Made by a program: the position numbers and the translations under genes. DNA of 64,000 nt from a bacterium. GTDB taxonomy: Bacteria > Pseudomonadota > Alphaproteobacteria > Rhizobiales > Aestuariivirgaceae. The stretch covers positions 1 to 64,000 of the forward strand of contig JALHQC010000019.1 of assembly GCA_022842165.1 (NCBI GenBank). The letters are read 5' to 3'. Below, piece after piece: positions 1-64,000 of the stretch (position 1 is its first letter; the number at the start of each line of letters is the position of its first letter). The notes below the pieces were generated by a model that did not search any database, was not told where the DNA came from, and was given only the letters and a program-made list of their open reading frames with translations.

Positions 1-277
1 GCCATGCGAAACAGAGGCCTGCAATCTTGAGCTGGCGAAAGCCGTCCAGGTCAACGGCAGCAGGCGCGGGCTTTACTTCGTCTTGATCGGGTCCGCCTGT
101 AAGGAGGGCTAGCAAGCGGTTTCCGTCCTCATGGCTTAGTCGCACGACAAGTTCATTTTGCATGCCAGAGTCTTTCAGCAAATCAGCGAAAGCGAAAGCG
201 CCCCGAACGAAATCAATAAGTTGACCCACGATTTCCGATCCCCCCAAATCCACCCACCATGCACAAGCAATTCGCAT
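1..277 (-). CDS. Hypothetical protein, C-terminus cut off by the window edge
   Basis: An open frame of 92 codons runs from an ATG at 277 off the left edge without a stop. An in-frame TAG lies six codons upstream, so this ATG is the first usable start. The N-terminus (MRIACAWWVDLGGSEIV) is followed by a helical stretch and then NELVVRLSHEDGNRLLALL. No family is recognised and no clear Shine-Dalgarno sequence precedes the start. It lies in the accessory stretch. The frame is continuous, but its coding status is only moderately supported. Confidence 0.45.
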   Translation of the reverse strand, partial: MRIACAWWVDLGGSEIVGQLIDFVRGAFAFADLLKDSGMQNELVVRLSHEDGNRLLALLTGGPDQDEVKPAPAAVDLDGFRQLKIAGLCFAW

Positions 278-490
278 GCCACGACGGGCATGCTACACTT
301 AGGCGTGTTTTCTATCCCTGGTAGAATCATATCGATTAGATTCTGTTTTTCAAAGGGCAGAGTGGCGTAGTCATACCGCAAAGCTAAAGCGGAAATATGA
401 CCTATAGGGAAACTGTAAACGGTTCTGTATTGCCCATGATGTAGCCTTCAGTACTTCCACGACCCGGTGTCCTCTTGAGGACGTGGCTCT

Positions 491-703
491 ATGAGGAATG
501 CGATGAAGGCGGCAATAGGTCTGCAGAATGACACTTGGGACGACCTGGCCTTCCTGTCCTTTGTGAAGACCTTATCTGAAGAGCTTGCCAAGATGGCCGA
601 TGACCGTAGCCAGCCGAAGATTGCAGAGGCTTTGGGGAAGGTCGCGGAGACTAGCAATCACCTTCTCACATTGGCACGCAACCAAGACGGCACCGCGAAC
701 TAG
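491..703 (+). CDS. Small hypothetical protein
   Basis: A 70-residue, mostly helical protein with the core WDDLAFLSFVKTLSEELAKM and a second helix ending HLLTLARN. A GAGG lies about 11 bases before the ATG. Amino-acid composition looks protein-like (few Cys or Pro, regular Leu/Ala heptads), but no family is recognised. It stands alone between two minus-strand genes in the accessory stretch. A role as a small helical accessory protein would be a guess. Confidence 0.5.
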   Translation: MRNAMKAAIGLQNDTWDDLAFLSFVKTLSEELAKMADDRSQPKIAEALGKVAETSNHLLTLARNQDGTAN

Positions 704-731
704 CGCGACGGTGGCAGCATAAGGGCGACAC

Positions 732-965
732 CTAGTTGAGCCATGGTAAGCTGATAGGAGATTCAGCATCGTCTCCCACGATAACTTGGAAGTGGCCCGT
801 CACGGTGACACTACGGGGATCGTCGCTTGTGATCTGATATATCTTGGCCGGGCGTCCAAGGACGGTGAGGCCTACGGGCAGGGACGGCGGCACGGTGAAC
901 AGATCGAGCAACACCCGGCGTAGCTCTGCCGGCACAGGTAGGGTCATGGTGAAGTCATAGTGCAT
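732..965 (-). CDS. Small hypothetical protein
   Basis: A 77-residue protein of alternating beta-like segments (LTVLGRPAKIYQIT, VTVTGHFQVIVGDD). A GGGGGA sits five bases before the ATG at 965, a convincing ribosome binding site. It begins 129 bases left of the HIRAN-domain gene and is transcribed away from it. No family is recognised. The short beta-rich fold would suit a phage or plasmid accessory protein, but nothing proves that. Confidence 0.5.
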   Translation of the reverse strand: MHYDFTMTLPVPAELRRVLLDLFTVPPSLPVGLTVLGRPAKIYQITSDDPRSVTVTGHFQVIVGDDAESPISLPWLN

Positions 966-1094
966 TGCCGTCCCCCGTCACGCCATGCCGAGCAGTCCGG
1001 ATAGAATAACCTATCGGAAGCGACAGGGTCAAAAGCGAATTCTGGTGTCGCCACCTCGATTGACTTGCCCGGCGCTTGCACGTCATCGTGGGGC

Positions 1095-1859
1095 ATGACC
1101 TGGACGAAGTTCGCAAGAGATCGCCACAAGCCAGACGGCAAATGGGTGCAGGCGACGGCCGTGGAGAAGGTCGCCGGCGTCATCTTCCGGTATGCCGATG
1201 CCAAGACATTTGCAGATGAGGCAAAGACGGCCGAACTGAAGGGCCGGCGATATGGCGTCGATCTTCGTCCCGAACCCGGAAACCCCGTCGATCCGCAAGC
1301 CATCGCGGTTGTGGGCTGGGTAACAGCGAAGGGCTGGGTATCGGGCGAACGCCGGAAGGAATGGCACATCGGCTATGTCGCAGCCGAGACAGCAGCGAAC
1401 CTCCATCGCGCCATTCTCTCGCAAGGCCAGCCAATCGCGGGCGAGATCTATGCGATTTTCGAAAGCGGTGATTTCCTCGATTTCAGCATCATCGTTCTGG
1501 CGCCGCCGGGGTTCTCGCAATCTTCACTGGCGAGCCAAGCTGCAGAGCCTGGAAGTGCCGACGACATTCGATCTCGTGTGTCCGTGCTGGTGAAGGCTGG
1601 GAACGCCGATGCAGCAATAAGCCTGCTCCTCGACGCCTGCGATGAGCAAGAGGCCGGAAGCATCCGCTCGGGGCATGGCGTGGCCCCCTGGTGCTATGAG
1701 GATCTGGCGAAGCTGTTCCGGAAGCTGAAGCTGCGCGAGGAGGAAATTGCGATCCTCAGGCGATACGATGCACAGCAGAAGGCGCCCGGCGTCTCGCCAG
1801 CGAGATTAAGGGAACGATTGGATAAATTGCTTCGGAAGATGCAAAGAGCAAGTGGATAG
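1095..1859 (+). CDS. HIRAN-domain protein
   Basis: A 254-residue protein. Residues about 28-125 match the HIRAN pattern: a variable N-terminal strand, then RPEPGNPVDPQAIAVVGW (the family's NPxDPxAIxV signature) and HIGYVAAETAANL. HIRAN domains bind single-stranded or 3' ends of DNA in HLTF-type helicases and also occur alone in bacterial accessory proteins. The remainder (about 126-254) is helical, ends in a basic KLLRKMQRASG tail and has no recognised domain. ATG 1095 is preferred to an in-frame TTG at 1065 because the extra ten residues look unlike the domain. No helicase partner is adjacent. Confidence 0.7.
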   Translation: MTWTKFARDRHKPDGKWVQATAVEKVAGVIFRYADAKTFADEAKTAELKGRRYGVDLRPEPGNPVDPQAIAVVGWVTAKGWVSGERRKEWHIGYVAAETAANLHRAILSQGQPIAGEIYAIFESGDFLDFSIIVLAPPGFSQSSLASQAAEPGSADDIRSRVSVLVKAGNADAAISLLLDACDEQEAGSIRSGHGVAPWCYEDLAKLFRKLKLREEEIAILRRYDAQQKAPGVSPARLRERLDKLLRKMQRASG

Positions 1860-2104
1860 AGTGCTTGATTACCTCAAAGGATTCGGCATTTGAAACACGC
1901 ATCCTATAAAGACTGTTTGAAAGTTCCTTGAGACAATGGGCTATAAGTTCTGCATTCCGAAAACTGACTGCTCATGCGGATTTCGAAATAACTTGCCAAA
2001 AGTTCACTTCTGAGCAAATCTAATTTATGCAGCGCCAGTTGTCTGGTGGATGCGAATTCAGGTCGGTCATAACAGGCCGCTCTTCGAGCAGATGTCGGCG
2101 AAAA

Positions 2105-2554
2105 ATGATAGGAAAATCCATGCTTAAAGCAATAGCGACCGGCGCGATGCTTGCCATTGGTCTGTTTGTCAGTAGTGGTGAGGCGTACGCCGGGCACTGC
2201 AGGTCCGGCACCAGTAAAGAACGCATTCGTTGCCTCAACAATGAAGTTGCCTACCTAACAACAAAATACAAGCAGGCGGAAGAGAACATTTTAGATCTGA
2301 CAGGTCAGCTGGCCACGACGAATGAAAGCCTAGCTACGTTGACTACGGCCCATGGCGATTTGGTCAAACGTCATGACGAGCTAGCAGAAAAAGTTGATAC
2401 CATGGCGACCTCAGTAAATGGATCAGTTAAGTACGGCACGCATTTGAAAATGCGCTCTTTAAAGTGGGACAATAAGTGCCTCAGTCAAACCGGCGCTGAT
2501 ACTGCGTCAGCCGAAAATTGTGACACAGCTCCCAAATGGTTTCTGTTCGATTGA
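2105..2554 (+). CDS. Exported coiled-coil protein of the accessory region
   Basis: A 149-residue protein starting at ATG 2105. The signal peptide (residues 1-29, ending GEAYA) is followed by a heptad-rich coiled coil at about 43-105, then a short segment with the pattern K-C-L...C...W at 117-147, resembling one repeat of a ricin-type trefoil. Cys at 32, 43, 125 and 139 could form disulfides in the periplasm. The gene is AT-richer than the core genes and ends abruptly after PKWFLFD, so a C-terminal truncation is possible. The in-frame ATG at 2120 is an alternative start. Function unknown. Confidence 0.65.
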   Translation: MIGKSMLKAIATGAMLAIGLFVSSGEAYAGHCRSGTSKERIRCLNNEVAYLTTKYKQAEENILDLTGQLATTNESLATLTTAHGDLVKRHDELAEKVDTMATSVNGSVKYGTHLKMRSLKWDNKCLSQTGADTASAENCDTAPKWFLFD

Positions 2555-2606
2555 ATGCACTTCGAGAACATTGCCAGTGCGCCCGCGGGCGTCCTAGAAG
2601 CCCACA

Positions 2607-2924
2607 ATGACCCGCCTTGTCGACCCTCGCCGCTTCGAAGGAAAGCCGTTCACCGCTCGCAAGAGAGCTGATGGCGACTATTAAATTCTGATCGATGGTC
2701 TGGCAGCCGGTCGAATCCTTCGCGTTTCGAGATCGGGAAGTCTTGAAGCATGGCTTTGGACTGTTACCGCGCCCTATTGCGGACATGCTGGCGTTGCCAG
2801 TTCAGGCGAAGGCAAGATTCTAGAACTTGCCAAGGCGCAATTTCGAAAATCGTTTGACGGGTGGCTTCAATGGGCGTTTGCCCAGCAAGGGAAAGCCATT
2901 TGCAGCGGTGTGAGGTCGATGTGA
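2607..2924 (+). pseudogene. Broken small hypothetical gene with one in-frame TAA
   Basis: From ATG 2607 the frame reads through to TGA 2922-2924, interrupted only by TAA at 2682-2684 (codon 26). Before the stop the product reads RRFEGKPFTARKRADGDY; after it ILIDGLAAGRILRV, then WTVTAPYCG and LAKAQFRKSFDGWLQWAF. Both halves fit a small alphaproteobacterial hypothetical family with the pattern ...LIDGxxAGRI...W.WT.T......A...F...W..W. A single change of TAC or TAT to TAA explains the break. The family is recalled from general pattern, not searched. Confidence 0.55.
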
Positions 2925-3015
2925 TGGGCTGGCTATCGGGCGAGCGCCCACAGCAGTGACGAGAAAAATTGTTTTCCTTTCGCTTTCCACATTGCTGACG
3001 GTGCATGCAGTGTGG

Positions 3016-3543
3016 TCACGCTTTAGGTCGCGCTGCCTTTTTTCTGTCGGCTTCTTCGGAGATGCGCTTGAGGTTGTCGATGAGCAGTCTACCTGCAGCA
3101 AGCAATTTATCGGCACGACCAATTGCCGATTCGAGTTGGCCCAGCTCAGTGTGTTCTGCAGACTTGCCAGATAGGTCTAGAACTTTAAACAGCTTTGCTA
3201 CTGCCGGTGAATGAAGAACGACCGTTTCACCTTTAAAAGTCAATACACTATGCGCGGCAATATTGCGCCAGCGATTTACGACTTCGACTTCATCGGCATG
3301 GGCGCGAAGGCGCTTTTTCCACTCAACCGCCGTGATCTTCGACGCGAGGGCTTTGAGTATTTCGACTTTGCGAGCACTATCGAGTGTTGCAAAGACTGAC
3401 TCCAGCATTGCCGTGTCGCCAAGACGAAGTGCTAACATGCAGACCCTGTTCATCTGCTGGTCGACTGCTGATCCTATCAGAATCATTTCTCCGACCACAG
3501 AATAAGCGCGCTCTGCTGCCTTGATGTCGTTCGGCGTTAGCAC
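3016..3543 (-). CDS. HEPN-like helical protein with R-x4-H motif
   Basis: A 175-residue all-helical protein. It carries RWRNIAAHS at residues 91-99, an R-N-x3-H motif (R93, N94, H98) after two long helices (KVEILKALASKI and LRAHADEVEVVN). This arrangement resembles HEPN domains, whose R-x4-6-H pair forms the RNase site in many toxin and defence proteins; non-catalytic HEPN proteins also exist. The start is GTG at 3543, since no ATG precedes the conserved region. The C-terminus is basic. It belongs to the accessory stretch next to another R-x4-H protein (3861-4439). The HEPN assignment is inference from motif and helical layout. Confidence 0.6.
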   Translation of the reverse strand: MLTPNDIKAAERAYSVVGEMILIGSAVDQQMNRVCMLALRLGDTAMLESVFATLDSARKVEILKALASKITAVEWKKRLRAHADEVEVVNRWRNIAAHSVLTFKGETVVLHSPAVAKLFKVLDLSGKSAEHTELGQLESAIGRADKLLAAGRLLIDNLKRISEEADRKKAARPKA

Positions 3544-3613
3544 ACCGTATCATCCGTTGCGAACCGAGTGAGAACCATTTCAGCCTAACTTAACATGATT
3601 TGCGAAGCAAGCT

Positions 3614-3844
3614 TCAGCCCGCGACGACCTTCCGGCTGATGCTTTCCCCAAACGCCACCAGCATTTCATACATCATCATGATCTGATCAGCGTCATCGGC
3701 TCCGACTTCGAACAGCTCGGCCGCGCGCTCGATCTCTGCATCTGTCACCGCCGCCGGCCCTTCCTGCATCCGCTTCACGGCAAGTGACAGGGCTGCTTGC
3801 ATCACGTCCAGGGCGAGGGTGGAAGAGGGTGCGCCTGCCATCAT
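3614..3844 (-). CDS. Small acidic helical protein downstream of the HEPN-like gene
   Basis: A 76-residue protein, helical and acidic, with EIERAAELFEVGADDADQI and MMMYEMLVAFGESISRKVV. Its ATG at 3844 lies 16 bases after the stop of the 192-residue HEPN-like gene on the same strand, so the two are probably co-transcribed. A second ATG at 3841 could be used. Size, acidity and position would fit a partner or antidote of the upstream protein, but no antitoxin family is recognised. Confidence 0.55.
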   Translation of the reverse strand: MMAGAPSSTLALDVMQAALSLAVKRMQEGPAAVTDAEIERAAELFEVGADDADQIMMMYEMLVAFGESISRKVVAG

Positions 3845-3860
3845 TCGGTCCGCCTCGCCA

Positions 3861-4439
3861 CTATTCGCCCTCCACCGTGCGGCTCTTCGCCATGTGACGC
3901 GCGCTCAGTGTACGAGAATTGGCCCGTTTCGCCGCCGCTATGAGCTCAATTGCTTCAGCCAGGTCTTTCGCTGTTTCGCGCATCTTCTTCAGCACGTCTT
4001 GAAGCCGGCGCTTTGAATAGAATTGATGATCATCCGCAATGATATTGCTACCGATGCACATCCTCTGCGGGCCGTGTTCACCGGTCGCAAGGTCTTTGCC
4101 ATAGGTCCAGTGCCCATGAGCAAGGCTGTTCCTGTCCTTCGATCGCGCCTCTATGCGCTTCAACGCATTTTTCAATTTTCGGGCAGTAGTGGGCCGATTC
4201 ATGAGGGCATACCTGGCAAGCGCTTCCACCATCGAGCGGCGCGCAGCATGCGAGTGCTGGGAGTAGAAAACCGCCTGAGTAGCAAATGATGTCTCTTCCG
4301 AGAGCATCGCATCGAATGCGTTGTACAGAAGCCTTTCGATGTCATCCCAGGCGTTGTTGATCTGACCCCAAATCTGCATCAGGTCAGGATCGCGTTCTGC
4401 CACTTCGGCAGGGCTCTTACCGCCAAAATCAACTTCCAT
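3861..4439 (-). CDS. HEPN-like protein with RNSLAHG motif
   Basis: A 192-residue helical protein with DRNSLAHGHW at residues 102-111, an R-x4-H motif (R103, N104, H108) typical of HEPN folds of the 'RNxxAHG' kind. Helix MQIWGQINNAWDDIERLLY precedes it and RRLQDVLKKMRETAKDLAEA follows, consistent with a four- or five-helix bundle. The tail is basic and probably disordered. It is followed after 16 bases by the 76-residue gene and lies 42 bases downstream of the RHH-headed pair. HEPN proteins often act as RNases in toxin-antitoxin or abortive-infection systems. Catalysis here is inferred only from the motif. Confidence 0.6.
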   Translation of the reverse strand: MEVDFGGKSPAEVAERDPDLMQIWGQINNAWDDIERLLYNAFDAMLSEETSFATQAVFYSQHSHAARRSMVEALARYALMNRPTTARKLKNALKRIEARSKDRNSLAHGHWTYGKDLATGEHGPQRMCIGSNIIADDHQFYSKRRLQDVLKKMRETAKDLAEAIELIAAAKRANSRTLSARHMAKSRTVEGE

Positions 4440-4481
4440 CGCTTTTACCTCGTGCAGGCCTTTGACGATGATCGGCCGCAG

Positions 4482-4691
4482 CTATCTCGGCTTCCGCGCC
4501 CGTATTAACCGCGCGTTGCCAATGAGCGTGCCTTTGCCAGTCTTTCGGTGGAACGCTTTCATGGCCTCAGATTTCGCGCGCCGGGTTCCTTCGCTCTGGC
4601 CGGCCGCGCGTTCGTAAGCGCCGCCCTTCCGGTTTTCGTGATCAATGGCCTTCTTTGGACACCCAGAGTCGATGCTGCCGTCGCCCATCAT
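4482..4691 (-). CDS. Small basic hypothetical protein translationally linked to the RHH gene
   Basis: A 69-residue, strongly basic and largely disordered-looking protein (GGAYERAAGQSEGTRRAKSE, then RKTGKGTLIGNARLIRARKPR). Its ATG directly follows the TGA of the ribbon-helix-helix gene with no spacer, and a second ATG comes next, so translation is probably coupled. No family is recognised. Adjacent placement fits a two-gene cassette with the RHH regulator. Confidence 0.45.
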   Translation of the reverse strand: MMGDGSIDSGCPKKAIDHENRKGGAYERAAGQSEGTRRAKSEAMKAFHRKTGKGTLIGNARLIRARKPR

Positions 4692-4856
4692 TCATTCCTT
4701 CGGCAGATAGCCACTGCGCTTCAGATGCGCGACGAGCAGCTTTTCGATGAGAGACGTGAGAGACCGCTGATCATCAGCCGCGGCTTTTTCTGCCGCTTCT
4801 TTCACATGCGGCGGAAGTCGGATTCCGACTTGGGCAGTCCGGGTTTGCGCGTTCAT
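4692..4856 (-). CDS. Ribbon-helix-helix (CopG/Arc-like) regulator
   Basis: A 54-residue protein. After MNAQTRTAQVG comes IRLPPHVKEAAEKAAADD (strand and helix 1) and RSLTSLIEKLLVAHLKRSG (helix 2), the standard RHH layout for a dimer that inserts a beta ribbon in the DNA major groove. Such proteins commonly repress their own operon. The ATG is at 4856, directly next to an inverted repeat at 4857-4901 that would suit autoregulation. It is followed without a gap by the basic 69-residue gene. The RHH fold is clear from the pattern; the targets are inferred. Confidence 0.7.
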   Translation of the reverse strand: MNAQTRTAQVGIRLPPHVKEAAEKAAADDQRSLTSLIEKLLVAHLKRSGYLPKE

Positions 4857-4901
4857 GTCTGACAATGCTTGACGTTAATCGTTTGACATTGTAAAACAGA
4901 C
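4857..4901. promoter_or_regulatory. Operator-like inverted repeat and plus-strand promoter
   Basis: GTCTG-A-CAATG (4857-4867) mirrors CATTG-(5 bases)-CAGAC (4887-4901), giving two 5-base inverted blocks with different inner spacers. Within it TTGACG (4869-4874) and TAAAAC (4892-4897) are separated by 17 bases, a good sigma-70-type promoter for the plus-strand genes starting at 4985. The RHH gene begins at the left border, so a dimer bound here could control both directions. Binding is inferred. Confidence 0.45.
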
Positions 4902-4984
4902 ACTGCAGAAATGCAAGCGGCCCGAAAAGGTGTTGGAACCACCGATCCGGGCCTCACCATCATCAACCTAGTCAGGAGGCCGAA

Positions 4985-5461
4985 ATGGCTGATTTCTCCG
5001 ATAGCATACCCTTGCCCGAAAATCGCGTGGACCTCGAAAACATGATCGAGGCCGCCATATCGCGCCTGGACGAGATGGACGGCGATCCTGATCTCGAGCC
5101 CATGCTTGGGGCCAATGACAGCGGATGGCACTGCGGAAGCCATTGGCCGGCTGAATGGGCGGATCACAGCCCGAACTCGGCTGCGCTCGATGAGTGCGAG
5201 GACGTGTCCGAAGACGAAGGCGCGGCATGTGAGGATGAGGGCGCGGTGGAAGAGGACTGCGATTCGGACATTGAGGATGAGGGTCCGGGCTGGGTATGGG
5301 GCCTGAACATGTGCCATTTGCAGCAACCGGGCTGGGCGCGTGACCTGATGGCTCGGCAGGAAGCGGAGCGGCAGGCGACCGCCAAGGCCTGCCAAGCGGC
5401 TCTGGACGGCCTCAGGGCCGTTGAGCGGGGCACCGGGTCACCGAAGACGGTGCGGTCATGA
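4985..5461 (+). CDS. Acidic hypothetical protein
   Basis: A 158-residue protein whose ATG follows a perfect AGGAGG with six bases spacing. It has three parts: an N-terminal helix with LEPMLGANDSG, a very acidic middle (about residues 64-95, mostly Asp and Glu) and a C-terminal helix WARDLMARQEAERQATAKAC. Similar 'DxEPxLG' acidic proteins are common in Hyphomicrobiales accessory and phage-derived regions, with no known function. Its stop overlaps the next start by four bases, so the pair is co-translated from the promoter at 4869-4897. Confidence 0.65.
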   Translation: MADFSDSIPLPENRVDLENMIEAAISRLDEMDGDPDLEPMLGANDSGWHCGSHWPAEWADHSPNSAALDECEDVSEDEGAACEDEGAVEEDCDSDIEDEGPGWVWGLNMCHLQQPGWARDLMARQEAERQATAKACQAALDGLRAVERGTGSPKTVRS

Positions 5462-5784
5462 ACCGCCGCGAGATCGTCGCCGGCGCCGCGGCAATGGCCG
5501 TCACCGCCGTGCTGCCGCGACTGGCCTTTTCAGAGGCTGAGATCGCCGCCACGGTTGCCACGTTGGAGCGGTGGAGATTTTGGCCTTGCGCCGATCTTGG
5601 CAGCAGGCATTCACTCTGGGTTGCGATAGCCATGGAGGACCATGATGCCGAAGGCCTGAAAGAGGAAGCCGCTTGGCTGACCTTCCGGCGCTACTGCGAC
5701 CATTCCGAAGGGCGGCGCATGCTCTATGACTGGCTTGCAGCGACTGGACGATCCTATCGGTTCAAGGTGGGCAGTCATTTATAA
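5458..5784 (+). CDS. Small hypothetical protein with a possible Tat-type N-terminus
   Basis: A 108-residue protein overlapping the previous gene by ATGA. The N-terminus MNRREIVAGAAAMAVTAVLP contains an Arg-Arg pair before a hydrophobic run and an AFSEA-like cleavage area, compatible with a Tat or weak Sec signal. The rest contains EEAAWLTFRRYCDHSEG and ends FKVGSHL. It resembles short conserved hypotheticals of rhizobial accessory regions that follow the acidic protein. Function unknown. It is followed by a strong hairpin at 5791-5820. Confidence 0.6.
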   Translation: MNRREIVAGAAAMAVTAVLPRLAFSEAEIAATVATLERWRFWPCADLGSRHSLWVAIAMEDHDAEGLKEEAAWLTFRRYCDHSEGRRMLYDWLAATGRSYRFKVGSHL

Positions 5785-5790
5785 CGAGAA

Positions 5791-5820
5791 GCCCGGCGCG
5801 CCGGATCGGAGGCGCCGGGC
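5791..5820 (+). terminator. Hairpin after the two-gene plus-strand operon
   Basis: GCCCGGCGC (5791-5799) and GCGCCGGGC (5812-5820) form a perfect nine-base stem with a 12-base loop, beginning six bases after the stop of the preceding gene. No clear T-run follows, so it is at best an atypical intrinsic terminator or an mRNA-stabilising end. Confidence 0.45.
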
Positions 5821-5996
5821 GATCACTTTCCGCGCGTCGACATATCGTCGCGTGCGGTTCACCTGGCATTGGTGCTGCAAGATTATGGTGAGTCGCCAGG
5901 TTCGATGATCGTGCTTGGCGGCTCCAAAGCACTACCAATATCGCGATGCGATGATCGCATTCCGCGAAGAACAGGCGAGCAACAGCTGGCCAAACT

Positions 5997-6096
5997 CGTG
6001 TTGCAGTCGTGTTGCATCAACTCACTAACACCATTTGGTACAGCCAATGAAATCAAGGGATTGAGAAGCAACAAACAAGACAGCGGCTGCAACACG
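5997..6096. repeat. Three copies of CGTGTTGCA near the tRNA 3' end
   Basis: CGTGTTGCA occurs at 5997-6005 and 6008-6016, and inverted as TGCAACACG at 6088-6096, only 52 bases from the tRNA-Cys 3' end. Closely spaced short repeats beside a tRNA end resemble arm-type integrase sites of tRNA-targeting elements. The 363-base gap 5785-6147 has no convincing gene. Confidence 0.45.
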
Positions 6097-6147
6097 AAAT
6101 CGGCAACAGCCATCCGCACAAGGGACTGATTTCACTATGTGATTTGT

Positions 6148-6221
6148 TGGAGGCCTCGCCCGGAATCGAACCGGGGTGCAAGGATTTGCAGTCCTCTGCG
6201 TAACCACTCCGCCACGAGGCC
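6148..6221 (-). tRNA. tRNA-Cys (GCA)
   Basis: On the minus strand the sequence folds as a 74-base tRNA: acceptor GGCCTCG (6221-6215) pairs with CGAGGCC (6158-6152), discriminator T, and CCA is encoded (6150-6148). The anticodon loop CTGCAAA carries GCA, for cysteine, and the T arm contains GGTTCGAATCC. The 3' end faces the accessory stretch to the left, the usual orientation for elements that insert at tRNA genes. Confidence 0.95.
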
Positions 6222-6377
6222 TTCGGGCGCGGCTTATAGTCGAAGGCCAGTGAGGTGACAACCTATTCCACGCATGCGGCAATTGGCGTGCATTACGCGC
6301 GTGTCCGGGTGGACTTCGAGGGCGGCATTGAGTATCAGGAGGCTTGCAATCCGGGTGTATATTTCCGCAGGACCACG

Positions 6378-7046
6378 ATGACAGACTACGCAGCCGCCCG
6401 CCTGAACATGATCGAATCACAGGTGCGGCCCAACGGCATCACCGACCGGCGCATCATTGCCGCGCTCGAACAGATCGCGCGCGAGGATTTCGTTCCGGAA
6501 AGCCGCAGGCCGGTGGCCTATGTCGATGAAGATGTGCCGCTGACTTCCTCTCACTCCGCTTCGGGGCCACGATGCCTGATCGAGGTGATGGCCTTTGCGC
6601 GCATGCTGCAGCAAGCCATGGTGAAGCCTGCCGACAAGGTTCTGGTGGTGGGTGCCGCAACAGGTTATGGCGCGGCGGTTCTCTCGGCGCTGGGTTCGCA
6701 GGTGGTGGCGGTCGAGTGCGATCCGGCGCTTGCAGCGGAGGCCCGGAAGAACCTTTCCCACCTCGCCAACGTGAAAGTGATAGAAGGAAAGCTCGAAGCC
6801 GGTGCGAAAACCGATTCGCCCTTCGACGTGATCATCGTCGAGGGACGGGTGGCGGAAGTACCACAGACGTTGATTTCGCAGCTGGGCGAGGGCGGACGCC
6901 TTGTCGCAGTGGTCGGCGAGGCGGAAATGGCGCGGGCCAACGTCTATACGGTTTCGGGCACTGCGGTTGCGGTGCGCGGGGTTTTTGATGCCTCGGTCGC
7001 GGCGCTTCCGGGGTTCGAGAAGAAGAAGCCGGCCTTCGTCTTCTAG
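6378..7046 (+). CDS. Protein-L-isoaspartate O-methyltransferase family protein
   Basis: A 222-residue class I SAM-dependent methyltransferase of the PCMT family. The N-terminal part reads MIESQVRPNGITDRRII, the family's usual 'Q(V/I)RPxGI' region. The SAM-binding motif is VLVVGAATGYGAAVLS (about 79-94), followed by VVAVECDPALA. The expected 'GTGSGY' is here GAATGY, as in the rhizobial paralogue that sits upstream of tolC, so repair of isoaspartate is less certain than for Pcm at 48212. The start is ATG 6378, where the conserved region begins; a longer in-frame opening from 6255 adds non-conserved residues. It is followed by tolC after 81 bases. Confidence 0.85.
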   Translation: MTDYAAARLNMIESQVRPNGITDRRIIAALEQIAREDFVPESRRPVAYVDEDVPLTSSHSASGPRCLIEVMAFARMLQQAMVKPADKVLVVGAATGYGAAVLSALGSQVVAVECDPALAAEARKNLSHLANVKVIEGKLEAGAKTDSPFDVIIVEGRVAEVPQTLISQLGEGGRLVAVVGEAEMARANVYTVSGTAVAVRGVFDASVAALPGFEKKKPAFVF

Positions 7047-7127
7047 GCCGGCACGGGTGAGGTGCGTTGGAGTGGATGCGGATGGGGTGACACGGTCATC
7101 CCGATGAGCTCTGTGAATGGTGTGGGA

Positions 7128-8519
7128 ATGACACGGAACTGGATGCACAGACTTCTCTTCGGTGCGGCACTGACGGCTGCGGGACTGTTGCAGGCTGCTC
7201 CGGCCCTGGCGGATACGCTGTTCGGTGCGATGGAGAGGGCCTATACCACCAACCCCACGCTGCAAGGCGAACGCGCCGGCCAGCGCGCCATCGACGAACT
7301 GGTGCCGCAGGCGCTGTCCGGTTGGCGGCCGAGCGTGACCGTGAACGGGCAATTGCAGCGCGACTGGGAAGATACCGCCGGCACGGCTTTCAAGGAGCGC
7401 GATTCGAACTCGGGCGCTGTTTCCATTCAGCTGAGCCAGCCATTGTTCCAGGGCTTCCGGACCACGGAAAACACCAGGGCTTCGGAGGCCCGCGTCGACG
7501 CCGGCCGCCAGAACCTTCTGCAGACCGAGCAGGAAGTGCTGTTCGACGTGGTGCAGGCCTATATGAATGTCTACGCGGGGCGCCAGCTTGTGGCGCTGCA
7601 GCGGCAGAATGTGACGGCCTTGCGCGGCCAGCTGAATGCCTCGAACGAGCGCTTCAACGTCGGCGAAATTACCCGCACCGATGTTGCCCAGTCGCGCGCC
7701 AGCCTGGCTGAGGCGCAAACCTCGCTGACCAATGCGGAAGCGCAACTGGCGAACAATGTCGCGACCTATCTGCAGATCGTCGGCAAGGAGCCGGGCAAGC
7801 TCAATTACCCCAAGATCAGCAAGCTGCCGAAATCGTTGAAGGCGGCGCTGGCGACGGCGGGCGAAACCAATCCCAACATCCTGGCGGCAGCCTTCGTCGA
7901 AGTGGCGGCACAGCACGACATCGGCGTGCGGCGCGCCAATCTGCTTCCGCAGGCTTCGCTCGATGCGACCGCCAACCTGAGCGACACGTTCGGCGACAAC
8001 AATCTGCGCGGCAAGAGCATACCGGCCAATCAGTCGGCCTCGGTCATCGCGCGGGTCAGCATTCCGATCTACGAGGCCGGCCTCGACTACTCGCGGGTCC
8101 GCGAGGCCAAGCAGCTGGCCAGCCAGCGCCGCATCCAGGTGATCGAGATCGTCCGCGCGGTGCGGCAGGCGGTGGCGCAATCGTGGAATGCCTACGTGGC
8201 ATTTGGCGATATCATCCGCAATGCCAAGACCCAGGTTTCGGCCGCGCAGCTGGCGTTGAGCGGCGTGCAGCAGGAATATCAGGCGGGCACGCGGACGACG
8301 CTTGACGTTCTGAACGCGCAGAGCGACCTGGTATTCGCCCGGACAACGCTTGTCACCGCCGAGCGCGACCGGGTCATCGCGGCCTACCAGCTTCTGGCGG
8401 CAATCGGCCGGCTGACGGCGGAGGACCTGGGCCTGAAGGTTGCCATCTACGATCCGGAAGCGAATTATAACCGCGTCCGCAACAAGTGGATCGGCACGGA
8501 TGTGGAAACCATCGAATAG
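7128..8519 (+). CDS. tolC: TolC family outer membrane efflux protein
   Basis: A protein of about 463 residues. The signal peptide ends PALADT; two outer-membrane-efflux repeats follow, each with long helices. Signatures include VVQAYMNVYAGRQLVALQRQ, NEITRTDV-like FNVGEITRTDVAQSRA in repeat one and EYQAGTRTTLDVLNAQSDL in repeat two, the conserved positions of the TolC helical barrel. It should trimerise in the outer membrane as the exit duct of type I secretion or RND pumps. No inner-membrane partner lies nearby. Starts at 7104, 7128 and 7143 are all possible; 7128 gives a normal signal peptide. It is followed by popZ. Confidence 0.9.
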   Translation: MTRNWMHRLLFGAALTAAGLLQAAPALADTLFGAMERAYTTNPTLQGERAGQRAIDELVPQALSGWRPSVTVNGQLQRDWEDTAGTAFKERDSNSGAVSIQLSQPLFQGFRTTENTRASEARVDAGRQNLLQTEQEVLFDVVQAYMNVYAGRQLVALQRQNVTALRGQLNASNERFNVGEITRTDVAQSRASLAEAQTSLTNAEAQLANNVATYLQIVGKEPGKLNYPKISKLPKSLKAALATAGETNPNILAAAFVEVAAQHDIGVRRANLLPQASLDATANLSDTFGDNNLRGKSIPANQSASVIARVSIPIYEAGLDYSRVREAKQLASQRRIQVIEIVRAVRQAVAQSWNAYVAFGDIIRNAKTQVSAAQLALSGVQQEYQAGTRTTLDVLNAQSDLVFARTTLVTAERDRVIAAYQLLAAIGRLTAEDLGLKVAIYDPEANYNRVRNKWIGTDVETIE

Positions 8520-8606
8520 TTCAGCGCAGCATATCGACAAGGCTGCGGCGGTCGCGTAATCCTTTCAAGCAACGGACAGACCTGACATGTCCAGAGGGTG
8601 ACGACA

Positions 8607-9383
8607 GTGAGTGCAGAACCGAGAATGGAGGAACTCCTCGCGTCGATCCGCAAGGCGATCCATGACGATATCGGTGAAGTGCCTGCATCCATGTCGGCCA
8701 AGTCTTCCGGAACCTTGCAGCGCGGCTCGATGCGGGAGCTGCACGTGAAAGTGGGCGACGAGGCAGCAAGTGCCGCCGCCGAAATCCAGCAATTGCGCGA
8801 AAAGATCAACCGTTCGCGTGGTGCCGATTCGCTCCCCCTCGTTGCGCCCCCGCCCGTTGCGGCGCCTTTGCGAGAGCCGCCACCGCCGCGGAGCGCCAGC
8901 CTTGCAGCAGCGCTGCAGACGGAAACGCCGCGGCGCTCGTGGCGGGATATCGAGCCGCCGCAGCCCAAGCTGCGCCCGGCCATTCTCGACCAGGAGTATG
9001 CGGCCCCGGCACGGCCCTCCTATCAGCCGCGCCAGCCTGAGCCTCTGCCGGAACCGCCGAACTATTCCCAGCCTGCCTATCCGCAGGCTTCCTGGCAGGA
9101 AGAGCCCGCAGCATTGCCGCCGCCGCGCGAGGCCTATCGCGCTCGTATGGAGGAGGCCGCGCCGAACATGCTGTCTGGCGATGCGAGCCATGCCGTTCAA
9201 TCTGCCTTCAACCGGCTGGCGGATACGGTGCTGTCGCGCGCCACGGGCGACAGGTCGATCGAGGACATGACGCGGGAACTGCTGCGCGGTATGCTGAAGC
9301 AGTGGCTGGACGACAATTTGCCGGCCTTGGTGGAACGCCTGGTGCGCGAAGAGATCGAGCGCGTGGCCCGCAACGGCCGCTGA
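8607..9383 (+). CDS. popZ: Polar organizing protein PopZ (DUF2497)
   Basis: A 258-residue protein with the three-part PopZ layout. A conserved N-terminal helix contains MEELLASIRKAIHDD, which binds partner proteins. The long middle is rich in Pro, Glu and Arg (about 75-175) and disordered. The C-terminal DUF2497 oligomerisation region contains LRGMLKQWLDDNLPALVERL and ends VREEIERVARNGR. PopZ forms a polymeric matrix at the cell pole that anchors ParB and cell-cycle kinases. GTG 8607 is preferred because AGAGGG lies eight bases before it; GTG 8598 is in frame. Its place between tolC and valS is usual for Hyphomicrobiales. Confidence 0.92.
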   Translation: MSAEPRMEELLASIRKAIHDDIGEVPASMSAKSSGTLQRGSMRELHVKVGDEAASAAAEIQQLREKINRSRGADSLPLVAPPPVAAPLREPPPPRSASLAAALQTETPRRSWRDIEPPQPKLRPAILDQEYAAPARPSYQPRQPEPLPEPPNYSQPAYPQASWQEEPAALPPPREAYRARMEEAAPNMLSGDASHAVQSAFNRLADTVLSRATGDRSIEDMTRELLRGMLKQWLDDNLPALVERLVREEIERVARNGR

Positions 9384-9505
9384 CAATACAGCTCGCGCGC
9401 AAGTAGCAAATTGTGACTGCTGGCGAAACCAAGTCTTAACAGAACGCAAGGGGTTTGGCGCTAGCATCGAGCAGTCTCATTTCGAGACGATGCCGGACGT
9501 CGACA

Positions 9506-9805
9506 ATGCCTGATCAGGACACCATCGAGACAAACAAGCGGACTGCACGGCGCCAGCGCGTGCTGAAGCAGGGCAAGATCCTGTTGTCGAACGGCATGAG
9601 CGTGATCGATTGCACGGTGCGGGACGTTTCAGAGACGGGCGCCAAGCTGCTGTGCGCGGATCCTGGCGCCATTCCCAATGAATTCAGGCTGGTTTTCGCG
9701 TCAGACCGGGTGATGCGGGACGTGAAAGTGGCATGGCGGCGGCCTGAAATGCTGGGTGTTCACTTCATGTCTGAACCGCGCAAGGCGCCGCTGCTCAAGT
9801 GGTAG
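9506..9805 (+). CDS. Small PilZ-domain protein
   Basis: A 99-residue protein made almost entirely of one PilZ domain. RRQRVLKQGKI (about 12-22) supplies the RxxxR-like basic motif and VRDVSETGAKL (about 38-48) the D/NxSxxG motif, the two sites that clasp cyclic di-GMP. The C-terminal strands end WRRPEMLGVHF. It probably works as a single-domain effector. A second PilZ-like gene follows after 101 bases. ATG 9506 is chosen because the domain begins right after it; an earlier in-frame start would add an unrelated tail. Confidence 0.8.
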   Translation: MPDQDTIETNKRTARRQRVLKQGKILLSNGMSVIDCTVRDVSETGAKLLCADPGAIPNEFRLVFASDRVMRDVKVAWRRPEMLGVHFMSEPRKAPLLKW

Positions 9806-9906
9806 GCTTAAGCGTTAGTGTTAAGGTGCCCGCGTAGACCGGCGCCGCCCGGACTGGCGTGGAGGTTGCTTCGGAACTTTCCATCAAGCCCCGGAGTGAG
9901 CCCAAG

Positions 9907-10152
9907 ATGGACGACAATCGGACAACTCCCCGCATGCGGCGTCTCAAGGAAGGCCGCCTGGTGTTCAATGCCAAGAAGTCAGTGATGAGCTGCATTGTGC
10001 GCGATGCCAGCAAGTTTGGCGCGCGGGTGCAGATCGGCGAGCCATATCTCGTGCCGCACGAGTTCGACTTTGTGGTGGCGGGCGACGAGCCCCGGCCGGC
10101 ACGCAAGATCTGGATCCGCCAGAACGAGATGGGACTGCAGTTCACGGCCTGA
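9907..10152 (+). CDS. Degenerate PilZ-domain protein
   Basis: An 81-residue protein paralogous to its left neighbour. RMRRLKEGRLVFN corresponds to the basic PilZ motif and VRDASKFGARV to DxSxxG, with Phe replacing the residue before Gly. The end, IWIRQNEMGLQF, matches the family's last strands. The first motif lacks the full RxxxR spacing, so cyclic di-GMP affinity may be reduced or lost. The start is ATG 9907, with GGAG about 12 bases upstream. It lies 89 bases before valS. Confidence 0.7.
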   Translation: MDDNRTTPRMRRLKEGRLVFNAKKSVMSCIVRDASKFGARVQIGEPYLVPHEFDFVVAGDEPRPARKIWIRQNEMGLQFTA

Positions 10153-10241
10153 GTGCTGCTCGGGGACTGGCCAGTTGCATGGCCGCTTCCGCTGGTGTTT
10201 AAGGCGCGCCAACGCCAACACCGGTGATTTACAGATACGCC

Positions 10242-12899
<2,658 letters not shown>

Positions 12900-12901
12900 C
12901 C

Positions 12902-13774
12902 ATGAGGGACAATACGCGAGGGATGAGGCGTATTGTCCGTCGTGCACAGGCCGCCTTTCGTCCGAAAGTACCATTTGCTTCTGCATATCGCCCCAAAGGA
13001 ATCTGGGAACATTTCACACGCGCGCCGCAACACGTGTGGCGGCGCTATGAGGTCGCTGCTCCAGTCGAGCGGCTACTAAGGATTGCTGTTCTCAGCGACT
13101 TGCATGTGGGCAGCCATGCCAATGACGTTGAGCGGTTCTGCTGCATTGTCGAGGAGGTGCTGGCTCGAAAACCCGATCTCTGCCTGCTGCCGGGCGATTT
13201 CGTGAACATGCAGATATTCGGTGGTGGACGTATTTCCCCTGACGAAATCTCAAGTCTCTTGGCACCACTTGCACGTAATGTGCCTTGCCATGCAGTTCTC
13301 GGCAATCACGATGCAGAATATGGGAACGACGCCACTTGCCGGGCGCTCGAATGTGTAGGCATAACCGTTCACTCAAACTCCCATACCGTCCTTGAGAGTC
13401 TCGCTGGTTCAATTTTCATCTTCGGGCTCGAAGATCATTCCACCGGCAGTCCGGATTTCGGGCTTGGTGCTGCAGGCATCGCGGACTTGCGGCGTGCCAT
13501 TGTCCTCGCCCGTGATCCAGCTAGCTTTGCAGACGTGCCCGAGGGTCCGATCGTAACGATATGCGGACATACGCATGGCGGCCAGATCAGACTTCCGTGG
13601 CTTGGTCCCGTCGTCAATGCCAGCGCTGCGCCCATGGAGTGGACGCAAGGCCACATCGTTGAGGATGGACGAAATCTGATTGTCTCGGCAGGGCTTGGGA
13701 CTAGCGGCCTGCCATGGCGGTGGAATTGCCCTCCTGAAATTGTTGAAGTCGACCTGCTGCCGCTTGGGGCGTAA
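12902..13774 (+). CDS. Metallophosphoesterase
   Basis: A 290-residue calcineurin-like phosphoesterase. All metal-binding motifs are present: SDLHVG (65-70), LPGDFVN, GNHDAEYG and CGHTHGGQIRLP. The arrangement with GHTHGGQ near the C-terminus resembles the YkuE/YaeI group, some of which act on UDP-diacylglucosamine or other lipid-linked pyrophosphates. Residues 1-60 are basic and lack an obvious membrane anchor. It starts two bases after valS and may be co-transcribed with it. Its codon use is less GC-biased than valS, which could mean later acquisition. Substrate unknown. Confidence 0.85.
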   Translation: MRDNTRGMRRIVRRAQAAFRPKVPFASAYRPKGIWEHFTRAPQHVWRRYEVAAPVERLLRIAVLSDLHVGSHANDVERFCCIVEEVLARKPDLCLLPGDFVNMQIFGGGRISPDEISSLLAPLARNVPCHAVLGNHDAEYGNDATCRALECVGITVHSNSHTVLESLAGSIFIFGLEDHSTGSPDFGLGAAGIADLRRAIVLARDPASFADVPEGPIVTICGHTHGGQIRLPWLGPVVNASAAPMEWTQGHIVEDGRNLIVSAGLGTSGLPWRWNCPPEIVEVDLLPLGA

Positions 13775-13792
13775 GCCCCGGGCCTGTTTTGA

Positions 13793-13876
13793 CCGTCATG
13801 CCCGCGAAGGCGGGCACCCCGCTTCTTCTTTCCGCCGCTTCGCGCGAAGCGGGATCCCGGCTTTCGCCGGGAGGAC
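13793..13876. repeat. Dispersed bipartite palindromic repeat, intergenic copy
   Basis: The left arm starts CCGTCATGCCCGCGAAGGCG (13793) and contains its own small hairpin CCCGC..GCGGG. The right arm (13850-13876), read on the other strand, begins CGTCCTCCCGGCGAAAGC and matches the left arm. Such CGTCAT-CCCGCGAA-GCGGG repeats are abundant in many alphaproteobacteria. It lies between the metallophosphoesterase and ogt genes and may act as a bidirectional terminator. A second copy is embedded in cobN (23834-23909). Confidence 0.75.
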
Positions 13877-13893
13877 GTTTGAAGTAGGATTCA

Positions 13894-14418
13894 ATGATGA
13901 TCCTTTCATCCCGCATCGAAACACCTGTCGGCCCTACGGTGCTGCTGGCGCGAGATGGCGTGCTGCTGATGCTCGAATTTGAGGATGCGGCGGACCGGGT
14001 GGCGCGGGAGATGAAGCTGCGGTTTGGCGCGGAAACTCATCAGCCAGCGGATGATCCATTTGGACTGGCGTCGCGCCTGGACGCATATTTCCGCGGTGAC
14101 CTTTCAGTTATTGAAGGCATAGAGACCGACGGCGGTGGAACCGTGTTTCAGAAACGCGTGTGGGCGGAGCTGAAGCGCATTCCCTGTGGCGTCACTATAT
14201 CATACGGCGAACTGGCACGGCGGCTGGGAGACAGGAACCTGATGCGGGCGGTGGGGCTTGCCAATGGGCGGAACCCGATTGCTATCGTGGTGCCGTGCCA
14301 TCGGGTGATCGGGGCCGACGGATCGCTGACCGGATATGGCGGCGGGATCGAACGCAAGAAGTGGCTGCTGGCGCATGAGGGCGTAGGTCTCAAGCCCGAG
14401 CAGGGCGAGTTGTTTTAG
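13894..14418 (+). CDS. ogt: Methylated-DNA--protein-cysteine methyltransferase
   Basis: A 174-residue O6-alkylguanine-DNA alkyltransferase that repairs alkylated guanine by transferring the group irreversibly to its own cysteine. The active site PCHRVIG places the acceptor at Cys135. The helix-turn-helix with the arginine finger region reads SYGELARRLGDRNLMRAVGLANGRNP. The Ada regulatory half is absent. The ATG at 13894 is followed directly by a second ATG; AGGA lies upstream, partly inside the repeat's right flank. Its end overlaps the convergent downstream gene by four bases. Confidence 0.93.
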   Translation: MMILSSRIETPVGPTVLLARDGVLLMLEFEDAADRVAREMKLRFGAETHQPADDPFGLASRLDAYFRGDLSVIEGIETDGGGTVFQKRVWAELKRIPCGVTISYGELARRLGDRNLMRAVGLANGRNPIAIVVPCHRVIGADGSLTGYGGGIERKKWLLAHEGVGLKPEQGELF

Positions 14419-14927
14419 GCGCTGCGGCCCAGTCTTGTCATGAAGTAGCCGCCCAGCTGGCGCGTAAGGCCACGCAGTTCCGACGAGGGGCCAGTTTCGG
14501 TATAGAATTTCAGCACACGCTCCATCACTTCGCCGACCGTGCCTTGGCTGGTCGGGGTGGACAGCACGGCGATGGCCATGCGGTTCAGCACATAGTTCTT
14601 CGCACCTTCCTGCACGCGCACGATGCCTTCGAGGCGGATCCAGTCATCCGCACGGCTGGTGAAGTTGCCGGCGTCATTGTCGTCCATCGCCTCGATGACG
14701 GTGCGCATGATGGCGCGGCTGAAGGGGGCGACGGGGACCGGCGTCTTGCCATACATGTTGGCGAGCGACAGGACGAGGAGCTCCATGAAGCGCTTGCGCG
14801 TCGAGATATCGGGGTTGATCGGTTCCGGCGGCGGCGCGGCGGCGAGAAGGTTCGCGATCTGCCGCACGAGGTTTTCGAGCGGCGGCAGTTCGGTCACGGG
14901 CAGCGACATCGGGGCGATCTGGTTCAT
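14415..14927 (-). CDS. Conserved hypothetical helical protein
   Basis: A 170-residue soluble protein, mostly helical. Features are a Pro-rich linker (LLAAAPPPEPINPDIS), RKRFMELLVLSLANMYGKTPVP, and the C-terminal ERVLKFYTETGPSSELRGLTRQ. No catalytic motif or domain is recognised. It starts 223 bases from nothing but its own strand: the cobM gene upstream (ends 14964) is 36 bases away on the same strand, so it may be the last gene of the cobalamin operon, though its sequence gives no link to that pathway. The convergent ogt gene overlaps its end by four bases. Confidence 0.65.
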   Translation of the reverse strand: MNQIAPMSLPVTELPPLENLVRQIANLLAAAPPPEPINPDISTRKRFMELLVLSLANMYGKTPVPVAPFSRAIMRTVIEAMDDNDAGNFTSRADDWIRLEGIVRVQEGAKNYVLNRMAIAVLSTPTSQGTVGEVMERVLKFYTETGPSSELRGLTRQLGGYFMTRLGRSA

Positions 14928-14963
14928 GATCCCACGAGGTAGCCGAACGGCGTTGGAATTCCG

Positions 14964-15740
14964 TTAAGGGACAGCCTTAACGGTTTTCCTGTTGCGGAGA
15001 ACATGCTCGTGAGAGGCATCGTAAAGTGCCGAGTCGCGGAAATCATGGGCATCCAGCACGGGGCCGACGAGGATGAGGGCCGTGCGGGTGAGTTTCGCCG
15101 CGCGCACTTTCCCGGCGATGGTGGACAATGTGCCGCGCAGGATCATCTCGTCCGGCCAGGTGATGCGGTAGGCGACGACGACGGGGCAATCGGCGCCGTA
15201 TTGCGGCGTCAACGCACGTTCAATATAGCCCAAGTTGCGGATCGAGAGATGGATGGCAAGCGTTGCCTTCGAGCGCCCGAGTTCTTCAAGCGTTTCGCCC
15301 GGCGGCATGGCGGAGGCCTGCATGCTGGTGCGGGTGAGGATCACGGTCTGGGCGATCTCGGGCAGCGTGAATTCGGTTTTCAGAGCTGCGGCTGCCGCGG
15401 CAAAGGCCGGGACGCCTGGGGTGACGTCATAATCGATGCCGAGCTTGTCCAGCCTGCGCATCTGCTCGGCAATTGCTCCGTACAGGGAGGGATCGCCCGA
15501 ATGGACGCGGGCGACGTTCTGTCCTCCCGCGTGGGCCGCCGCGATCTCGGCGATGATTTCCTCGAGATTGAGGGGGGCGGTATCGACAACGCGGGCACCT
15601 TCCGGTGCCGCCTTCACGATCTCTTCCGGCACGAGCGAACCGGCATAGAGGCAGACGGGGCAGGACTGGATGAGCTTCAGGCCGCGCACGGTGATGAGGT
15701 CTGGCGCGCCGGGGCCAGCGCCGATGAAATGAACGGTCAT
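14964..15740 (-). CDS. cobM: Precorrin-4 C11-methyltransferase
   Basis: A 258-residue SAM-dependent uroporphyrin/precorrin-type methyltransferase. The start MTVHFIGAGPGAPDLITVRG has the family's GxGxGxxDLIT signature, followed by VCLYAGSLVPEEIV and ARVHSGDPSLYGAIAEQM (the HSGDPSLYG block) typical of CobM/CbiF. It methylates C11 of precorrin-4 to give precorrin-5. The gene overlaps the end of the cbiG-cobJ fusion by four bases, so it is translated as part of the same operon. Confidence 0.95.
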   Translation of the reverse strand: MTVHFIGAGPGAPDLITVRGLKLIQSCPVCLYAGSLVPEEIVKAAPEGARVVDTAPLNLEEIIAEIAAAHAGGQNVARVHSGDPSLYGAIAEQMRRLDKLGIDYDVTPGVPAFAAAAAALKTEFTLPEIAQTVILTRTSMQASAMPPGETLEELGRSKATLAIHLSIRNLGYIERALTPQYGADCPVVVAYRITWPDEMILRGTLSTIAGKVRAAKLTRTALILVGPVLDAHDFRDSALYDASHEHVLRNRKTVKAVP

Positions 15741-17452
15741 TCCGCTGCTTCTCTCTTCTTCGCATAGCCGCGCGGGGTGTAGGCGTAAACCATGCCATCG
15801 CCGCGCGTGAGGGTTCTGGATTGCGATGAGCCGACCATCACCAATGTGAGCATATCGACATTATCGGGATCGAAGTCGGCAAAACGCACGATCTTTACCT
15901 GCTCGTCGGGCCGCCCGAGGTTCGAAGCAATGACGACGGGCGTATCGGCGGGGCGGTGTGCCGCGAGAACGGCAAAGGCGCGCTCCAGCTGGTCTCGGCG
16001 TTTGAGAGAACGCGGGTTGTAGAAGGAGATGACGAAATCCCCCTCGGCCGCTGCGCGCACACGGCGTTCGATAGCGTCCCAGGGGGTGAGCAGATCGGAG
16101 AGCGAGATGCAGCAGAAATCGTGGCCGATCATGGCACCGGCCTTGGCAGACGCGGCCTGGAAGGCCGAAATGCCGGGGATGACATTGACGGCGATGCGGC
16201 AGGGTTCGAGGTCGATCACCTCGTAGAGGAGTGCCGCCATGGCATAAATTCCGGCATCACCAGAGCAGATGAGGGAAACTTGCCGGCCATCCTTCGCGAG
16301 TTCGATCGCATGGCGCACGCGATCTTCCTCGCCGCCCAGGGGGAAACGGTGTTCGATCTGATCAACCTTGAGATCTCCGGCCAGATCGAGATAGAGGCCA
16401 TAGCCAACCCAGTCGGATGAGGCCTCGAGTGCAGAGCGCGCGGCGGGAGCGCGCCACTCCGGTGTGCCGGGGCCAATGCCGACGACATGGACGATGCCGC
16501 GCGGGCGGCCCGGAATTTCGAGCAGGGGGGCAGGTGACCTCGCAATTGCGCAGGTGGCACGGAGGCTCTTGGTTTTCTCCACAATCAATTCGGATTGTGG
16601 GCCTGCCGCGGCGAGCGCTGCGGCCTCAGATACGCCGGGGGTGCCGACTTCCCTTTCAACCAGCATGGACGGGTTCTTGAGACGCGGCGATTTCTTGCGC
16701 AATTCTTCCGCTGTGAAGAAGCGGGCTGGCACTTGGAAGTGTTTCGCCGCGGCGTGGATTGCGTGCTCGTCCGACTTCAAGTCGATCGATGCGATGGCTG
16801 CGATGGATGCAGGCGCGAGATTGCCGGCCTCAAGGGTTTGCGAGACGAGTGCGATCACTTCGGCGGCCGGAGCGTTGCGCTCGCAACCGATGCCGATGAC
16901 AAGAGTTTTCGGGTGGTAGACAATGTGGGTTTCGCTACCTGCCGTAACGCGCTCGGTGAATTCGACGCGGACATCTTCACCTGCAAGCTTGGCTGCTGTG
17001 GCAGACTTCATGTGCTGCGGGTTGGCGAGTGAGTAGCCTTCCGGCGGTACATCGAAGGAGGTGCCGAAGCGGACTTCGCTGGCCGTGGTGATGGCCGCGT
17101 GACCTTCACAAATGGTGGCGATTTTCCGTGCGAGATCATTGGCGCCGTGGTGGCCGCCGAGCAGCGGCACTGCGGAAGAGCCGTCTTCGGCAAGCGCAAT
17201 CACCGGAGGTTCGCTGTGCTTGTCTTTGAGTTGCGGTCCGATGGCGCGGATCAGGATGCCCGCGGCGCAGAGGCCGATGATAGTACGGCTTTCCCTGAAC
17301 AGCGAGGCCAAGTGCGCCGAGGCTTTTGGATAGGTGACATCTCCGCCAGCAACACAGTCCGGCGTGTGGATCTCGGCGTCGAGTTCAGATTTGAGCCTCA
17401 CCGCCAGCGGCAGTGCGGAAACACCCAGAATGAAGAGCACCGGCTTCACCAT
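15737..17452 (-). CDS. cobJ: CbiG/CobE - precorrin-3B C17-methyltransferase (CobJ) fusion
   Basis: A 571-residue fusion. Residues 1 to about 130 match the CbiG N-terminal domain (IGLCAAGILIRAIGPQLKDK, then PLLGGHHGANDLARKIA). About 175-300 match the CbiG C-terminal/CobE domain (LVIGIGCERNAPAAEV). The rest is CobJ/CbiH: VHVVGIGPGTPEWRAPAA, YGLYLDL, ICSGDAGIYAMAALLYE and NVIPGISAFQAASAKAGA. CobJ methylates C17 and contracts the ring; CbiG opens the delta-lactone in the cobalt-early route. The protein therefore joins parts usually assigned to different routes, as in several other alphaproteobacteria. It overlaps cobI by seven bases and cobM by four. Confidence 0.92.
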   Translation of the reverse strand: MVKPVLFILGVSALPLAVRLKSELDAEIHTPDCVAGGDVTYPKASAHLASLFRESRTIIGLCAAGILIRAIGPQLKDKHSEPPVIALAEDGSSAVPLLGGHHGANDLARKIATICEGHAAITTASEVRFGTSFDVPPEGYSLANPQHMKSATAAKLAGEDVRVEFTERVTAGSETHIVYHPKTLVIGIGCERNAPAAEVIALVSQTLEAGNLAPASIAAIASIDLKSDEHAIHAAAKHFQVPARFFTAEELRKKSPRLKNPSMLVEREVGTPGVSEAAALAAAGPQSELIVEKTKSLRATCAIARSPAPLLEIPGRPRGIVHVVGIGPGTPEWRAPAARSALEASSDWVGYGLYLDLAGDLKVDQIEHRFPLGGEEDRVRHAIELAKDGRQVSLICSGDAGIYAMAALLYEVIDLEPCRIAVNVIPGISAFQAASAKAGAMIGHDFCCISLSDLLTPWDAIERRVRAAAEGDFVISFYNPRSLKRRDQLERAFAVLAAHRPADTPVVIASNLGRPDEQVKIVRFADFDPDNVDMLTLVMVGSSQSRTLTRGDGMVYAYTPRGYAKKREAAE

Positions 17453-18153
17453 GCTTCAGATCCGGTATAGACGAGGATGGTCGAAAAATAGGGCAAGGTC
17501 TCTTCGGTGATTTCGGCCAATGGGGAGACGCGCTCGCCCTGATGTGTGGCCTTGATGATGACGTGGGCAACGCTGGTGAGATCGAGCGCGCCAAGAATGT
17601 TCCTGATCTTCGGCAGATGGCGGCCGACCTTGATGATGGCGGCGCTCTCCGCAGTCAGAAGCTCTTCCCGCAAACGGTCCTCCGGGAGCGTTGCGGGGAG
17701 AACCTTGACGACTTCATTCCTTGCCGACAATGGGCGGCCAATTGCGGCAGCGGATGCGGTGATGGAGGTGACGCCAGGAACGACAATGGTGGGATAGGCT
17801 TTCGCGAGGCGTGCGAAGAGATACATGAAGCTGCCGTAGAAAAAGGGATCGCCCTCGCAGAGCATGACGACGTCGCGGCCAGCCTTCAGGTGGACGGCGA
17901 TGGCGGCGGCGCCGAAGTCATAGGCCTTCTCTCCAAGTTCGCGCTCGTTACGCATCGGCATGTCGATGACGAGATGCTCGGCATCGTCCGGAATGAAGGG
18001 GGCCGCGATATCGCGCGCTGTGGAATCCTTGCCGTTCGCTGCGAGATAGGCCAGCACCGGCGCGGTGGAGATGAGGCGCCAGGCCTTCACCGTCATCAGT
18101 TCGGGATCACCGGGGCCGACGCCGACGCCATAGAGTGTGCCGGATTTTACCAT
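17446..18153 (-). CDS. cobI: Precorrin-2 C20-methyltransferase
   Basis: A 235-residue methyltransferase of the same superfamily. LYGVGVGPGDPELMTVKAWR near the start is the CobI/CbiL signature, with MLCEGDPFFYGSFMYLFARL and VVPGVTSITASAAAIGRPLS further on. It converts precorrin-2 to precorrin-3A. ATG 18153 is preferred to an in-frame ATG at 18171 because it gives a seven-base overlap with cobL and begins just before the conserved motif. It lies between cobL and the cobJ fusion in the operon. Confidence 0.94.
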   Translation of the reverse strand: MVKSGTLYGVGVGPGDPELMTVKAWRLISTAPVLAYLAANGKDSTARDIAAPFIPDDAEHLVIDMPMRNERELGEKAYDFGAAAIAVHLKAGRDVVMLCEGDPFFYGSFMYLFARLAKAYPTIVVPGVTSITASAAAIGRPLSARNEVVKVLPATLPEDRLREELLTAESAAIIKVGRHLPKIRNILGALDLTSVAHVIIKATHQGERVSPLAEITEETLPYFSTILVYTGSEAW

Positions 18154-19352
18154 GGCTTCTGGGCCCGCCACTGGGTAACGGCCATGCGCGGCTTGAGCGC
18201 GCGCAACGGGCCAATCCTGTGAAGATGCGAAACTTCCATACGGACGAGATCGCCACCGTGCTTTTCGTGGAGATCGTAGAGATGCAATTCACCTTCGATG
18301 GTGACGACGTTGACGACCATGTTGCCGCCGGGCTTCAGGTGTTCCCATGATGTTTCAAAGACGCCGGGAAGCCCCAAGCCGCCGCCGATGAAGACGGCAT
18401 CAGGCGCTGCGTGGCCCAGGAGCGATGCCGGGGCCTTGCCAGGAACGATCTCGAGACGCGGCGTTCCGAGGCGGTCGGCATTCGCTGCGATCATCCTGAG
18501 ACGCTCGGCGTCATGCTCGAAAGCAAAGGCTTCACAGCCACGCGCCGAACGCATCCATTCGATGGCGACCGAGCCGCATCCTGCGCCGACGTCCCACAGC
18601 AGCTTGTCAGGCGAAGGTGCCAGAGCCGCCAGCGTCGCGGCGCGGACTTCGCGTTTGGTCAACTGGCCGTCATGCTCGAAAGCGTTATCCGGCAAGCCTG
18701 CCAGGCGTGACAGGATTGTGGCCTCAGGCGAAGCGACGCAATGTATTGCGAGTGTGTTGAGAGGTGAGAACTCCGTCGACGGAACGGTTTCTGCGCTGAA
18801 GGTTGACTGCCGCTCGCGCGGGCCGCCCATGTTTTCGAGCACGGTCAACGCGCTTTTGCCGAATCCGCGCTGCACGAGGCGGCGGGCCACTTCCGGAATC
18901 GTGGTTCCATCCTCCGTGAGCACCAGCAGGCGCACATCGGGCTGGATGAAGGCTTCGACATTGGCGGCGTGCCGGCCGTGCAGCGTCAGCGTATCGCAAT
19001 CGGGCATTGACCAGCCGATGCGGGAAGCCGCAAACGAGAAGGCCGACAGATGCGGAATGATCTCCATTTCGGCGAAGGGAATGAAGGTCATCAGCTTTCG
19101 CGCGACGCCGTAATTCAGCGGGTCGCCGGTCGCGAGAATCACCGTCCTGCGGCCACGAAGCGGAGTGATTCGGTCGACCACGGCGGAAAAAGGCTGCGGC
19201 CATTCGTGGGTTTCGGCCTTGTGCGGAGGCAAGAACGCGAGCAGGCGTTCCGAGCCGACGATCACCTCTGCCGTTGCAATGGCGTGCCGCGCGCGGGCCT
19301 GCAGGCCGTCGTGGCCATCCTCGCCCATGCCGATGATGGTAAGCCACTTCAC
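18147..19352 (-). CDS. cobL: Precorrin-6Y C5,15-methyltransferase (decarboxylating)
   Basis: A 401-residue two-domain enzyme. Residues 1-200 form the CbiE-like methyltransferase (IIGMGEDGHDGL, VILATGDPLNYGVARKL). Residues 215-401 form the CbiT-like Rossmann domain (LTKREVRAATLAALAPS, LLWDVGAGCGSVAIEWMRSA). Together they methylate C5 and C15 and decarboxylate the acetate at C12. The start is GTG 19352, overlapping the cobH stop as GTGA. Confidence 0.95.
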   Translation of the reverse strand: MKWLTIIGMGEDGHDGLQARARHAIATAEVIVGSERLLAFLPPHKAETHEWPQPFSAVVDRITPLRGRRTVILATGDPLNYGVARKLMTFIPFAEMEIIPHLSAFSFAASRIGWSMPDCDTLTLHGRHAANVEAFIQPDVRLLVLTEDGTTIPEVARRLVQRGFGKSALTVLENMGGPRERQSTFSAETVPSTEFSPLNTLAIHCVASPEATILSRLAGLPDNAFEHDGQLTKREVRAATLAALAPSPDKLLWDVGAGCGSVAIEWMRSARGCEAFAFEHDAERLRMIAANADRLGTPRLEIVPGKAPASLLGHAAPDAVFIGGGLGLPGVFETSWEHLKPGGNMVVNVVTIEGELHLYDLHEKHGGDLVRMEVSHLHRIGPLRALKPRMAVTQWRAQKPW

Positions 19353-19966
19353 AGCGTTTCATCCCTTGTCATGGCGTTGACGACAGCTGCGGCCATGGCG
19401 GAACCGCCACGGCGGCCGAGGAGCGTGGCGTAGGGGATACCGCGCGGGTCCGCAAAGAGTTCCGACTTCGACTCGACCGCGCCCACGAAACCGACCGGCA
19501 TGCCGACGATGGCCGCTGGCTTTCCGGCCCCGTTGTCGATCAATTCGAGCAGTGCGAAGAGTGCGGTCGGAGCATTGCCGATGACCACGAGCGATCCTTT
19601 CAGCTTCGGCACCCAGAGGTCGACTGCGGCGGCGGAGCGCGTGGTGGCGCGCTGTGTGGCGATGGCGCGTGCCTTCGGATCGTTCAGTGTGCAGACGATG
19701 TTCAACGACTTGTCTATAATGCCGTGGTGGACCATTTCGGCATCGACGAAGATCGGCAGGCCGTTCTGGATGGCGCGGTTCGCAGCTTTGAGGAAATCCG
19801 GCGAAATGCGGAGATCGGCGGCAATTTCCGGCATGCCGCAGGCGTGGATGACGCGCGTGGCAATGCCATGCGCTTCTTTCGGCAGCTTGGAAAAATCGGC
19901 CTCGCCCTTGATGATCTCAAAGGAGCGCGCGTAGATAGCCTTGGGGTCGCGGAGATAGGAAATCAC
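19349..19966 (-). CDS. cobH: Precorrin-8X methylmutase
   Basis: A 205-residue protein that moves the C11 methyl group to C12 to form hydrogenobyrinate. The motif TRVIHACGMPEIAADL contains the catalytic His of the family, and FVDAEMVHHGI, VIGNAPTALFALLELI and VGMPVGFVGAVESK are further CobH/CbiC blocks. The start is GTG 19966, overlapping the cbiX stop by four bases. It is the second gene of the cbiX-headed operon. Confidence 0.95.
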   Translation of the reverse strand: MISYLRDPKAIYARSFEIIKGEADFSKLPKEAHGIATRVIHACGMPEIAADLRISPDFLKAANRAIQNGLPIFVDAEMVHHGIIDKSLNIVCTLNDPKARAIATQRATTRSAAAVDLWVPKLKGSLVVIGNAPTALFALLELIDNGAGKPAAIVGMPVGFVGAVESKSELFADPRGIPYATLLGRRGGSAMAAAVVNAMTRDETL

Positions 19967-21066
19967 TTCTTCAACATGCTCCGTGGGCCTAGCGGATGAT
20001 CCGCATGGGGGTAGGGTGCGTGGGTGTGGCCGTGATCATGATCGTGATCGTGCCCATGCGGATGATCGTGATGGTGATGATGGCCGCCTGCCAGAACCTT
20101 GGCGGGATCGAGCGCGAGCGCCGGCGCTTTCGTCTTCGACATGGTCTTGCACATGGAGTTGCACACGCCATCGCAGTATTCGCAATTCTCAGACGTGCCA
20201 ATTCCTTCGACGTGATGGTGGTGGCTCTCCTGAACCGCGCCGACATCCGCCTCGAAACCCAACACCTGCGTGCGGTACTTGCACATCTGGCAGTTCATGG
20301 CGATGTCGCCGGTGAGGATCTGCTCGATGCGCTCCTGGAAGGTGGCGATCACCTGGTCATGATCGTTAAGGTAAGGCGCCTTGACGAACTCGATTTCCGG
20401 ATGGCGCGCGGCCACGGCATCGACCGCGCTGTAGATGCGGTCCACCAGAATGCCGGTGAAGAGGAAGTAGGGGAACACCACGATGCGCCTGTAGCCGAGG
20501 CGCGCGGCGTGCTCGAGGCCGGGTTCGACCAGCGGGAAGGTGACGCCCGAGTAAGCCGTTTCCGCCCAGCCGAAGCCGAAGCCCTCCCACAACAGGCGGG
20601 TCACTTTCGAGACGTTGGAATTGGCATCGGGGTCGGATGCGCCACGGCCGACGACGACCAGCAGGGTCTCATGCCTGGGAACGCCGGGGCCAGCCTTTTC
20701 GAGCGCTTCCTGCACGCGGTCTCCCGCAGCGCGCATCATCTTGGGATCGATGCCGAGCTCCTTGCCGTAGTCGATCTGCAATTCATTCTGCGCGGCATAG
20801 GTGTTCAGCACCGAGGGGATGTCGTTTTTGGCGTGGCCGGCGGCAAATAGCATGCCGGGGACGGCCAGCACGCGGGTGACGCCCTGGGCTTTCAGCGCAT
20901 CGAGGCCGGTGCGGATGATTGGCGTCGCAAATTCAAGATATCCGTATTCGACGGGATATTGCGGCAGGCGCTGCTTCAGATGCTCCGAGAGCACGGCGAA
21001 TTCGCGCACCGCGTCCTTGTCGCGGCTGCCGTGGCCGCACAGCATCACACCCAGTTTTTCCGCCAT
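19963..21066 (-). CDS. cbiX: Long-form CbiX sirohydrochlorin cobaltochelatase with His-rich tail
   Basis: A 367-residue protein with two CbiX domains: residues about 5-120 begin LGVMLCGHGSRDKDAV (metal-binding His) and about 135-250 begin LLVVVGRGASDPDANS. After them come the Cys motif NCQMCKYR and CEYCDGVCNSMC, candidate Fe-S ligands known from long CbiX proteins, then an extreme His-rich tail (about 329-358) that should bind cobalt. The family inserts cobalt early into sirohydrochlorin. It heads the operon through cobH-cobL-cobI-cobJ-cobM. GGAAGG lies eight bases before the ATG but can be sequestered in a stem. Confidence 0.92.
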   Translation of the reverse strand: MAEKLGVMLCGHGSRDKDAVREFAVLSEHLKQRLPQYPVEYGYLEFATPIIRTGLDALKAQGVTRVLAVPGMLFAAGHAKNDIPSVLNTYAAQNELQIDYGKELGIDPKMMRAAGDRVQEALEKAGPGVPRHETLLVVVGRGASDPDANSNVSKVTRLLWEGFGFGWAETAYSGVTFPLVEPGLEHAARLGYRRIVVFPYFLFTGILVDRIYSAVDAVAARHPEIEFVKAPYLNDHDQVIATFQERIEQILTGDIAMNCQMCKYRTQVLGFEADVGAVQESHHHHVEGIGTSENCEYCDGVCNSMCKTMSKTKAPALALDPAKVLAGGHHHHHDHPHGHDHDHDHGHTHAPYPHADHPLGPRSMLKK

Positions 21067-21190
21067 AGCATCCGCCTTCCGTTCAACGCAGGGTCACCGG
21101 AAAATCCGGTCCGGAAGGCAGCTCCGGCATTGGCCCCCATCGTGGGTCAGCCGCACCGGAATTTGCTCTCAGTCCCATCGTTGGGGACGC
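21067..21190 (-). promoter_or_regulatory. Structured leader of cbiX that can sequester its ribosome binding site
   Basis: Read on the minus strand, CGGAAGGC (21081-21074), which contains the Shine-Dalgarno GGAAGG, is the exact complement of GCCTTCCG (21119-21112), giving an eight-base stem. Inside lies ACCGGA-3-TCCGGT (21110-21096). Upstream are two further small hairpins sharing the loop sequence ACGAT: GTCCC..GGGAC (21188-21172) and CCC..GGG (21146-21136). A standard cobalamin-riboswitch B12 box is absent. Nothing else is seen in the gap up to 21288. Confidence 0.45.
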
Positions 21191-21288
21191 TGCTGAAGCT
21201 GTCTCGTAGGCGCAGGCGGCAGGCCGGTCAAGCGGGGCTGCGACATGTGCTTGTGCGATTGCGCCGTCTGCCCTTAAGGTATTGTGTT

Positions 21289-21840
21289 ATGAGAATGTTC
21301 TTGGCACTTATGGTTTTGGCTCTCACCGTGCAGCCTGTGCTATCCCAAGATTGGCAGCTGTACGAGAACCAGCGGTTTAAGTTTAGTGTCGAAGTTCCGG
21401 TACAGGGCTGGGAGGACAAGTCACGGCCCAACTCTAACGGTATTGCTCTATTTCCCCTTGAAGGTTGCTGTGCAATCCTCGTTTATGGGAGAATTCTCAA
21501 AGAAGAATTCGCAAAAGTGCAGGCCGCGCAAGTAGAGAAGTACAGGAACGAAGGCAGAATCATACACGACGAAGCGGGCTGGAACATGGATTTGAAGGCG
21601 GGCCCTTTAGGTTCGCACAGCTACAGCTCCACCTATCGCGGGCGAACAGTGGAGCTAAAGGGAGTGGTCACATGCGGCGGTAAGCTGGCAATCTATGTTC
21701 ACATTGAATACCACATGAAAGCTGAAGATCGGGTCTCAGCAATCAGGCAACGGCTCATCGGATCACTGAAACCCCCGCGCGGCGCAGCCTGTTACGAGGC
21801 GACCAAGCCCGGCACCCGGACGAAGGCAAAACCGGCCTAG
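21289..21840 (+). CDS. Exported hypothetical protein inside the cobalamin region
   Basis: A 183-residue protein with a clear signal peptide (MRMFLALMVLALTVQPVLSQ). The mature part is beta-rich and includes NQRFKFSVEVPVQGW, FPLEGCCAILVYGRI and VELKGVVTCGGKLAIYVHIE, resembling small periplasmic proteins of unknown function. ATG 21289 starts the signal peptide; the open frame upstream is not credible. Transcribed against the cob genes, it separates cobO from cbiX. Its codon use is less GC-rich than the cob genes, suggesting a later insertion between two cob operons. Confidence 0.7.
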   Translation: MRMFLALMVLALTVQPVLSQDWQLYENQRFKFSVEVPVQGWEDKSRPNSNGIALFPLEGCCAILVYGRILKEEFAKVQAAQVEKYRNEGRIIHDEAGWNMDLKAGPLGSHSYSSTYRGRTVELKGVVTCGGKLAIYVHIEYHMKAEDRVSAIRQRLIGSLKPPRGAACYEATKPGTRTKAKPA

Positions 21841-21871
21841 TTGTTTGGTCGCCGGTTTAAGTCTCCTTTTA

Positions 21872-22489
21872 TCAGAACTCGATCCCGGCCTGCGCTTTCA
21901 CGCCGGATCGGAAGGGGTGCTTCACCTGCTCCATCTCGGTGACGAGATCGGCGATCTCGATCAACTCGTCCTTGGCGTTGCGGCCGGTGACGATCACGTG
22001 CTTGTCGGCCGGCTTGTTCTTCAGCACGTCCAGCACTTCATCGAGCGCCAAGTAATCATAGCGCAGCACGATGTTCAGTTCGTCGAGCAGCACCATCTTG
22101 TAGCCGGGGTCGGCGATCATCTTCTTCGCCTCTTCCCATGCGGCGCGGGAATGCGCGATGTCGCGCTCCCGATCCTGGGTTTCCCAGGTGAAGCCCTCGC
22201 CCATGGCCTTGATGGTGACGAGGTCGGGGAATTTTTCCAGCACGGTGCGCTCGCCCGTGCCCCAGGCGCCCTTTACGAACTGGATAACGCCCGACTTCAT
22301 GCCGTGGCCGACGCAGCGGAACACCATGCCAAAAGCGGCGGTGGACTTGCCCTTGCCCTTGCCGGTGTGGACGATGAGCAAACCCTTCTCGATGGTCTTC
22401 CCCGCCATGATCTTGTCGCGGGCGGCCTTTTTCTTCGCCATCTTCTCGTGGTGGCGGGCGTTGTCGTGGTCTTGTGTTTCTTCGGTCAT
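21872..22489 (-). CDS. cobO: Cob(I)yrinic acid a,c-diamide adenosyltransferase
   Basis: A 205-residue CobA/CobO-type ATP:corrinoid adenosyltransferase. IVHTGKGKGKSTAAFGMVFR is the P-loop, GVIQFVKGAWGTGER the corrinoid-proximal block, and VLLDELNIVLRYDYL the Walker B-like block. It adds the upper adenosyl ligand to cob(I)yrinic acid a,c-diamide after cobalt insertion. The N-terminal 25 residues are basic and helical as in CobO. It overlaps the cobN stop by four bases and ends its operon, with no hairpin terminator seen. Confidence 0.96.
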   Translation of the reverse strand: MTEETQDHDNARHHEKMAKKKAARDKIMAGKTIEKGLLIVHTGKGKGKSTAAFGMVFRCVGHGMKSGVIQFVKGAWGTGERTVLEKFPDLVTIKAMGEGFTWETQDRERDIAHSRAAWEEAKKMIADPGYKMVLLDELNIVLRYDYLALDEVLDVLKNKPADKHVIVTGRNAKDELIEIADLVTEMEQVKHPFRSGVKAQAGIEF

Positions 22490-25400
22490 CGGGTCAACTC
22501 CTCAAGGAGATCATAGGCTGAATTGAGTCGCGGCGTCCAAAGTCCGCGCGTGGCGGCCTCGCGGAAGCGCTCCGCGATTTCCTTCAAGGCGGCGGGATTG
22601 TTGGCGCGGATGAAGTCACGGGTTTCGGCATCGGCGACATAGGCATCGAAGGCCAAGTCGAAGTGGTGGGTGCGGACCGCACCGGTGGTGGCGGCGAAGG
22701 CGAACATATAGTCGACCGTCGCCGCAATCTCGAAGGCGCCCTTGTAGCCGTGGCGCTTGACGCCGGCGATCCATTTCGGATTGACCACGCGGGAGCGCAT
22801 GACGCGGCCAACCTCCTCTTCCAGCGTGCGGATCACCGGGCGCTCGGGACGCGAATGATCGTTGTGATAGACGCGCGGGCGCGTGCCGGAGGTCTGTTCG
22901 ACGGCCGCCGTCATACCGCCTTCGAACTGGTAGTAATCATCCGAGTCCAGCAAGTCATGCTCCCGGTTGTCCTGGTTGTGGACGACGGCCTCGATGCGCT
23001 TCAGGCGCTCGGTGAATGTGCGCTCGTCACTGATGCCCTGAGCCTTGGCGCCATAGGCATAGGCGCCCCAGGTGACATAAGCCGCCGCAAGATCGGCGCG
23101 GCTTGTCCAGATTTTTTCATCGATCAGCGCCTGAAGGCCCGCGCCATAGGCGCCGGGCTTCGAGCCGAAGATTCGGTGGCCGGACATTTCGCGGGCATCC
23201 GCAGCGGCGATGCCGGAGGCTTCGAGGGATGCTGCCTCAGTTTTCATGCGGTGGGCGATGGGGTTGTCGTCCTCGTCCTCATCGAGTGAACCGACAGCTC
23301 GCATTGCCTTGTCGAGAAGTTCGATCTGCGAAGGGAAGGCATCGCGGAAAAAGCCCGAGATGCGGAGCGTGACATCGACGCGCGGGCGGCCGAGCCTGGC
23401 GAGCGGAATGATCTCATAGCCAGTGACGCGCCAGCTTGATGGTTCCCACACCGGCCTCGCGCCGATGAGGGAGAGGGCTTGCGCGATGTCGTCGCCGCCG
23501 GTGCGCATGTTGGAGGTGCCCCAGGCGGAGAGGCCCAGGGCCTTCGGATATTGTCCGCAGTCCTGAAAGTGACGGGTCAGAAGATCTTCGGCCGACTTCT
23601 GCCCTAAGGTCCATGCCGTGGGCGTGGGTACCGTGCGGTTGTCGAGGGAATAAAAGTTCCGGCCCGTGGGGAGAACGTCGAGACGGCCGCGCGTAGGAGC
23701 TCCCGATGAGCCGGGGGCGACGAAGCGGCCGGAAAGGCCCTTCAGCAGTGAAGCGATTTCGCTGCGGCCGCAGGCGCGGAGGGCGGGGCGGATTGCGGTT
23801 TCAAGAACTTTCAGAACCGCCTTTGTTCTGGCTCCGTCATTCCAGCCAAAGCGGGAACCCAGATTTGCTTTCGAAGGAAGCGGGGCCCCCACCTTCGCGG
23901 GGGTGACGGACAATGGGGCAGGGTTTGCCAGGAGGTAGGACGCGAAAAGCTCCAACCGTTCGACTGTATCGCCAGCCGTGCGCCAAGGGCTAGCGGACAA
24001 TTCGGCAAGCTCTTCGGGTTTTGGCCCCGCCCATGGCTTTCCCATGTCGCAGGTGAGGGGATCGAAATCGCCGAATCCGAAGTCGATGCTCAGGGCACGG
24101 ATCAATGACTGGTCGCCGCCTTCACCGAGGCCGCGGGGTACACGCGTCAGGGCAACCAGAAGATCGGTTTCAAGGCGGCCTTCGGGTGATTGCCCGAGGA
24201 TATGAAGGCCATCGCGGATCTGGGCTTCCTTCAAGTCGCAGAGGTAAGAGTCGAGGCGCTGCAAGTCGGCATCTTCATCGCCGGTGAAGCCTGCGTCGAG
24301 GTCGAGGCGCGAGGCCCTGGTGAGGTCGAGGATATTGCGTTTCAGGGCATCCATGCGGCGGCGGTCGAGGCCCGAGGCAAGGTAGTATTCATCGACGAGG
24401 GATTCGAGATCCTTCAGCGGGCCATAGGTTTCGGCGCGCGTGAGAGGCGGTGTCAGGTGATCGATGATGACAGCGCCGGTGCGGCGCTTGGCTTGGGTTC
24501 CTTCGCCGGGGTCGTTGACGATGAAGGGATAGAGCTGCGGCAGGGCCCCAAGCGTGATCTCGGGATAGCAGGACGCGGACAAGGCATTGGCCTTGCCCGG
24601 CAGCCATTCGAGATTGCCGTGCTTGCCGTTGTGGATGACGGCGTGAGCGCCAAAATGGTGACGGATCCAGAAATAGAAGGCGAGATAACCGTGCGGCGGC
24701 ACGAGGGCAGGGTCGTGATAGGTCGATTTCGGATCGATGTTGTAGCCGCGCGCCGGCTGGATGGCGACCGCAGCATTGCCATAGATGCAGACAGGGAGAT
24801 GAAATGCGCCTTCAGCAAAGAAGGGATCGCGTGCGGCTTCGCCCCAGCGGGATGTGATCTGTGCGCGGATGGAATCGGCAAGCGCATCGAACTGAGTGAG
24901 ATAGTCGGCGATGGCGAGCGATGGGCCAGTCTGCCTGGTGACGGCGTTGGTCGTACCGGCCTGCAAGTGCTCAATGATGCCGTTGCCGGTCGAGGGATAG
25001 CCTGCGACCGAGTAGCCTTCGGCCTTCATCGCATCGAGGATTGCAATCGTGCTCGCGGGTGTATCGTAGCCCACACCATTGGCGATGCGGCCGTCCTTGT
25101 TCGGGTAATTGGCGAGGATGATTGCGACGTTGCGTTCCGCAGGTTTCAATTTGCGGAGCTTAACCCAATTGGCAGCAAGATCAGCGACATAGTCAACGCG
25201 GTCGGGGACTTCGCGGTAGGTGACGATCCGGCATTGCGTGGCCTCGTGCCAGTGTGTGTCGGCCTTGAAGGAAATGGCGCGCGACATGATGCGGCCATCG
25301 AGTTCGGGCAGAACGATGTTCATCGCGAGATCGCGCGCGCCCAAGCCTTGCGAGGACTCGCTCCAGCTTTCCTCCGAGGAGCCCGCGAGCACGACCTGCA

Positions 25401-26214
25401 ACACGGGGCAATCATGGGCAGCGAGTGGATCGGCGCTGCCTCCTGAAGCGACTGCGAAACTGGTCGCGTTCAGGATGATGTGCGGTGCGTGCGGCGCGAG
25501 AGACTGCGTGAGACACTCAACGCTCGCGCGATCCTTCAGGCTGGCGACGTAAAAGGCCTTGGTGCCAATTCCGCGCCTGGCCAGCGCATCGACCAACGCA
25601 TCGATGGGCGCGGTCTGCGCGCCTTCCAGGGCAGACCGGTAGAAGGTGATGGCCGCGAGCGGCAGATCGTCTTGCGAGGTATCGCGATAAAGGCCCGCCT
25701 TCGGGAGTTCGGAGGCGGGTTCAGGCGGAGTTGAGCCGTTCAGCAGGTGATTGCAGTAGGTGAGGAAGGCTGCCGCGTTCGCGGCACCGCCCATGACGAG
25801 ATATTGCCGGAGCCGCTCGCAGTGATGCGGTGCAATCGTCGAGCGGGATGTGAGTTCCGGGTCCGGCTGTGCATCGCCCGGCAGCACTGCGAGCATGATA
25901 CCGCGCTCGCGAGCCATCGCTTCGATCTGGTCAAGGCCGTAGGTCCAATAAGAGACACCGCCCAGAAGCCGGAGCACGACGAGCTTCGCGTGCGCGAGGG
26001 TATTCTCGCAATAAAGATCAACCGAGAGATTGTGCTGAAGCTGGAGCAGATTGGCCGAGCGCAGCGGGCACGGGTTCGCATCATGGGCGCGGGCGATCAA
26101 TGCGAGTTCGCTGTCGGCGGCGGAGAGCACCACGATGTCGGCTGGAGTCTGACGGAGATCGATGGCTTCTGCTGCGCCATCGACCACTCCGGACGTGGTG
26201 GCAAGAAGATGCAT
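22486..26214 (-). CDS. cobN: Cobaltochelatase subunit CobN
   Basis: A 1242-residue large subunit of the ATP-dependent CobNST cobaltochelatase, which inserts cobalt into hydrogenobyrinate a,c-diamide in the aerobic route. Family blocks include AIILANYPNKDGRIANGVGYD, PPHGYLAFYFWIRHHFGAHA, HNGKHGNLEWLPGK and SGAPTRGRLDVLPTGRNFYS. Residues about 769-794 (SVTPAKVGAP...GWNDG) are encoded by a dispersed palindromic repeat (23834-23909) in a poorly conserved linker, without breaking the frame. cobS and cobT are not in the window. It overlaps cobW by one base and cobO by four. Confidence 0.95.
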   Translation of the reverse strand: MHLLATTSGVVDGAAEAIDLRQTPADIVVLSAADSELALIARAHDANPCPLRSANLLQLQHNLSVDLYCENTLAHAKLVVLRLLGGVSYWTYGLDQIEAMARERGIMLAVLPGDAQPDPELTSRSTIAPHHCERLRQYLVMGGAANAAAFLTYCNHLLNGSTPPEPASELPKAGLYRDTSQDDLPLAAITFYRSALEGAQTAPIDALVDALARRGIGTKAFYVASLKDRASVECLTQSLAPHAPHIILNATSFAVASGGSADPLAAHDCPVLQVVLAGSSEESWSESSQGLGARDLAMNIVLPELDGRIMSRAISFKADTHWHEATQCRIVTYREVPDRVDYVADLAANWVKLRKLKPAERNVAIILANYPNKDGRIANGVGYDTPASTIAILDAMKAEGYSVAGYPSTGNGIIEHLQAGTTNAVTRQTGPSLAIADYLTQFDALADSIRAQITSRWGEAARDPFFAEGAFHLPVCIYGNAAVAIQPARGYNIDPKSTYHDPALVPPHGYLAFYFWIRHHFGAHAVIHNGKHGNLEWLPGKANALSASCYPEITLGALPQLYPFIVNDPGEGTQAKRRTGAVIIDHLTPPLTRAETYGPLKDLESLVDEYYLASGLDRRRMDALKRNILDLTRASRLDLDAGFTGDEDADLQRLDSYLCDLKEAQIRDGLHILGQSPEGRLETDLLVALTRVPRGLGEGGDQSLIRALSIDFGFGDFDPLTCDMGKPWAGPKPEELAELSASPWRTAGDTVERLELFASYLLANPAPLSVTPAKVGAPLPSKANLGSRFGWNDGARTKAVLKVLETAIRPALRACGRSEIASLLKGLSGRFVAPGSSGAPTRGRLDVLPTGRNFYSLDNRTVPTPTAWTLGQKSAEDLLTRHFQDCGQYPKALGLSAWGTSNMRTGGDDIAQALSLIGARPVWEPSSWRVTGYEIIPLARLGRPRVDVTLRISGFFRDAFPSQIELLDKAMRAVGSLDEDEDDNPIAHRMKTEAASLEASGIAAADAREMSGHRIFGSKPGAYGAGLQALIDEKIWTSRADLAAAYVTWGAYAYGAKAQGISDERTFTERLKRIEAVVHNQDNREHDLLDSDDYYQFEGGMTAAVEQTSGTRPRVYHNDHSRPERPVIRTLEEEVGRVMRSRVVNPKWIAGVKRHGYKGAFEIAATVDYMFAFAATTGAVRTHHFDLAFDAYVADAETRDFIRANNPAALKEIAERFREAATRGLWTPRLNSAYDLLEELTR
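23834..23909. repeat. Bipartite palindromic repeat translated within cobN
   Basis: The left arm CCGTCATTCCAGCCAAAGCG and, on the other strand from the right end, CCGTCACCCCCGCGAAGGTG are diverged copies of one unit, and both match the intergenic repeat at 13793-13876. The element is about 76 bases and stays in the cobN frame, encoding roughly 25 residues of a variable linker. This resembles palindromic elements known inside rickettsial proteins. Confidence 0.7.
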
Positions 26215-27251
26215 CAGCCTCGCAGCGTCGCTTCGATGGCAGCGCGATCCATGTGCCTTTCGCCGATGACGACAAGCTGCGTGCCGCGGCGATCAGAAGG
26301 CTTCCACGGACGGTCGAAATAGCTGTTGAGACGGGGCCCGACGGCCTGCACCAGAAGCCGCGCGGGGGAGCCCTTCACGTCGGCAAAACCTTTCAGGCGG
26401 AGAATGTCATGCGCGGCAATCGTTGCCTCGATGCGCTTCAGCAATGCGGCCTTGTCGGCCACTTCACCGAGACTCACGATGAAGGTGACGAAGTCGTCGT
26501 GATCGTGCTGCTCCTCGCCTTCTATCTCGTGATGCGAAAGGCGGTTTGCCATATCGTCTTCCGCCGATGCGTTGACGCCCAGAAGCGCGGCAATGTCGAT
26601 GGCGCCGTGGCGGGTGGGAACGAGCCGTGTCCCGCCGCGAACCAGCGACTTCAATTCAGACGTCACCTGTTCCTGCTCGCCGTCGCGCAGCAGATCGATC
26701 TTGTTGATGATCACCATGTCGGCGCAGTTCAACTGATCCTCGAACAGTTCCTCGATGGGGTTTTCGTGCTCGAGGTTGGGATCCGCCTCGCGCTGGGCCT
26801 GGACGGCTGCTTCGTCGTCGGCAAAGCGGCCTTCGGCCAAGGCCTTCGAATCGACAACGGTGATGACGCCATCGACGGTGACGCGCGACCTGATCTCGGG
26901 CCAGTTGAAGGCGCGCACCAAGGGCTGCGGCAGGGCGAGGCCCGAGGTTTCGATCACGATATGGGTAGGCGGGTTCGGACGGTCCAGCAGCTTTTTCATG
27001 GTGGGCACGAAATCGTCCGCCACCTTGCAGCAGATGCAGCCATTGGCGAGTTCGATCACGTCTTCCTCGCGGCAGACGTCATCGCCGCAGCCTTTGAGGA
27101 TTTCGCCGTCGACACCGACATCGCCGAACTCATTGATGATGAGCGCGATGCGACGGCCCCTGGCATTCTCCAGCATGTTGCGGATCAGCGTCGTCTTGCC
27201 GGCACCCAAAAAGCCGGTGATGACGGTGGCGGGGATTTTCTCGGTGCTCAT
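26214..27251 (-). CDS. cobW: Cobalamin biosynthesis GTPase CobW
   Basis: A 345-residue G3E P-loop GTPase. GFLGAGKTTLIRNML (about 11-25) is the Walker A motif, IINEFGDVGVDGEIL carries the family's E-F-G block, and ELANGCICCKVADDF carries the CxCC metal site. NKIDL is the guanine-recognition motif. A His/Asp/Glu-rich loop (EGEEQHDHDD) precedes the CobW C-terminal domain. It is thought to deliver cobalt to the CobNST chelatase. ATG 27251 is chosen since the P-loop follows at once; the open frame upstream overlaps cbtA. It overlaps cbtA by four bases and cobN by one. Confidence 0.94.
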   Translation of the reverse strand: MSTEKIPATVITGFLGAGKTTLIRNMLENARGRRIALIINEFGDVGVDGEILKGCGDDVCREEDVIELANGCICCKVADDFVPTMKKLLDRPNPPTHIVIETSGLALPQPLVRAFNWPEIRSRVTVDGVITVVDSKALAEGRFADDEAAVQAQREADPNLEHENPIEELFEDQLNCADMVIINKIDLLRDGEQEQVTSELKSLVRGGTRLVPTRHGAIDIAALLGVNASAEDDMANRLSHHEIEGEEQHDHDDFVTFIVSLGEVADKAALLKRIEATIAAHDILRLKGFADVKGSPARLLVQAVGPRLNSYFDRPWKPSDRRGTQLVVIGERHMDRAAIEATLRG

Positions 27252-27958
27252 GTGGCGTAGGCGTCCTTGGCGTATCGGTTGAGGGCCAGCCCGAGGAAGA
27301 TGCCGATCAGCGACCAGAAGATGGCGTTGGCGGCAATGGCGTTGGCGGCAAAGGTTGCGGCGAGGTTCGGCGGAACTGCACTCACGTGGGTGACGGGTGC
27401 GGGCGCGCCGATGATGTGGGGGAGGCCGATGAAAAAGATCGCGAGGGCCAGTGCCCATGTCTCGCGACGTGTGGCGATGAGATAGAGGGCCGCGCCGGTG
27501 GCGATGATCGTACCGACCCACCAGACTTGCCTTGCGAGAAGATCGCCCGCCGGCATTCCGGGAAGTTCGGGGGGCAAGCCCGCAGCGGGCGCAACGGTGG
27601 CAGCCAGGAAGCCGCAGAGGCCCCAGATCACGCCATTTTCACGCGTGATGGGAAGGCCCGTCAGTAATGAAATGCCTGCGAGGATCGCGGCGAAGGCGGC
27701 TCCCGCCATGGCCTGCGTGGCCGTGGTGGCGAGCGTTCGCTGCCAGCCATCTGCCGGTGCCCAGGCTTCGGCTTCGTGGGTGTGTTCTTCCGTAGTGGCG
27801 GTCGTGCCGTCGGCGGCGTGGTCATGCGAATGACCGCCGGTTTCATAGGTTTCAGCTTCAAGGATCAAGGGGGTCAGCCGCACATGCAGGATGATGCCCA
27901 TGATCAGTCCCGCCGCGATCCCTGCCAGGAGCGCGGCGAGGAGCACTCGCCCGATCAT
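27248..27958 (-). CDS. cbtA: Cobalt transporter subunit CbtA
   Basis: A 236-residue inner-membrane protein with about six hydrophobic segments. The first (VLLAALLAGIAAGLIMGII) is followed by a His/Glu-rich loop with GGHSHDHAADG, likely metal-collecting; later segments include QVWWVGTIIATGAALYLIA and ALAIFFIGLPHIIGAPAP, both usual in CbtA. With CbtB it forms a predicted cobalt importer controlled by B12. It lies 16 bases after cbtB and overlaps cobW by four bases, giving a transport-delivery-chelation order. Confidence 0.9.
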   Translation of the reverse strand: MIGRVLLAALLAGIAAGLIMGIILHVRLTPLILEAETYETGGHSHDHAADGTTATTEEHTHEAEAWAPADGWQRTLATTATQAMAGAAFAAILAGISLLTGLPITRENGVIWGLCGFLAATVAPAAGLPPELPGMPAGDLLARQVWWVGTIIATGAALYLIATRRETWALALAIFFIGLPHIIGAPAPVTHVSAVPPNLAATFAANAIAANAIFWSLIGIFLGLALNRYAKDAYAT

Positions 27959-27974
27959 ATGTTGGTCCGGCCGT

Positions 27975-28148
27975 CTAGTGGCAGGGGAAGCCGATGGAGT
28001 GGCGCGTATCGTGCGCGGTGTTGTGGGCGACCGCCATGCTGGATAGGCCCACCGCGAAGAAAAGCGTGGCGCCGACGAACAGCAGCGTCAGGCCAGCGGC
28101 AACGCGCTGCGAGATCGAAAGCGAAGCGGAATTGGTACGAGCGGTCAT
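27975..28148 (-). CDS. cbtB: Cobalt transporter subunit CbtB
   Basis: A 57-residue protein with one transmembrane helix (VAAGLTLLFVGATLFFAVGL) and the terminal metal motif HNTAHDTRHSIGFPCH, characteristic of CbtB. GGAGGG precedes the ATG at 28148 with good spacing. It is the first gene after the cobalamin riboswitch and is followed by cbtA after 16 bases. The very short length is normal for the family. Confidence 0.9.
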   Translation of the reverse strand: MTARTNSASLSISQRVAAGLTLLFVGATLFFAVGLSSMAVAHNTAHDTRHSIGFPCH

Positions 28149-28199
28149 GAACACCCTCCGTGGTGACCCATTGATTTCGGGCGGAATGCCCGGCGGCTT

Positions 28200-28375
28200 T
28201 GCGTGGCAGGTCTCCTGACTTGCGGGTCGTAAGATCTTCGGCGGCCTTCCCGGTTTCCCAGTGGCAAGTTGCCTCGATCCTCTCCGCTCACAGTTGCGGG
28301 GGCAGTCACGGATTTGGCCCCTTTTGGGTCGTCCACACCGTGTTCCCTGTTCGGCCTTCGGCCTTTTGGCCTTGG
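28200..28375 (-). promoter_or_regulatory. Cobalamin riboswitch
   Basis: Read on the minus strand the leader shows all the landmarks in order: GGGAACACGGTG, AAATCCGTGACTGCC, CCCCGCAACTGT, TTGCCACTGGG, CGGGAAGGC, CCCGCAAGTC and the B12 box AGTCAGGAGACCTGCC (about 28220-28205). It ends about 50 bases before cbtB, so adenosylcobalamin should shut down cbtB-cbtA-cobW-cobN-cobO. The 5' boundary is approximate; the remainder up to 28544 holds the promoter of the opposite gene. Confidence 0.95.
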
Positions 28376-28544
28376 GCACCACACACCTCACCTTGTCGCA
28401 GGTCGGAAGGGTGTTCGTCAACTGCCGGAAGCCGTGTTTCTGTCCGAAAACGACACGGAATGAGCCCGCCATTAAGGACCTCGAAAGACAATTCGCGCCC
28501 GGTGGAAAGACGTTTTTAACCCTGTTATCCCAATACTGCCTCTC

Positions 28545-29837
28545 ATGAGCGTCCGTACATTGTTCCTCGCGTCTGTGTGTTCCGCGTTTCTCGCTGCAAG
28601 CGCAGCTGCATCCGGTTCGGCAGCCGCCACCACCGACAGCCAACTGGTCTCGCAGGCCTACAAGGCCCTGCAGGTTGGCGATGCCGCATCCGCCATCTCC
28701 GCCTATGGCAAGGCGATCGAGTCCCGGACTCTCGAGCCCGAAGTGCTGGCCAATGCACTGCTCAACCGCGGGCTGGCCTACCAGAAGCTCAACGAACATG
28801 AATTCGCGGTCGACGATTACACCGCCGCCATGCGGATCGACGCCATGTCGGGAAAGCTCCGCGCGCTTGCCCTTTATAATCGCGGACTTTCATATCAGCG
28901 GCTGCAGCGCAATGCGCTGGCGGTCGAGGATTTCACCAGTGCGCTGTTCCTCGACAGCCAGTTCAGCCACGCCTACTACAGCCGCGGAACGCTGCTGCGT
29001 GATGGCGGGCAGTATCTCTTCGCGCTGGCCGATTTCGACAAGGCGGTGCGTTTCGAATACCCCGAAAAGGCGCGCGTGCATTTTGCGGAAGCCGTGACTT
29101 ACGAGAAGCTTCGCCGCGTCAACGATGCGAAAAACGCCTTGGCCAAGGCCCTGGCAGCCAACCCCGCCTATGAACCCGCCGTGCAACGCCTCGCGGTGCT
29201 GGACGGAAAACACGCACCGAAAGCGGTTGCAGCCGGCGCCGACACCATCACTACGGCTGCGGTTACCGTGCCGCGGCAGAAACTGCCCCAGGCGCAAGCA
29301 CCATCCACCGCGCTGATCAATGGAAATGCGCAGGCCGGGGCCACGGAAGTGGTGTCCGGTTCAACATCCAAGAAGAAATTCACCGACCGCGTACCCGTCG
29401 AAACTGCGGCCACGAAGATCGTTCCGGCATCCGCCCCGGCGCAGGAGCCTGAGATTGTGCTAGCGGTCGAAGATGTTCCGGAAGAGCCGGCCGCGGAAGC
29501 GCCGGTTGCCGAAGCCCCGCCAGCAGAGGAGCCAGCGGCAACTGCGGAAGCTGCCGATGAAGCGCCGGCCGATGCGCCCAAGATCTCGGGCTGGTCGGTT
29601 CAGCTGGCATCCGCAGCGACCGAGGATGCGGCCTGGTCGACCTGGAAGAAGATGAAGGCCCGCAACAAGGCCTTGGCCGCCAAGGAGCCCGTGGTAGTGC
29701 GTGCTGACCTCGGCATCAAAGGCATTTTCTACCGCGTCCGCCTTGTCGGATTCGACAGCCAGGGCGATGCCAGCAGTGAATGCTCGAAGCTGAAGTCGAA
29801 GGGCGTCAAGTGCTACATCAGCAAAGCTGCATCCTGA
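28545..29837 (+). CDS. Exported TPR and SPOR domain protein
   Basis: A 430-residue protein. A signal peptide (about 1-25) precedes TPR repeats at about 30-215, for example ALLNRGLAYQKLNEHEFAVD and ALYNRGLSYQRLQRNALAVE. A low-complexity Ala/Glu/Pro linker spans about 215-345. The C-terminal SPOR domain starts ISGWSVQLASAATEDAAWST and ends CSKLKSKGVKCYISKAAS. SPOR domains bind denuded glycan strands at division sites, so the protein probably works in the periplasm on cell wall or division. It is divergent from the cbt operon, with no partner gene nearby. Confidence 0.85.
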   Translation: MSVRTLFLASVCSAFLAASAAASGSAAATTDSQLVSQAYKALQVGDAASAISAYGKAIESRTLEPEVLANALLNRGLAYQKLNEHEFAVDDYTAAMRIDAMSGKLRALALYNRGLSYQRLQRNALAVEDFTSALFLDSQFSHAYYSRGTLLRDGGQYLFALADFDKAVRFEYPEKARVHFAEAVTYEKLRRVNDAKNALAKALAANPAYEPAVQRLAVLDGKHAPKAVAAGADTITTAAVTVPRQKLPQAQAPSTALINGNAQAGATEVVSGSTSKKKFTDRVPVETAATKIVPASAPAQEPEIVLAVEDVPEEPAAEAPVAEAPPAEEPAATAEAADEAPADAPKISGWSVQLASAATEDAAWSTWKKMKARNKALAAKEPVVVRADLGIKGIFYRVRLVGFDSQGDASSECSKLKSKGVKCYISKAAS

Positions 29838-29934
29838 AATTGAGATTCCGTTAGGTCAAATTAGCTGTCATAGGGGAAACTTGCGGCAATACGCGGTATT
29901 ACTCTTTCTGTTACGCTAGGGCAGGAAGAAGCGC

Positions 29935-30606
29935 ATGTCGATGATTGCCGATTTTCAGCGCCTCATGCAGGCCACCGAAGAGACGCCGGTGCTTCCCCCG
30001 CCGCCAAGGCTGCAGGTCGCCGCGATGTCTCCAGGTCCGGAGCCGGGATTCGCGGTGCTGATCCGGAACGCACATGCCGCCTTGGTCGAGGAACTGATCG
30101 CGCGCATCCACGCCCAGCGGCCGGAGTTTTTCGAAGACCTCGTCCTCGATGTGCTGGTGGCCATGGGATATGGCAACGGCAAGCGGGATTTTTCACAGCG
30201 GCTTGGTCGAACCGGCGATGGCGGCATCGATGGGATGATCGCGCTCGACGCGCTGGGGCTGGACTGGCTGTGCGTTCAGGCCAAGCGGCTGCGGCCAGGA
30301 AACCCGGTTCCAATCAGCGAAGTGCGCGATTTCGCGGGAAGCCTTGAGGCGCGCCATGCCGGAAAGGGCGTGTTCGTGACGACGACGCATTTTTCCCCGG
30401 GCGCCAGCGATTTCTGCGCGCAGCTTTCGCGCCGGGTGGTGCTGATTGACGGAAGCCAGCTGGCTAACCTCATGGTTCACCATGGCATCGGCGTGAAAGT
30501 GAAGGAATCCTTTGTCCTCAAGCGGATCGACCCGGACTATTTTTCGATCCCGCCATCAAGCCGGATCGAGGAGACGATTTCGGCTTCCAGCCACCCGCGC
30601 AGATAA
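29935..30606 (+). CDS. Mrr-type restriction endonuclease-like protein
   Basis: A 223-residue protein. Residues about 60-180 match the Mrr catalytic domain: FFEDLVLDVLVAMGYGNG, then GDGGIDGMIALDALG and WLCVQAKR, giving the D...QxK nuclease site, followed by EVRDFAGSLEARHAGKGVFV and FVTTTHFSPGA. Mrr enzymes cut modified or stressed DNA. No methylase is adjacent. AGGAAG precedes the ATG. The last 70 bases overlap the convergent bufC-like gene, so the terminal 22 residues may be evolutionarily unconstrained. Confidence 0.85.
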   Translation: MSMIADFQRLMQATEETPVLPPPPRLQVAAMSPGPEPGFAVLIRNAHAALVEELIARIHAQRPEFFEDLVLDVLVAMGYGNGKRDFSQRLGRTGDGGIDGMIALDALGLDWLCVQAKRLRPGNPVPISEVRDFAGSLEARHAGKGVFVTTTHFSPGASDFCAQLSRRVVLIDGSQLANLMVHHGIGVKVKESFVLKRIDPDYFSIPPSSRIEETISASSHPRR

Positions 30607-31331
30607 CCGGCGGCGCGAAGAGCCGCGCTGTCCGGATCGTCGAACGCCGCCACCATTTCGCAAATGACGCCGAAGGTGACGCCTTGCCTTGCGGTATCGA
30701 TCGCCATTGCCTCTTCATCGCCCAGTATGCGAAAGCGTGCGCCGGAGCCCTGGCGCCACACCATGATCTGCAGCGGTGCGGAGATATCCTCCGGGCGGGG
30801 CGGAACTTCATCGCATTTGAGCGACGACCACAGGCTCGAGACATTGGTGGTGACGGCAAAGCGATGGACCGTCGACGCGATGACGAAGCTGACCGACCCG
30901 AAATCTTCCGGTGCAACTGCGCCAAGATCGGCCATGGTGCAGACGGGCTCGTCCGGACCGTCGAAGGCATCGTTCAGGGCACGTTCCAGACGCGCCAGCT
31001 CGGCAATTTCCGGGTTGCGGCGATAGTGGTGCGAGGCTTCCAGAAATTCGGGAAGAAAGCGTGAGAACCAGCGGGCGTTCGGCTGGTCGGAAGGGTGTTC
31101 CTTGATGTAGTGCTGCGCCATTTCGGCAAACCGGACGCCGCCCAGATACGTGCGCAGCTTTTCATAATCATGCTCGAGAAATTCAGTGAGCCGCAGGGTG
31201 TAGGCGCTGCGGTAGACACCAAGCCGCGAATCGCGGCTGCCAACGGGCGGTGCAGCGACAAGATCATCGGCCGGGGCATTGCCGAGAACGGCGAGCTGCA
31301 GCCTCTTCTGGAGATCGGCAAGCTTCGTCAT
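30537..31331 (-). CDS. DUF2063 protein, BufC-like partner
   Basis: A 264-residue protein. The N-terminal half matches the DUF2063 'putative DNA-binding' domain: DSRLGVYRSAYTLRLTEFLEHDYEKL and HYIKEHPSDQPNARWFSRFLPEFL in two pieces. The C-terminal half is a less conserved PqqD-like or recognition region. In bufferin and methanobactin-type operons this protein pairs with a DUF692 enzyme to bind and present the precursor peptide. It overlaps the DUF692 gene by four bases. No direct DNA binding is supported. Confidence 0.85.
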   Translation of the reverse strand: MTKLADLQKRLQLAVLGNAPADDLVAAPPVGSRDSRLGVYRSAYTLRLTEFLEHDYEKLRTYLGGVRFAEMAQHYIKEHPSDQPNARWFSRFLPEFLEASHHYRRNPEIAELARLERALNDAFDGPDEPVCTMADLGAVAPEDFGSVSFVIASTVHRFAVTTNVSSLWSSLKCDEVPPRPEDISAPLQIMVWRQGSGARFRILGDEEAMAIDTARQGVTFGVICEMVAAFDDPDSAALRAAGYLRGWLEAEIVSSIRLDGGIEK

Positions 31332-32176
31332 TGAAAGGCATCTTCCACAACAGCGACAGATGAGGCAACCGCGCGTGCGCGGTCAAGTTCCAGTATCAGT
31401 TCGGCCAGAGGCGGGATATTGCCGTCCCGCTCGATCATGGTCGAGACCGGGCCAAAGCGCTCCAATGCCTTTGCATAGAGTTGCCAGACATCCTCGCAGA
31501 CGGGCTGGTCGTGCGTGTCGATCAGGCAGGTTTCACCTTCGCTGTGCCCAGCGAGGTGGAACTGCACGACACGGTCGACAGGGATTGTATCGAGAAATCT
31601 GCGGGTGCTGAAATCATGATTGACGCCCGACACGAAGACGTTGTTGACGTCAAGCAGCAGCCAGCAGTCAGCTCGCCTGGCAAGTTCGGCGACAAACTCC
31701 CACTCGCTCATTTCCGAGCATTCGTACTGGATATAGCTCGACACATTTTCAATCACCATGCGGCGGCCAAGAAAATCCTGCACCTGTTCGACGCGGGAGA
31801 CGACATGCTGAAGCGCCTCCTCGGTATAGGGTACAGGCAGCAGATCATGGAGGTTTACACCATGAACTCCGGTCCAGCAGAGGTGATCCGATATCCAGCG
31901 CGGCTTGACGCGGCCGGCAAGAGATTTCAGGTTATTGAGATAATCGCGATCGAATGGGGAAGTCGAGGCAATCGACAACGAGACGCCGTGCATGACGACT
32001 GGATAGCGCTCCGCGATCGCGTCCAGCATGCGGAGCGGCTGGCCGCCGGGCACCATGTAGTTTTCCGAAATGACCTCAAACCAGTCGATATCGGGGTTGC
32101 CATCGAGAATTTCCCGATAGTGCTGGGCACGAAGACCAAGGCCGAAGCCTAGACTGGGGGGACGGAAATCACTCAT
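31328..32176 (-). CDS. DUF692 multinuclear iron oxidase (BufB-like)
   Basis: A 282-residue TIM-barrel protein of the MNIO family. Signatures are GFGLGLRAQHYREIL, FEVISENYMVPGG, VMHGVSLSIAST, ISDHLCWTG, VIENVSSYI, WLLLDVNNVFVSG and VVQFHLAGHSEG; the His, Asp, Glu and Asn residues in these blocks form the iron sites. Relatives convert cysteines of small precursors into oxazolone/thioamide or thiooxazole groups. ATG 32176 is chosen because the barrel begins at once; an in-frame start at 32248 would overlap the precursor gene. It lies 52 bases after the precursor and overlaps the DUF2063 gene. Confidence 0.88.
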   Translation of the reverse strand: MSDFRPPSLGFGLGLRAQHYREILDGNPDIDWFEVISENYMVPGGQPLRMLDAIAERYPVVMHGVSLSIASTSPFDRDYLNNLKSLAGRVKPRWISDHLCWTGVHGVNLHDLLPVPYTEEALQHVVSRVEQVQDFLGRRMVIENVSSYIQYECSEMSEWEFVAELARRADCWLLLDVNNVFVSGVNHDFSTRRFLDTIPVDRVVQFHLAGHSEGETCLIDTHDQPVCEDVWQLYAKALERFGPVSTMIERDGNIPPLAELILELDRARAVASSVAVVEDAFQ

Positions 32177-32228
32177 TTGCAAGCGGTGGGCAAGCCGCGA
32201 TCCCGACGGACCGCAGCTTGCCGGCAAA

Positions 32229-32483
32229 TCAGCCTTCGACCTTGCCACCGGCCGTGTCGCACTCGGCCTTGGTCATGGAGAGGAAGCCCTGGCCCTTGCA
32301 GGCGTTCAGGCCCTTGCAGGACGAGCTTGCCGTCTTGCACTCGGACGTGCCCTTGCACGAGTTGACGCCGACGCAGTGAACCTTGGCGTCTTCTGCCTGA
32401 GCCGGAGCGGGGGCCAGGCCACCAAGGGCCATCGCGAATGCTGCAGCTGCGAGAACGGCGCCGGATTTGCCAATATGCTTCAT
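32229..32483 (-). CDS. Cys-rich exported bufferin-like precursor (BufA-like)
   Basis: An 84-residue protein. The signal peptide ends PAPAQA (30). The mature part has six Cys (37, 43, 49, 56, 62, 75), five of them in a repeated pattern: VNSCKGTSECK, SSSCKGLNACKGQGF. Precursors of this kind occur upstream of DUF692-DUF2063 genes and become copper-binding periplasmic products (bufferins) after modification. CCTGGAGAA precedes the ATG with good spacing. The family subtype (classical DUF2282 or the CKG-repeat type) is uncertain; the repeat favours the latter. Confidence 0.82.
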   Translation of the reverse strand: MKHIGKSGAVLAAAAFAMALGGLAPAPAQAEDAKVHCVGVNSCKGTSECKTASSSCKGLNACKGQGFLSMTKAECDTAGGKVEG

Positions 32484-32607
32484 GTTCGTTTTCTCCAGGT
32501 TGTTTGAGAACCGCCGAGCGGCCGGTTCGAAAGCCTTGTTGCCAAACTGCCTGATCACCTGCCAATCACATGGCCGTGGAGCCCCTCACGCTTGAGTGAT
32601 CCGGCTG

Positions 32608-32817
32608 TTACTCCTTCAACAGGAAAGTTACCTTCATGTTGACGCGCCACTCGGCAATCTTGCCGTTCTTGACTACGCATTTGATATCCTGAATCCAGGC
32701 GCCTTCGACATTGTCGAGCGTCGTATCGGCGCGCCGGATGCCATTTTCCACGGCATCCTCGATGCTCTTGGACGATGAGGCGTTGAGTTCGATGACCTTG
32801 GCAACCGCATTTGACAT
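32608..32817 (-). CDS. Dodecin flavoprotein
   Basis: A 69-residue protein matching dodecin along its whole length: VAKVIELNASSSKSIEDAVE, RRADTTLDNVEGAWIQDIKC and WRVNMKVTFLLKE. The Trp in EGAWIQD is the residue that stacks with the flavin. Dodecins form hollow dodecamers that store and quench flavins. AAAGGAATGG precedes the ATG. It lies 124 bases upstream of the bufferin-like operon on the same strand but is probably a separate unit. Confidence 0.93.
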   Translation of the reverse strand: MSNAVAKVIELNASSSKSIEDAVENGIRRADTTLDNVEGAWIQDIKCVVKNGKIAEWRVNMKVTFLLKE

Positions 32818-32940
32818 GAGCCATTCCTTTCCTTGTGGAGCTGGGGAAAACCGGGCGAGGTGCGTTTCCCCGGCCCGCAGGCTAACATATGATGGGCTGG
32901 CGCGGGCGAGACAATTTCACACCGTCACGATCAAGGAAAA

Positions 32941-33357
32941 ATGACTCTCAATATTCTCAAGCTCTGCGTGGGCGTCAGCGAAATCGAGGAACTCGAAAGC
33001 TGGGTGAAGGACTGCAAGGCTGGCCGCGACACGCTTGACCACGTGACGCGCATGTTCCCGAAGCGGAAAAACGAAATCGTGCCGGGCGGGTCGCTGTACT
33101 GGGTTATCCGCGGCATGATTTTATGCCGGCAGCCCATCGCAGCTCTGGAACCGGTGACTGGGGCGGACGGCATCGAGCGCTGCCGCATCGTGTTCAAGCC
33201 ACAGATCATCCCGGTGCGACCGGCGCCACGGCGGGCCTTCCAGGGATGGCGCTATCTCGAAGCGGCGGACAGCCCATCCGATCTGCCGAAAATGGGCCGT
33301 GGCGCGGGGATGACCGACAAGATGCGGCGCGAACTTGCCGAACTGGGGCTGCTCTGA
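32941..33357 (+). CDS. DUF1489 family protein
   Basis: A 138-residue cytoplasmic protein. LNILKLCVGVSEIEELESW at the start, then TRMFPKRKNEIVPGGSLYWVI, RCRIVFKPQIIPV and RRAFQGWRYLEAADSPSDL are the conserved blocks of DUF1489, a family nearly restricted to alphaproteobacteria with no known function. A lysine- and basic-rich core could suit nucleic-acid binding. An AAGGAAA lies before the ATG. It is convergent with panC three bases away. Confidence 0.88.
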   Translation: MTLNILKLCVGVSEIEELESWVKDCKAGRDTLDHVTRMFPKRKNEIVPGGSLYWVIRGMILCRQPIAALEPVTGADGIERCRIVFKPQIIPVRPAPRRAFQGWRYLEAADSPSDLPKMGRGAGMTDKMRRELAELGLL

Positions 33358-33360
33358 GTC

Positions 33361-34203
33361 TCAGACGGCGAGATTGTCGATCAGCCGGGTCTTTCCCAGC
33401 CAGGCGGCGGCGATCAGGCGAAGCGGCTCGCCCGGGTGTTTCGGAATCGCGAGGGTTTCGGCATTGCGGGCGGTGACGTAGTCGACCTTGAAACCCTGTG
33501 CCATGAGCGAGCGGGTAGCCGCGCGCATCGCGTTCTGCGGAATGATCCCGGCGCGGATCTTGTCGGCTGCGGCCTGGAGGTTCCGGTAGATGGCGGTGGC
33601 CTGCTGGCGTTCGATCTTCGAGAGATAGACATTGCGAGAGGACTTGGCGAGACCGTCTTCCTCCCGCACGGTGGGAACGCCCACTACCTCGATGGGCAAA
33701 TCGAGGTCCTGCGCCATGCGGGTGACGACTTTCAATTGCTGATAGTCCTTCTCGCCGAACATCGCATAATCCGCGCCGGTCTGGATGAAGAGCTTGGCGA
33801 CGATGGTTGTAACGCCATCGAAGAACTGCGGGCGGAACTTGTCCTCGAGGCCTGCCTTGGCGGGGCCGGCAAGGGAAACGGTCGTCGAGAAGCCTTCGCC
33901 ATAGATTTCATGCGGCGGGGGCAGGAAGATCAGATGCGTGCCGGCCTTGCCGAGTTTCCTGACGTCGCCATCCTCGTCCCGCGGGTATTTGCCCAAGTCT
34001 TCATGGGCCGCGAATTGCCGCGGGTTCACAAAGATGGTGGTGATCACCCGGTTGGCGCGGTTCAACCCCTCGGTGACAAGCTGCGTGTGGCCGGAATGAA
34101 TGGCGCCCATGGTGGGCACGACGGCATATCTCAGTCCATCGCGGCGCCACTGGGCCGTCTCGCGGCGAAGCGCTGCGACGGTGCGGACAAGTTTTGGTTT
34201 CAT
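33361..34203 (-). CDS. panC: Pantothenate synthetase
   Basis: A 280-residue enzyme that joins pantoate and beta-alanine using ATP in coenzyme A synthesis. VVPTMGAIHSGHTQLV includes the HIGH-like HSGH site, TTIFVNPRQFAAHEDLGKYP the pantoate site, and MFGEKDYQQLKVV, VPTVREEDGLAKSSRNVYL the remaining family blocks. Ser and Gln residues vary from the usual 'L..GH' but the catalytic His remain. The start ATG at 34203 overlaps the stop of the Lrp-type gene by one base, so both are probably co-transcribed. panB is not adjacent. Confidence 0.95.
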   Translation of the reverse strand: MKPKLVRTVAALRRETAQWRRDGLRYAVVPTMGAIHSGHTQLVTEGLNRANRVITTIFVNPRQFAAHEDLGKYPRDEDGDVRKLGKAGTHLIFLPPPHEIYGEGFSTTVSLAGPAKAGLEDKFRPQFFDGVTTIVAKLFIQTGADYAMFGEKDYQQLKVVTRMAQDLDLPIEVVGVPTVREEDGLAKSSRNVYLSKIERQQATAIYRNLQAAADKIRAGIIPQNAMRAATRSLMAQGFKVDYVTARNAETLAIPKHPGEPLRLIAAAWLGKTRLIDNLAV

Positions 34204-34706
34204 CAACGGTGATCTTTGGGATTGGGAAGGGGCAATGACGGCTCTTCCTTTACCTCCTCCATCACGAAGTAGGAATGGGTACCTTCGACCATGGGCAGGG
34301 CGCCGATGATGCCGCCCAGCGTATCGCGGTATTCGGCCATGTCCCGCACGCGGATTTTCAGAAGATAGTCGAACCCGCCGCCGACCATGTGGCATTCGAG
34401 AATCTGCTTCACCGGCTTCACCGCCGCGTTGAAGGCTTTCAGTGTCGCCTCATCCGTCGCCTTCAGGCTGACCGTGACGAACACCATGAGCGCCTGGCCG
34501 AGTGCCGAGGGCTTCAGCCTTGCATGATAGCCGGTGATCACGCCATCCTGCTCGAGTTTGCGAATCCTGAGCGTGCACGGCGTGGGAGAGAGATTGGCCC
34601 TTCTGGCAAGCTCGACGACGGAAAGCCTGGCATTGGTCTGCAGGGCGTCGAGGAGTGTCAAATCTACGGAATCGAGATTCGCTGGGCTAGCGGGTTTCGA
34701 CAGCAT
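34203..34706 (-). CDS. Lrp/AsnC family regulator, PutR-like
   Basis: A 167-residue regulator. An N-terminal winged helix-turn-helix (LDSVDLTLLDALQTNARLSV, then ELARRANLSPTPCTLRIRKL) is followed by the RAM ligand domain (HMVGGGFDYLLKIRVRDMAE, then ALPMVEGTHSYFVMEEV). It is divergent from putA with a 116-base gap, the classical place for PutR, which activates proline oxidation when proline is present. The panC gene overlaps its end. The putA target is inferred from position. Confidence 0.88.
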   Translation of the reverse strand: MLSKPASPANLDSVDLTLLDALQTNARLSVVELARRANLSPTPCTLRIRKLEQDGVITGYHARLKPSALGQALMVFVTVSLKATDEATLKAFNAAVKPVKQILECHMVGGGFDYLLKIRVRDMAEYRDTLGGIIGALPMVEGTHSYFVMEEVKEEPSLPLPNPKDHR

Positions 34707-34822
34707 GAATTCACCAGGAGCTCAGCGAATTTCAGGAACTATCCCTATATCATGCGGCATGTTTGGTGAGAAGCACGAAACGTTTTCTGGCATGCAGTGC
34801 CAAGTCCAGGGAGATCAGACAC

Positions 34823-37800
34823 ATGCCCGCCTTGCCTGACCGTTCAGCCATTGCCGCCAAGCTTTTTGCCGACGAAACCCAGACGGTAAAGATGCTCGCA
34901 GCCGAAGCCGCACTCGATGCGGAGGACCAGAAGCGGGTGGCTGAGCTCGCCCGCCAATTGGTGGCGGCAGTGCGGGCGGCACGGCGGCAGCAGGGCGGGA
35001 TCGACGCCTTCATGCAGGAATATTCGCTGTCGTCGGAAGAGGGCGTGGTGCTGATGTGTCTGGCGGAAGCGCTGCTGCGCATTCCCGATACCGGCACGGC
35101 CGACAAGCTCATCGCCGACAAGGTAGGCGGCAAGGATTGGGAGCGGCACCTTGGCCAATCCGAATCGATGTTCGTTAACGCTTCCGCCTGGGGCCTGATG
35201 CTGACGGGCCGATTCGTGGACCTCGGCAAGGTGGCCCGCGGCAATGTCGGCAGCTACCTCAAGAAGCTGGTGACGCGGTCGGGCGAGCCCGTCATCCGCA
35301 ACGCCATGCGCCAGGCCATGCGCATCATGGGCAAGCAATTCGTCCTTGGGCGGACGATCGAGGAAGCGTTGTCGGTCGCGAAGCCGCAGGAGGAGGAAGG
35401 CTACCGCTTTTCGTTCGACATGCTGGGCGAGGCCGCTTTCACGATGGAAGACGCTGAGCGCTATTATGCATCCTACCAGGACGCGCTGAAAACCGTGGGC
35501 GCAAGGGCCAAGGGCGGCGACATTTTCTCCCGCGCGTCCATCTCGGTGAAGCTCTCCGCACTTCATCCGCGCTATGAGGAGAAGCAGGAAGCCCGCGTGA
35601 TGGCCGAGCTTCTGCCGCGCGTGGCGGAACTCGCTATTCAGGCAAAGGCGCTGAATGTCGGCCTCACCATCGATGCCGAGGAAGTGAACCGGCTCGATCT
35701 GTCGCTCGAGCTTTTCGGCCGCCTTGCGCAGGACGAGCGGCTGGCCGGGTGGAATGGCCTTGGCCTCGCGGTACAGGCCTATTCGAAGCGGGCGAAACCG
35801 GTGCTGGAATGGCTGGCCGCGCTGGGCGAGGCCTCGGGCCGCATCATCCCCGTGCGGCTGGTGAAGGGCGCCTACTGGGACACCGAGGTGAAGCGTGCGC
35901 AGGAGCAGGGGCTTCCCGCCTATCCATTGTTCACCCGCAAGGTTTCGACTGACGTCAGCTACATGGCATGCGCCAAATACATGCTGGCGCGGCGCGATGT
36001 GTTCTACCCGCAATTTGCAACGCATAACGCCCATTCGCTGGCGGCGATCTCGGTGATGGCGGGCAATGACCGGCGTTTCGAGTTCCAGCGGCTGCATGGC
36101 ATGGGGCAGGCGCTGTACGAACAGGTCGTCGGCAAGGACAGGATGAACCAGCCGTGCCGCATCTATGCGCCGGTCGGCAGCCATGAGGATTTGCTGGCCT
36201 ATCTGGTAAGGCGGCTTCTCGAGAATGGCGCCAATACCTCCTTCGTCAACCGTCTGGCCGATGACGAGGCGCCGATTGCCGAAATCATCGCCGATCCAGC
36301 CGTCGAGATTGGCAAGCTTGACCAGATACCGCATCCGCGCATTCCGCTGCCGGCGGACATCTTCGCAGGCCGGGTCAATTCGCGTGGCGCCGCGCTGTGG
36401 GACGACGCAACGCGCGCAAAGCTGGTGAGCGGCATAGATTCCGCATTGGCAAGGCCTTTCGAGGCGCATGCGCTGATCGACGGAAAGCCCGATCTCGTCG
36501 GCCCGCTCCGCCGTATCACCTCGCCGCACGACCGGCGGATAGAGGTGGGCCAGGTGTGGGAGGCTGACGAGAAAGCCGTGACGCGGGCCATGGACAGCGC
36601 CGCCAGAGCCCAGATCGAGTGGGACCTCGCAGGCGGCTCGGCGCGGGCTGCCACGCTGGACAAGGCCGCCCAGCTGTTCGAGGCGAATACCGGGAGGCTT
36701 GCGGCGCTGCTGGTGCGCGAGGCCGGAAAATCGCTCGACAACGCGATTGCCGACCTGCGCGAGGCGGTGGACTTCCTGCGCTATTACGCGGTGCAGGCGC
36801 GGGCCGATTTCGAGGCGCCGTTGCTGCTTCCCGGCCCCACGGGAGAGCGCAATGAGTTGACGCTTCATGGCCGCGGCGTATTCGCCTGCATCAGCCCGTG
36901 GAACTTTCCGCTGGCAATCTTCACCGGGCAGATGGCGGCGGCGCTGGCTGCGGGCAACAGCGTGGTTTCGAAACCAGCCGAGCAAACCCCGCTGATCGCA
37001 TTCGAGGCGGTTCGGCTCATGCATCAGGCCGGCGTTCCGGCGTCGGTTCTGCAGCTCGTTCCGGGCGATGGCGCGCGGATCGGCAAGGTGTTGCTGGCAC
37101 ACCCCGCACTTTCGGGCGTCGCCTTCACCGGTTCGAACGAGACAGCTGCGATCATCAACCGGGCGCTGGCTGCGCGCGACGGCCCATTCCCCACCCTGAT
37201 TGCCGAGACCGGCGGCATGAACGCCATGATCGTCGACAGCTCAGCCCTGCCGGAACAGGCGGTGCGCGATGTGCTGGCGTCAGCTTTCGACAGCGCCGGG
37301 CAGCGCTGCTCTGCCGCGCGGCTGCTCTTCGTCCAGGACGATGTGGCCGGACGCGTCATCAAGATGCTGAAAGGCGCCATGGCGGAACTGACGGTCGGCG
37401 ACCCGCTGGATTACGCCACAGATGTCGGCCCGGTCATCGACGAGGATGCGCGGCAAGGGCTCGAGGCGCACAAGGCACGCATGAAGGCAGAGGCGAAAAC
37501 CATTATAGATCTGCAGCTTGGACCTGAATGCTCGCATGGAACATTCATTGCGCCAGCAGCCTATGAACTTGCTTCCGTTGCCAGTTTGAAGCGCGAGGTT
37601 TTCGGCCCTGTCCTGCATGTCGTGCGCTTCGCCGGAGACCGCATCGCTGATGTTTGCGTAGCCCTCAACGACACGGGGTATGGCCTGACGCTTGGCCTCC
37701 ATACCCGGATCGAGAGCACGGCGGCAGAGGTTCGGCGGCGGGTGCGGGTTGGTAACATGTATGTGAACCGCAATCAGATCGGCGCGGTGGTGGGTGCCCA

Positions 37801-37939
37801 GCCCTTCGGCGGCGAGGGGCTTTCCGGAACCGGTCCGAAAGCCGGCGGACCGCATTATCTTCACCGTTTTGCGACTGAACGCGTGTGCTCGACGGATACC
37901 ACGGCATCGGGCGGCAACGCGGCCCTAATGTCGCTCTGA
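34823..37939 (+). CDS. putA: Bifunctional proline dehydrogenase / glutamate-semialdehyde dehydrogenase
   Basis: A 1038-residue PutA of the short type without a ribbon-helix-helix domain. The proline dehydrogenase barrel shows SVKLSALHPRYEE, LTIDAEEVNRLDLSLELF, RLVKGAYWDTEVKRAQ and FATHNAHSLAAI. The aldehyde dehydrogenase domain shows ISPWNFPLAIFTGQ, ETGGMNAMIVDSSA and DSAGQRCSAARLL with the catalytic Cys, ending at GPKAGGPHYLHRFATER. It oxidises proline to glutamate with substrate channelling. ATG 34823 has GGGAG about nine bases upstream. The divergent Lrp-type gene probably controls it. Confidence 0.96.
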   Translation: MPALPDRSAIAAKLFADETQTVKMLAAEAALDAEDQKRVAELARQLVAAVRAARRQQGGIDAFMQEYSLSSEEGVVLMCLAEALLRIPDTGTADKLIADKVGGKDWERHLGQSESMFVNASAWGLMLTGRFVDLGKVARGNVGSYLKKLVTRSGEPVIRNAMRQAMRIMGKQFVLGRTIEEALSVAKPQEEEGYRFSFDMLGEAAFTMEDAERYYASYQDALKTVGARAKGGDIFSRASISVKLSALHPRYEEKQEARVMAELLPRVAELAIQAKALNVGLTIDAEEVNRLDLSLELFGRLAQDERLAGWNGLGLAVQAYSKRAKPVLEWLAALGEASGRIIPVRLVKGAYWDTEVKRAQEQGLPAYPLFTRKVSTDVSYMACAKYMLARRDVFYPQFATHNAHSLAAISVMAGNDRRFEFQRLHGMGQALYEQVVGKDRMNQPCRIYAPVGSHEDLLAYLVRRLLENGANTSFVNRLADDEAPIAEIIADPAVEIGKLDQIPHPRIPLPADIFAGRVNSRGAALWDDATRAKLVSGIDSALARPFEAHALIDGKPDLVGPLRRITSPHDRRIEVGQVWEADEKAVTRAMDSAARAQIEWDLAGGSARAATLDKAAQLFEANTGRLAALLVREAGKSLDNAIADLREAVDFLRYYAVQARADFEAPLLLPGPTGERNELTLHGRGVFACISPWNFPLAIFTGQMAAALAAGNSVVSKPAEQTPLIAFEAVRLMHQAGVPASVLQLVPGDGARIGKVLLAHPALSGVAFTGSNETAAIINRALAARDGPFPTLIAETGGMNAMIVDSSALPEQAVRDVLASAFDSAGQRCSAARLLFVQDDVAGRVIKMLKGAMAELTVGDPLDYATDVGPVIDEDARQGLEAHKARMKAEAKTIIDLQLGPECSHGTFIAPAAYELASVASLKREVFGPVLHVVRFAGDRIADVCVALNDTGYGLTLGLHTRIESTAAEVRRRVRVGNMYVNRNQIGAVVGAQPFGGEGLSGTGPKAGGPHYLHRFATERVCSTDTTASGGNAALMSL

Positions 37940-38016
37940 TCACTAAAATTTAAGGCTGATCTTTAAGAGGAATTTGAGCGGACCTGCACTAGGGTTAGTC
38001 TCGATAGAGGAAACCC

Positions 38017-38538
38017 ATGTGCTTTGAACCTCGCCATGAGCCCAAGGAGGCGTTTACGTCCTTCGAGGAGGCGACCCAGTATCTGGAAAAGATGGCCCGT
38101 GTCTTCATGGTGCGCCATTTTTCCTACTGGAGCCTGTCGCTGCTTCATGGCCAGCCAGATCAGGTGACGTGGATCGCCACCTACGATCCGGCCTATATGG
38201 CTTACTACATGGGCCATTATACCCCGCTGGGCGACCCGGCTTTCGAGAACGCCTCCGGCAAGGCCAGCATGATCGACTGGTCGGAGCCGAGTGCCATCAA
38301 CCCGACGACGGATGCCATGAAGGCGGCGGCTTCGCGCTATGGCATTGCCGAGCGCGGGCTTTCGTACCATTTCAAGGATGGGCCGGCGCGCAACATCATG
38401 TTCTCGGTCAATGTCGACTGCCTGCCGGCGCAATGGGCGGATGAGAAGGCACGCATCATCGGTGGCTTCTGCGGCTTTGCGCATTATTTCCATGCCCGCG
38501 CCCGGCCGCTGATCGAATCGCGCCGCGAAGCCGCCTGA
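38017..38538 (+). CDS. Stand-alone LuxR-type autoinducer-binding domain protein
   Basis: A 173-residue protein that matches only the N-terminal ligand-binding half of LuxR regulators. Conserved positions include FSYWSLSLLHGQ, TYDPAYMAYYMGHY, PAFENAS, the Trp/Asp pair in SMIDWSEPSA, YGIAERGLSYHF and the terminal FCGFAHYFHARARPL. The usual C-terminal helix-turn-helix is missing: the protein stops about 15 residues after the domain. AGAGGAAA precedes the ATG. No luxI-like synthase is nearby. It may sense acyl-homoserine lactones or titrate another regulator. Confidence 0.78.
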   Translation: MCFEPRHEPKEAFTSFEEATQYLEKMARVFMVRHFSYWSLSLLHGQPDQVTWIATYDPAYMAYYMGHYTPLGDPAFENASGKASMIDWSEPSAINPTTDAMKAAASRYGIAERGLSYHFKDGPARNIMFSVNVDCLPAQWADEKARIIGGFCGFAHYFHARARPLIESRREAA

Positions 38539-38540
38539 AC

Positions 38541-39821
38541 CTAATCCTCGCCGCCAAAATTTATGCCGCGGCCCACGGCTGTGCGGCCAAACTTGTTACG
38601 GATCTTGTCGACGGCCAATTCCGCCCTGGCACGCGCGGCGACTCCTGAATCCAGCGTTTCGGTTTCCTCCTCAGGCCTGGCGGGCGTCAAGCCGATGATG
38701 CTCACGCCGATCAAGCGAAATGCCGTGCCCAGCGCCTCGCGCTGGAGCAGCGGAACCGCCGCGTCGTAGATGCGGTTCGCCAGCAGGGTCGGGTCGGACA
38801 GGCTGACGTTGCGGGTGCGCAGCTTGAAATCCGCGGTCTTCAGCTTCAGCACGACGGTGTGGCCGGCAACGCCTTCGGCCTTGGCGCGGCGCGAGACCTT
38901 TTCCGCCAGCGGCCACAGGATACGTTCGAGTTCGGCGCAATCGCTGATATCGGTATTGAAGGTCGTCTCCGCGCCGATCGATTTCGAGTGATCGTCCGTC
39001 GAGACGTGGCGGTCGTCCTCGCCGCGCGACAGGTGGTAGAGCCTCGATCCCATGCTGCCGTAGCGGCGCATCAGCTCGATCTTGTCCATTGCCTGCAATT
39101 GCCCGATCTGGGTGATGCCGCCCTTTGCCAGTTGCTCCTGCATGGCCTTGCCAACGCCCCAGATGAACCCGACCGGACGCTGGGCGAGGAAGCTCAACGT
39201 CTCGGATCGTCCGAGGACGGAGAAACCGCGCGGCTTTTCAAGGTCGGAGGCGAGCTTCGCCAGGAACTTGTTGTGGGAGAGACCGGCAGACGCGGTGATG
39301 CCGACCTCCTTCGCGATACGGGCGAGAAGCCGCGCAAGCGTGTGGGCCGGGCTCATCCCGTGCAGCCGCGCGGTGCCCGTCAGGTCGAGAAAGGCCTCGT
39401 CGATCGACAGCGGCTGCACCAGTGGCGTCACATCCTGCATCAATTTTCGCACCGTGCGGCCGGCCTCGCTGTATTTTGCCATGTTGGGCTTGATGACGAT
39501 CGCCTCGGGGCAGAGCTTTAGCGCCTTGAACATCGGCATGGCGGACTTCACGCCACGGATGCGCGCGATGTAGCAGGCCGTCGAGACGACGCCGCGCACA
39601 CCGCCGCCGATGATCAACGGCTTGTCGGCAAGTTCCGGGTTGTCGCGCTTTTCGACGGCGGCATAAAACGCATCGCAGTCGATATGGGCGATCGAGAGGT
39701 GATGAAGTTCCGGATGGCGGAGCAGGCGGGGGCTGCCGCATGACCTGCAGCGGCGCTCGTCGCCTGTCACTTCCGTGAAACAGTCACGGCAGAAGCCAAC
39801 CGTCGCGGCAACGTCATCCAT
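38541..39821 (-). CDS. dinB: DNA polymerase IV with N-terminal zinc finger
   Basis: A 426-residue Y-family translesion polymerase. C11-x2-C14 and C25-x2-C28 form a small zinc-finger-like start, known in alphaproteobacterial DinB. The palm has [19 protein letters not shown] and [14 protein letters not shown], giving the catalytic acidic residues. The finger-thumb part reads [20 protein letters not shown], with [17 protein letters not shown] in the helix-hairpin-helix. ATG 39821 keeps the finger; an in-frame start at 39905 overlaps the divergent GST gene. It probably belongs to the SOS response, though no clear LexA box is visible. Confidence 0.94.
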
Positions 39822-39897
39822 AGAAACCAATACTAGCGCCAATGGCCGAATTGGGGAACACTGACACGCGGGATGACGTGTTTGCGGGAGATGCCGA

Positions 39898-40545
39898 ATG
39901 TACAAGCTCTATAACGTGAAAGCGTGGGGGTCGATCTCCATTCACTGCCTGCTCGAGGAAATGGAAGTTCCCTACACCAACATCTGGATGACGGCGGAAC
40001 AAGTAAAGGCGCCGGAGTTCCGCGAATTGAACCCGCTTGGAATGGTGCCCGCCCTTGGCCTCGACGATGGCCGCACCCTTTATGAATCGGCGGCGATCGT
40101 CACGTTTCTGATTGCCGCACATGCGGACAAGGGCATGTCGCCGCCGCTGGGCAGCGACGATTATGGCGAGTTCATGAGCCTCCTGCACATGATGAGCACG
40201 GAACTCTACCCCATCAACAGTCTTGCTTTCGGCGGAACGCCCTTTGCGCAGACGGCAGCGCATGATGCCTTCATTGCCGACACAGCGCGCGATCGCGCCG
40301 ATTTTTATTGGGCGCTTCTCGAAAAGCGGCTGGAGGCCAATGGCCCATGGCTGATGGGCGACGCGTTCTCGGCCATCGACATCTATGCCTTCATGTTGAC
40401 GATCTGGGGCCGCCCCACCGAACAGGCCTTGCATGACCGGTTCCCGGCGCTCAAGAAACTGGCCGGCGCGGTGCGGGCGAGGCCCAGGCTGAAAGCCGTC
40501 CTCGAATCGCACGGCGTTCTGGAGATTGGCGGCTATCCGAACTAG
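39898..40545 (+). CDS. Glutathione S-transferase family protein
   Basis: A 215-residue GST. The thioredoxin-like N-domain ([22 protein letters not shown], split here as two blocks around the active-site region) contains the conserved [16 protein letters not shown] cis-Pro loop and [12 protein letters not shown]. The all-helical C-domain includes [19 protein letters not shown], the usual 'G..fs.AD' motif with Ser-Ala-Ile-Asp. The N-terminal Ser/Trp near residue 10-12 would bind the glutathione thiol. GGGAG precedes the ATG. Substrate unknown. Confidence 0.88.
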
Positions 40546-41195
40546 CTGTTCGAGATCAGGCCCAGGATATGGGGTTTCGCTTCCGACCAGTTGGCTGTCC
40601 GGAGCGAGACATAGTCGAACGGCTCGATGTGACGGGAAAAGCGTTCGTCATGCAGGAAATGCACAAGGTGAACGTCCGGCGCGTGCTGATAGGCTGAAGA
40701 GATGAAGGCGGGGCTATCGTCGATGAAGACGGCGGGCTTGCCGGTCTGGCTGACGAGGTGATTGATGGCCGGGCCCTTTGGGCCGGAATTTGTGACGACC
40801 GGAAAACTGAGGCCGTGTCCCGCCAGATTCTCGCGGCGATGGTCGCCGGACGTATGGGGCAGGTTGGTGAGGAGCACGACATCGGCAACCTCGCCGATGT
40901 GGAGCAGCGAATCGATGGCGCCGTCGATCGTTTCCATGTGGCGGGTGCGGTGTTCGAAAAAGTCCGAGATCAGTTTGGCCACCATCTCGTCGGCGGCGGG
41001 AGTACCGCCATCGGCATGGCGGATATTGCCGTTCAGTGCGAAGCTGGACGTATCGAGCCACAGCCCATGGTCCGAGATGTAGTTCTCGAAATCGCGGGTG
41101 AAGTGGACGATCACCTCGTCGACATCGCAGATGACCAGCGGGCGGCCGGTGAAAGTCAGCGTTGCAAGCTGTCCTTTGGTAATGTCAGAAATCAA
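40542..41195 (-). CDS. HAD-superfamily hydrolase-like protein
   Basis: A 217-residue protein. VICDVDEVIVHFTRD matches the HAD motif I (DxDxxx), VVLLTNLPH motif II (T), and PAVFIDDSPAFISSAY motif III/IV (DD). Together they indicate a HAD-type phosphatase, with a small helical cap. The start is TTG 41195, preceded by GGGAG at five to six bases, because no ATG or GTG exists upstream in frame. It overlaps the DUF3572 gene by 11 bases, so translation may be coupled. Its substrate is unknown. The 3' end overlaps the GST gene by four bases. Confidence 0.82.
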   Translation of the reverse strand: MISDITKGQLATLTFTGRPLVICDVDEVIVHFTRDFENYISDHGLWLDTSSFALNGNIRHADGGTPAADEMVAKLISDFFEHRTRHMETIDGAIDSLLHIGEVADVVLLTNLPHTSGDHRRENLAGHGLSFPVVTNSGPKGPAINHLVSQTGKPAVFIDDSPAFISSAYQHAPDVHLVHFLHDERFSRHIEPFDYVSLRTANWSEAKPHILGLISNS

Positions 41196-41478
41196 GCGAA
41201 GCTCCCGGCAGTTTGCGGCGGATGCGGACGATATGCTCGGGCTTCAGGCCATGTTCTTCGGCAAACATCAAGAGCAGCGTCTGGTCCGACAAAATATAGT
41301 CCAAAACCCCGCCCAGAAATGCCGTATCGGCGGCATTGGCGCGAATCGCTTCGACCGGCATTCCGGCAAGATCCATGAAACGCTGCAGGCGTTCCGGTTC
41401 GGAGGCCAGAAAGCCCAAAGCGTTCAACGCGATGATCTCGGCTTCTTCGGCCGATTCGGGGGAGCTGACGGGTTTCAT
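41185..41478 (-). CDS. DUF3572 family protein
   Basis: A 97-residue helical protein that matches DUF3572: AEEAEIIALNALGFLASEPE, then GMPVEAIRANAADTAFLGGV and DYILSDQTLLLMFAEEHGL. The family is restricted to alphaproteobacteria and usually lies beside divK, as here where divK starts in the opposite direction. ATG 41478 is chosen because the domain begins there. It overlaps the HAD-like gene by 11 bases. Function unknown. Confidence 0.88.
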   Translation of the reverse strand: MKPVSSPESAEEAEIIALNALGFLASEPERLQRFMDLAGMPVEAIRANAADTAFLGGVLDYILSDQTLLLMFAEEHGLKPEHIVRIRRKLPGASLDF

Positions 41479-41488
41479 GGGGCCGCAA

Positions 41489-41544
41489 TTAACCACCCTT
41501 GAACCTCGTTGAACAGCAGATACGGCTGGTTAAGCTGTTGGTTA
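41489..41544. promoter_or_regulatory. Two CtrA-like boxes between DUF3572 and divK
   Basis: TTAA-N7-TGAA lies at 41489-41503 and TTAA-N7-GTTA at 41530-41544; the CtrA consensus is TTAA-N7-TTAA. Both sit in the divergent gap before divK, which CtrA controls in Caulobacter. Each misses one or two bases, so binding is inferred. Confidence 0.4.
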
Positions 41545-41690
41545 CCCGCGGTGTAGAGAGTGGGGCACGACCAAGGGGATGCCGCATGCCAGGAGAATAC
41601 TCCGGCTGCATAAACAGAGATCAGCGCCAGATGAGCTTGAACATGTCAGTATCGGCAGGACCAATGAGAACGCCAGATGCCATACCGGCT

Positions 41691-42065
41691 ATGCCGAAGC
41701 GGGTTCTGATCGTCGAGGACAACGAGCTGAACATGAAACTGTTCAACGACTTGCTCGAGGCGAACGGTTACCAGGTGATCCAGACCCGCGACGGGCTGTC
41801 GGCGCTCGACCTGGCGCGCAAGCATCGCCCTGATCTCATCCTCATGGATATCCAGCTTCCCGAAGTATCCGGCATCGAAGTGACAAAGTGGCTCAAGGAA
41901 GACGATTCACTGAGGCATATTCCCGTCATCGCCGTTACTGCCTTCGCCATGAAGGGTGACGAGCAGAAGATCCGCGAAGGCGGGTGCGAAGCCTATATCT
42001 CGAAGCCCATTTCGGTGGTCAGCTTCCTGCAGACCATCGACAGTTACCTGAAGAAGCCCGAATGA
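41691..42065 (+). CDS. divK: Single-domain response regulator DivK
   Basis: A 124-residue receiver domain. [18 protein letters not shown] holds the acidic pocket (E9, D10), the phospho-acceptor is D53 in [13 protein letters not shown], and [11 protein letters not shown] and [15 protein letters not shown] carry the Thr and Lys residues. DivK relays signals from PleC/DivJ to the CtrA pathway in the alphaproteobacterial cell cycle. ATG 41691 gives the usual length; ATG 41664 and 41643 are in-frame alternatives. The stop overlaps the pleD start by four bases. Confidence 0.92.
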
Positions 42066-43429
42066 CAGCGCGCGTCCTCGTCGTCGACGATATACTGGCC
42101 AATGTGAGATTGCTCGAAGCAAAGCTCGCTGCGGAGTATTTCGAGGTCGTCACCGCCATGAACGGCGTGGATGCCCTCGAGGCCGTTCAGCGCACCAAGC
42201 CCGATATCGTGTTGCTCGACGTGATGATGCCAGGGATCGACGGCATCGAAGTGTGCCGGCGCATCAAGTCCAATCCGCTGACGCAGCATATCCCCGTCGT
42301 CATGGTGACGGCGCTCGACCAGCCCGAAGACCGGGTACGGGGGCTGGAAGCTGGCGCCGACGATTTTCTGACCAAGCCCGTCAACGACGTTTCGCTGTTC
42401 TGCCGGGTGAAAAGCCTGGTGCGGCTGAAGATGCTGACCGACGAGCTGCGCACCCGCACCGGCGGCGATCCGCTGCGGCTGATCAGCAGCGAGCAGTTGG
42501 CGATCGAGAACCAGCCCGGCAACGTTCTGGTGATCGATAACCGCGCGGCGGTGGCAGAACGCATCAAGACAGCGCTGCTCGGCAAGCATGTGGTGACGAT
42601 CGCCACCGATCCGCAGCAGGCGCTCGAAGCCTGCGGACAGGCCGAGGGCGGGTTCGAACTCATCATCGTCAACCTCGACATGGAAGGCGTCGACGGGCTC
42701 CGCATCTGCTCGCAGTTGAAGTCGATGGAGCAAACCCGGCAGACGCCCATTCTCATCATCGTCGATCCGGACGATCACCAGCGGCTGCTGCGCGCGCTCG
42801 ACATGGGGGTCAACGACTATCTGATCCGGCCGCTGGACAAGCAGGAACTGCTGGCCCGCGTTTCGACACAGGTGCGGCGTTACCGTTATACCGAACAGCT
42901 GCGCACCAGCGTGCGGGCCTCGATCGAGATGGCGGTTACCGACGCCCTGACCGGCCTTTACAATCGCCGTTACCTCGAAACCCATCTGGCGCACCTAATC
43001 GAGCATGCCGTGAACCGCGGCAAGGCACTGTCGGTGCTGACGCTCGACGTCGACTTCTTCAAGGCCGTGAATGACACTCATGGTCATGACGCGGGCGATC
43101 GGGTCTTGCAGGAAATCTCCGGCCGTATCCGCGCGGCGATCCGCAATATCGACCTTGCCTGCCGCACGGGAGGCGAGGAATTCGTCGTCGTGCTGCCGGC
43201 GACCGATATCCAGACCGCCGAACGGGTGGGCGAGCGGATCCGGCGGATGGTGGCCTCGAAGCCTTTCAATGCCGGGCCCGATACGCATCTCAACATCACG
43301 GCATCGGTCGGCATTTCGGCGCTTGCCGGCGTCGACGAGACGGTCGAGGAATTGCTGAAACGGGCCGACCAGGCGCTCTACCGCGCCAAGCGCGAAGGCC
43401 GCAACAGGGTCATTCTCGCGGCAGCGTAA
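42062..43429 (+). CDS. pleD: Response regulator PleD, diguanylate cyclase
   Basis: A 455-residue protein of REC-REC-GGDEF layout. The first receiver has D53 in [12 protein letters not shown]; the second (about 155-270) is a degenerate adaptor. The cyclase domain has [24 protein letters not shown], and [12 protein letters not shown] with GGEEF at 370-374. RNID at 361-364 is the RxxD inhibitory site five residues before GGEEF. PleD makes cyclic di-GMP at the stalked or old pole upon phosphorylation. It overlaps divK by four bases, the order found in Caulobacter and rhizobia. Confidence 0.95.
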
Positions 43430-43487
43430 TCATTCTGCGGCGCTGCAGCATTTCCATCGGCCAGGAACTGTTGTAGACCGCCCGGTG

Positions 43488-44621
43488 ATGAAACCATCCA
43501 CGGACATCGGCACGGACGAGCGCAATGCCCGCTGGGGCCAGCGGGGAACGGCAGGGGCGACCTTTGCCGGACTGCTCGAATTCGAGAATGTTTCCAAAGC
43601 GTTCGGCCGAACTCCTGCGGTAATGGATGTAAGCCTGAAACTGCACCCCGGCGAAATAGCCTGTCTTCTCGGCCCATCGGGATGCGGGAAAACCACCCTG
43701 CTGCGCATTGCCGCCGGCATCGACAAGCCCGACTCCGGACGACTGCTGTTCGATGGACAAGAAATGGCCGGGCCGGGCAAGTTCGTGCCGCCGGAGCGGC
43801 GCAATATCGGGTTGATGTTCCAGGATTTCGCGCTGTTTCCGCACCTTTCCATCCTTGACAATGTGGCTTTCGGGCTGAAGAACCTGCCGCGGGTTGAAGC
43901 CCGCAGCATTGCGCTTCAGGCATTGGAGCGGGTGGGCCTGGCGCGTTATGCGGCGTCGTACCCTCACCATCTTTCAGGCGGCGAACAGCAGCGCGTGGCG
44001 CTGGCACGCGCCGTTGTGCCGCGGCCACAGGTGATGCTGATGGACGAACCGTTTTCAGGTCTCGATCAGCGGTTGCGTGAATCCGTGCGGGCCGAGACCC
44101 TGGCGCTGCTTCGCGAGACCCGCGCCTCATGCCTGCTGGTGACGCATGACCCCGTCGAGGCCATGGGCCTGGCCGACCGCATTTTCCTGATGCGGTACGG
44201 CCGCCTCATTCAGGCCGGGACACCCGAAGACCTTTACCGCCGTCCCGTCGATGCTGCCGCGGCGCGGTTCTTCTCCGATACCAATGAGGTGAAGGGCAAG
44301 GTCGTGGATGGCGTAATCAATACGCCGCTGGGCGTCTTTCAGGCGCCGGCCGGGCTTGTGGCGGGCGAAGCGGTCGTCATGGTGCGGCCCCAAGGCATCA
44401 CCCGGGCGCGGCACGGCGAAGGGATCGAGGGACTGGTGACCGAAACCCGGTTTCAGGGCGATGATGTCCGCTGCAGCGTCATCTTCAACGGAATCGACGA
44501 TGCCCTGACAGTTCTGGTCAGTGCGCTCAACGCGCCGGCCAAGGGGCAGGCGGCCTGGTTCAAAATCGATCTTCAGCATGTTTTTGTGTTTGAATCCGGC
44601 GCTGCAATCACCAAATCCTGA
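43488..44621 (+). CDS. ABC transporter ATP-binding protein, FbpC/PotA-like
   Basis: A 377-residue ATPase. LLGPSGCGKTTLLRIAAGI is Walker A, LSGGEQQRVALARAVV the signature, QVMLMDEPFSGLDQ Walker B, and CLLVTHDPVEAMGLADR the H-loop. The C-terminal quarter is a TOBE-like regulatory domain. It resembles ATPases of iron(III), polyamine or sulfate importers. No permease or binding protein gene is adjacent, so it is orphaned here. Residues 1-30 are a disordered extension; ATG 43488 is followed closely by the domain. Substrate unknown. Confidence 0.88.
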   Translation: MKPSTDIGTDERNARWGQRGTAGATFAGLLEFENVSKAFGRTPAVMDVSLKLHPGEIACLLGPSGCGKTTLLRIAAGIDKPDSGRLLFDGQEMAGPGKFVPPERRNIGLMFQDFALFPHLSILDNVAFGLKNLPRVEARSIALQALERVGLARYAASYPHHLSGGEQQRVALARAVVPRPQVMLMDEPFSGLDQRLRESVRAETLALLRETRASCLLVTHDPVEAMGLADRIFLMRYGRLIQAGTPEDLYRRPVDAAAARFFSDTNEVKGKVVDGVINTPLGVFQAPAGLVAGEAVVMVRPQGITRARHGEGIEGLVTETRFQGDDVRCSVIFNGIDDALTVLVSALNAPAKGQAAWFKIDLQHVFVFESGAAITKS

Positions 44622-44718
44622 GGCGTTGAGCTTTGGTTGCGGTGCGCATGGGTTTCTGCTTTAGTGCCCGCAAATAATGGAGGGAACAGGTTCTCTCCGG
44701 TCAAGAGGAGTTTGTCTT

Positions 44719-44943
44719 ATGGGTGCAATGTCTGTCTGGCACTGGGCGCTGGTGATATTGGTGGTCGTTCTGCTGTTCGGCCGTGGCAAGATCTCCGATC
44801 TGATGGGCGATGTCGCAAAGGGCATCAAGAGCTTCAAGAAGGGCATGGCGGACGATGACAGCGTCGCCTCCACGCCTGGTGAGGCCAAGTCGCTGGAACA
44901 GCAGGCTGTCGTGAAGACCGAAGCCGAAAAAGCCAAGAGCTAG
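44719..44943 (+). CDS. tatA: Twin-arginine translocase subunit TatA
   Basis: A 74-residue membrane protein. The short helix [19 protein letters not shown] contains the FGRGK hinge, followed by an amphipathic helix ([17 protein letters not shown]) and a charged tail. TatA oligomers form the pore of folded-protein export. ATG 44719 has AAGAGGAG about eight bases upstream; an earlier ATG at 44677 would add 14 unlikely residues. It is first of tatABC. Confidence 0.94.
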
Positions 44944-44973
44944 GACGGTCCGGCGGGAACGCCGGCATGAACC

Positions 44974-45318
44974 ATGTTTGACTTCGGCGTCGGCTACACG
45001 GAAATGTTTCTAATTGCCGTGGTGGCGATCATCGTGATCGGCCCCAAGGATTTGCCGCGCGTGCTGCGCGCACTCGGCAAGACCGTGGCTAAAATGCGCG
45101 GCATGGCCCGCGAGTTCCAAGGCCACCTCGACGGCGCGATGAAGGAGGCGGGCCTCGATGACGTGAAGAAGGAATTCAACAACCTCAAGAATTCCGCCAA
45201 CATCATCGACCCGGTGAAGAAAGACGTCATCTCCGACGTGAAGAAGCAGGAAGACGATTTCAAGAAGCTGTTCGGCGAAGTTCCGGCCGACCCCGCAAAA
45301 CCGCAGGCGGGCGCATGA
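44974..45318 (+). CDS. tatB: Twin-arginine translocase subunit TatB
   Basis: A 114-residue protein. MFDFGVGYTEMFLIAVVAII forms the single helix with the conserved Glu, followed by IGPKDLPRVLRALGKTVAKM, the TatB GPK-LP hinge, and a charged, coiled tail. It works with TatC in signal-peptide recognition. The stop overlaps the tatC start by four bases. Confidence 0.94.
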   Translation: MFDFGVGYTEMFLIAVVAIIVIGPKDLPRVLRALGKTVAKMRGMAREFQGHLDGAMKEAGLDDVKKEFNNLKNSANIIDPVKKDVISDVKKQEDDFKKLFGEVPADPAKPQAGA

Positions 45319-46100
45319 GCAAGAGCGAAATCGATGCCTCGGAAGCCCCGCTGATCGAGCATCTGATCGAACTCCGCACCCGGCTGATGTGGAGCGGCGC
45401 GGGCTTCATCCTGGCCTTTATCGTCAGCTTCTATTTTTCGTCCGACATTCTCTATTACCTGGTGCTGCCGTTCAAATGGGGCACGGGCGAGGACGTCTCG
45501 CTCATCTCCATCAAGCTTCTGGGCGTGTTCCTGGTGAAACTGAAGATCGCCGTGTTCGGCGGCATGTTCATCGGCTTCCCGGTCATTGCCACGCAAATCT
45601 ACCGGTTCGTGGCGCCAGGCCTTTACACGCACGAGAAGAATGCCTTCAAACCCTATCTTTTCGCGACCCCGGTGTTCTTCATCCTGGGCGCAGCGCTTGT
45701 CTATTTCTTCCTGCTGCCGGTGGCGATTTCGTTCTTCTTCGCGCTGGCGGCAAGCACCGGCGGCAATGGCCAGACCTCGATCGAACTCATGCCCGACATC
45801 GAGGCCTATCTCGATTTCGTGATGATGCTGATCCTGGCGTTCGGGGTCTGCTTCCAGCTTCCGGTGGTCCTGACGCTGCTCGGTCAGATCGGCGTGGTGA
45901 GCTACGAACAGTTGAAGAGCGGCCGGAAGTTCGCGGTTGTCGGCGTATTCGTGATCGCTGCAGTGCTGACCCCGCCAGATCCGATTTCGCAGATCGCCAT
46001 GGCGGTGCCGCTGATGCTGCTCTATGAAGTATCCGTGCAGGCGGTGCGCTTCCTCGAATCCCGCCGCAAGAAGACCGAGACTGCCGAGGAAGCAGCCTAA
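45315..46100 (+). CDS. tatC: Twin-arginine translocase subunit TatC
   Basis: A 261-residue inner-membrane protein with six helices. [20 protein letters not shown] is the conserved N-terminal block, [20 protein letters not shown] and [20 protein letters not shown] are the third and fourth helices, and [20 protein letters not shown] the fifth. It forms the receptor for twin-arginine signals. It shares a four-base overlap with tatB and ends the tatABC operon, 71 bases before serS. Confidence 0.96.
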
Positions 46101-46171
46101 CTTCTCCCTCTGAACCCTTCCCGCCGCCCTTTCGCCGTCCTATAGGAGGGCACGAAAAGGGATTTGACCAC

Positions 46172-47452
46172 ATGCACGACATCAAGGCCATCCGCGACAA
46201 TCCGGACGCGTTCGACACGGGGCTGGCCCGCCGGGGGCTGCCGCCGATGGCGGGAGAGCTTCTGAAAATCGATTCGGAACGGCGCGACCATCTGCAGAAG
46301 TTGCAGGATGCGCAGGCGCGGCGGAACGCAGCCTCGAAGGATATCGGCGAGGCGATGAAGCAGGGCGACAAGGCCCGGGCCGAATCCTTGAAAGCCGAGA
46401 TGGGCACGATCAAGGATTTCATCGCGTCCGGAGAAGCCGTGGAACGCGACCTGAACCAGAAGATTGAAGCAGCACTCGCCGTCATCCCCAACATTCCGCT
46501 TGATGACGTGCCGGACGGCAAGGACGAGACCGGCAACATCGAAGTGCGGCGCTGGGGAGAGCGGCCGCGTTTCGAATATGAAGCCCGGCAGCATTTCGAC
46601 ATCGGCGAATGGTTGGGGTTGATGGACTTCGAAGCGGCGGCGAAAATCGCGGGAGCCCGTTTCGTGGTGATGCGCGGGCAGCTGGCGCGCATGGAACGGG
46701 CATTGGCGCAGTTCATGCTGGACCTGCAGACGGGTAGCAATGGCTACACCGAGCATTACGTGCCCTTCATGGTGAATGATGCCGCCGTGTTCGGTACCAA
46801 CCAGCTGCCGAAATTCGCTGAAGACCTGTTCAGGACGACTGACGGGCGGTGGCTCATCCCCACGGCGGAAGTCTCGCTCACCAATCTGGTGCGGGAATCG
46901 ATCGTTGAGGAGAAGAACCTGCCGATGCGGCTGACTGCCTACACGCCGTGCTTCCGCGCTGAGGCGGGTGCGGCGGGGCGCGACACGCGGGGCATGATCC
47001 GCCAGCACCAGTTCTCGAAGGTAGAACTCGTCTCGATCACCACGCCGGAACAATCCCGCGAGGAACTTGAGCGGATGACGGGTTGTGCCGAGAGCGTTCT
47101 GCAGAAGCTCGGCCTGCATTACCGCGTGATGCGGCTGTGCACGGGTGACATGGGCTTCGGCAGCCGCATGACTTACGATCTGGAAGTGTGGTTGCCGGGG
47201 CAGAACGCCTTCCGCGAAATCTCGTCCTGCTCGGTGTGCGGCGACTTTCAGGCGCGGCGCATGGATGCGCGCTACAAGCCCGCCGATGGCAAGGGCACAC
47301 GCTTCGTTCATACGCTGAACGGTTCCGGCCTCGCCGTTGGCCGCACCATGGTTGCCATTCTGGAGAATTACCAGAACGCCGATGGCAGCGTCACCATTCC
47401 CGAAGCCCTGCGCCCCTATATGGGTGGCGCCGACAAGATCACGAGGCCCTGA
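46172..47452 (+). CDS. serS: Seryl-tRNA synthetase
   Basis: A 426-residue class II synthetase. The N-terminal coiled-coil arm (about 30-100) binds the tRNA-Ser long arm. Motif 2 reads [20 protein letters not shown] and motif 3 [20 protein letters not shown], with FSKVELVSI between them. [11 protein letters not shown], the Ser-specific loop, is present. AGGAGGGC lies before the ATG with a longer-than-usual gap. surE starts one base after the stop. Confidence 0.97.
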
Positions 47453-47453
47453 C

Positions 47454-48215
47454 ATGCGCATTCTGGTAACGAACGACGACGGCATTCACGCGCCGGGGCT
47501 CGAAACTCTCGAGCGGATCGCGCGGACGCTTTCGGACGATGTGTGGATCGTGGCGCCGGCAGAGGAAAACTCGGGGGCAGGGCACTCTTTGTCGCTCGCC
47601 GATCCGATCCGTTTCCGGAAGATCGCCGACCAGCGCTTTGAGGTTGCGGGAACGCCGACCGATTGCGTGGTGATGGCGGCGCGAAAAATCCTTCCCGGCG
47701 ATCCGGATCTCGTGCTGTCCGGCGTCAACCGCGGGCAGAACATCGCCGATGACGTGACCTATTCCGGCACCATCGCGGCGGCGATGGAAGGAACGCAGCT
47801 TGGCTTCAAGTCGATTGCGCTCTCCCAGGTGACGGGCATTCACGGCAACGGCTTTTCCTATGAGGTGGCGGAGCATTATGGCGCGGGCGTCATCAAGAAG
47901 CTGGCGGCCATGAGCTTCGGCCCGGGCGTGCTGATGAACGTGAACTTTCCCGATTGCCGGCCGGACGAGCTACATGGCGTGGAAGTGACGCGGCAAGGCA
48001 AGCGCGACGTGAACCTTCTGCATGTGGACGAGCGCACGGACATGCGCGGCAATCATTACTACTGGCTTGGCTTCAAGCGCGAACGCGGCAACCCGCCGGT
48101 AGGCACCGACCTGTGGGCGGTGTTCAACAAGCGCATTTCGGTGACGCCGCTGCATATGAACCTGACGCAGGTCGAGGCGATGGAAGCCGTGCGCACGGTG
48201 CTGGACGCGCCGTGA
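47454..48215 (+). CDS. surE: 5'/3'-nucleotidase SurE
   Basis: A 253-residue SurE phosphatase. MRILVTNDDGIHAPGLETL contains the metal-binding NDD, WIVAPAEENSGAGHSLSL the phosphate site and VLSGVNRGQNIADDVTYSGT the active-site loop with Asn. It removes phosphate from nucleoside monophosphates and polyphosphate. ATG 47454 begins just one base after the serS stop. Its end overlaps the pcm start by four bases (GTGA), the common surE-pcm pairing. Confidence 0.96.
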   Translation: MRILVTNDDGIHAPGLETLERIARTLSDDVWIVAPAEENSGAGHSLSLADPIRFRKIADQRFEVAGTPTDCVVMAARKILPGDPDLVLSGVNRGQNIADDVTYSGTIAAAMEGTQLGFKSIALSQVTGIHGNGFSYEVAEHYGAGVIKKLAAMSFGPGVLMNVNFPDCRPDELHGVEVTRQGKRDVNLLHVDERTDMRGNHYYWLGFKRERGNPPVGTDLWAVFNKRISVTPLHMNLTQVEAMEAVRTVLDAP

Positions 48216-48859
48216 CGCAAGACCCGCGCAAGACGAGCCTGATGGCGGCGCTGCAGAAGCAGGGCATCCGCGACAGCCGCGTGCTCGATGCGATAGCTAC
48301 CGTTCCACGCGAAGTCTTCGTCGAAGACGCGTTTTCGGATCAGGCCTATGCCGACCAGGCCCTGCCGATTTCCTGCGGGCAGACGATTTCGCAGCCCTAC
48401 GTCGTGGCACTGATGACGGAGGCGCTGGACGTGAAGGCCGTTCACCGCGTGCTGGAGATCGGCACGGGGTCTGGGTATCAGTCTGCCGTTCTGTCTCACT
48501 TGTGCAAGCGGGTCTATACGGTGGAGCGGTTCCGGACGCTGGCGGACAAGGCGGCCCGGCGATTCGACGCGCTGAAGCTGAAGAACGTGACGCAGACGGT
48601 GGGTGACGGCACCAAGGGCTGGCTGCGGCTGGCGCCGTTCGACCGCATCATCGTGACGGCGGCGGCGAAGGATGTGCCGCAGGCACTGCTCGATCAGCTT
48701 GAGCCCGGCGGCGTGATGGTGCTGCCCATCGAGGAGAGGGCGGGGAAGCAGGACCTTTACCGCATCACGCGCACGGAAGCAGGCTTCGAACGTCAGCATC
48801 TGGTGCCGGTGCGCTTCGTTCCGCTGGTCGAGGGCCTGCCGAAGGAAAGCCTTGCCTGA
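48212..48859 (+). CDS. pcm: Protein-L-isoaspartate O-methyltransferase
   Basis: A 215-residue canonical Pcm that repairs isoaspartyl residues in aged proteins. LPISCGQTISQPYVVALMTE is the substrate loop, VLEIGTGSGYQSAVLSHL the SAM site, and VTQTVGDGTKGWL and FDRIIVTAAAKDVPQALLDQ later family blocks. The start is GTG 48212, overlapping surE; an ATG at 48242 is possible but would cut the N-terminal helix. It is the second PCMT-type gene in the window. Confidence 0.95.
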   Translation: MTQDPRKTSLMAALQKQGIRDSRVLDAIATVPREVFVEDAFSDQAYADQALPISCGQTISQPYVVALMTEALDVKAVHRVLEIGTGSGYQSAVLSHLCKRVYTVERFRTLADKAARRFDALKLKNVTQTVGDGTKGWLRLAPFDRIIVTAAAKDVPQALLDQLEPGGVMVLPIEERAGKQDLYRITRTEAGFERQHLVPVRFVPLVEGLPKESLA

Positions 48860-48918
48860 GATTGAGCGATTGGCGGCAATAGTGTAACGCGGAAGGCTGA
48901 AAAGAGGAGTTCGATCCC

Positions 48919-49650
48919 ATGAAGACTGGCCTCAAGTCCCTGATGATGGCGTCGATGCTGAGCCTTGCGGCGCTTGCTGATGGACAGGCGATGGCGGCGG
49001 ATCAGCTTCTTGGCACCGCAATCTTCGAACCACGCCCACAACGCGACGTGATCGAGGTTGGCGCGCAGGAGGGCCGGTTTCGCGGCATCCGTTTCGAGGT
49101 CCGGCGGAACGACGTCGAGATTCTCGACCTGCGGATCGTCTATGGCAATGGCACGACGGAAGACCTGCGGGTGAGAGAGATTTTCCGCGCCGGGTCATCG
49201 TCGCGGGTGATCGACCTTCCGGGGCGGCGGCGGGCGATCAGGCAGATCATCGTCACCTATCTCGCGAAGGGGCCGGCGCGCATCCAGTTTTTCGGTGTCG
49301 AGGGCGGTGGCGGGCTCGACGTGGCGCAGTGGGAACGGCTGGGCTGCAAGGATGTGCGGTTCCATGTAGACCGCGATTCGCTGAGGGTCGGGCGGCAGGA
49401 AGGCCGGTTCAGCGCCATCCGCGTGAAGGTGCGGCATGCGCCCGTCGAATTCTACGATCTTCGCGTGGTGTTCCCGAGCGGCAGGGCCCAGCAGATCCGG
49501 GCGCGCGTGACCATTCCGCCGGGGGCCGTTTCGAACCCCATCACGCTCGATGGCGAAAATCGCGGCATCGACAGGATCGAGATGGTTTATCGCGCCATCC
49601 CGACATTCAAGGGCGTCGCCGAAGTATGCTTCGAAGCGCTTCCGAGGTAG
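48919..49650 (+). CDS. Exported protein with two repeated beta domains
   Basis: A 243-residue protein with a signal peptide (about 1-26, ending AMAA). Two similar units follow. Unit one contains VGAQEGRFRGIRFEVRRNDV and LDLRIVYGNGTTEDLRVRE; unit two contains VGRQEGRFSAIRVKVRHAPV and YDLRVVFPSGRAQQIRARV. Each continues to a strand of the type ...RAIRQIIVTYLAK or ...GIDRIEMVYRAIP. The internal duplication is clear. It resembles proteins of unknown function with a DUF2541-like domain. AAAGAGGAG precedes the ATG. It is not in an operon. Confidence 0.75.
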   Translation: MKTGLKSLMMASMLSLAALADGQAMAADQLLGTAIFEPRPQRDVIEVGAQEGRFRGIRFEVRRNDVEILDLRIVYGNGTTEDLRVREIFRAGSSSRVIDLPGRRRAIRQIIVTYLAKGPARIQFFGVEGGGGLDVAQWERLGCKDVRFHVDRDSLRVGRQEGRFSAIRVKVRHAPVEFYDLRVVFPSGRAQQIRARVTIPPGAVSNPITLDGENRGIDRIEMVYRAIPTFKGVAEVCFEALPR

Positions 49651-49657
49651 GTGCGGA

Positions 49658-50557
49658 TCAAGGCTGCTCGAAATCGCGGATGGGCTCGATATTGCGGGCG
49701 CGTTCGCGGATCGAGATATAGATCGCGCTGGCGATGAGGATGCCGACGCCGACGAAGGTCCAGACATCGGGAAAGTCGCCGAAGAAATACCAGCCGGCAG
49801 CGACGGCCATGATCATCTCGGAATAGGCAAGCGGCGCGAGGAGCGAGGCTTCGCCGTAGTCATAGGCCTTGACGATCAGATAGTGCCCGCCATTGGCGAT
49901 GAAGGCCAGCAGCACGAAGAAGCCCCACTGCTCCGGCGTGACAGGCTGCCACACGAAGACGACGGCTGCCGACATGATGATGGCGCCCAGCAGGCTGGTG
50001 TAGAATGTCGTCACCATCGCGGGTGCCGAGCCTGAAATCTTGCGGGTCATCAGCATGTAGATCGCCAGCGACAGGCCCGCGGCCAGCGCCATGAACACGC
50101 CGGGGTTCAACTCCTGAAAGCCGGGGCGGATGATGATGAGCGTGCCCATGAAGCCGATCAGCACCGCCAGCCAGCGGCGGATGCCGACCTTTTCGCCCAG
50201 CACCAGGGGCGACAGCATGGTGACAATCAGGGGCTGCACGAAGAAGATCGATAGCGTATCGGCGATCGAGAGGTAGGTGAGGCCCCAGAAGAAAAAGCCG
50301 GTCGCCGAAATCAGCAGCAGGGCGCGCGCCGTGTGCATCAAAGGCATGTTGGGCATGATGCCCCTTGCCCCGACAAGATTCAGCGTGAAGGGCAGGGTGA
50401 TGAGTGCGCCGAAAAACAGGCGCGCCCAGACGATCTGCAGGATCGGCACGCCCTGCTGGCCAAGGAACTTCGCCACCACGTCCAGAAACGGCAGGACTGA
50501 CATGGCCAGCAGCATGAGGCCGATGCCGAGAAGCGGATGAGTGGAGTGCGATGTCAT
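49658..50557 (-). CDS. DMT superfamily (EamA) transporter
   Basis: A 299-residue inner-membrane protein with about ten hydrophobic segments in two EamA repeats. The first begins LGIGLMLLAMSVLPFLDVVA and contains QIVWARLFFGALITLPF; the second contains YMLMTRKISGSAPAMVTTFY and LAPLAYSEMIMAVAAGWYFF, the typical second-repeat block. Such proteins export metabolites, amino acids or drugs. The terminal tail after the last helix is charged. The substrate cannot be told. Confidence 0.88.
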   Translation of the reverse strand: MTSHSTHPLLGIGLMLLAMSVLPFLDVVAKFLGQQGVPILQIVWARLFFGALITLPFTLNLVGARGIMPNMPLMHTARALLLISATGFFFWGLTYLSIADTLSIFFVQPLIVTMLSPLVLGEKVGIRRWLAVLIGFMGTLIIIRPGFQELNPGVFMALAAGLSLAIYMLMTRKISGSAPAMVTTFYTSLLGAIIMSAAVVFVWQPVTPEQWGFFVLLAFIANGGHYLIVKAYDYGEASLLAPLAYSEMIMAVAAGWYFFGDFPDVWTFVGVGILIASAIYISIRERARNIEPIRDFEQP

Positions 50558-50589
50558 GGGCCGGACTTAGCGGCTGTGCTGCCCGGGCG

Positions 50590-53013
50590 CTAGGCTTTCA
50601 GCCTTGCGTTCCCCGCATCCCAGACCGACTCGGGGATGATCCGCGCCTTGCGCATTTCAGTGAAGACCATCACGTCGAATGCGGTTCCGTCCGCCGCCAG
50701 TTCCGGTGGCACATAGGCAAAGGCGAGCGATTTCCCTACCTTGTGGCCGAAGGCGCCGGACGTAGTGACGCCCACGACCTTGCCGCCGTGATAGACGGGC
50801 TCGTTGCCCATGCAGTCCGAATCCGTATTCTCGACCTCCATGTAGACGAGCTTCATGCGGGGGCCGCGCTGCTTGTTCGACAGCGTTGCCGCCCTGCCGA
50901 TGAAATCTTCCTTGTCGAGGCGGAGGAAGCGTTCCATCGAGGCCTCGATCATGTCGATCTCGGTTGTCAGTTCCGAGCCCCAGCCGCGATAGGATTTTTC
51001 CATGCGGAGCGAGTTCATCGCGTAGGTGCCGAACAGGCTGATGCCGTGGGGCCTGCCCGCAGCCATCAGCGCGTCGAACACCTTTGGCATATCGGCCATG
51101 GGCACGTGGAGTTCCCAGCCCAGTTCGCCCACATAGTTCACGCGCAGCAGGCGGACACCATCGACACCGGCCACATTTGCGACCTTGCCGGTGAGCCAGC
51201 GGAAGGTGGCGTTGGAGAGGTCGGTGCTGGTGCATTGCGCCAGTACATCGCGGGCGAGGGGGCCTGCGAGTACCAGCACGCCGTAGTCATCGGTGATGTC
51301 GGTGATCGTCACTTGCTCGTCTTCACGTTTGCGCCAGTTCAACTGGTCGTAGTCGTGAAGCTGCGCCACCGCTGCGGAGAGGACATAGAAGTGATCCGCC
51401 GCCAGCCGCGTGACGGTGATTTCCGACTCGATGAAGCCGTTGGCGTTGAGCAGATGACCGAGGATGATGCCGCCATCCTTCGCAGGGATCTTGTTGGCGC
51501 AGATACGTTCGAGGAAGGCGTGGGCATCCTTCCCCTTCACGTCGTATTTCGAGAAGGTGGAGAGGTCCATCAGCCCCACGCGCTCGCGCACGGCAAGCGC
51601 CTCTTCCTTCACCGCATTCCACCAGTTCGAGCGGCGATAGGAATATTTCTCGCCCTCGCCGGCCTTGTCGTACCAGCGCGGCCGCTCCCAGCCGAAAATC
51701 TGCGCGAATTGCGCACCTTCGTTTTTCAGCTTTTCGTAAAGCGACGACTTGCGGAGGCCGCGGCCTACCTCGTGCTGCTCGGCGGGCTTGTAGCAGTAAT
51801 ACATGTGGTGATAGTCGGCGACGGAGACTTCCGCCGTATAGTCCTTCGTGGCCCAGTTGCCGAAGCGGCGCGGATCGAATTCGCGCATGTTGATCTCGGC
51901 CTGGCCATGCACCATCCACTGCGCGAGGTACTTGCCTGCGCCGCCGCCCTGGCAGATGCCGATCGATGCGCCGCAGTGCATCCAGTAGTTCTTGGGCCCA
52001 TGCGCGGGGCCCGAAAGATAGGTGCCGTCCGGTGTGTGGGTGATGGCGCCGGAGACGATCGACTTGATGCCGGTCTCGCCGAAGAGCGGCAGCCGCTCGG
52101 TGGCCTTCTCCAACCAGGGCATGATGCGGTCGAGTTCGGGGGCTTCGAGTTCGCTTTCATAGTCCCAGCGCGGGGCCTGGCCATCCCAGCAGACATGGGC
52201 GGTGGCGGTTTCATAGGGGCCGACCAACACGCCGTTGGTTTCCTCACGCAGGTAGGCGTGGGAATAGGGATCGCGCACCACGGGCAATTCCATCTTCAGG
52301 TCTATCAGTTCCTTCAAGGGCTCGGTGATGATGTAGTGGTGCAGCATGTTGGCGATGGGCACGTTATGGCCCGTCCACGAGCCGACGACATCGCAATAGG
52401 AACCCGCCGAATTCACCACATGTTCGCAGTCGATATTGCCGTTCTCGGTGAAGACGCGCCATTCGCCGTTGGGCAGCAGCTTGATGTCGGTCACGCGGTT
52501 GCGGCGGACGATTTCGGCGCCCAGCTTGCGGGCGCCGCCCGCCATGGCGTTGGTGATGTCGGCAGGGGCCACGTGGCCATCATGCACGGTGCGGAAGGCA
52601 GCCTTGATGCCGAAGGTCTCGAGATAGGGATGATACTGCGGGATTTCGGAGGGGCCAATGATCTCGCATTCGTAGCCCGCGAGGCGCGAGATGCCGTAGA
52701 CGTATTTCAGCCAGTTCACCTCTTCGTCGGTCGTGGCGAGGCGCAAGCCGCCGCAACCGTGCCAGGACACGGCATGGCCGGTGAGCTTTTCGAGATTGGC
52801 GTAAAGCTCGGTGCCATAGGTGTGCACTTTCGTCATGTTCAGCGAGCCGTTGAAATGCGGGCACTGGCCAGCGGCATGCCAGGTGGAGCCCGACGTCAGC
52901 TCGCCCTTCTCGATCAGGACGATATCGGTCCAGCCTTCGAGTGCGAGATGGTAGAGGAGCCCCACGCCCATCACGCCACCGCCAACGATCACCACACGCG
53001 CATGCGACTTCAT
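50590..53013 (-). CDS. FAD-dependent dimethylglycine/sarcosine dehydrogenase-like protein with GcvT domain
   Basis: An 807-residue enzyme. The DAO-type FAD domain begins VVIVGGGVMGVGLLYHLA; STWHAAGQCPHFNGS holds the His that links FAD covalently in DMGDH. The C-terminal half is a GcvT-type aminomethyl-transferase domain (about 430-800) with LMDLSTFSKYDVKGKDAHAF, NYVGELGWELHVPMADMPKV and MEKSYRGWGSELTTEIDMIE; it would pass one-carbon units to tetrahydrofolate. Family members demethylate dimethylglycine, sarcosine or related amines. No electron-transfer partner is adjacent. Exact substrate unknown. Confidence 0.88.
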   Translation of the reverse strand: MKSHARVVIVGGGVMGVGLLYHLALEGWTDIVLIEKGELTSGSTWHAAGQCPHFNGSLNMTKVHTYGTELYANLEKLTGHAVSWHGCGGLRLATTDEEVNWLKYVYGISRLAGYECEIIGPSEIPQYHPYLETFGIKAAFRTVHDGHVAPADITNAMAGGARKLGAEIVRRNRVTDIKLLPNGEWRVFTENGNIDCEHVVNSAGSYCDVVGSWTGHNVPIANMLHHYIITEPLKELIDLKMELPVVRDPYSHAYLREETNGVLVGPYETATAHVCWDGQAPRWDYESELEAPELDRIMPWLEKATERLPLFGETGIKSIVSGAITHTPDGTYLSGPAHGPKNYWMHCGASIGICQGGGAGKYLAQWMVHGQAEINMREFDPRRFGNWATKDYTAEVSVADYHHMYYCYKPAEQHEVGRGLRKSSLYEKLKNEGAQFAQIFGWERPRWYDKAGEGEKYSYRRSNWWNAVKEEALAVRERVGLMDLSTFSKYDVKGKDAHAFLERICANKIPAKDGGIILGHLLNANGFIESEITVTRLAADHFYVLSAAVAQLHDYDQLNWRKREDEQVTITDITDDYGVLVLAGPLARDVLAQCTSTDLSNATFRWLTGKVANVAGVDGVRLLRVNYVGELGWELHVPMADMPKVFDALMAAGRPHGISLFGTYAMNSLRMEKSYRGWGSELTTEIDMIEASMERFLRLDKEDFIGRAATLSNKQRGPRMKLVYMEVENTDSDCMGNEPVYHGGKVVGVTTSGAFGHKVGKSLAFAYVPPELAADGTAFDVMVFTEMRKARIIPESVWDAGNARLKA

Positions 53014-53209
53014 CTCTATCTCCGGAATAACTGGCGGCGAGAATAGAGCCTTCCCGCGCCGATGCTCAAGGTCCAGTCAATCCTCTTCACCGGGCCACGG
53101 CTGTTTTCAAGGGAAATTCCGGTGTATGGTGGTGAACACGGCTCATCACCTGCACCATTCATCGGCGGTTCAGGCGCGCCGCCATAGCTTGCGACGAAAG
53201 GAGACACAG

Positions 53210-53542
53210 ATGAAGAAACACCTGCTGACCGCAGCCGTCCTTGCGGCTATTGCCACTCCCGCTGCCGCACCGGCCTTGGCGACGTCCGGCCCAGGCTGCC
53301 TTGTCGTCGTCAACGTGGCGCGGAACGACGCGCTAAACATGCGGTCGCGGCCATCCGCCAGTGCGCGGATCGTCGATATTCTGGTGCCCCGCCGCCATGG
53401 CATTATCCATCTTGATGGCCCCTGCAGGCCATCGAGCGTGCCGTGGGCCAACCGCTGGTGCCCGGTGACCCACTATGACGGCGATGACGTGACGCGCGGC
53501 TGGGTAAAGGCCCGCTTCGTGCGCGATTCGGATTGCCCCTAG
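53210..53542 (+). CDS. Exported bacterial SH3-domain protein
   Basis: A 110-residue protein. A signal peptide (MKKHLLTAAVLAAIATPAAA) precedes one SH3b domain: CLVVVNVARNDALNMRSRPS, ILVPRRHGIIHLDGPC and RGWVKARFVRDSDCP, with the usual 'LNMRSRPS...W.kArfv' pattern. Three or four Cys may form disulfides. AAAGGAG precedes ATG 53210. SH3b domains often bind cell-wall peptides. It stands alone. Confidence 0.8.
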   Translation: MKKHLLTAAVLAAIATPAAAPALATSGPGCLVVVNVARNDALNMRSRPSASARIVDILVPRRHGIIHLDGPCRPSSVPWANRWCPVTHYDGDDVTRGWVKARFVRDSDCP

Positions 53543-53543
53543 A

Positions 53544-53909
53544 TCAGGGGCACAGCGGCGAATTCAGGCCTTGCTGCGCCAGGCCCGTGCACAGGGCGCC
53601 GACCAGCTCGTTGCGCTGGTCCCACAGCATTGCGCCGATTAGCAAGGGTATGCCGACACCTGTGGCCATGTAGTACAGGAGATTGCGGACGCTGTCCGCC
53701 GCCCAGAAGCCGGCGTCGTCCCACTCCGCGCCGATGACGTGCTTTTCCCACTGGTAGTCATCGCGGGTGAGCGTGTTGAGCGGTTCGCCGAGCCCCAGAT
53801 CCTCGGCATACATGGTGGCGTGCGCACGCCAGTAATGCGCCACGATGCCAACGAGGCCGCCAAGAATGGCGATGGCGACAACGAAGGCGATGTAGGCGAG
53901 CGTGACCAT
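53544..53909 (-). CDS. Small membrane protein of unknown function
   Basis: A 121-residue protein with two probable transmembrane helices: LAYIAFVVAIAILGGLVGIV (about 3-22) and LLYYMATGVGIPLLIGAMLW (about 76-95). The soluble part between contains EDLGLGEPLNTLTRDDYQWE. It ends two bases after the convergent SH3 gene. No family is recognised; the composition and strong helices support a real gene. Confidence 0.65.
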   Translation of the reverse strand: MVTLAYIAFVVAIAILGGLVGIVAHYWRAHATMYAEDLGLGEPLNTLTRDDYQWEKHVIGAEWDDAGFWAADSVRNLLYYMATGVGIPLLIGAMLWDQRNELVGALCTGLAQQGLNSPLCP

Positions 53910-53936
53910 CGGCCATTCTGTGCACGGGTCGATTAC

Positions 53937-54674
53937 CTAGGTCTTAATCACCTCGAACAGCATGAGAGCGGTTGCGACTGCGACATTGAGCGATTGGGCT
54001 TTACCCGGCATGGGAATGCGGACGAGGGTGGAACAGGCTTTCGTTGCGGCGTCCGACAAGCCTTTCCCTTCGCTGCCCATGACGAGCAGCGCCGGAGATT
54101 TGTAGACGCGGCGGTAGCTTTCGGTGGCTTGCAGATGCGTGCCCACGGTTTCGCCCGGCCATGTGCGGCAGAGATCGAGGAACGGTTTCAGCTCCATCCG
54201 GACCAGCGGAACGCCGAAGATCGAGCCCATGGTGGCGCGGATACAGTCATTGCTCCACGGGTCGCAGGACTGGCCCACGAGAATGATGCCGGCGGCACCT
54301 GCCGCATCGGCCGTGCGGATGATGGTGCCGAGATTGCCGGGATCGCGCATGTCCTCGATCGCGACCCATGTTCCCTCAGGCTTCACGGCTGGCGACCAGC
54401 GCTGGTGGAAGACGCCAAGCTCACGCGGCGGATTGGATTGCGCGCTGACGGAGCCCATCAGCTTGTCGTCCAGCCGCATCAGAACCGCCTTGCCCCAGGG
54501 TTCGGCGTGAGTTGTGGACAGCAGATATTCCGGTTCCCAGCCCTCTTGGCGGGCGCGGTCCAGCACCTTCGGGCCTTCGGCAATGAAGAGACCCGCCTCC
54601 TGCCGGTGCTTCTTTTCGGAAAGCGATCGGATGAGCTTGATCGTCGGGTTGTGGGGCGAAGTGATGGTGAGCAT
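53937..54674 (-). CDS. TrmH/SpoU family RNA methyltransferase
   Basis: A 245-residue SPOUT methyltransferase. The N-terminal part (SPHNPTIKLIRSLSEKKHRQ, AGLFIAEGPKVLDRA) is the substrate-binding domain. WVAIEDMRDPGNLGTIIRTA (motif 1), FGVPLVRMELKPFL and VMGSEGKGLS followed by VRIPMPGKAQSLNVAVATAL (motifs 2 and 3) form the knot. It 2'-O-methylates a ribose in tRNA or 23S rRNA; the target cannot be assigned. It is divergent from the molybdopterin oxidoreductase gene with a 26-base gap. Confidence 0.93.
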   Translation of the reverse strand: MLTITSPHNPTIKLIRSLSEKKHRQEAGLFIAEGPKVLDRARQEGWEPEYLLSTTHAEPWGKAVLMRLDDKLMGSVSAQSNPPRELGVFHQRWSPAVKPEGTWVAIEDMRDPGNLGTIIRTADAAGAAGIILVGQSCDPWSNDCIRATMGSIFGVPLVRMELKPFLDLCRTWPGETVGTHLQATESYRRVYKSPALLVMGSEGKGLSDAATKACSTLVRIPMPGKAQSLNVAVATALMLFEVIKT

Positions 54675-54700
54675 GACGCGGCTTATAGGTTGGGGTATAG

Positions 54701-56800
54701 ATGGCGTCCATGAACATCATTCCGAACATCAAGACCGGCATTTCGGTCTGCCCGCATGACTGTCCCTCGGCCTGTGCGCTGGAGGTCGAGGTGCTGGACG
54801 AACACACGATTGGCCGGGTGCGCGGCGCGAAGGACAATTCCTACACGCTGGGCGTCATCTGCGAAAAGGTCGGGCGCTATGCCGAACGAATCCACCATCC
54901 GGACCGGCTGCTGCATCCGCTGAAACGGAAGGGGCCGAAGGGCTCGGGCGAATTCATGCCCATCACTTGGGACGATGCCATGGGAGAAACGGCAGACGCG
55001 CTGCTGAAGGCCGAGGCTGCCTATGGCGCGGAGTCCGTGTGGCCCTATTTCTATGCCGGAACCATGGGCTATGTGATGCGCGACGGCATCAACCGGCTGC
55101 GCCATGCCAAGCGCTATTCCAACATGTACGACACGTTCTGCGTCGCGCTCTCATGGTCAGGCTTTCTGGCGGGAACGGGCAGCGTTGCGGGTGTCGATCC
55201 GCGCGAGATGCAGAAGTCGGACCTGATCGTGATCTGGGGCGGAAACCCCGTCAACACGCAGGTGAACGTGATGACGCATGCGATGATGGCGCGAAAGAGC
55301 CGGGGCGCAAAAATCGCCTGTGTCGACATCTACGACACCGGCACCATGAAGCAGGCGGATGTAAAGTTGCTCATTCGTCCGGGTACGGATGGCGCGCTCG
55401 CCTGCGCCGTGATGCATGTGCTGTTCCGCGACCGCCATCATGATGGAGAATATCTCGAGCGCTACACCGATTCGCCGAAGGATTTCGAAGCGCATCTGAA
55501 AACCCGTACGCCCGAGTGGGCTTCAAAGATCTGCGATATCCCGGTGGCCGAGATCGAGGCCTTTGCGAAGCTCATCGGAACGACGCCGCGCAGTTTCTTC
55601 CGGCTTGGCTATGGCTTCACGCGCTCGCGCAATGGTGCCGCCAACATGCATGCGGTTTCATGCATTCCGGCGGTGACGGGCGCCTGGCAGTATGAAGGCG
55701 GTGGCGCGCTGCACTCCAACAGCGGCATGTACCGCATGAACAAGACGATGATCGAGGGGCTCGACGTCAAGCAGCCGGGCGTTCGCACGCTGGACCAGAG
55801 CCGCATCGGCCCGGCGCTGCTGAACGACCCATATGACCTTGCAGGCGGGCCGCCGGTAAAGGCGCTGTTCGTACAGAACACCAATCCGGCATCGGTTGCG
55901 CCGGACCAGACGAAGGTGAAGCAGGGGTTGGCGCGGGAGGACCTGTTCACCTGCGTCCACGAGCAGTTCATGACGGAGACCGCAAAATTCGCCGACATTC
56001 TGCTGCCAGCCACCATGTTCCTCGAGCATGACGACATCTATCAGGGCGGCGGCCACTCACACCTGATGCTGGGGCGGAAACTGGTGGAGCCGCCCGGTGA
56101 GTGCCGTAACAATCACGAGGTGATCTGTGATCTGGCAAGCCGGGTTGGCGCCACGCATCCGGGTTTCCAGATGTCCCCGCGCGAGCATATCGACTGGGCG
56201 TTGAAGGCATCGAACCGTTCGGACCTCGGCAGGCTCGACGCCGAGAACTGGATCGACGTACAACCGGATTTCGAGACGGCGCATAATCTCAAGGGCTTCG
56301 GCCATGCGGACGGCAAATTCCGCTTCCGTGCCAGGTGGCGGGCGATCCGGTTCAAGTCCGGCGTAGGGCCGTTCGGCCCGGTCGATGAAATGCCGGAATT
56401 TCCCGATCACTTCGAGGCGATCGAGGAAGCGACCGAAGAGTATCCCTTCCGCCTGGCGACCAGTCCGGCGCGTACATTCTTGAACTCAACATTCAACGAA
56501 ACTCCGTCGTCCCTGAAGCGCGAGGGGCGGCCGACGGTGTTCGTCCATCCGGACGACATGGTCCAACTGGCCTTGAGCGACGGCGCCAAAGTGAAACTCG
56601 GCAGCGCGCGCGGTGTGGTCACGCTCCATGCCAAAGCGCATGCCGGGCAGCGGCGCGGCGTTCTTATCGCCGAATCGATCTGGCCGAACGAGGCCTTCGA
56701 GGACGGGCAGGGGATCAACACGCTGACGGGCTGCGACCAGCCGGCACCCAATGGCGGCGGTGCGTTTCATGACAATCGGGTGTGGATCAGACCGGCCTGA
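54701..56800 (+). CDS. Molybdopterin-dependent oxidoreductase (DMSO reductase family)
   Basis: A 699-residue enzyme. C17, C21 and C25 (ISVCPHDCPSACAL) with C54 (GVICEKVGRY) bind a [4Fe-4S] cluster. The molybdopterin domains show GSGEFMPITWDDAMGE, VIWGGNPVNTQVNVMTHAMM, DIYDTGTMKQADVKLLIRPG and DGALACAVMHVLF; the C-terminal dinucleotide-binding domain is at about 590-699. No Tat signal, so it is probably cytoplasmic. No small Fe-S or membrane partner follows. The family includes formate-dehydrogenase- and biotin-sulfoxide-reductase-like enzymes; its substrate cannot be told. ATG 54710 is an alternative start. Confidence 0.9.
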   Translation: MASMNIIPNIKTGISVCPHDCPSACALEVEVLDEHTIGRVRGAKDNSYTLGVICEKVGRYAERIHHPDRLLHPLKRKGPKGSGEFMPITWDDAMGETADALLKAEAAYGAESVWPYFYAGTMGYVMRDGINRLRHAKRYSNMYDTFCVALSWSGFLAGTGSVAGVDPREMQKSDLIVIWGGNPVNTQVNVMTHAMMARKSRGAKIACVDIYDTGTMKQADVKLLIRPGTDGALACAVMHVLFRDRHHDGEYLERYTDSPKDFEAHLKTRTPEWASKICDIPVAEIEAFAKLIGTTPRSFFRLGYGFTRSRNGAANMHAVSCIPAVTGAWQYEGGGALHSNSGMYRMNKTMIEGLDVKQPGVRTLDQSRIGPALLNDPYDLAGGPPVKALFVQNTNPASVAPDQTKVKQGLAREDLFTCVHEQFMTETAKFADILLPATMFLEHDDIYQGGGHSHLMLGRKLVEPPGECRNNHEVICDLASRVGATHPGFQMSPREHIDWALKASNRSDLGRLDAENWIDVQPDFETAHNLKGFGHADGKFRFRARWRAIRFKSGVGPFGPVDEMPEFPDHFEAIEEATEEYPFRLATSPARTFLNSTFNETPSSLKREGRPTVFVHPDDMVQLALSDGAKVKLGSARGVVTLHAKAHAGQRRGVLIAESIWPNEAFEDGQGINTLTGCDQPAPNGGGAFHDNRVWIRPA

Positions 56801-56868
56801 TCCTCCGCCCACGGACGTTAACTTATGAACGGAAGGTGAATGGAACCCTCAGCTCCGTTTCACGTTCT

Positions 56869-56915
56869 GGCCTTTAAGGTGCCCTCAAGTCCGCAAGATT
56901 TGGGACTTAAAGGCC
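56869..56915 (+). promoter_or_regulatory. Hairpin in the leader of a small secreted protein
   Basis: GGCCTTTAAG (56869-56878) and CTTAAAGGCC (56906-56915) are a perfect ten-base inverted repeat. Inside, AAGTCC pairs with GGACTT, so the right arm can pair with either. The structure ends 14 bases before the ATG at 56930, at the position of the ribosome binding site. Confidence 0.45.
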
Positions 56916-56929
56916 GCGAGAGGTTCACG

Positions 56930-57142
56930 ATGATGTCCATGTCCCGCAATGCAATGCTTTTGATGGCCCTGATGCTTGCCGCCGCCACCGTTGCTACAGC
57001 GGCGACCGCCTTCGCGGGTTCGAAGAAGCCTGTGGTTCAGGTTCAGTATCAGGTGGCGGATGCCGCCGTCGTGTCCGCCGGTGCTGTGCGTCTGGCGAAG
57101 TTGCGCTCGCTTGCCGTTGTGCCCAACAGTCCGAACCGCTAG
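56930..57142 (+). CDS. Small exported protein
   Basis: A 70-residue protein. The signal peptide (MLLMALMLAAATVATAATAF) is followed by a short mature part of about 40 residues: SKKPVVQVQYQVADAAVVSA and LAKLRSLAVVPNSPNR. GAGAGG precedes ATG 56930, and a second ATG comes next. The mature part has no Cys and no recognised domain. It stands alone with a structured leader. It is convergent with the nucleoside hydrolase gene. Confidence 0.6.
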   Translation: MMSMSRNAMLLMALMLAAATVATAATAFAGSKKPVVQVQYQVADAAVVSAGAVRLAKLRSLAVVPNSPNR

Positions 57143-57153
57143 TTCGGAGCGCG

Positions 57154-58098
57154 TCAGGGCAGTGTGGCAATCCGGTCGCGGAGCAGGGTGAAAAAGCCCT
57201 CCGCGTCGACGTTTCGCATCACCTGGGCGTTCAGAGGCCGCCTTGTAACCTTCCACCAGTCGATGACGGTCGCCCCCATGGTCAATTCCGATTCGCATTC
57301 GATCGAAACGTTGACCAGCCGGCCCTCGAACAGCTCCGGCTGCAAAAGCCAGGCGATGACGCAGGGGTCGTGCAGCGGACCGCCGTCGGTGCCATACTTG
57401 TTCTCATCGAAACGCTCGAAGAAATCCAGCATCGCCGCGGTGGCGGGGCCTGACCTGTTCGTCATGGTCCGGAACGCCTCGATCCGTTTTTGGGTGGTCA
57501 GCGCCTGGTGCGTGCAATCGAGCGGCATGAGGGTGATGGGTATCCCAGCGTCGAACACGATGCGTGCCGCATGGGGGTCGACGTAGATGTTGAACTCGGC
57601 CGATGGCGTGACATTGCCCTGTTCGAAGTAGCCGCCGCCCATGGCGACAATCTGCTTGATGCGCGAGGCGATGCGCGGTTCGCGCACCAGCGCCAGTGCG
57701 ATGTTCGTCAACGGCCCCAGCGTGCACAGCGTGATGGTGCCGGCCGGATGGCTCATCAGCGTCTCGACGATGAAATCGATTGCGTGCTGCTTCTGCACTG
57801 GCATCACGGGATCTGGCAGCACCGGGCCGTCGAGCCCGGTTTTCCCGTGAACCTCTTCCGCCGTCACCAGATTGCGCACCATCGGGCGGATGGCTCCGGA
57901 ATAGATCGCGATGTCAGGCCGGCCGCCGAGTTCGCAGATCTTGCGGGCGTTCAGTTCGGTAAGCGCCAGAGGCACGTTGCCCGCCACCGTGGTGATCGCC
58001 AGAATTTCGAGTTCGGGCGAAGCCAGCGCCAGGAGAATGGCCACAGCGTCGTCCTGACCGGGATCGGTGTCGATGATGATGGGAATGCGCTTTGGCAT
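57154..58098 (-). CDS. Inosine-uridine preferring nucleoside hydrolase family protein
   Basis: A 314-residue protein. PIIIDTDPGQDDAVAILLAL contains the DTDxGxDD calcium site, VAGNVPLALTELNARKICEL follows, and VAMGGGYFEQGNVTPSAEFN, IYVDPHAARIVFDAGIPITL and HDPCVIAWLLQPELF complete the family pattern. These hydrolases split ribonucleosides to ribose and base in purine/pyrimidine salvage. No kinase or transporter is adjacent. The exact base preference cannot be told. Confidence 0.93.
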   Translation of the reverse strand: MPKRIPIIIDTDPGQDDAVAILLALASPELEILAITTVAGNVPLALTELNARKICELGGRPDIAIYSGAIRPMVRNLVTAEEVHGKTGLDGPVLPDPVMPVQKQHAIDFIVETLMSHPAGTITLCTLGPLTNIALALVREPRIASRIKQIVAMGGGYFEQGNVTPSAEFNIYVDPHAARIVFDAGIPITLMPLDCTHQALTTQKRIEAFRTMTNRSGPATAAMLDFFERFDENKYGTDGGPLHDPCVIAWLLQPELFEGRLVNVSIECESELTMGATVIDWWKVTRRPLNAQVMRNVDAEGFFTLLRDRIATLP

Positions 58099-58266
58099 GG
58101 ATTCTCCTCAGGTTGAACCATTCATAGGGAACTCGCGGGTCCGGGGCAATCGGCCACCGTCAATCCGACATTGCCGGCAGCGCGTCGGCTTGCGGCCGGC
58201 GTGTGCCGCGGGCATACTGACAGGCTGCTGACATGAAGTGTCAGCACCGGGAATTATGGTCTGACC

Positions 58267-58980
58267 ATGAGGCGCGCCGAACGACTGCTGCAACTCCTGC
58301 AAATTCTCCGCCGCCACCGCAGGCCGGTGACGGGGGAGGCGATCGCGCAGGAACTGGAAGTCTCGCTTCGCACGGTCTACCGGGACATTGCCTCGCTGAC
58401 AGCCGACCGGGTGCCGATCCGGGGCGAGGCGGGAGTGGGCTATGTGCTGGGAGAAGGCTTCGACCTGCCGCCGCTGATGTTCACGCCCGACGAACTGGAG
58501 GCCGTGATGCTGGGCTTGCGCTGGGTGGCGCGGCGGGGCGACCAGCAATTGTCGCGCGCGGCGCAGGATACGGTGTCGAAAATCGGGGCGGTGCTGCCGG
58601 AACGGCTGCGGCCTTTCCTGTTCGATGCCGGGCTGCTTCTGCCGCCGGGCGAACGCGTCATCCGGGATACAGTCGATGTCGCGCAGTTGCGCAATGCCAT
58701 CCGCGAGGGGCGGAAGGTACAGTTGTCCTACAAGGCGGAGGACGGCAAGGAGACCGAACGCGTGGTCTGGCCCATCGCCGTTGCCTATTTCGATGCCCAG
58801 CGGCTCATTCTCGCATGGTGCGAATTGCGGCAGGCGTTCCGCTCGTTCCGCACCGACCGGATGGCCAATGCCGAGGTGCTGGACCAGAAATATCCCGCGC
58901 GCCGGCACGCTCTGATGAAGCAGATGAATGAAGAGCTGACACGCCAGACGGGAGAACGTCAGATCGATGTGTTCGGCTGA
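58267..58980 (+). CDS. WYL-domain HTH regulator (YafY-like)
   Basis: A 237-residue regulator. RRAERLLQLLQILRRHRRPV begins an HTH_11 domain with ELEVSLRTVYRDIASLTADR in the recognition region. The linker with PPLMFTPDELEAVMLGLRWV precedes the WYL domain (KVQLSYKAEDGKETERVVWP, ending FRSFRTDRMANAEVL). WYL domains sense nucleic acid or nucleotide ligands and regulate stress or defence genes. It is divergent from the nucleoside hydrolase. Its 3' end overlaps purN by 22 bases. Confidence 0.9.
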   Translation: MRRAERLLQLLQILRRHRRPVTGEAIAQELEVSLRTVYRDIASLTADRVPIRGEAGVGYVLGEGFDLPPLMFTPDELEAVMLGLRWVARRGDQQLSRAAQDTVSKIGAVLPERLRPFLFDAGLLLPPGERVIRDTVDVAQLRNAIREGRKVQLSYKAEDGKETERVVWPIAVAYFDAQRLILAWCELRQAFRSFRTDRMANAEVLDQKYPARRHALMKQMNEELTRQTGERQIDVFG

Positions 58981-59552
58981 AGGGAGCGGGCGAGAATGGC
59001 CAAGGCTTCGGGATAGATTCGGTGCTCTTCTTTCAGCACGCGGGCTGAAAGCGTTTCGGGCGTGTCGCCGGGCAGCACCGGCACTTCGGCTTGCAGGATG
59101 ATGGGGCCAGCATCGAGTTCCGCCGTCACATGGTGGACCGTGCAGCCATGGGTTTTCGCGCCATCTGCAAGCGCCCGCTCGTGCGTGTGCAGGCCCTTGT
59201 AGGCGGGAAGGAGCGAGGGGTGGATGTTGATCATCCGGCCCTCCCAGCCAACGATAAAGCCCGCCGTCAGTATGCGCATGAAACCGGCGCAGGCGATGAT
59301 GCCGATCTTCATGGATCGCAGGTAGGCGTCGAGTGCGGCTTCAAAAGCCTCACGGGATGGATAGGCCTTGTGCTCGATCAATTTCGTTGCGATGCCATTG
59401 GCCAAAGCAAAATCCAGTCCCGCCGCGTCCGCCCGGTTGGAGACCACGCAGACGATTTCGGCGGGGTAGGCGGGGTCCTTTGCCGCCTCGACCAGAGCCA
59501 TCATGTTGGAGCCGCGCCCGGAGATGAGCACGGCGGTGCGGACCCTGTTCAT
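58959..59552 (-). CDS. purN: Phosphoribosylglycinamide formyltransferase
   Basis: A 197-residue folate-dependent formyltransferase, step three of purine synthesis. [20 protein letters not shown] is the N-terminal phosphate-binding loop, [20 protein letters not shown] follows, and [40 protein letters not shown] and [20 protein letters not shown] carry the catalytic Asn, His and Asp. The start overlaps the purM stop (ATGA), so purM and purN form one operon. The last 22 bases overlap the convergent WYL gene. Confidence 0.96.
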
Positions 59553-60634
59553 TTCACAGAAAACGTGCCCGAAAGCGCGACCTGTTCCTCCGCCCCCTTG
59601 CGCTTGCGGATGGTGCCGAGCGTTACGACCTGTTCACCAGATTTATTCAGCGAGGCGGCGACTTTCTTTGCATCCTTGGCGGCAACGACGACGATCATGC
59701 CAATGCCGCAGTTGAAGGTGCGAAGCATCTCGCGCTCGGCAACCCCGCCCACGCCCTGAAGCCATTCGAAAACGGAAGTGTAAGGCACCTGATCGAGATC
59801 GATCTCGGCAACCGTGGTCTTCGGCAGAACGCGGGGAATGTTTTCGATGAAGCCGCCGCCGGTGATGTGTGCAAGCGCCTTCACGGCTCCCGTCGCCTTG
59901 ATGGCCTTGAGGATGGGCTTTACATAGATGCGGGTCGGGATGAGCAGGGCTTCGGCCAGCGTTTTAGTCTTGTCGAAGGGCGCCTTGGCGGAATAGGCGA
60001 GGCCACTCATTTCGACCAGCTTCCGCACCAGAGAATAACCGTTGGAATGCGGGCCAGAGGAGGCCAGGCCGAGAATGACATCGCCCGGCCTCACGTCCTT
60101 CTTCGGGAGCAGATTCTTGCGCTCGGCAGCGCCTACCGCGAAGCCTGCGAGGTCGTAGTCGCCACCATGATACATGCCGGGCATCTCAGCCGTTTCGCCG
60201 CCGATCAGGGCGCAGCCCGCCTGACGGCAGCCATCGGCAATGCCAGCGATAACCTCGCGCGCGGCTGTCACGTCGAGCTTGCCCGTGGCGTAATAGTCGA
60301 GGAAAAACAACGGCTCTGCGCCCTGTACGACAAGGTCGTTCACGGACATGGCGACAAGATCGATGCCAACGCCATGATGACGTCCGGTCTCGATGGCGAT
60401 GCGGAGTTTTGTTCCCACGCCGTCATTCGCGGCGACGAGAACCGGGTCCTTGAAACCGCAGGCCTTGAGGTCGAAGAGACCACCGAAGCCGCCCAGCGCC
60501 GAATCGGCACCCTTGCGCCGCGTGGACTTCGCCAAAGGCTTGATGGCATCGACCAGCGCATTGCCCGCCGCGATGTCGACTCCCGCATCCGAATAGCTGA
60601 CGCCGTTACCTGCTGCTTGTTTCGTACCGCTCAT
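59549..60634 (-). CDS. purM: Phosphoribosylformylglycinamidine cyclo-ligase
   Basis: A 361-residue AIR synthetase, step five of purine synthesis. [20 protein letters not shown] is the family start, [40 protein letters not shown] and [20 protein letters not shown] are ATP and dimer blocks, and [18 protein letters not shown] and [19 protein letters not shown] lie in the C-domain. ATG 60634 is selected because the domain begins there; the open frame upstream overlaps the divergent gene. It heads purMN. Confidence 0.97.
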
Positions 60635-60773
60635 GCCGCTAGTTTGCCCCAATTCTCTGGTGGGAGTGCGCTTTGCGGCGTGCATAGCCCGAAGCGCTTC
60701 GCGAATAAAGCGCGCTCGTGACGCTGGAAGAGGTATATTGGAAACCGGGGCCGGCAGTTTGAACGTTGAAAAG

Positions 60774-61892
60774 ATGATGCGCCAGAGTTTGGCTGCCGGG
60801 TTTGCCGGGCTCCTGGCGTTGCTGGCCGGTCTGTTTCCCGCCGCCGCGGGCGGACCGATCGAGACCAATATCTTCGCGGTGCAGGGCGTCGATGTGGACG
60901 TGACCAGCACCGATGCCACGGCCGCCAAGAATCAGGCCCTGATGGATGTGCAGGTGAAGGGCTTCTTCCAATTGGTTGCACGTCTCGGCTCGCCGGAGCT
61001 TTCAACCGAACTGCAGGCGAAGCTGACGCCGGAGGATATCGCGCCCTATCTGCGCTCGCTGTCGATCGAGCAGGAGACGTCTGCCCCCGGCCGTTACATC
61101 GGCAAGTTCACCGTGCGCTTCCTGCCGCGGAGGATGAAGAAATTCTTCGAGGGCTACGGCATACAGGTTCCCGAACGCCAGGCGGAACCGATCGTGGTTC
61201 TGCCAGTGTGGCGCGGCACCGACGGCAACAAGCTGTGGGAAGACAATCTCTGGCGGAAGGCCTGGCTCGACCTCAAGGGCGAGCAGGGGATCGTTCCGAT
61301 CATCATACCGTTGGGCGACCTCGAGGACACCGAGACGCTGACGGTGGAAAACGTGCTCAACGCCGATCCGATCAAGATCGAGGCGATCCGCAAGCGCTAT
61401 GGCGCGCCCAGCATTCTGGTGGCGCAGGCCCAGCCCAAGGAAGATGGCGGCCTTCACGTCTATATCGAAGGCGAGACACGGCTGGGCAAGGTGGTGTTCA
61501 ACAAGATCTACAAGGCGGAAGATGGCCTCGTCCAGTCTGCCGCGCCGGCGGCGATCGAGAAATTCCAGGCCGCGCTCATCGAGAACTACAAGGAAAGCGA
61601 GGCGCAGATGGCCGCCGCCGCTGCCGCGGCGCAGGCCGCCAAGGCCGCCAACCGGTCGCAGTCGATGCCGGTTTCCGTGCCCTTCAACTCGCCGCGCGAA
61701 TGGAACGCCATCCGCTCGCGCATCCTGACGACGCCCAACGTGATCGGCGTCGACCTTTCGACGCTCTCCGCCGAAGGTGCGGTGATCCGGCTGATGTTCA
61801 CGAGGACCGTGCCAGAGCTTCAGGACAGCATGCAGAGGGCGGGCCTCACTCTATCGCAATATGGGGCAACCTGGGTCATCCAGCCGATGTGA
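60774..61892 (+). CDS. DUF2066-like exported protein
   Basis: A 372-residue protein. The signal peptide (about 1-26) is followed by [20 protein letters not shown] and [20 protein letters not shown], the DUF2066 pattern of a beta-alpha fold in which Ala-rich helices follow 'vdvtA..A...A...a....f..ll.rl'. The middle has [20 protein letters not shown]. An Ala/Lys-rich helix (about 285-310) precedes the C-terminal domain ending [16 protein letters not shown]. It is divergent from purM and followed after six bases by the CDP-alcohol transferase gene, forming one unit through hdaA. Function unknown. Confidence 0.78.
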
Positions 61893-61898
61893 TGGGGC

Positions 61899-62456
61899 AT
61901 GCATAACATCCCCAACCTCATCACCCTTGGCCGCATCCTGCTGGTGCCGCTGACCGTTTGGCTGATCATCTCCGAAGCCTACGGCGCGGCCTTCCTGGCC
62001 TTCGTCATCGCTGGCGCCAGCGACGGCGTCGACGGGTTCCTGGCGCGGCGTTTCGACTGGCGTACCGAACTCGGCGCCTATCTCGATCCGCTGGCCGACA
62101 AATCGCTGCTGGTGTCGGTCTACGTCACGCTCGGCTTCCTCAAGGTGGTGCCGGCCTGGCTGGTTATTACCATCGTGTCGCGCGACGTATTGATCGTCGG
62201 GGCGGTGCTGCTGTCGCGGATCATGCACAAGCCGGTGAAGGTGGCGCCGCTGATGGTGAGCAAGGCGAATACGCTTGCCCAGATCCTGTTCGCGGTGGCG
62301 GTGCTGGGTGTTGCGGCGGCCGGCAATCACCTTGAGGCGCTTGTGAATTACGGGAGCATTCCCGTCGCTCTGTTGACGGCCGCCTCGGGTGCCGCCTATC
62401 TGGTGGCGTGGCTGCGGCACATGGCCGAAACGCCGCCGGAGGATATGAAGCAGTGA
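61899..62456 (+). CDS. CDP-alcohol phosphatidyltransferase family protein
   Basis: A 185-residue inner-membrane enzyme. SDGVDGFLARRFDWRTELGA followed by LDPLAD gives the DG-x2-AR-x8-G-x3-D-x3-D motif (with the usual first Asp) that binds CDP-diacylglycerol and metal. Hydrophobic segments surround it. It resembles PgsA, which makes phosphatidylglycerol phosphate, but short alphaproteobacterial paralogues in this gene order exist with unknown alcohol. The stop overlaps the next start by four bases. Confidence 0.88.
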   Translation: MHNIPNLITLGRILLVPLTVWLIISEAYGAAFLAFVIAGASDGVDGFLARRFDWRTELGAYLDPLADKSLLVSVYVTLGFLKVVPAWLVITIVSRDVLIVGAVLLSRIMHKPVKVAPLMVSKANTLAQILFAVAVLGVAAAGNHLEALVNYGSIPVALLTAASGAAYLVAWLRHMAETPPEDMKQ

Positions 62457-63601
62457 CATTGCAGAGACAGTTCCTGATCTGGGCGGTGTCGCTGGCGGTG
62501 CTGGTGTTCTTCCTGTGGCTGTTCAGTCCCATCCTGCTGCCGTTCATTGCCGGTCTCGTGCTGGCCTATTTCCTCGATCCCGTGGCCGATGCGCTGGAGC
62601 GCCTGGGCCTTCCGCGGCTGGCGGCGACGCTCGTCATCCTGCTTGCGTCTATCCTCGCCGTCGTCCTGGCGCTGGTCATCGTGGCGCCGATGCTGGCGGA
62701 CCAGGTTGCGAAGTTCGCGGGCGACCTGCCAGAAATCATCCGCACGCTGGTGCTGCGCTTCGACGAGGTTGCGCCCAAGTGGGTGAAAGACCTGCTGGCA
62801 CAGTCTGGCTCGGACGTTCAGGGCAGTATCTCGAACGTCGCGGGAAAGGCGGCCGAATGGCTGGGCACGGTGCTTTCCACGCTGCTCACCGGGGGCATGG
62901 CACTGGTCAATCTCGTGTCGCTCATGGTGGTAACGCCGATCGTGGCGTTCTATCTGCTGCAGGACTGGGACCGGATGGTCGCCAAGGTCGACAGCTGGGT
63001 GCCGCGCGAGCATGTCTCGACTGTCCGTTCGCTGGCGAACGAGATCAATGCGGCGATGGCGGGCTTCATTCGCGGCCAGGGCACGGTGTGCCTGCTGCTG
63101 GGCGTGTTCTATGCCGCGGCATTGTCTCTCGCGGGTTTGAAATTCGGGCTGGCCATCGGGCTCGTATCGGGCTTTCTCACGTTCATTCCCTATGCGGGTG
63201 CGCTGATCGGCGGCGTGCTGGCGATCGGCGTCGGGCTTGTGCAGTTCTGGCCCGATATCTGGGCGATCCTGCTGATCGCGGCGATCTTCGCGGCGGGGCA
63301 GTTCATTGAAGGCAATTTCCTTTCGCCCAACCTGGTGGGAAAAAGTGTCGGTCTGCATCCGGTGTGGCTGATGTTCGCGCTGTTTGCCTTCGGCTACGCC
63401 TTCGGGTTCGTGGGATTGCTGCTCGCTGTGCCGCTGGCGGCGGCGGCGGGCGTGCTGGTGCGTTTCGCCATCGGGCAATACCTGGGCAGCAAGCTTTACC
63501 TGGGCGCGAACCGCACCATGCCCGAACCGGTTTCGATTGCCGAGGCCGAAGCCGCACTGCCGCCGCCGCGCAAGGCCAGTGCCAAGCGCCGCAGCACATG
63601 A
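62453..63601 (+). CDS. AI-2E family membrane transporter
   Basis: A 382-residue permease of the AI-2E/UPF0118 type. Hydrophobic segments include FLIWAVSLAVLVFFLWLFSP, AATLVILLASILAVVLALVI and FLTFIPYAGALIGGVLAIGV; the family block SPNLVGKSVGLHPVWLMFAL lies near the C-terminus. Some members export autoinducer-2 or act as Na+/H+ antiporters; the substrate is unknown here. The start is GTG 62453, overlapping the previous stop. Its own stop overlaps the hdaA ATG. Confidence 0.88.
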   Translation: MTLQRQFLIWAVSLAVLVFFLWLFSPILLPFIAGLVLAYFLDPVADALERLGLPRLAATLVILLASILAVVLALVIVAPMLADQVAKFAGDLPEIIRTLVLRFDEVAPKWVKDLLAQSGSDVQGSISNVAGKAAEWLGTVLSTLLTGGMALVNLVSLMVVTPIVAFYLLQDWDRMVAKVDSWVPREHVSTVRSLANEINAAMAGFIRGQGTVCLLLGVFYAAALSLAGLKFGLAIGLVSGFLTFIPYAGALIGGVLAIGVGLVQFWPDIWAILLIAAIFAAGQFIEGNFLSPNLVGKSVGLHPVWLMFALFAFGYAFGFVGLLLAVPLAAAAGVLVRFAIGQYLGSKLYLGANRTMPEPVSIAEAEAALPPPRKASAKRRST

Positions 63602-64000
63602 ACCAGAAAAGCGGCCGGCAACTGGTGCTGGACATGCCGTTGCGCACCGCACTTGGGCGCGAGGATTTTCTGGTGACGCCATCAAATGCGGCCGCCGTGG
63701 CGGTGATCGACAGCTACCCGGATTGGCCGAGCTATGGCATGGCGCTTGTCGGCCTTGCGGGCAGCGGCAAGAGCCATCTGATCGAGGTGTGGCGGCAGGC
63801 TTCCAACGCGCACACGGTGGCAGCGTCCGCCATCGGCAGCATCCCTGCGGACAAGCTCTTGTCGTCGGGCGCGCTTGCTATCGACGATGCGCCGGGCGGC
63901 AGTCTTGACGAGCGGGCGCTGTTTCACCTGTTCAACCTGGCGCGGCAGAGCGGCGGGCACATCCTGCTGGCGAGCGAAACTCATCCTGTAAGCTGGCCCG
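63598..64000 (+). CDS. hdaA: DnaA-related regulatory protein HdaA, cut by the window edge
   Basis: The first 134 codons are present. RQLVLDMPLRTALGREDFLV is the typical alphaproteobacterial HdaA start, including the QxxLxxP-like clamp-binding peptide near LVLDMPL. VGLAGSGKSHLIEVWRQASN is Walker A, and GALAIDDAPGGSLDERALFH is Walker B. HdaA promotes DnaA-ATP hydrolysis with the sliding clamp to prevent re-initiation. ATG 63598 overlaps the previous stop by four bases. The C-terminal half lies outside the window. Confidence 0.92.
   Translation, partial: MNQKSGRQLVLDMPLRTALGREDFLVTPSNAAAVAVIDSYPDWPSYGMALVGLAGSGKSHLIEVWRQASNAHTVAASAIGSIPADKLLSSGALAIDDAPGGSLDERALFHLFNLARQSGGHILLASETHPVSWP

Follow-up and report, generated by a model that had tools for sequence, protein, structure and literature searches.

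An in-frame palindromic repeat in CobN

How does a palindromic repeat with a counterpart between genes come to be translated as part of a large conserved enzyme, and what would have carried it there? The question arises from a window of 64,000 nucleotides, by which we mean the whole stretch of DNA analysed (positions 1 to 64,000 of contig JALHQC010000019.1, assembly GCA_022842165.1, Aestuariivirgaceae), which belongs to a draft genome of 4.3 Mb in 117 contigs (G000; other G numbers denote the genomes compared with it). The host protein, CobN, serves cobalamin synthesis, to which cobalamin uptake is an alternative for many bacteria. This cobaltochelatase large subunit (1242 aa) is encoded on the reverse strand at 22489..26214, with its stop codon at 22486-22488, and gives a single Pfam match, CobN-Mg_chel (1224 bits, residues 137-1229), while the CobN of PDB 9uk9 aligns to it over residues 1-1240.

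The repeat occupies 76 bp at 23834..23909 and, by arithmetic, corresponds to approximately residues 769-794; the frame stays open through it, and the preliminary description of this locus was right to call it translated in frame. Its claim of a two-armed structure akin to an intergenic copy was likewise upheld, as both arms were located and a second head-head dimer of the window lies between genes at 13793..13878 (its end falls at 13876-13878 according to the arm taken). The outer arm at 23834..23855 on the forward strand, CCGTCATTCCAGCCAAAGCGGG, begins with CCGTCATTCC and shows 0 mismatches to the search pattern, and the arm at 23888..23909 on the reverse strand, CCGTCACCCCCGCGAAGGTGGG, begins with CCGTCACCCC and shows 2, the pattern having been designed so that copies from the window match it. 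The arms face outward, and since both read CCGTCA, each unit carries the CGTC motif at its outer terminus. By eye, the layout reads CGTC-ATTCCAGC-CAAA-GCGGGAAC-CCA and CGTC-ACCCCCGC-GAAG-GTGGGGGC-CCC, with roughly 6-7 of the 8 stem pairs formed (also by eye, against the 8-bp stem and 4-bp loop given as standard in the sections of PMC3733652 consulted). This structure fits the CGTC-tagged REP repeats, CGTC-1 type, described by Di Nocera et al. 2013 (PMC3733652, same sections). As RNA, the 76 nt are predicted to fold with -39.1 kcal/mol (z -3.96). The cobN copy does not stand out in an ungapped stem test (p 0.63), its two arms having diverged.

That an assembly error wrongly joined the repeat into cobN is hardly credible: the genome is indeed a draft of 117 contigs, but the insert leaves the reading frame intact, and in many other genomes this loop is occupied by different repeats.

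Linker length in relatives

The repeat lies in a linker at residues 757-810 (23785..23946, reverse strand), which is 54 aa long here. Outside the family, the best 80 of 591 CobN stretches were taken, eight of them were counted as family members and the other 72 were used; 70 of these approximately 72 have an equivalent linker of 29-35 aa, the exceptions being L083 (46 aa) and L154 (40 aa), the former containing FVIAGLDPAIH, which we take to be another repeat. The family search covered 69 genomes, mostly drafts of many contigs and, where named, mostly metagenome assemblies; 62 matched, and 58 linkers were usable after G006, G032 and G061 (paralogue or partial) and G066 (without a usable linker) were dropped. 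Of these 58 linkers, 30 are at most 36 aa and the other 28 exceed that length. By shuffles (p <=0.02), a palindrome was significant in 17/28 long linkers vs 0/30 short ones; divergence between its two arms keeps the window's own 54-aa linker out of the 17.

The preliminary description had proposed that the repeat was inserted rather than evolved in place, and the alignment of relatives bears this out, since their linkers are not all of equal length and are short in nearly all CobNs outside the family. Evolution in place was rejected given these short linkers, and by sequence comparison the cobN repeat is an insertion.

Recurrent filling of CobN loops

Inspection of the 58 family linkers by eye gave a recognisable repeat in 24, none in 28 and an unclear state in six (G013, G023, G069, G082, G087 and G088, the linker of G087 being significant in the palindrome test); the labels given to CobN repeats, like the control-site absences and in-gene cases below, were all judged by eye. 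The fillings differ in kind. CGTC dimers or their decayed remains account for 16 of the 24, the linker repeats of G021 and G009 form almost perfect palindromes, and CTCCC palindromes occupy the linkers of G016, G020 and G068 at three separate places on the CobN tree. G073 and G074 carry a double insert of another repeat plus a CGTC unit, and further palindromes occur in G071, G084 and G086. The linker of G068 is 214 aa long: an entire DUF559 domain (E 7e-34) stands there, flanked by CTCCC palindromes, and a single reading frame runs from the CobN sequence before it to the CobN sequence after it. The AlphaFold model of this chimera is poor (mean pLDDT 65). A quick CobN tree computed without the linker, in which many forks are weak, requires at least 13 changes when the repeat states are told apart, or 10 when presence and absence are scored, and its parsimony counts do not separate gain from loss.

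A rather doubtful alternative is that a single CGTC insertion in the genus was followed by many losses and by conversion from arm to arm, in place of recurrent gain. Such a history is possible because most inserts of the genus share one register (of the SSFPRRRES/SSSRRKPGS type), and it draws further support from decayed forms in G005, G010 and G024 as well as from parsimony counts that fit losses as readily as gains. Evidence against it is given by the CTCCC fillings of three separate tree places, by the other palindrome of G071 and the double insert of G073/G074, and by CGTC units in genus g34, while the window's own insert has another register.

Along CobN as a whole, length varies most in this main linker and next at residues 427-429 (24928..24936, reverse strand), a second acceptor loop that is empty in the window's genome and filled in some relatives. 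Long inserts occur there in 9/56 genomes, with a significant palindrome in 5/9 vs 1/47 without a long insert. Five genomes have 32-43 additional residues in this second loop (G018, G031, G001, G019 and G011; L049, L054, L051, L053 and L050, respectively) and a short main linker; several of these inserts show VKPGDD-like repeat sequence, and the palindrome is significant among the five in G001 and G031 only. Elsewhere in the protein, the CobN of G008 (L065) carries three CGTC units, at positions equivalent to approximately residues 181, 404 and 768, and the CobN of the outgroup G058 (L060, outside the family) has 117 aa with palindromic repeat-like sequence where residues 176-190 stand (15 aa here).

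Copies in other genes and control sites

Genome-wide, the pattern matched 105 times (56 + 49) with up to 3 mismatches, vs 13 (6 + 7) for a reversed-pattern control, in line with the dispersed copies anticipated for this repeat; within the window alone there are 7 matches, which is not significant (12/100 shuffles reach 7). Head-head dimers make up 26 of the 50 units kept, which came from fetched loci only among the 105 matches. As for copies in coding frames, about which the preliminary description had asked, four CGTC units were found by eye inside conserved genes of this genome, namely those for CobN, E2, MobA and FolP, and the remaining long frames across CGTC units resembled upstream or opposite-strand frames. 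Across the four proteins, translation of the repeat uses three different frames, MobA and FolP sharing one. An unusual openness of the dimers in all frames was considered and rejected, head-head dimers having 1-5 open frames of 6, which is close to a rough expectation worked out by hand. In addition, a TruB open reading frame (L002, G000:C4 near 39400) has an internal stretch, DPHPNPSPQGGGA, that resembles a CTCCC-type repeat in translation, with a CGTC unit just upstream.

The FolP, MobA and E2 insertion sites served as three controls. No repeat was seen by eye at the FolP site in 29 relatives (best 30 loci of 63 matching genomes, own included), at the MobA site in 29 relatives (best 30 of 67, own included) or at the E2 site in 11 relatives, four of them close orthologues. 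The MobA case is particularly clean, with 26-28 aa in relatives vs 56 aa in the window's genome. Since the three control sites are empty in the relatives examined, the CobN loop stands out as one that has accepted repeats of several families recurrently; comparing the other CobNs (23/57 filled) with the pooled controls (0/69) gives a Fisher p of 6e-10, on counts made by eye and ignoring relatedness.

Recurrence by itself would be compatible with pure tolerance, in which insertion is random everywhere, nothing attracts repeats and the CobN loop is one of many neutral linkers. This reading we hold at even odds. It agrees with the low confidence of the CobN loop in the structural model, where it is probably flexible, with the inserts collected by the second CobN loop (long in 9/56), and with the E2 insert, which sits between the lipoyl and E3-binding domains. 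The empty FolP, MobA and E2 sites (0/29, 0/29 and 0/11) count against it, as CobN recurs more, although the cause is not thereby given.

CobN as a probably tolerant host

The AlphaFold model of CobN fragment 570-950 (mean pLDDT 78.8) places the insert between helices 747-763 and 795-827, with pLDDT <50 at residues 769-779 followed by a short low-confidence helix, and a fold search with this fragment yielded CobN and ChlH, both superposing poorly at the global level. In the sequence alignment to 9uk9, and thus at the level of sequence, the loop is much shorter in 9uk9. Outside the linker, dN/dS was 0.04-0.16 in 11 CobN pairs, 10 of which have at least one insert-bearing member, values that are rough because dS exceeds 1 in several pairs. 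CobN remains under purifying selection. Taken together, the dN/dS values, the predicted loop and the shorter loop of 9uk9 make a tolerant loop the simplest reading of the linker. The added peptide is probably without function of its own, because the repeat is read in three frames across CobN, MobA, FolP and E2; the same diversity of frames led us to reject selection for one peptide.

A role for the repeat within CobN, whether as an mRNA hairpin slowing translation between domains or as a longer linker tuning contact with CobST, is very unlikely. The strong predicted hairpin (z -3.96) and the position between two helices would suit such a role, but 28/58 family members have no recognisable insert and six are unclear, the linker is short in 70 of approximately 72 CobNs outside the family, and both the frame and the family of the repeat differ.

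Small GIY-YIG genes with CGTC ends

The ends of the cobN repeat recur around a gene. On G000:C78 (L209, 1485-1908), an element of 424 bp has perfect 32-bp inverted CGTC ends around a GIY-YIG gene (PF01541, E 2e-13), and similar elements occur in G028 (444 bp, 26 bp to the first mismatch) and G010 (419 bp, 31 bp). With their continuations, the cobN arms are identical to the C78 element ends at 31/33 bases (arm at 23888..23909) and 24/33 bases (arm at 23834..23855), and the arms of the MobA insert at 30/33 and 26/33.

Arms were also counted beside such genes. Within the family, 9/21 small GIY-YIG loci have a CGTC arm no more than 300 bp away on either side, and 12/21 have one on at least one side, leaving 12/21 without arms on both sides and 9/21 without arms on either, and controls with arms on both sides numbered 0/30 for FolP, 0/26 for MobA and 0/25 for DUF559 (small GIY-YIG 9/21 vs FolP and MobA 0/56, Fisher p 2e-6). 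In a class sample of 48 genomes, arms were present on any side of 6/19 small GIY-YIG genes and on both sides of 3/19; for UvrC, which has the same domain and was told apart by an open frame of 613-676 aa, the counts were 1/6 and 0/6. Loci that were too short were excluded, in the family 9/30 for GIY-YIG, 9/34 for DUF559, 4/30 for MobA and 0/30 for FolP, and in the class 3/22 for GIY-YIG, 1/7 for UvrC and 1/19 for DUF559, where eight further DUF559 loci with weak or partial matches were also left out. GIY-YIG genes are therefore shown to be associated with CGTC arms. In the class sample, small GIY-YIG genes at L377, L380 and L390 also adjoin significant palindromes of other kinds (arms containing CCGTTCGCCCTGAGCTTGTCGAAGGGCG or CCTCATCCTGAGGAG are examples), and because of these the link between GIY-YIG genes and palindromes is suggested to extend beyond CGTC repeats.

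From the association and the identity of the ends, we infer that the nuclease is tied to the CGTC repeats, that the CGTC dimers may be miniature forms of the GIY-YIG elements and that they would be mobilised as such. Ends and gene seem to move together, because the ends are perfect over 32 bp in G000 and 31 bp in G010. No target-site duplication was readable by eye at the three GIY-YIG elements or at MobA, and PF01797, of the RAYT type, had 0 matches in G000 and matched in 5/14 control genomes.

The relation might also be the reverse, with the GIY-YIG gene a parasite of the homing type that invaded older CGTC dimers which something else had spread. We regard this as rather unlikely, though it would produce an identical anatomy. 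The gene does sit between two arms, at the position of the dimer's loop, and at some loci the arms of a whole dimer lie on each side of it, as such an invasion would leave them; the long identical ends of G000 and G010, however, suggest joint movement of ends and gene, and no alternative mover of the PF01797 type matched in G000, nor are CGTC repeats associated with transposase genes in the part of PMC3733652 consulted.

DUF559 genes and CTCCC palindromes

A parallel association was found for the domain caught in the CobN of G068. Within the family, CTCCC stems flank DUF559 genes in 25/50 flanks vs 1/112 for FolP and MobA together vs 0/42 for GIY-YIG, and in the class sample they occur in 12/36 DUF559 flanks (18 strong matches). 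DUF559 is formally a domain of unknown function, which we take to be a nuclease; it gave a restriction-enzyme-type Pfam match below the cut-off. In the window's genome, all five DUF559 genes (L203-L207, on C8, C60, C14, C56 and C2) adjoin CTCCC-type palindromes, by eye on both sides at four of the five, C56 being the exception. A strict CGTC pattern found no arms beside four of these loci and the truncated fifth, and looser CGTC patterns gave a few arms near DUF559 genes, never on both sides.

Significance was assessed with random single-base shuffles on flanks of 230 or 260 bases, and counts of flanks with a significant palindrome vary between runs for this reason: in the family, 25 or 26/50 for DUF559 and 21, 20 or 22/42 for GIY-YIG, vs 4, 6 or 7/60 for FolP and 0 or 1/52 for MobA, and 11 or 13/38 for GIY-YIG in the class sample.

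A possible route of insertion

The best overall explanation, to which we assign a probability of roughly 0.78, takes the insert to be a mobile CGTC-tagged REP dimer, miniature and non-autonomous, that came to lie in frame in a CobN loop between two helices and was tolerated there, its spread by a GIY-YIG protein being the conjectural part. The GIY-YIG protein, a nuclease by family, would spread CGTC dimers by acting on such ends: it may cut DNA at or near CGTC ends, and the whole unit, or a dimer without the gene, could then be copied into a new place during repair. Insertions would be frequent and selection would remove most of those in coding DNA, whereas in-frame insertions in the CobN loop may persist, presumably because added residues do little harm there. 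A DUF559 protein may play a like role for CTCCC palindromes. In a wider scheme, GIY-YIG proteins would be the movers of CGTC/GTCAT palindromes and DUF559 proteins those of CTCCC palindromes, with gene-less dimers as the miniatures and the history of both recorded in the CobN loop; this scheme seems to us about equally likely to hold or to fail.

The GIY-YIG element with CGTC ends offers a concrete candidate, testable at the bench, for repeats that apparently lack a dedicated transposase (PMC3733652, abstract). The CobN loop preserves, in nature, a history of in-frame insertions made repeatedly into a working enzyme, from which one can study how mobile DNA turns into protein sequence and which loops accept added domains. 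If the scheme is true, the great palindrome families of the Alphaproteobacteria would owe their movement to small stand-alone nucleases, the drivers missing so far, and the history of the CobN loop would include one DUF559 domain caught in frame (G068).

Comparison with known systems

Searches of open-access literature yielded nothing on a recurrent acceptor loop in CobN, nothing among the matches listed on GIY-YIG genes with CGTC repeats (by title in the wider search), and nothing on palindromes with DUF559 by title and opening of the abstract; the main text of PMC3733652 mentions neither DUF559 nor CobN. Palindromes inside genes are themselves already known, both as the RPE of Rickettsia (PMC2229807, in part) and as intragenic REPs (PMC3733652, in part), so that the preliminary description's term "rickettsial-style" was apt as an analogy; PMC12306157, in part, contributed nothing further. 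According to the portions of PMC2229807 used here, RPE (Ogata et al. 2000) are palindromic repeats translated in frame inside conserved enzymes, and an RPE-bearing Gmk product is active with changed substrate affinity. The CobN insert resembles them in being a palindrome translated in frame within a conserved protein gene and is likened by mode, not by repeat sequence, in another group of organisms; unlike the CobN case, RPE are in those portions tied neither to a nuclease nor to one repeatedly filled host gene.

The closest relatives are the CGTC-tagged REPs of Di Nocera et al. 2013, which in the sections of PMC3733652 consulted have a stem of approximately 8 bp, a loop of 4, a tail near CCA and head-head dimers, are mostly intergenic with some in frame within genes, are commonest in Alphaproteobacteria and, per the abstract, apparently have no dedicated transposase. 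The repeats studied here share the CGTC tag, the many, mostly intergenic copies, the frequent head-head dimers and some in-gene copies, with a layout that by eye fits at about 6-7 of 8 stem pairs in the CobN copy, and differ from that description in that the CGTC arms are also the ends of a GIY-YIG element. That text gives one case of insertion at the same site, recB in two Xanthomonas species, whereas here one CobN loop is filled in 24/58 genomes by several families.

Two further systems combine palindromes or mobility with a single gene. REPtrons, as presented in the same sections of PMC3733652, pair GTAG REPs with RAYT, so that short palindromes flank one gene and many copies lack it, as in the present case; here a GIY-YIG or DUF559 gene replaces the tyrosine transposase, and G000 has no PF01797 match. 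GIY-YIG homing endonucleases (PMC1564403, in the parts available) likewise link a small GIY-YIG protein to mobile DNA, and the main text of that source does not contain "palindrom"; the elements described here differ from them in having palindromic terminal repeats and many gene-less copies.
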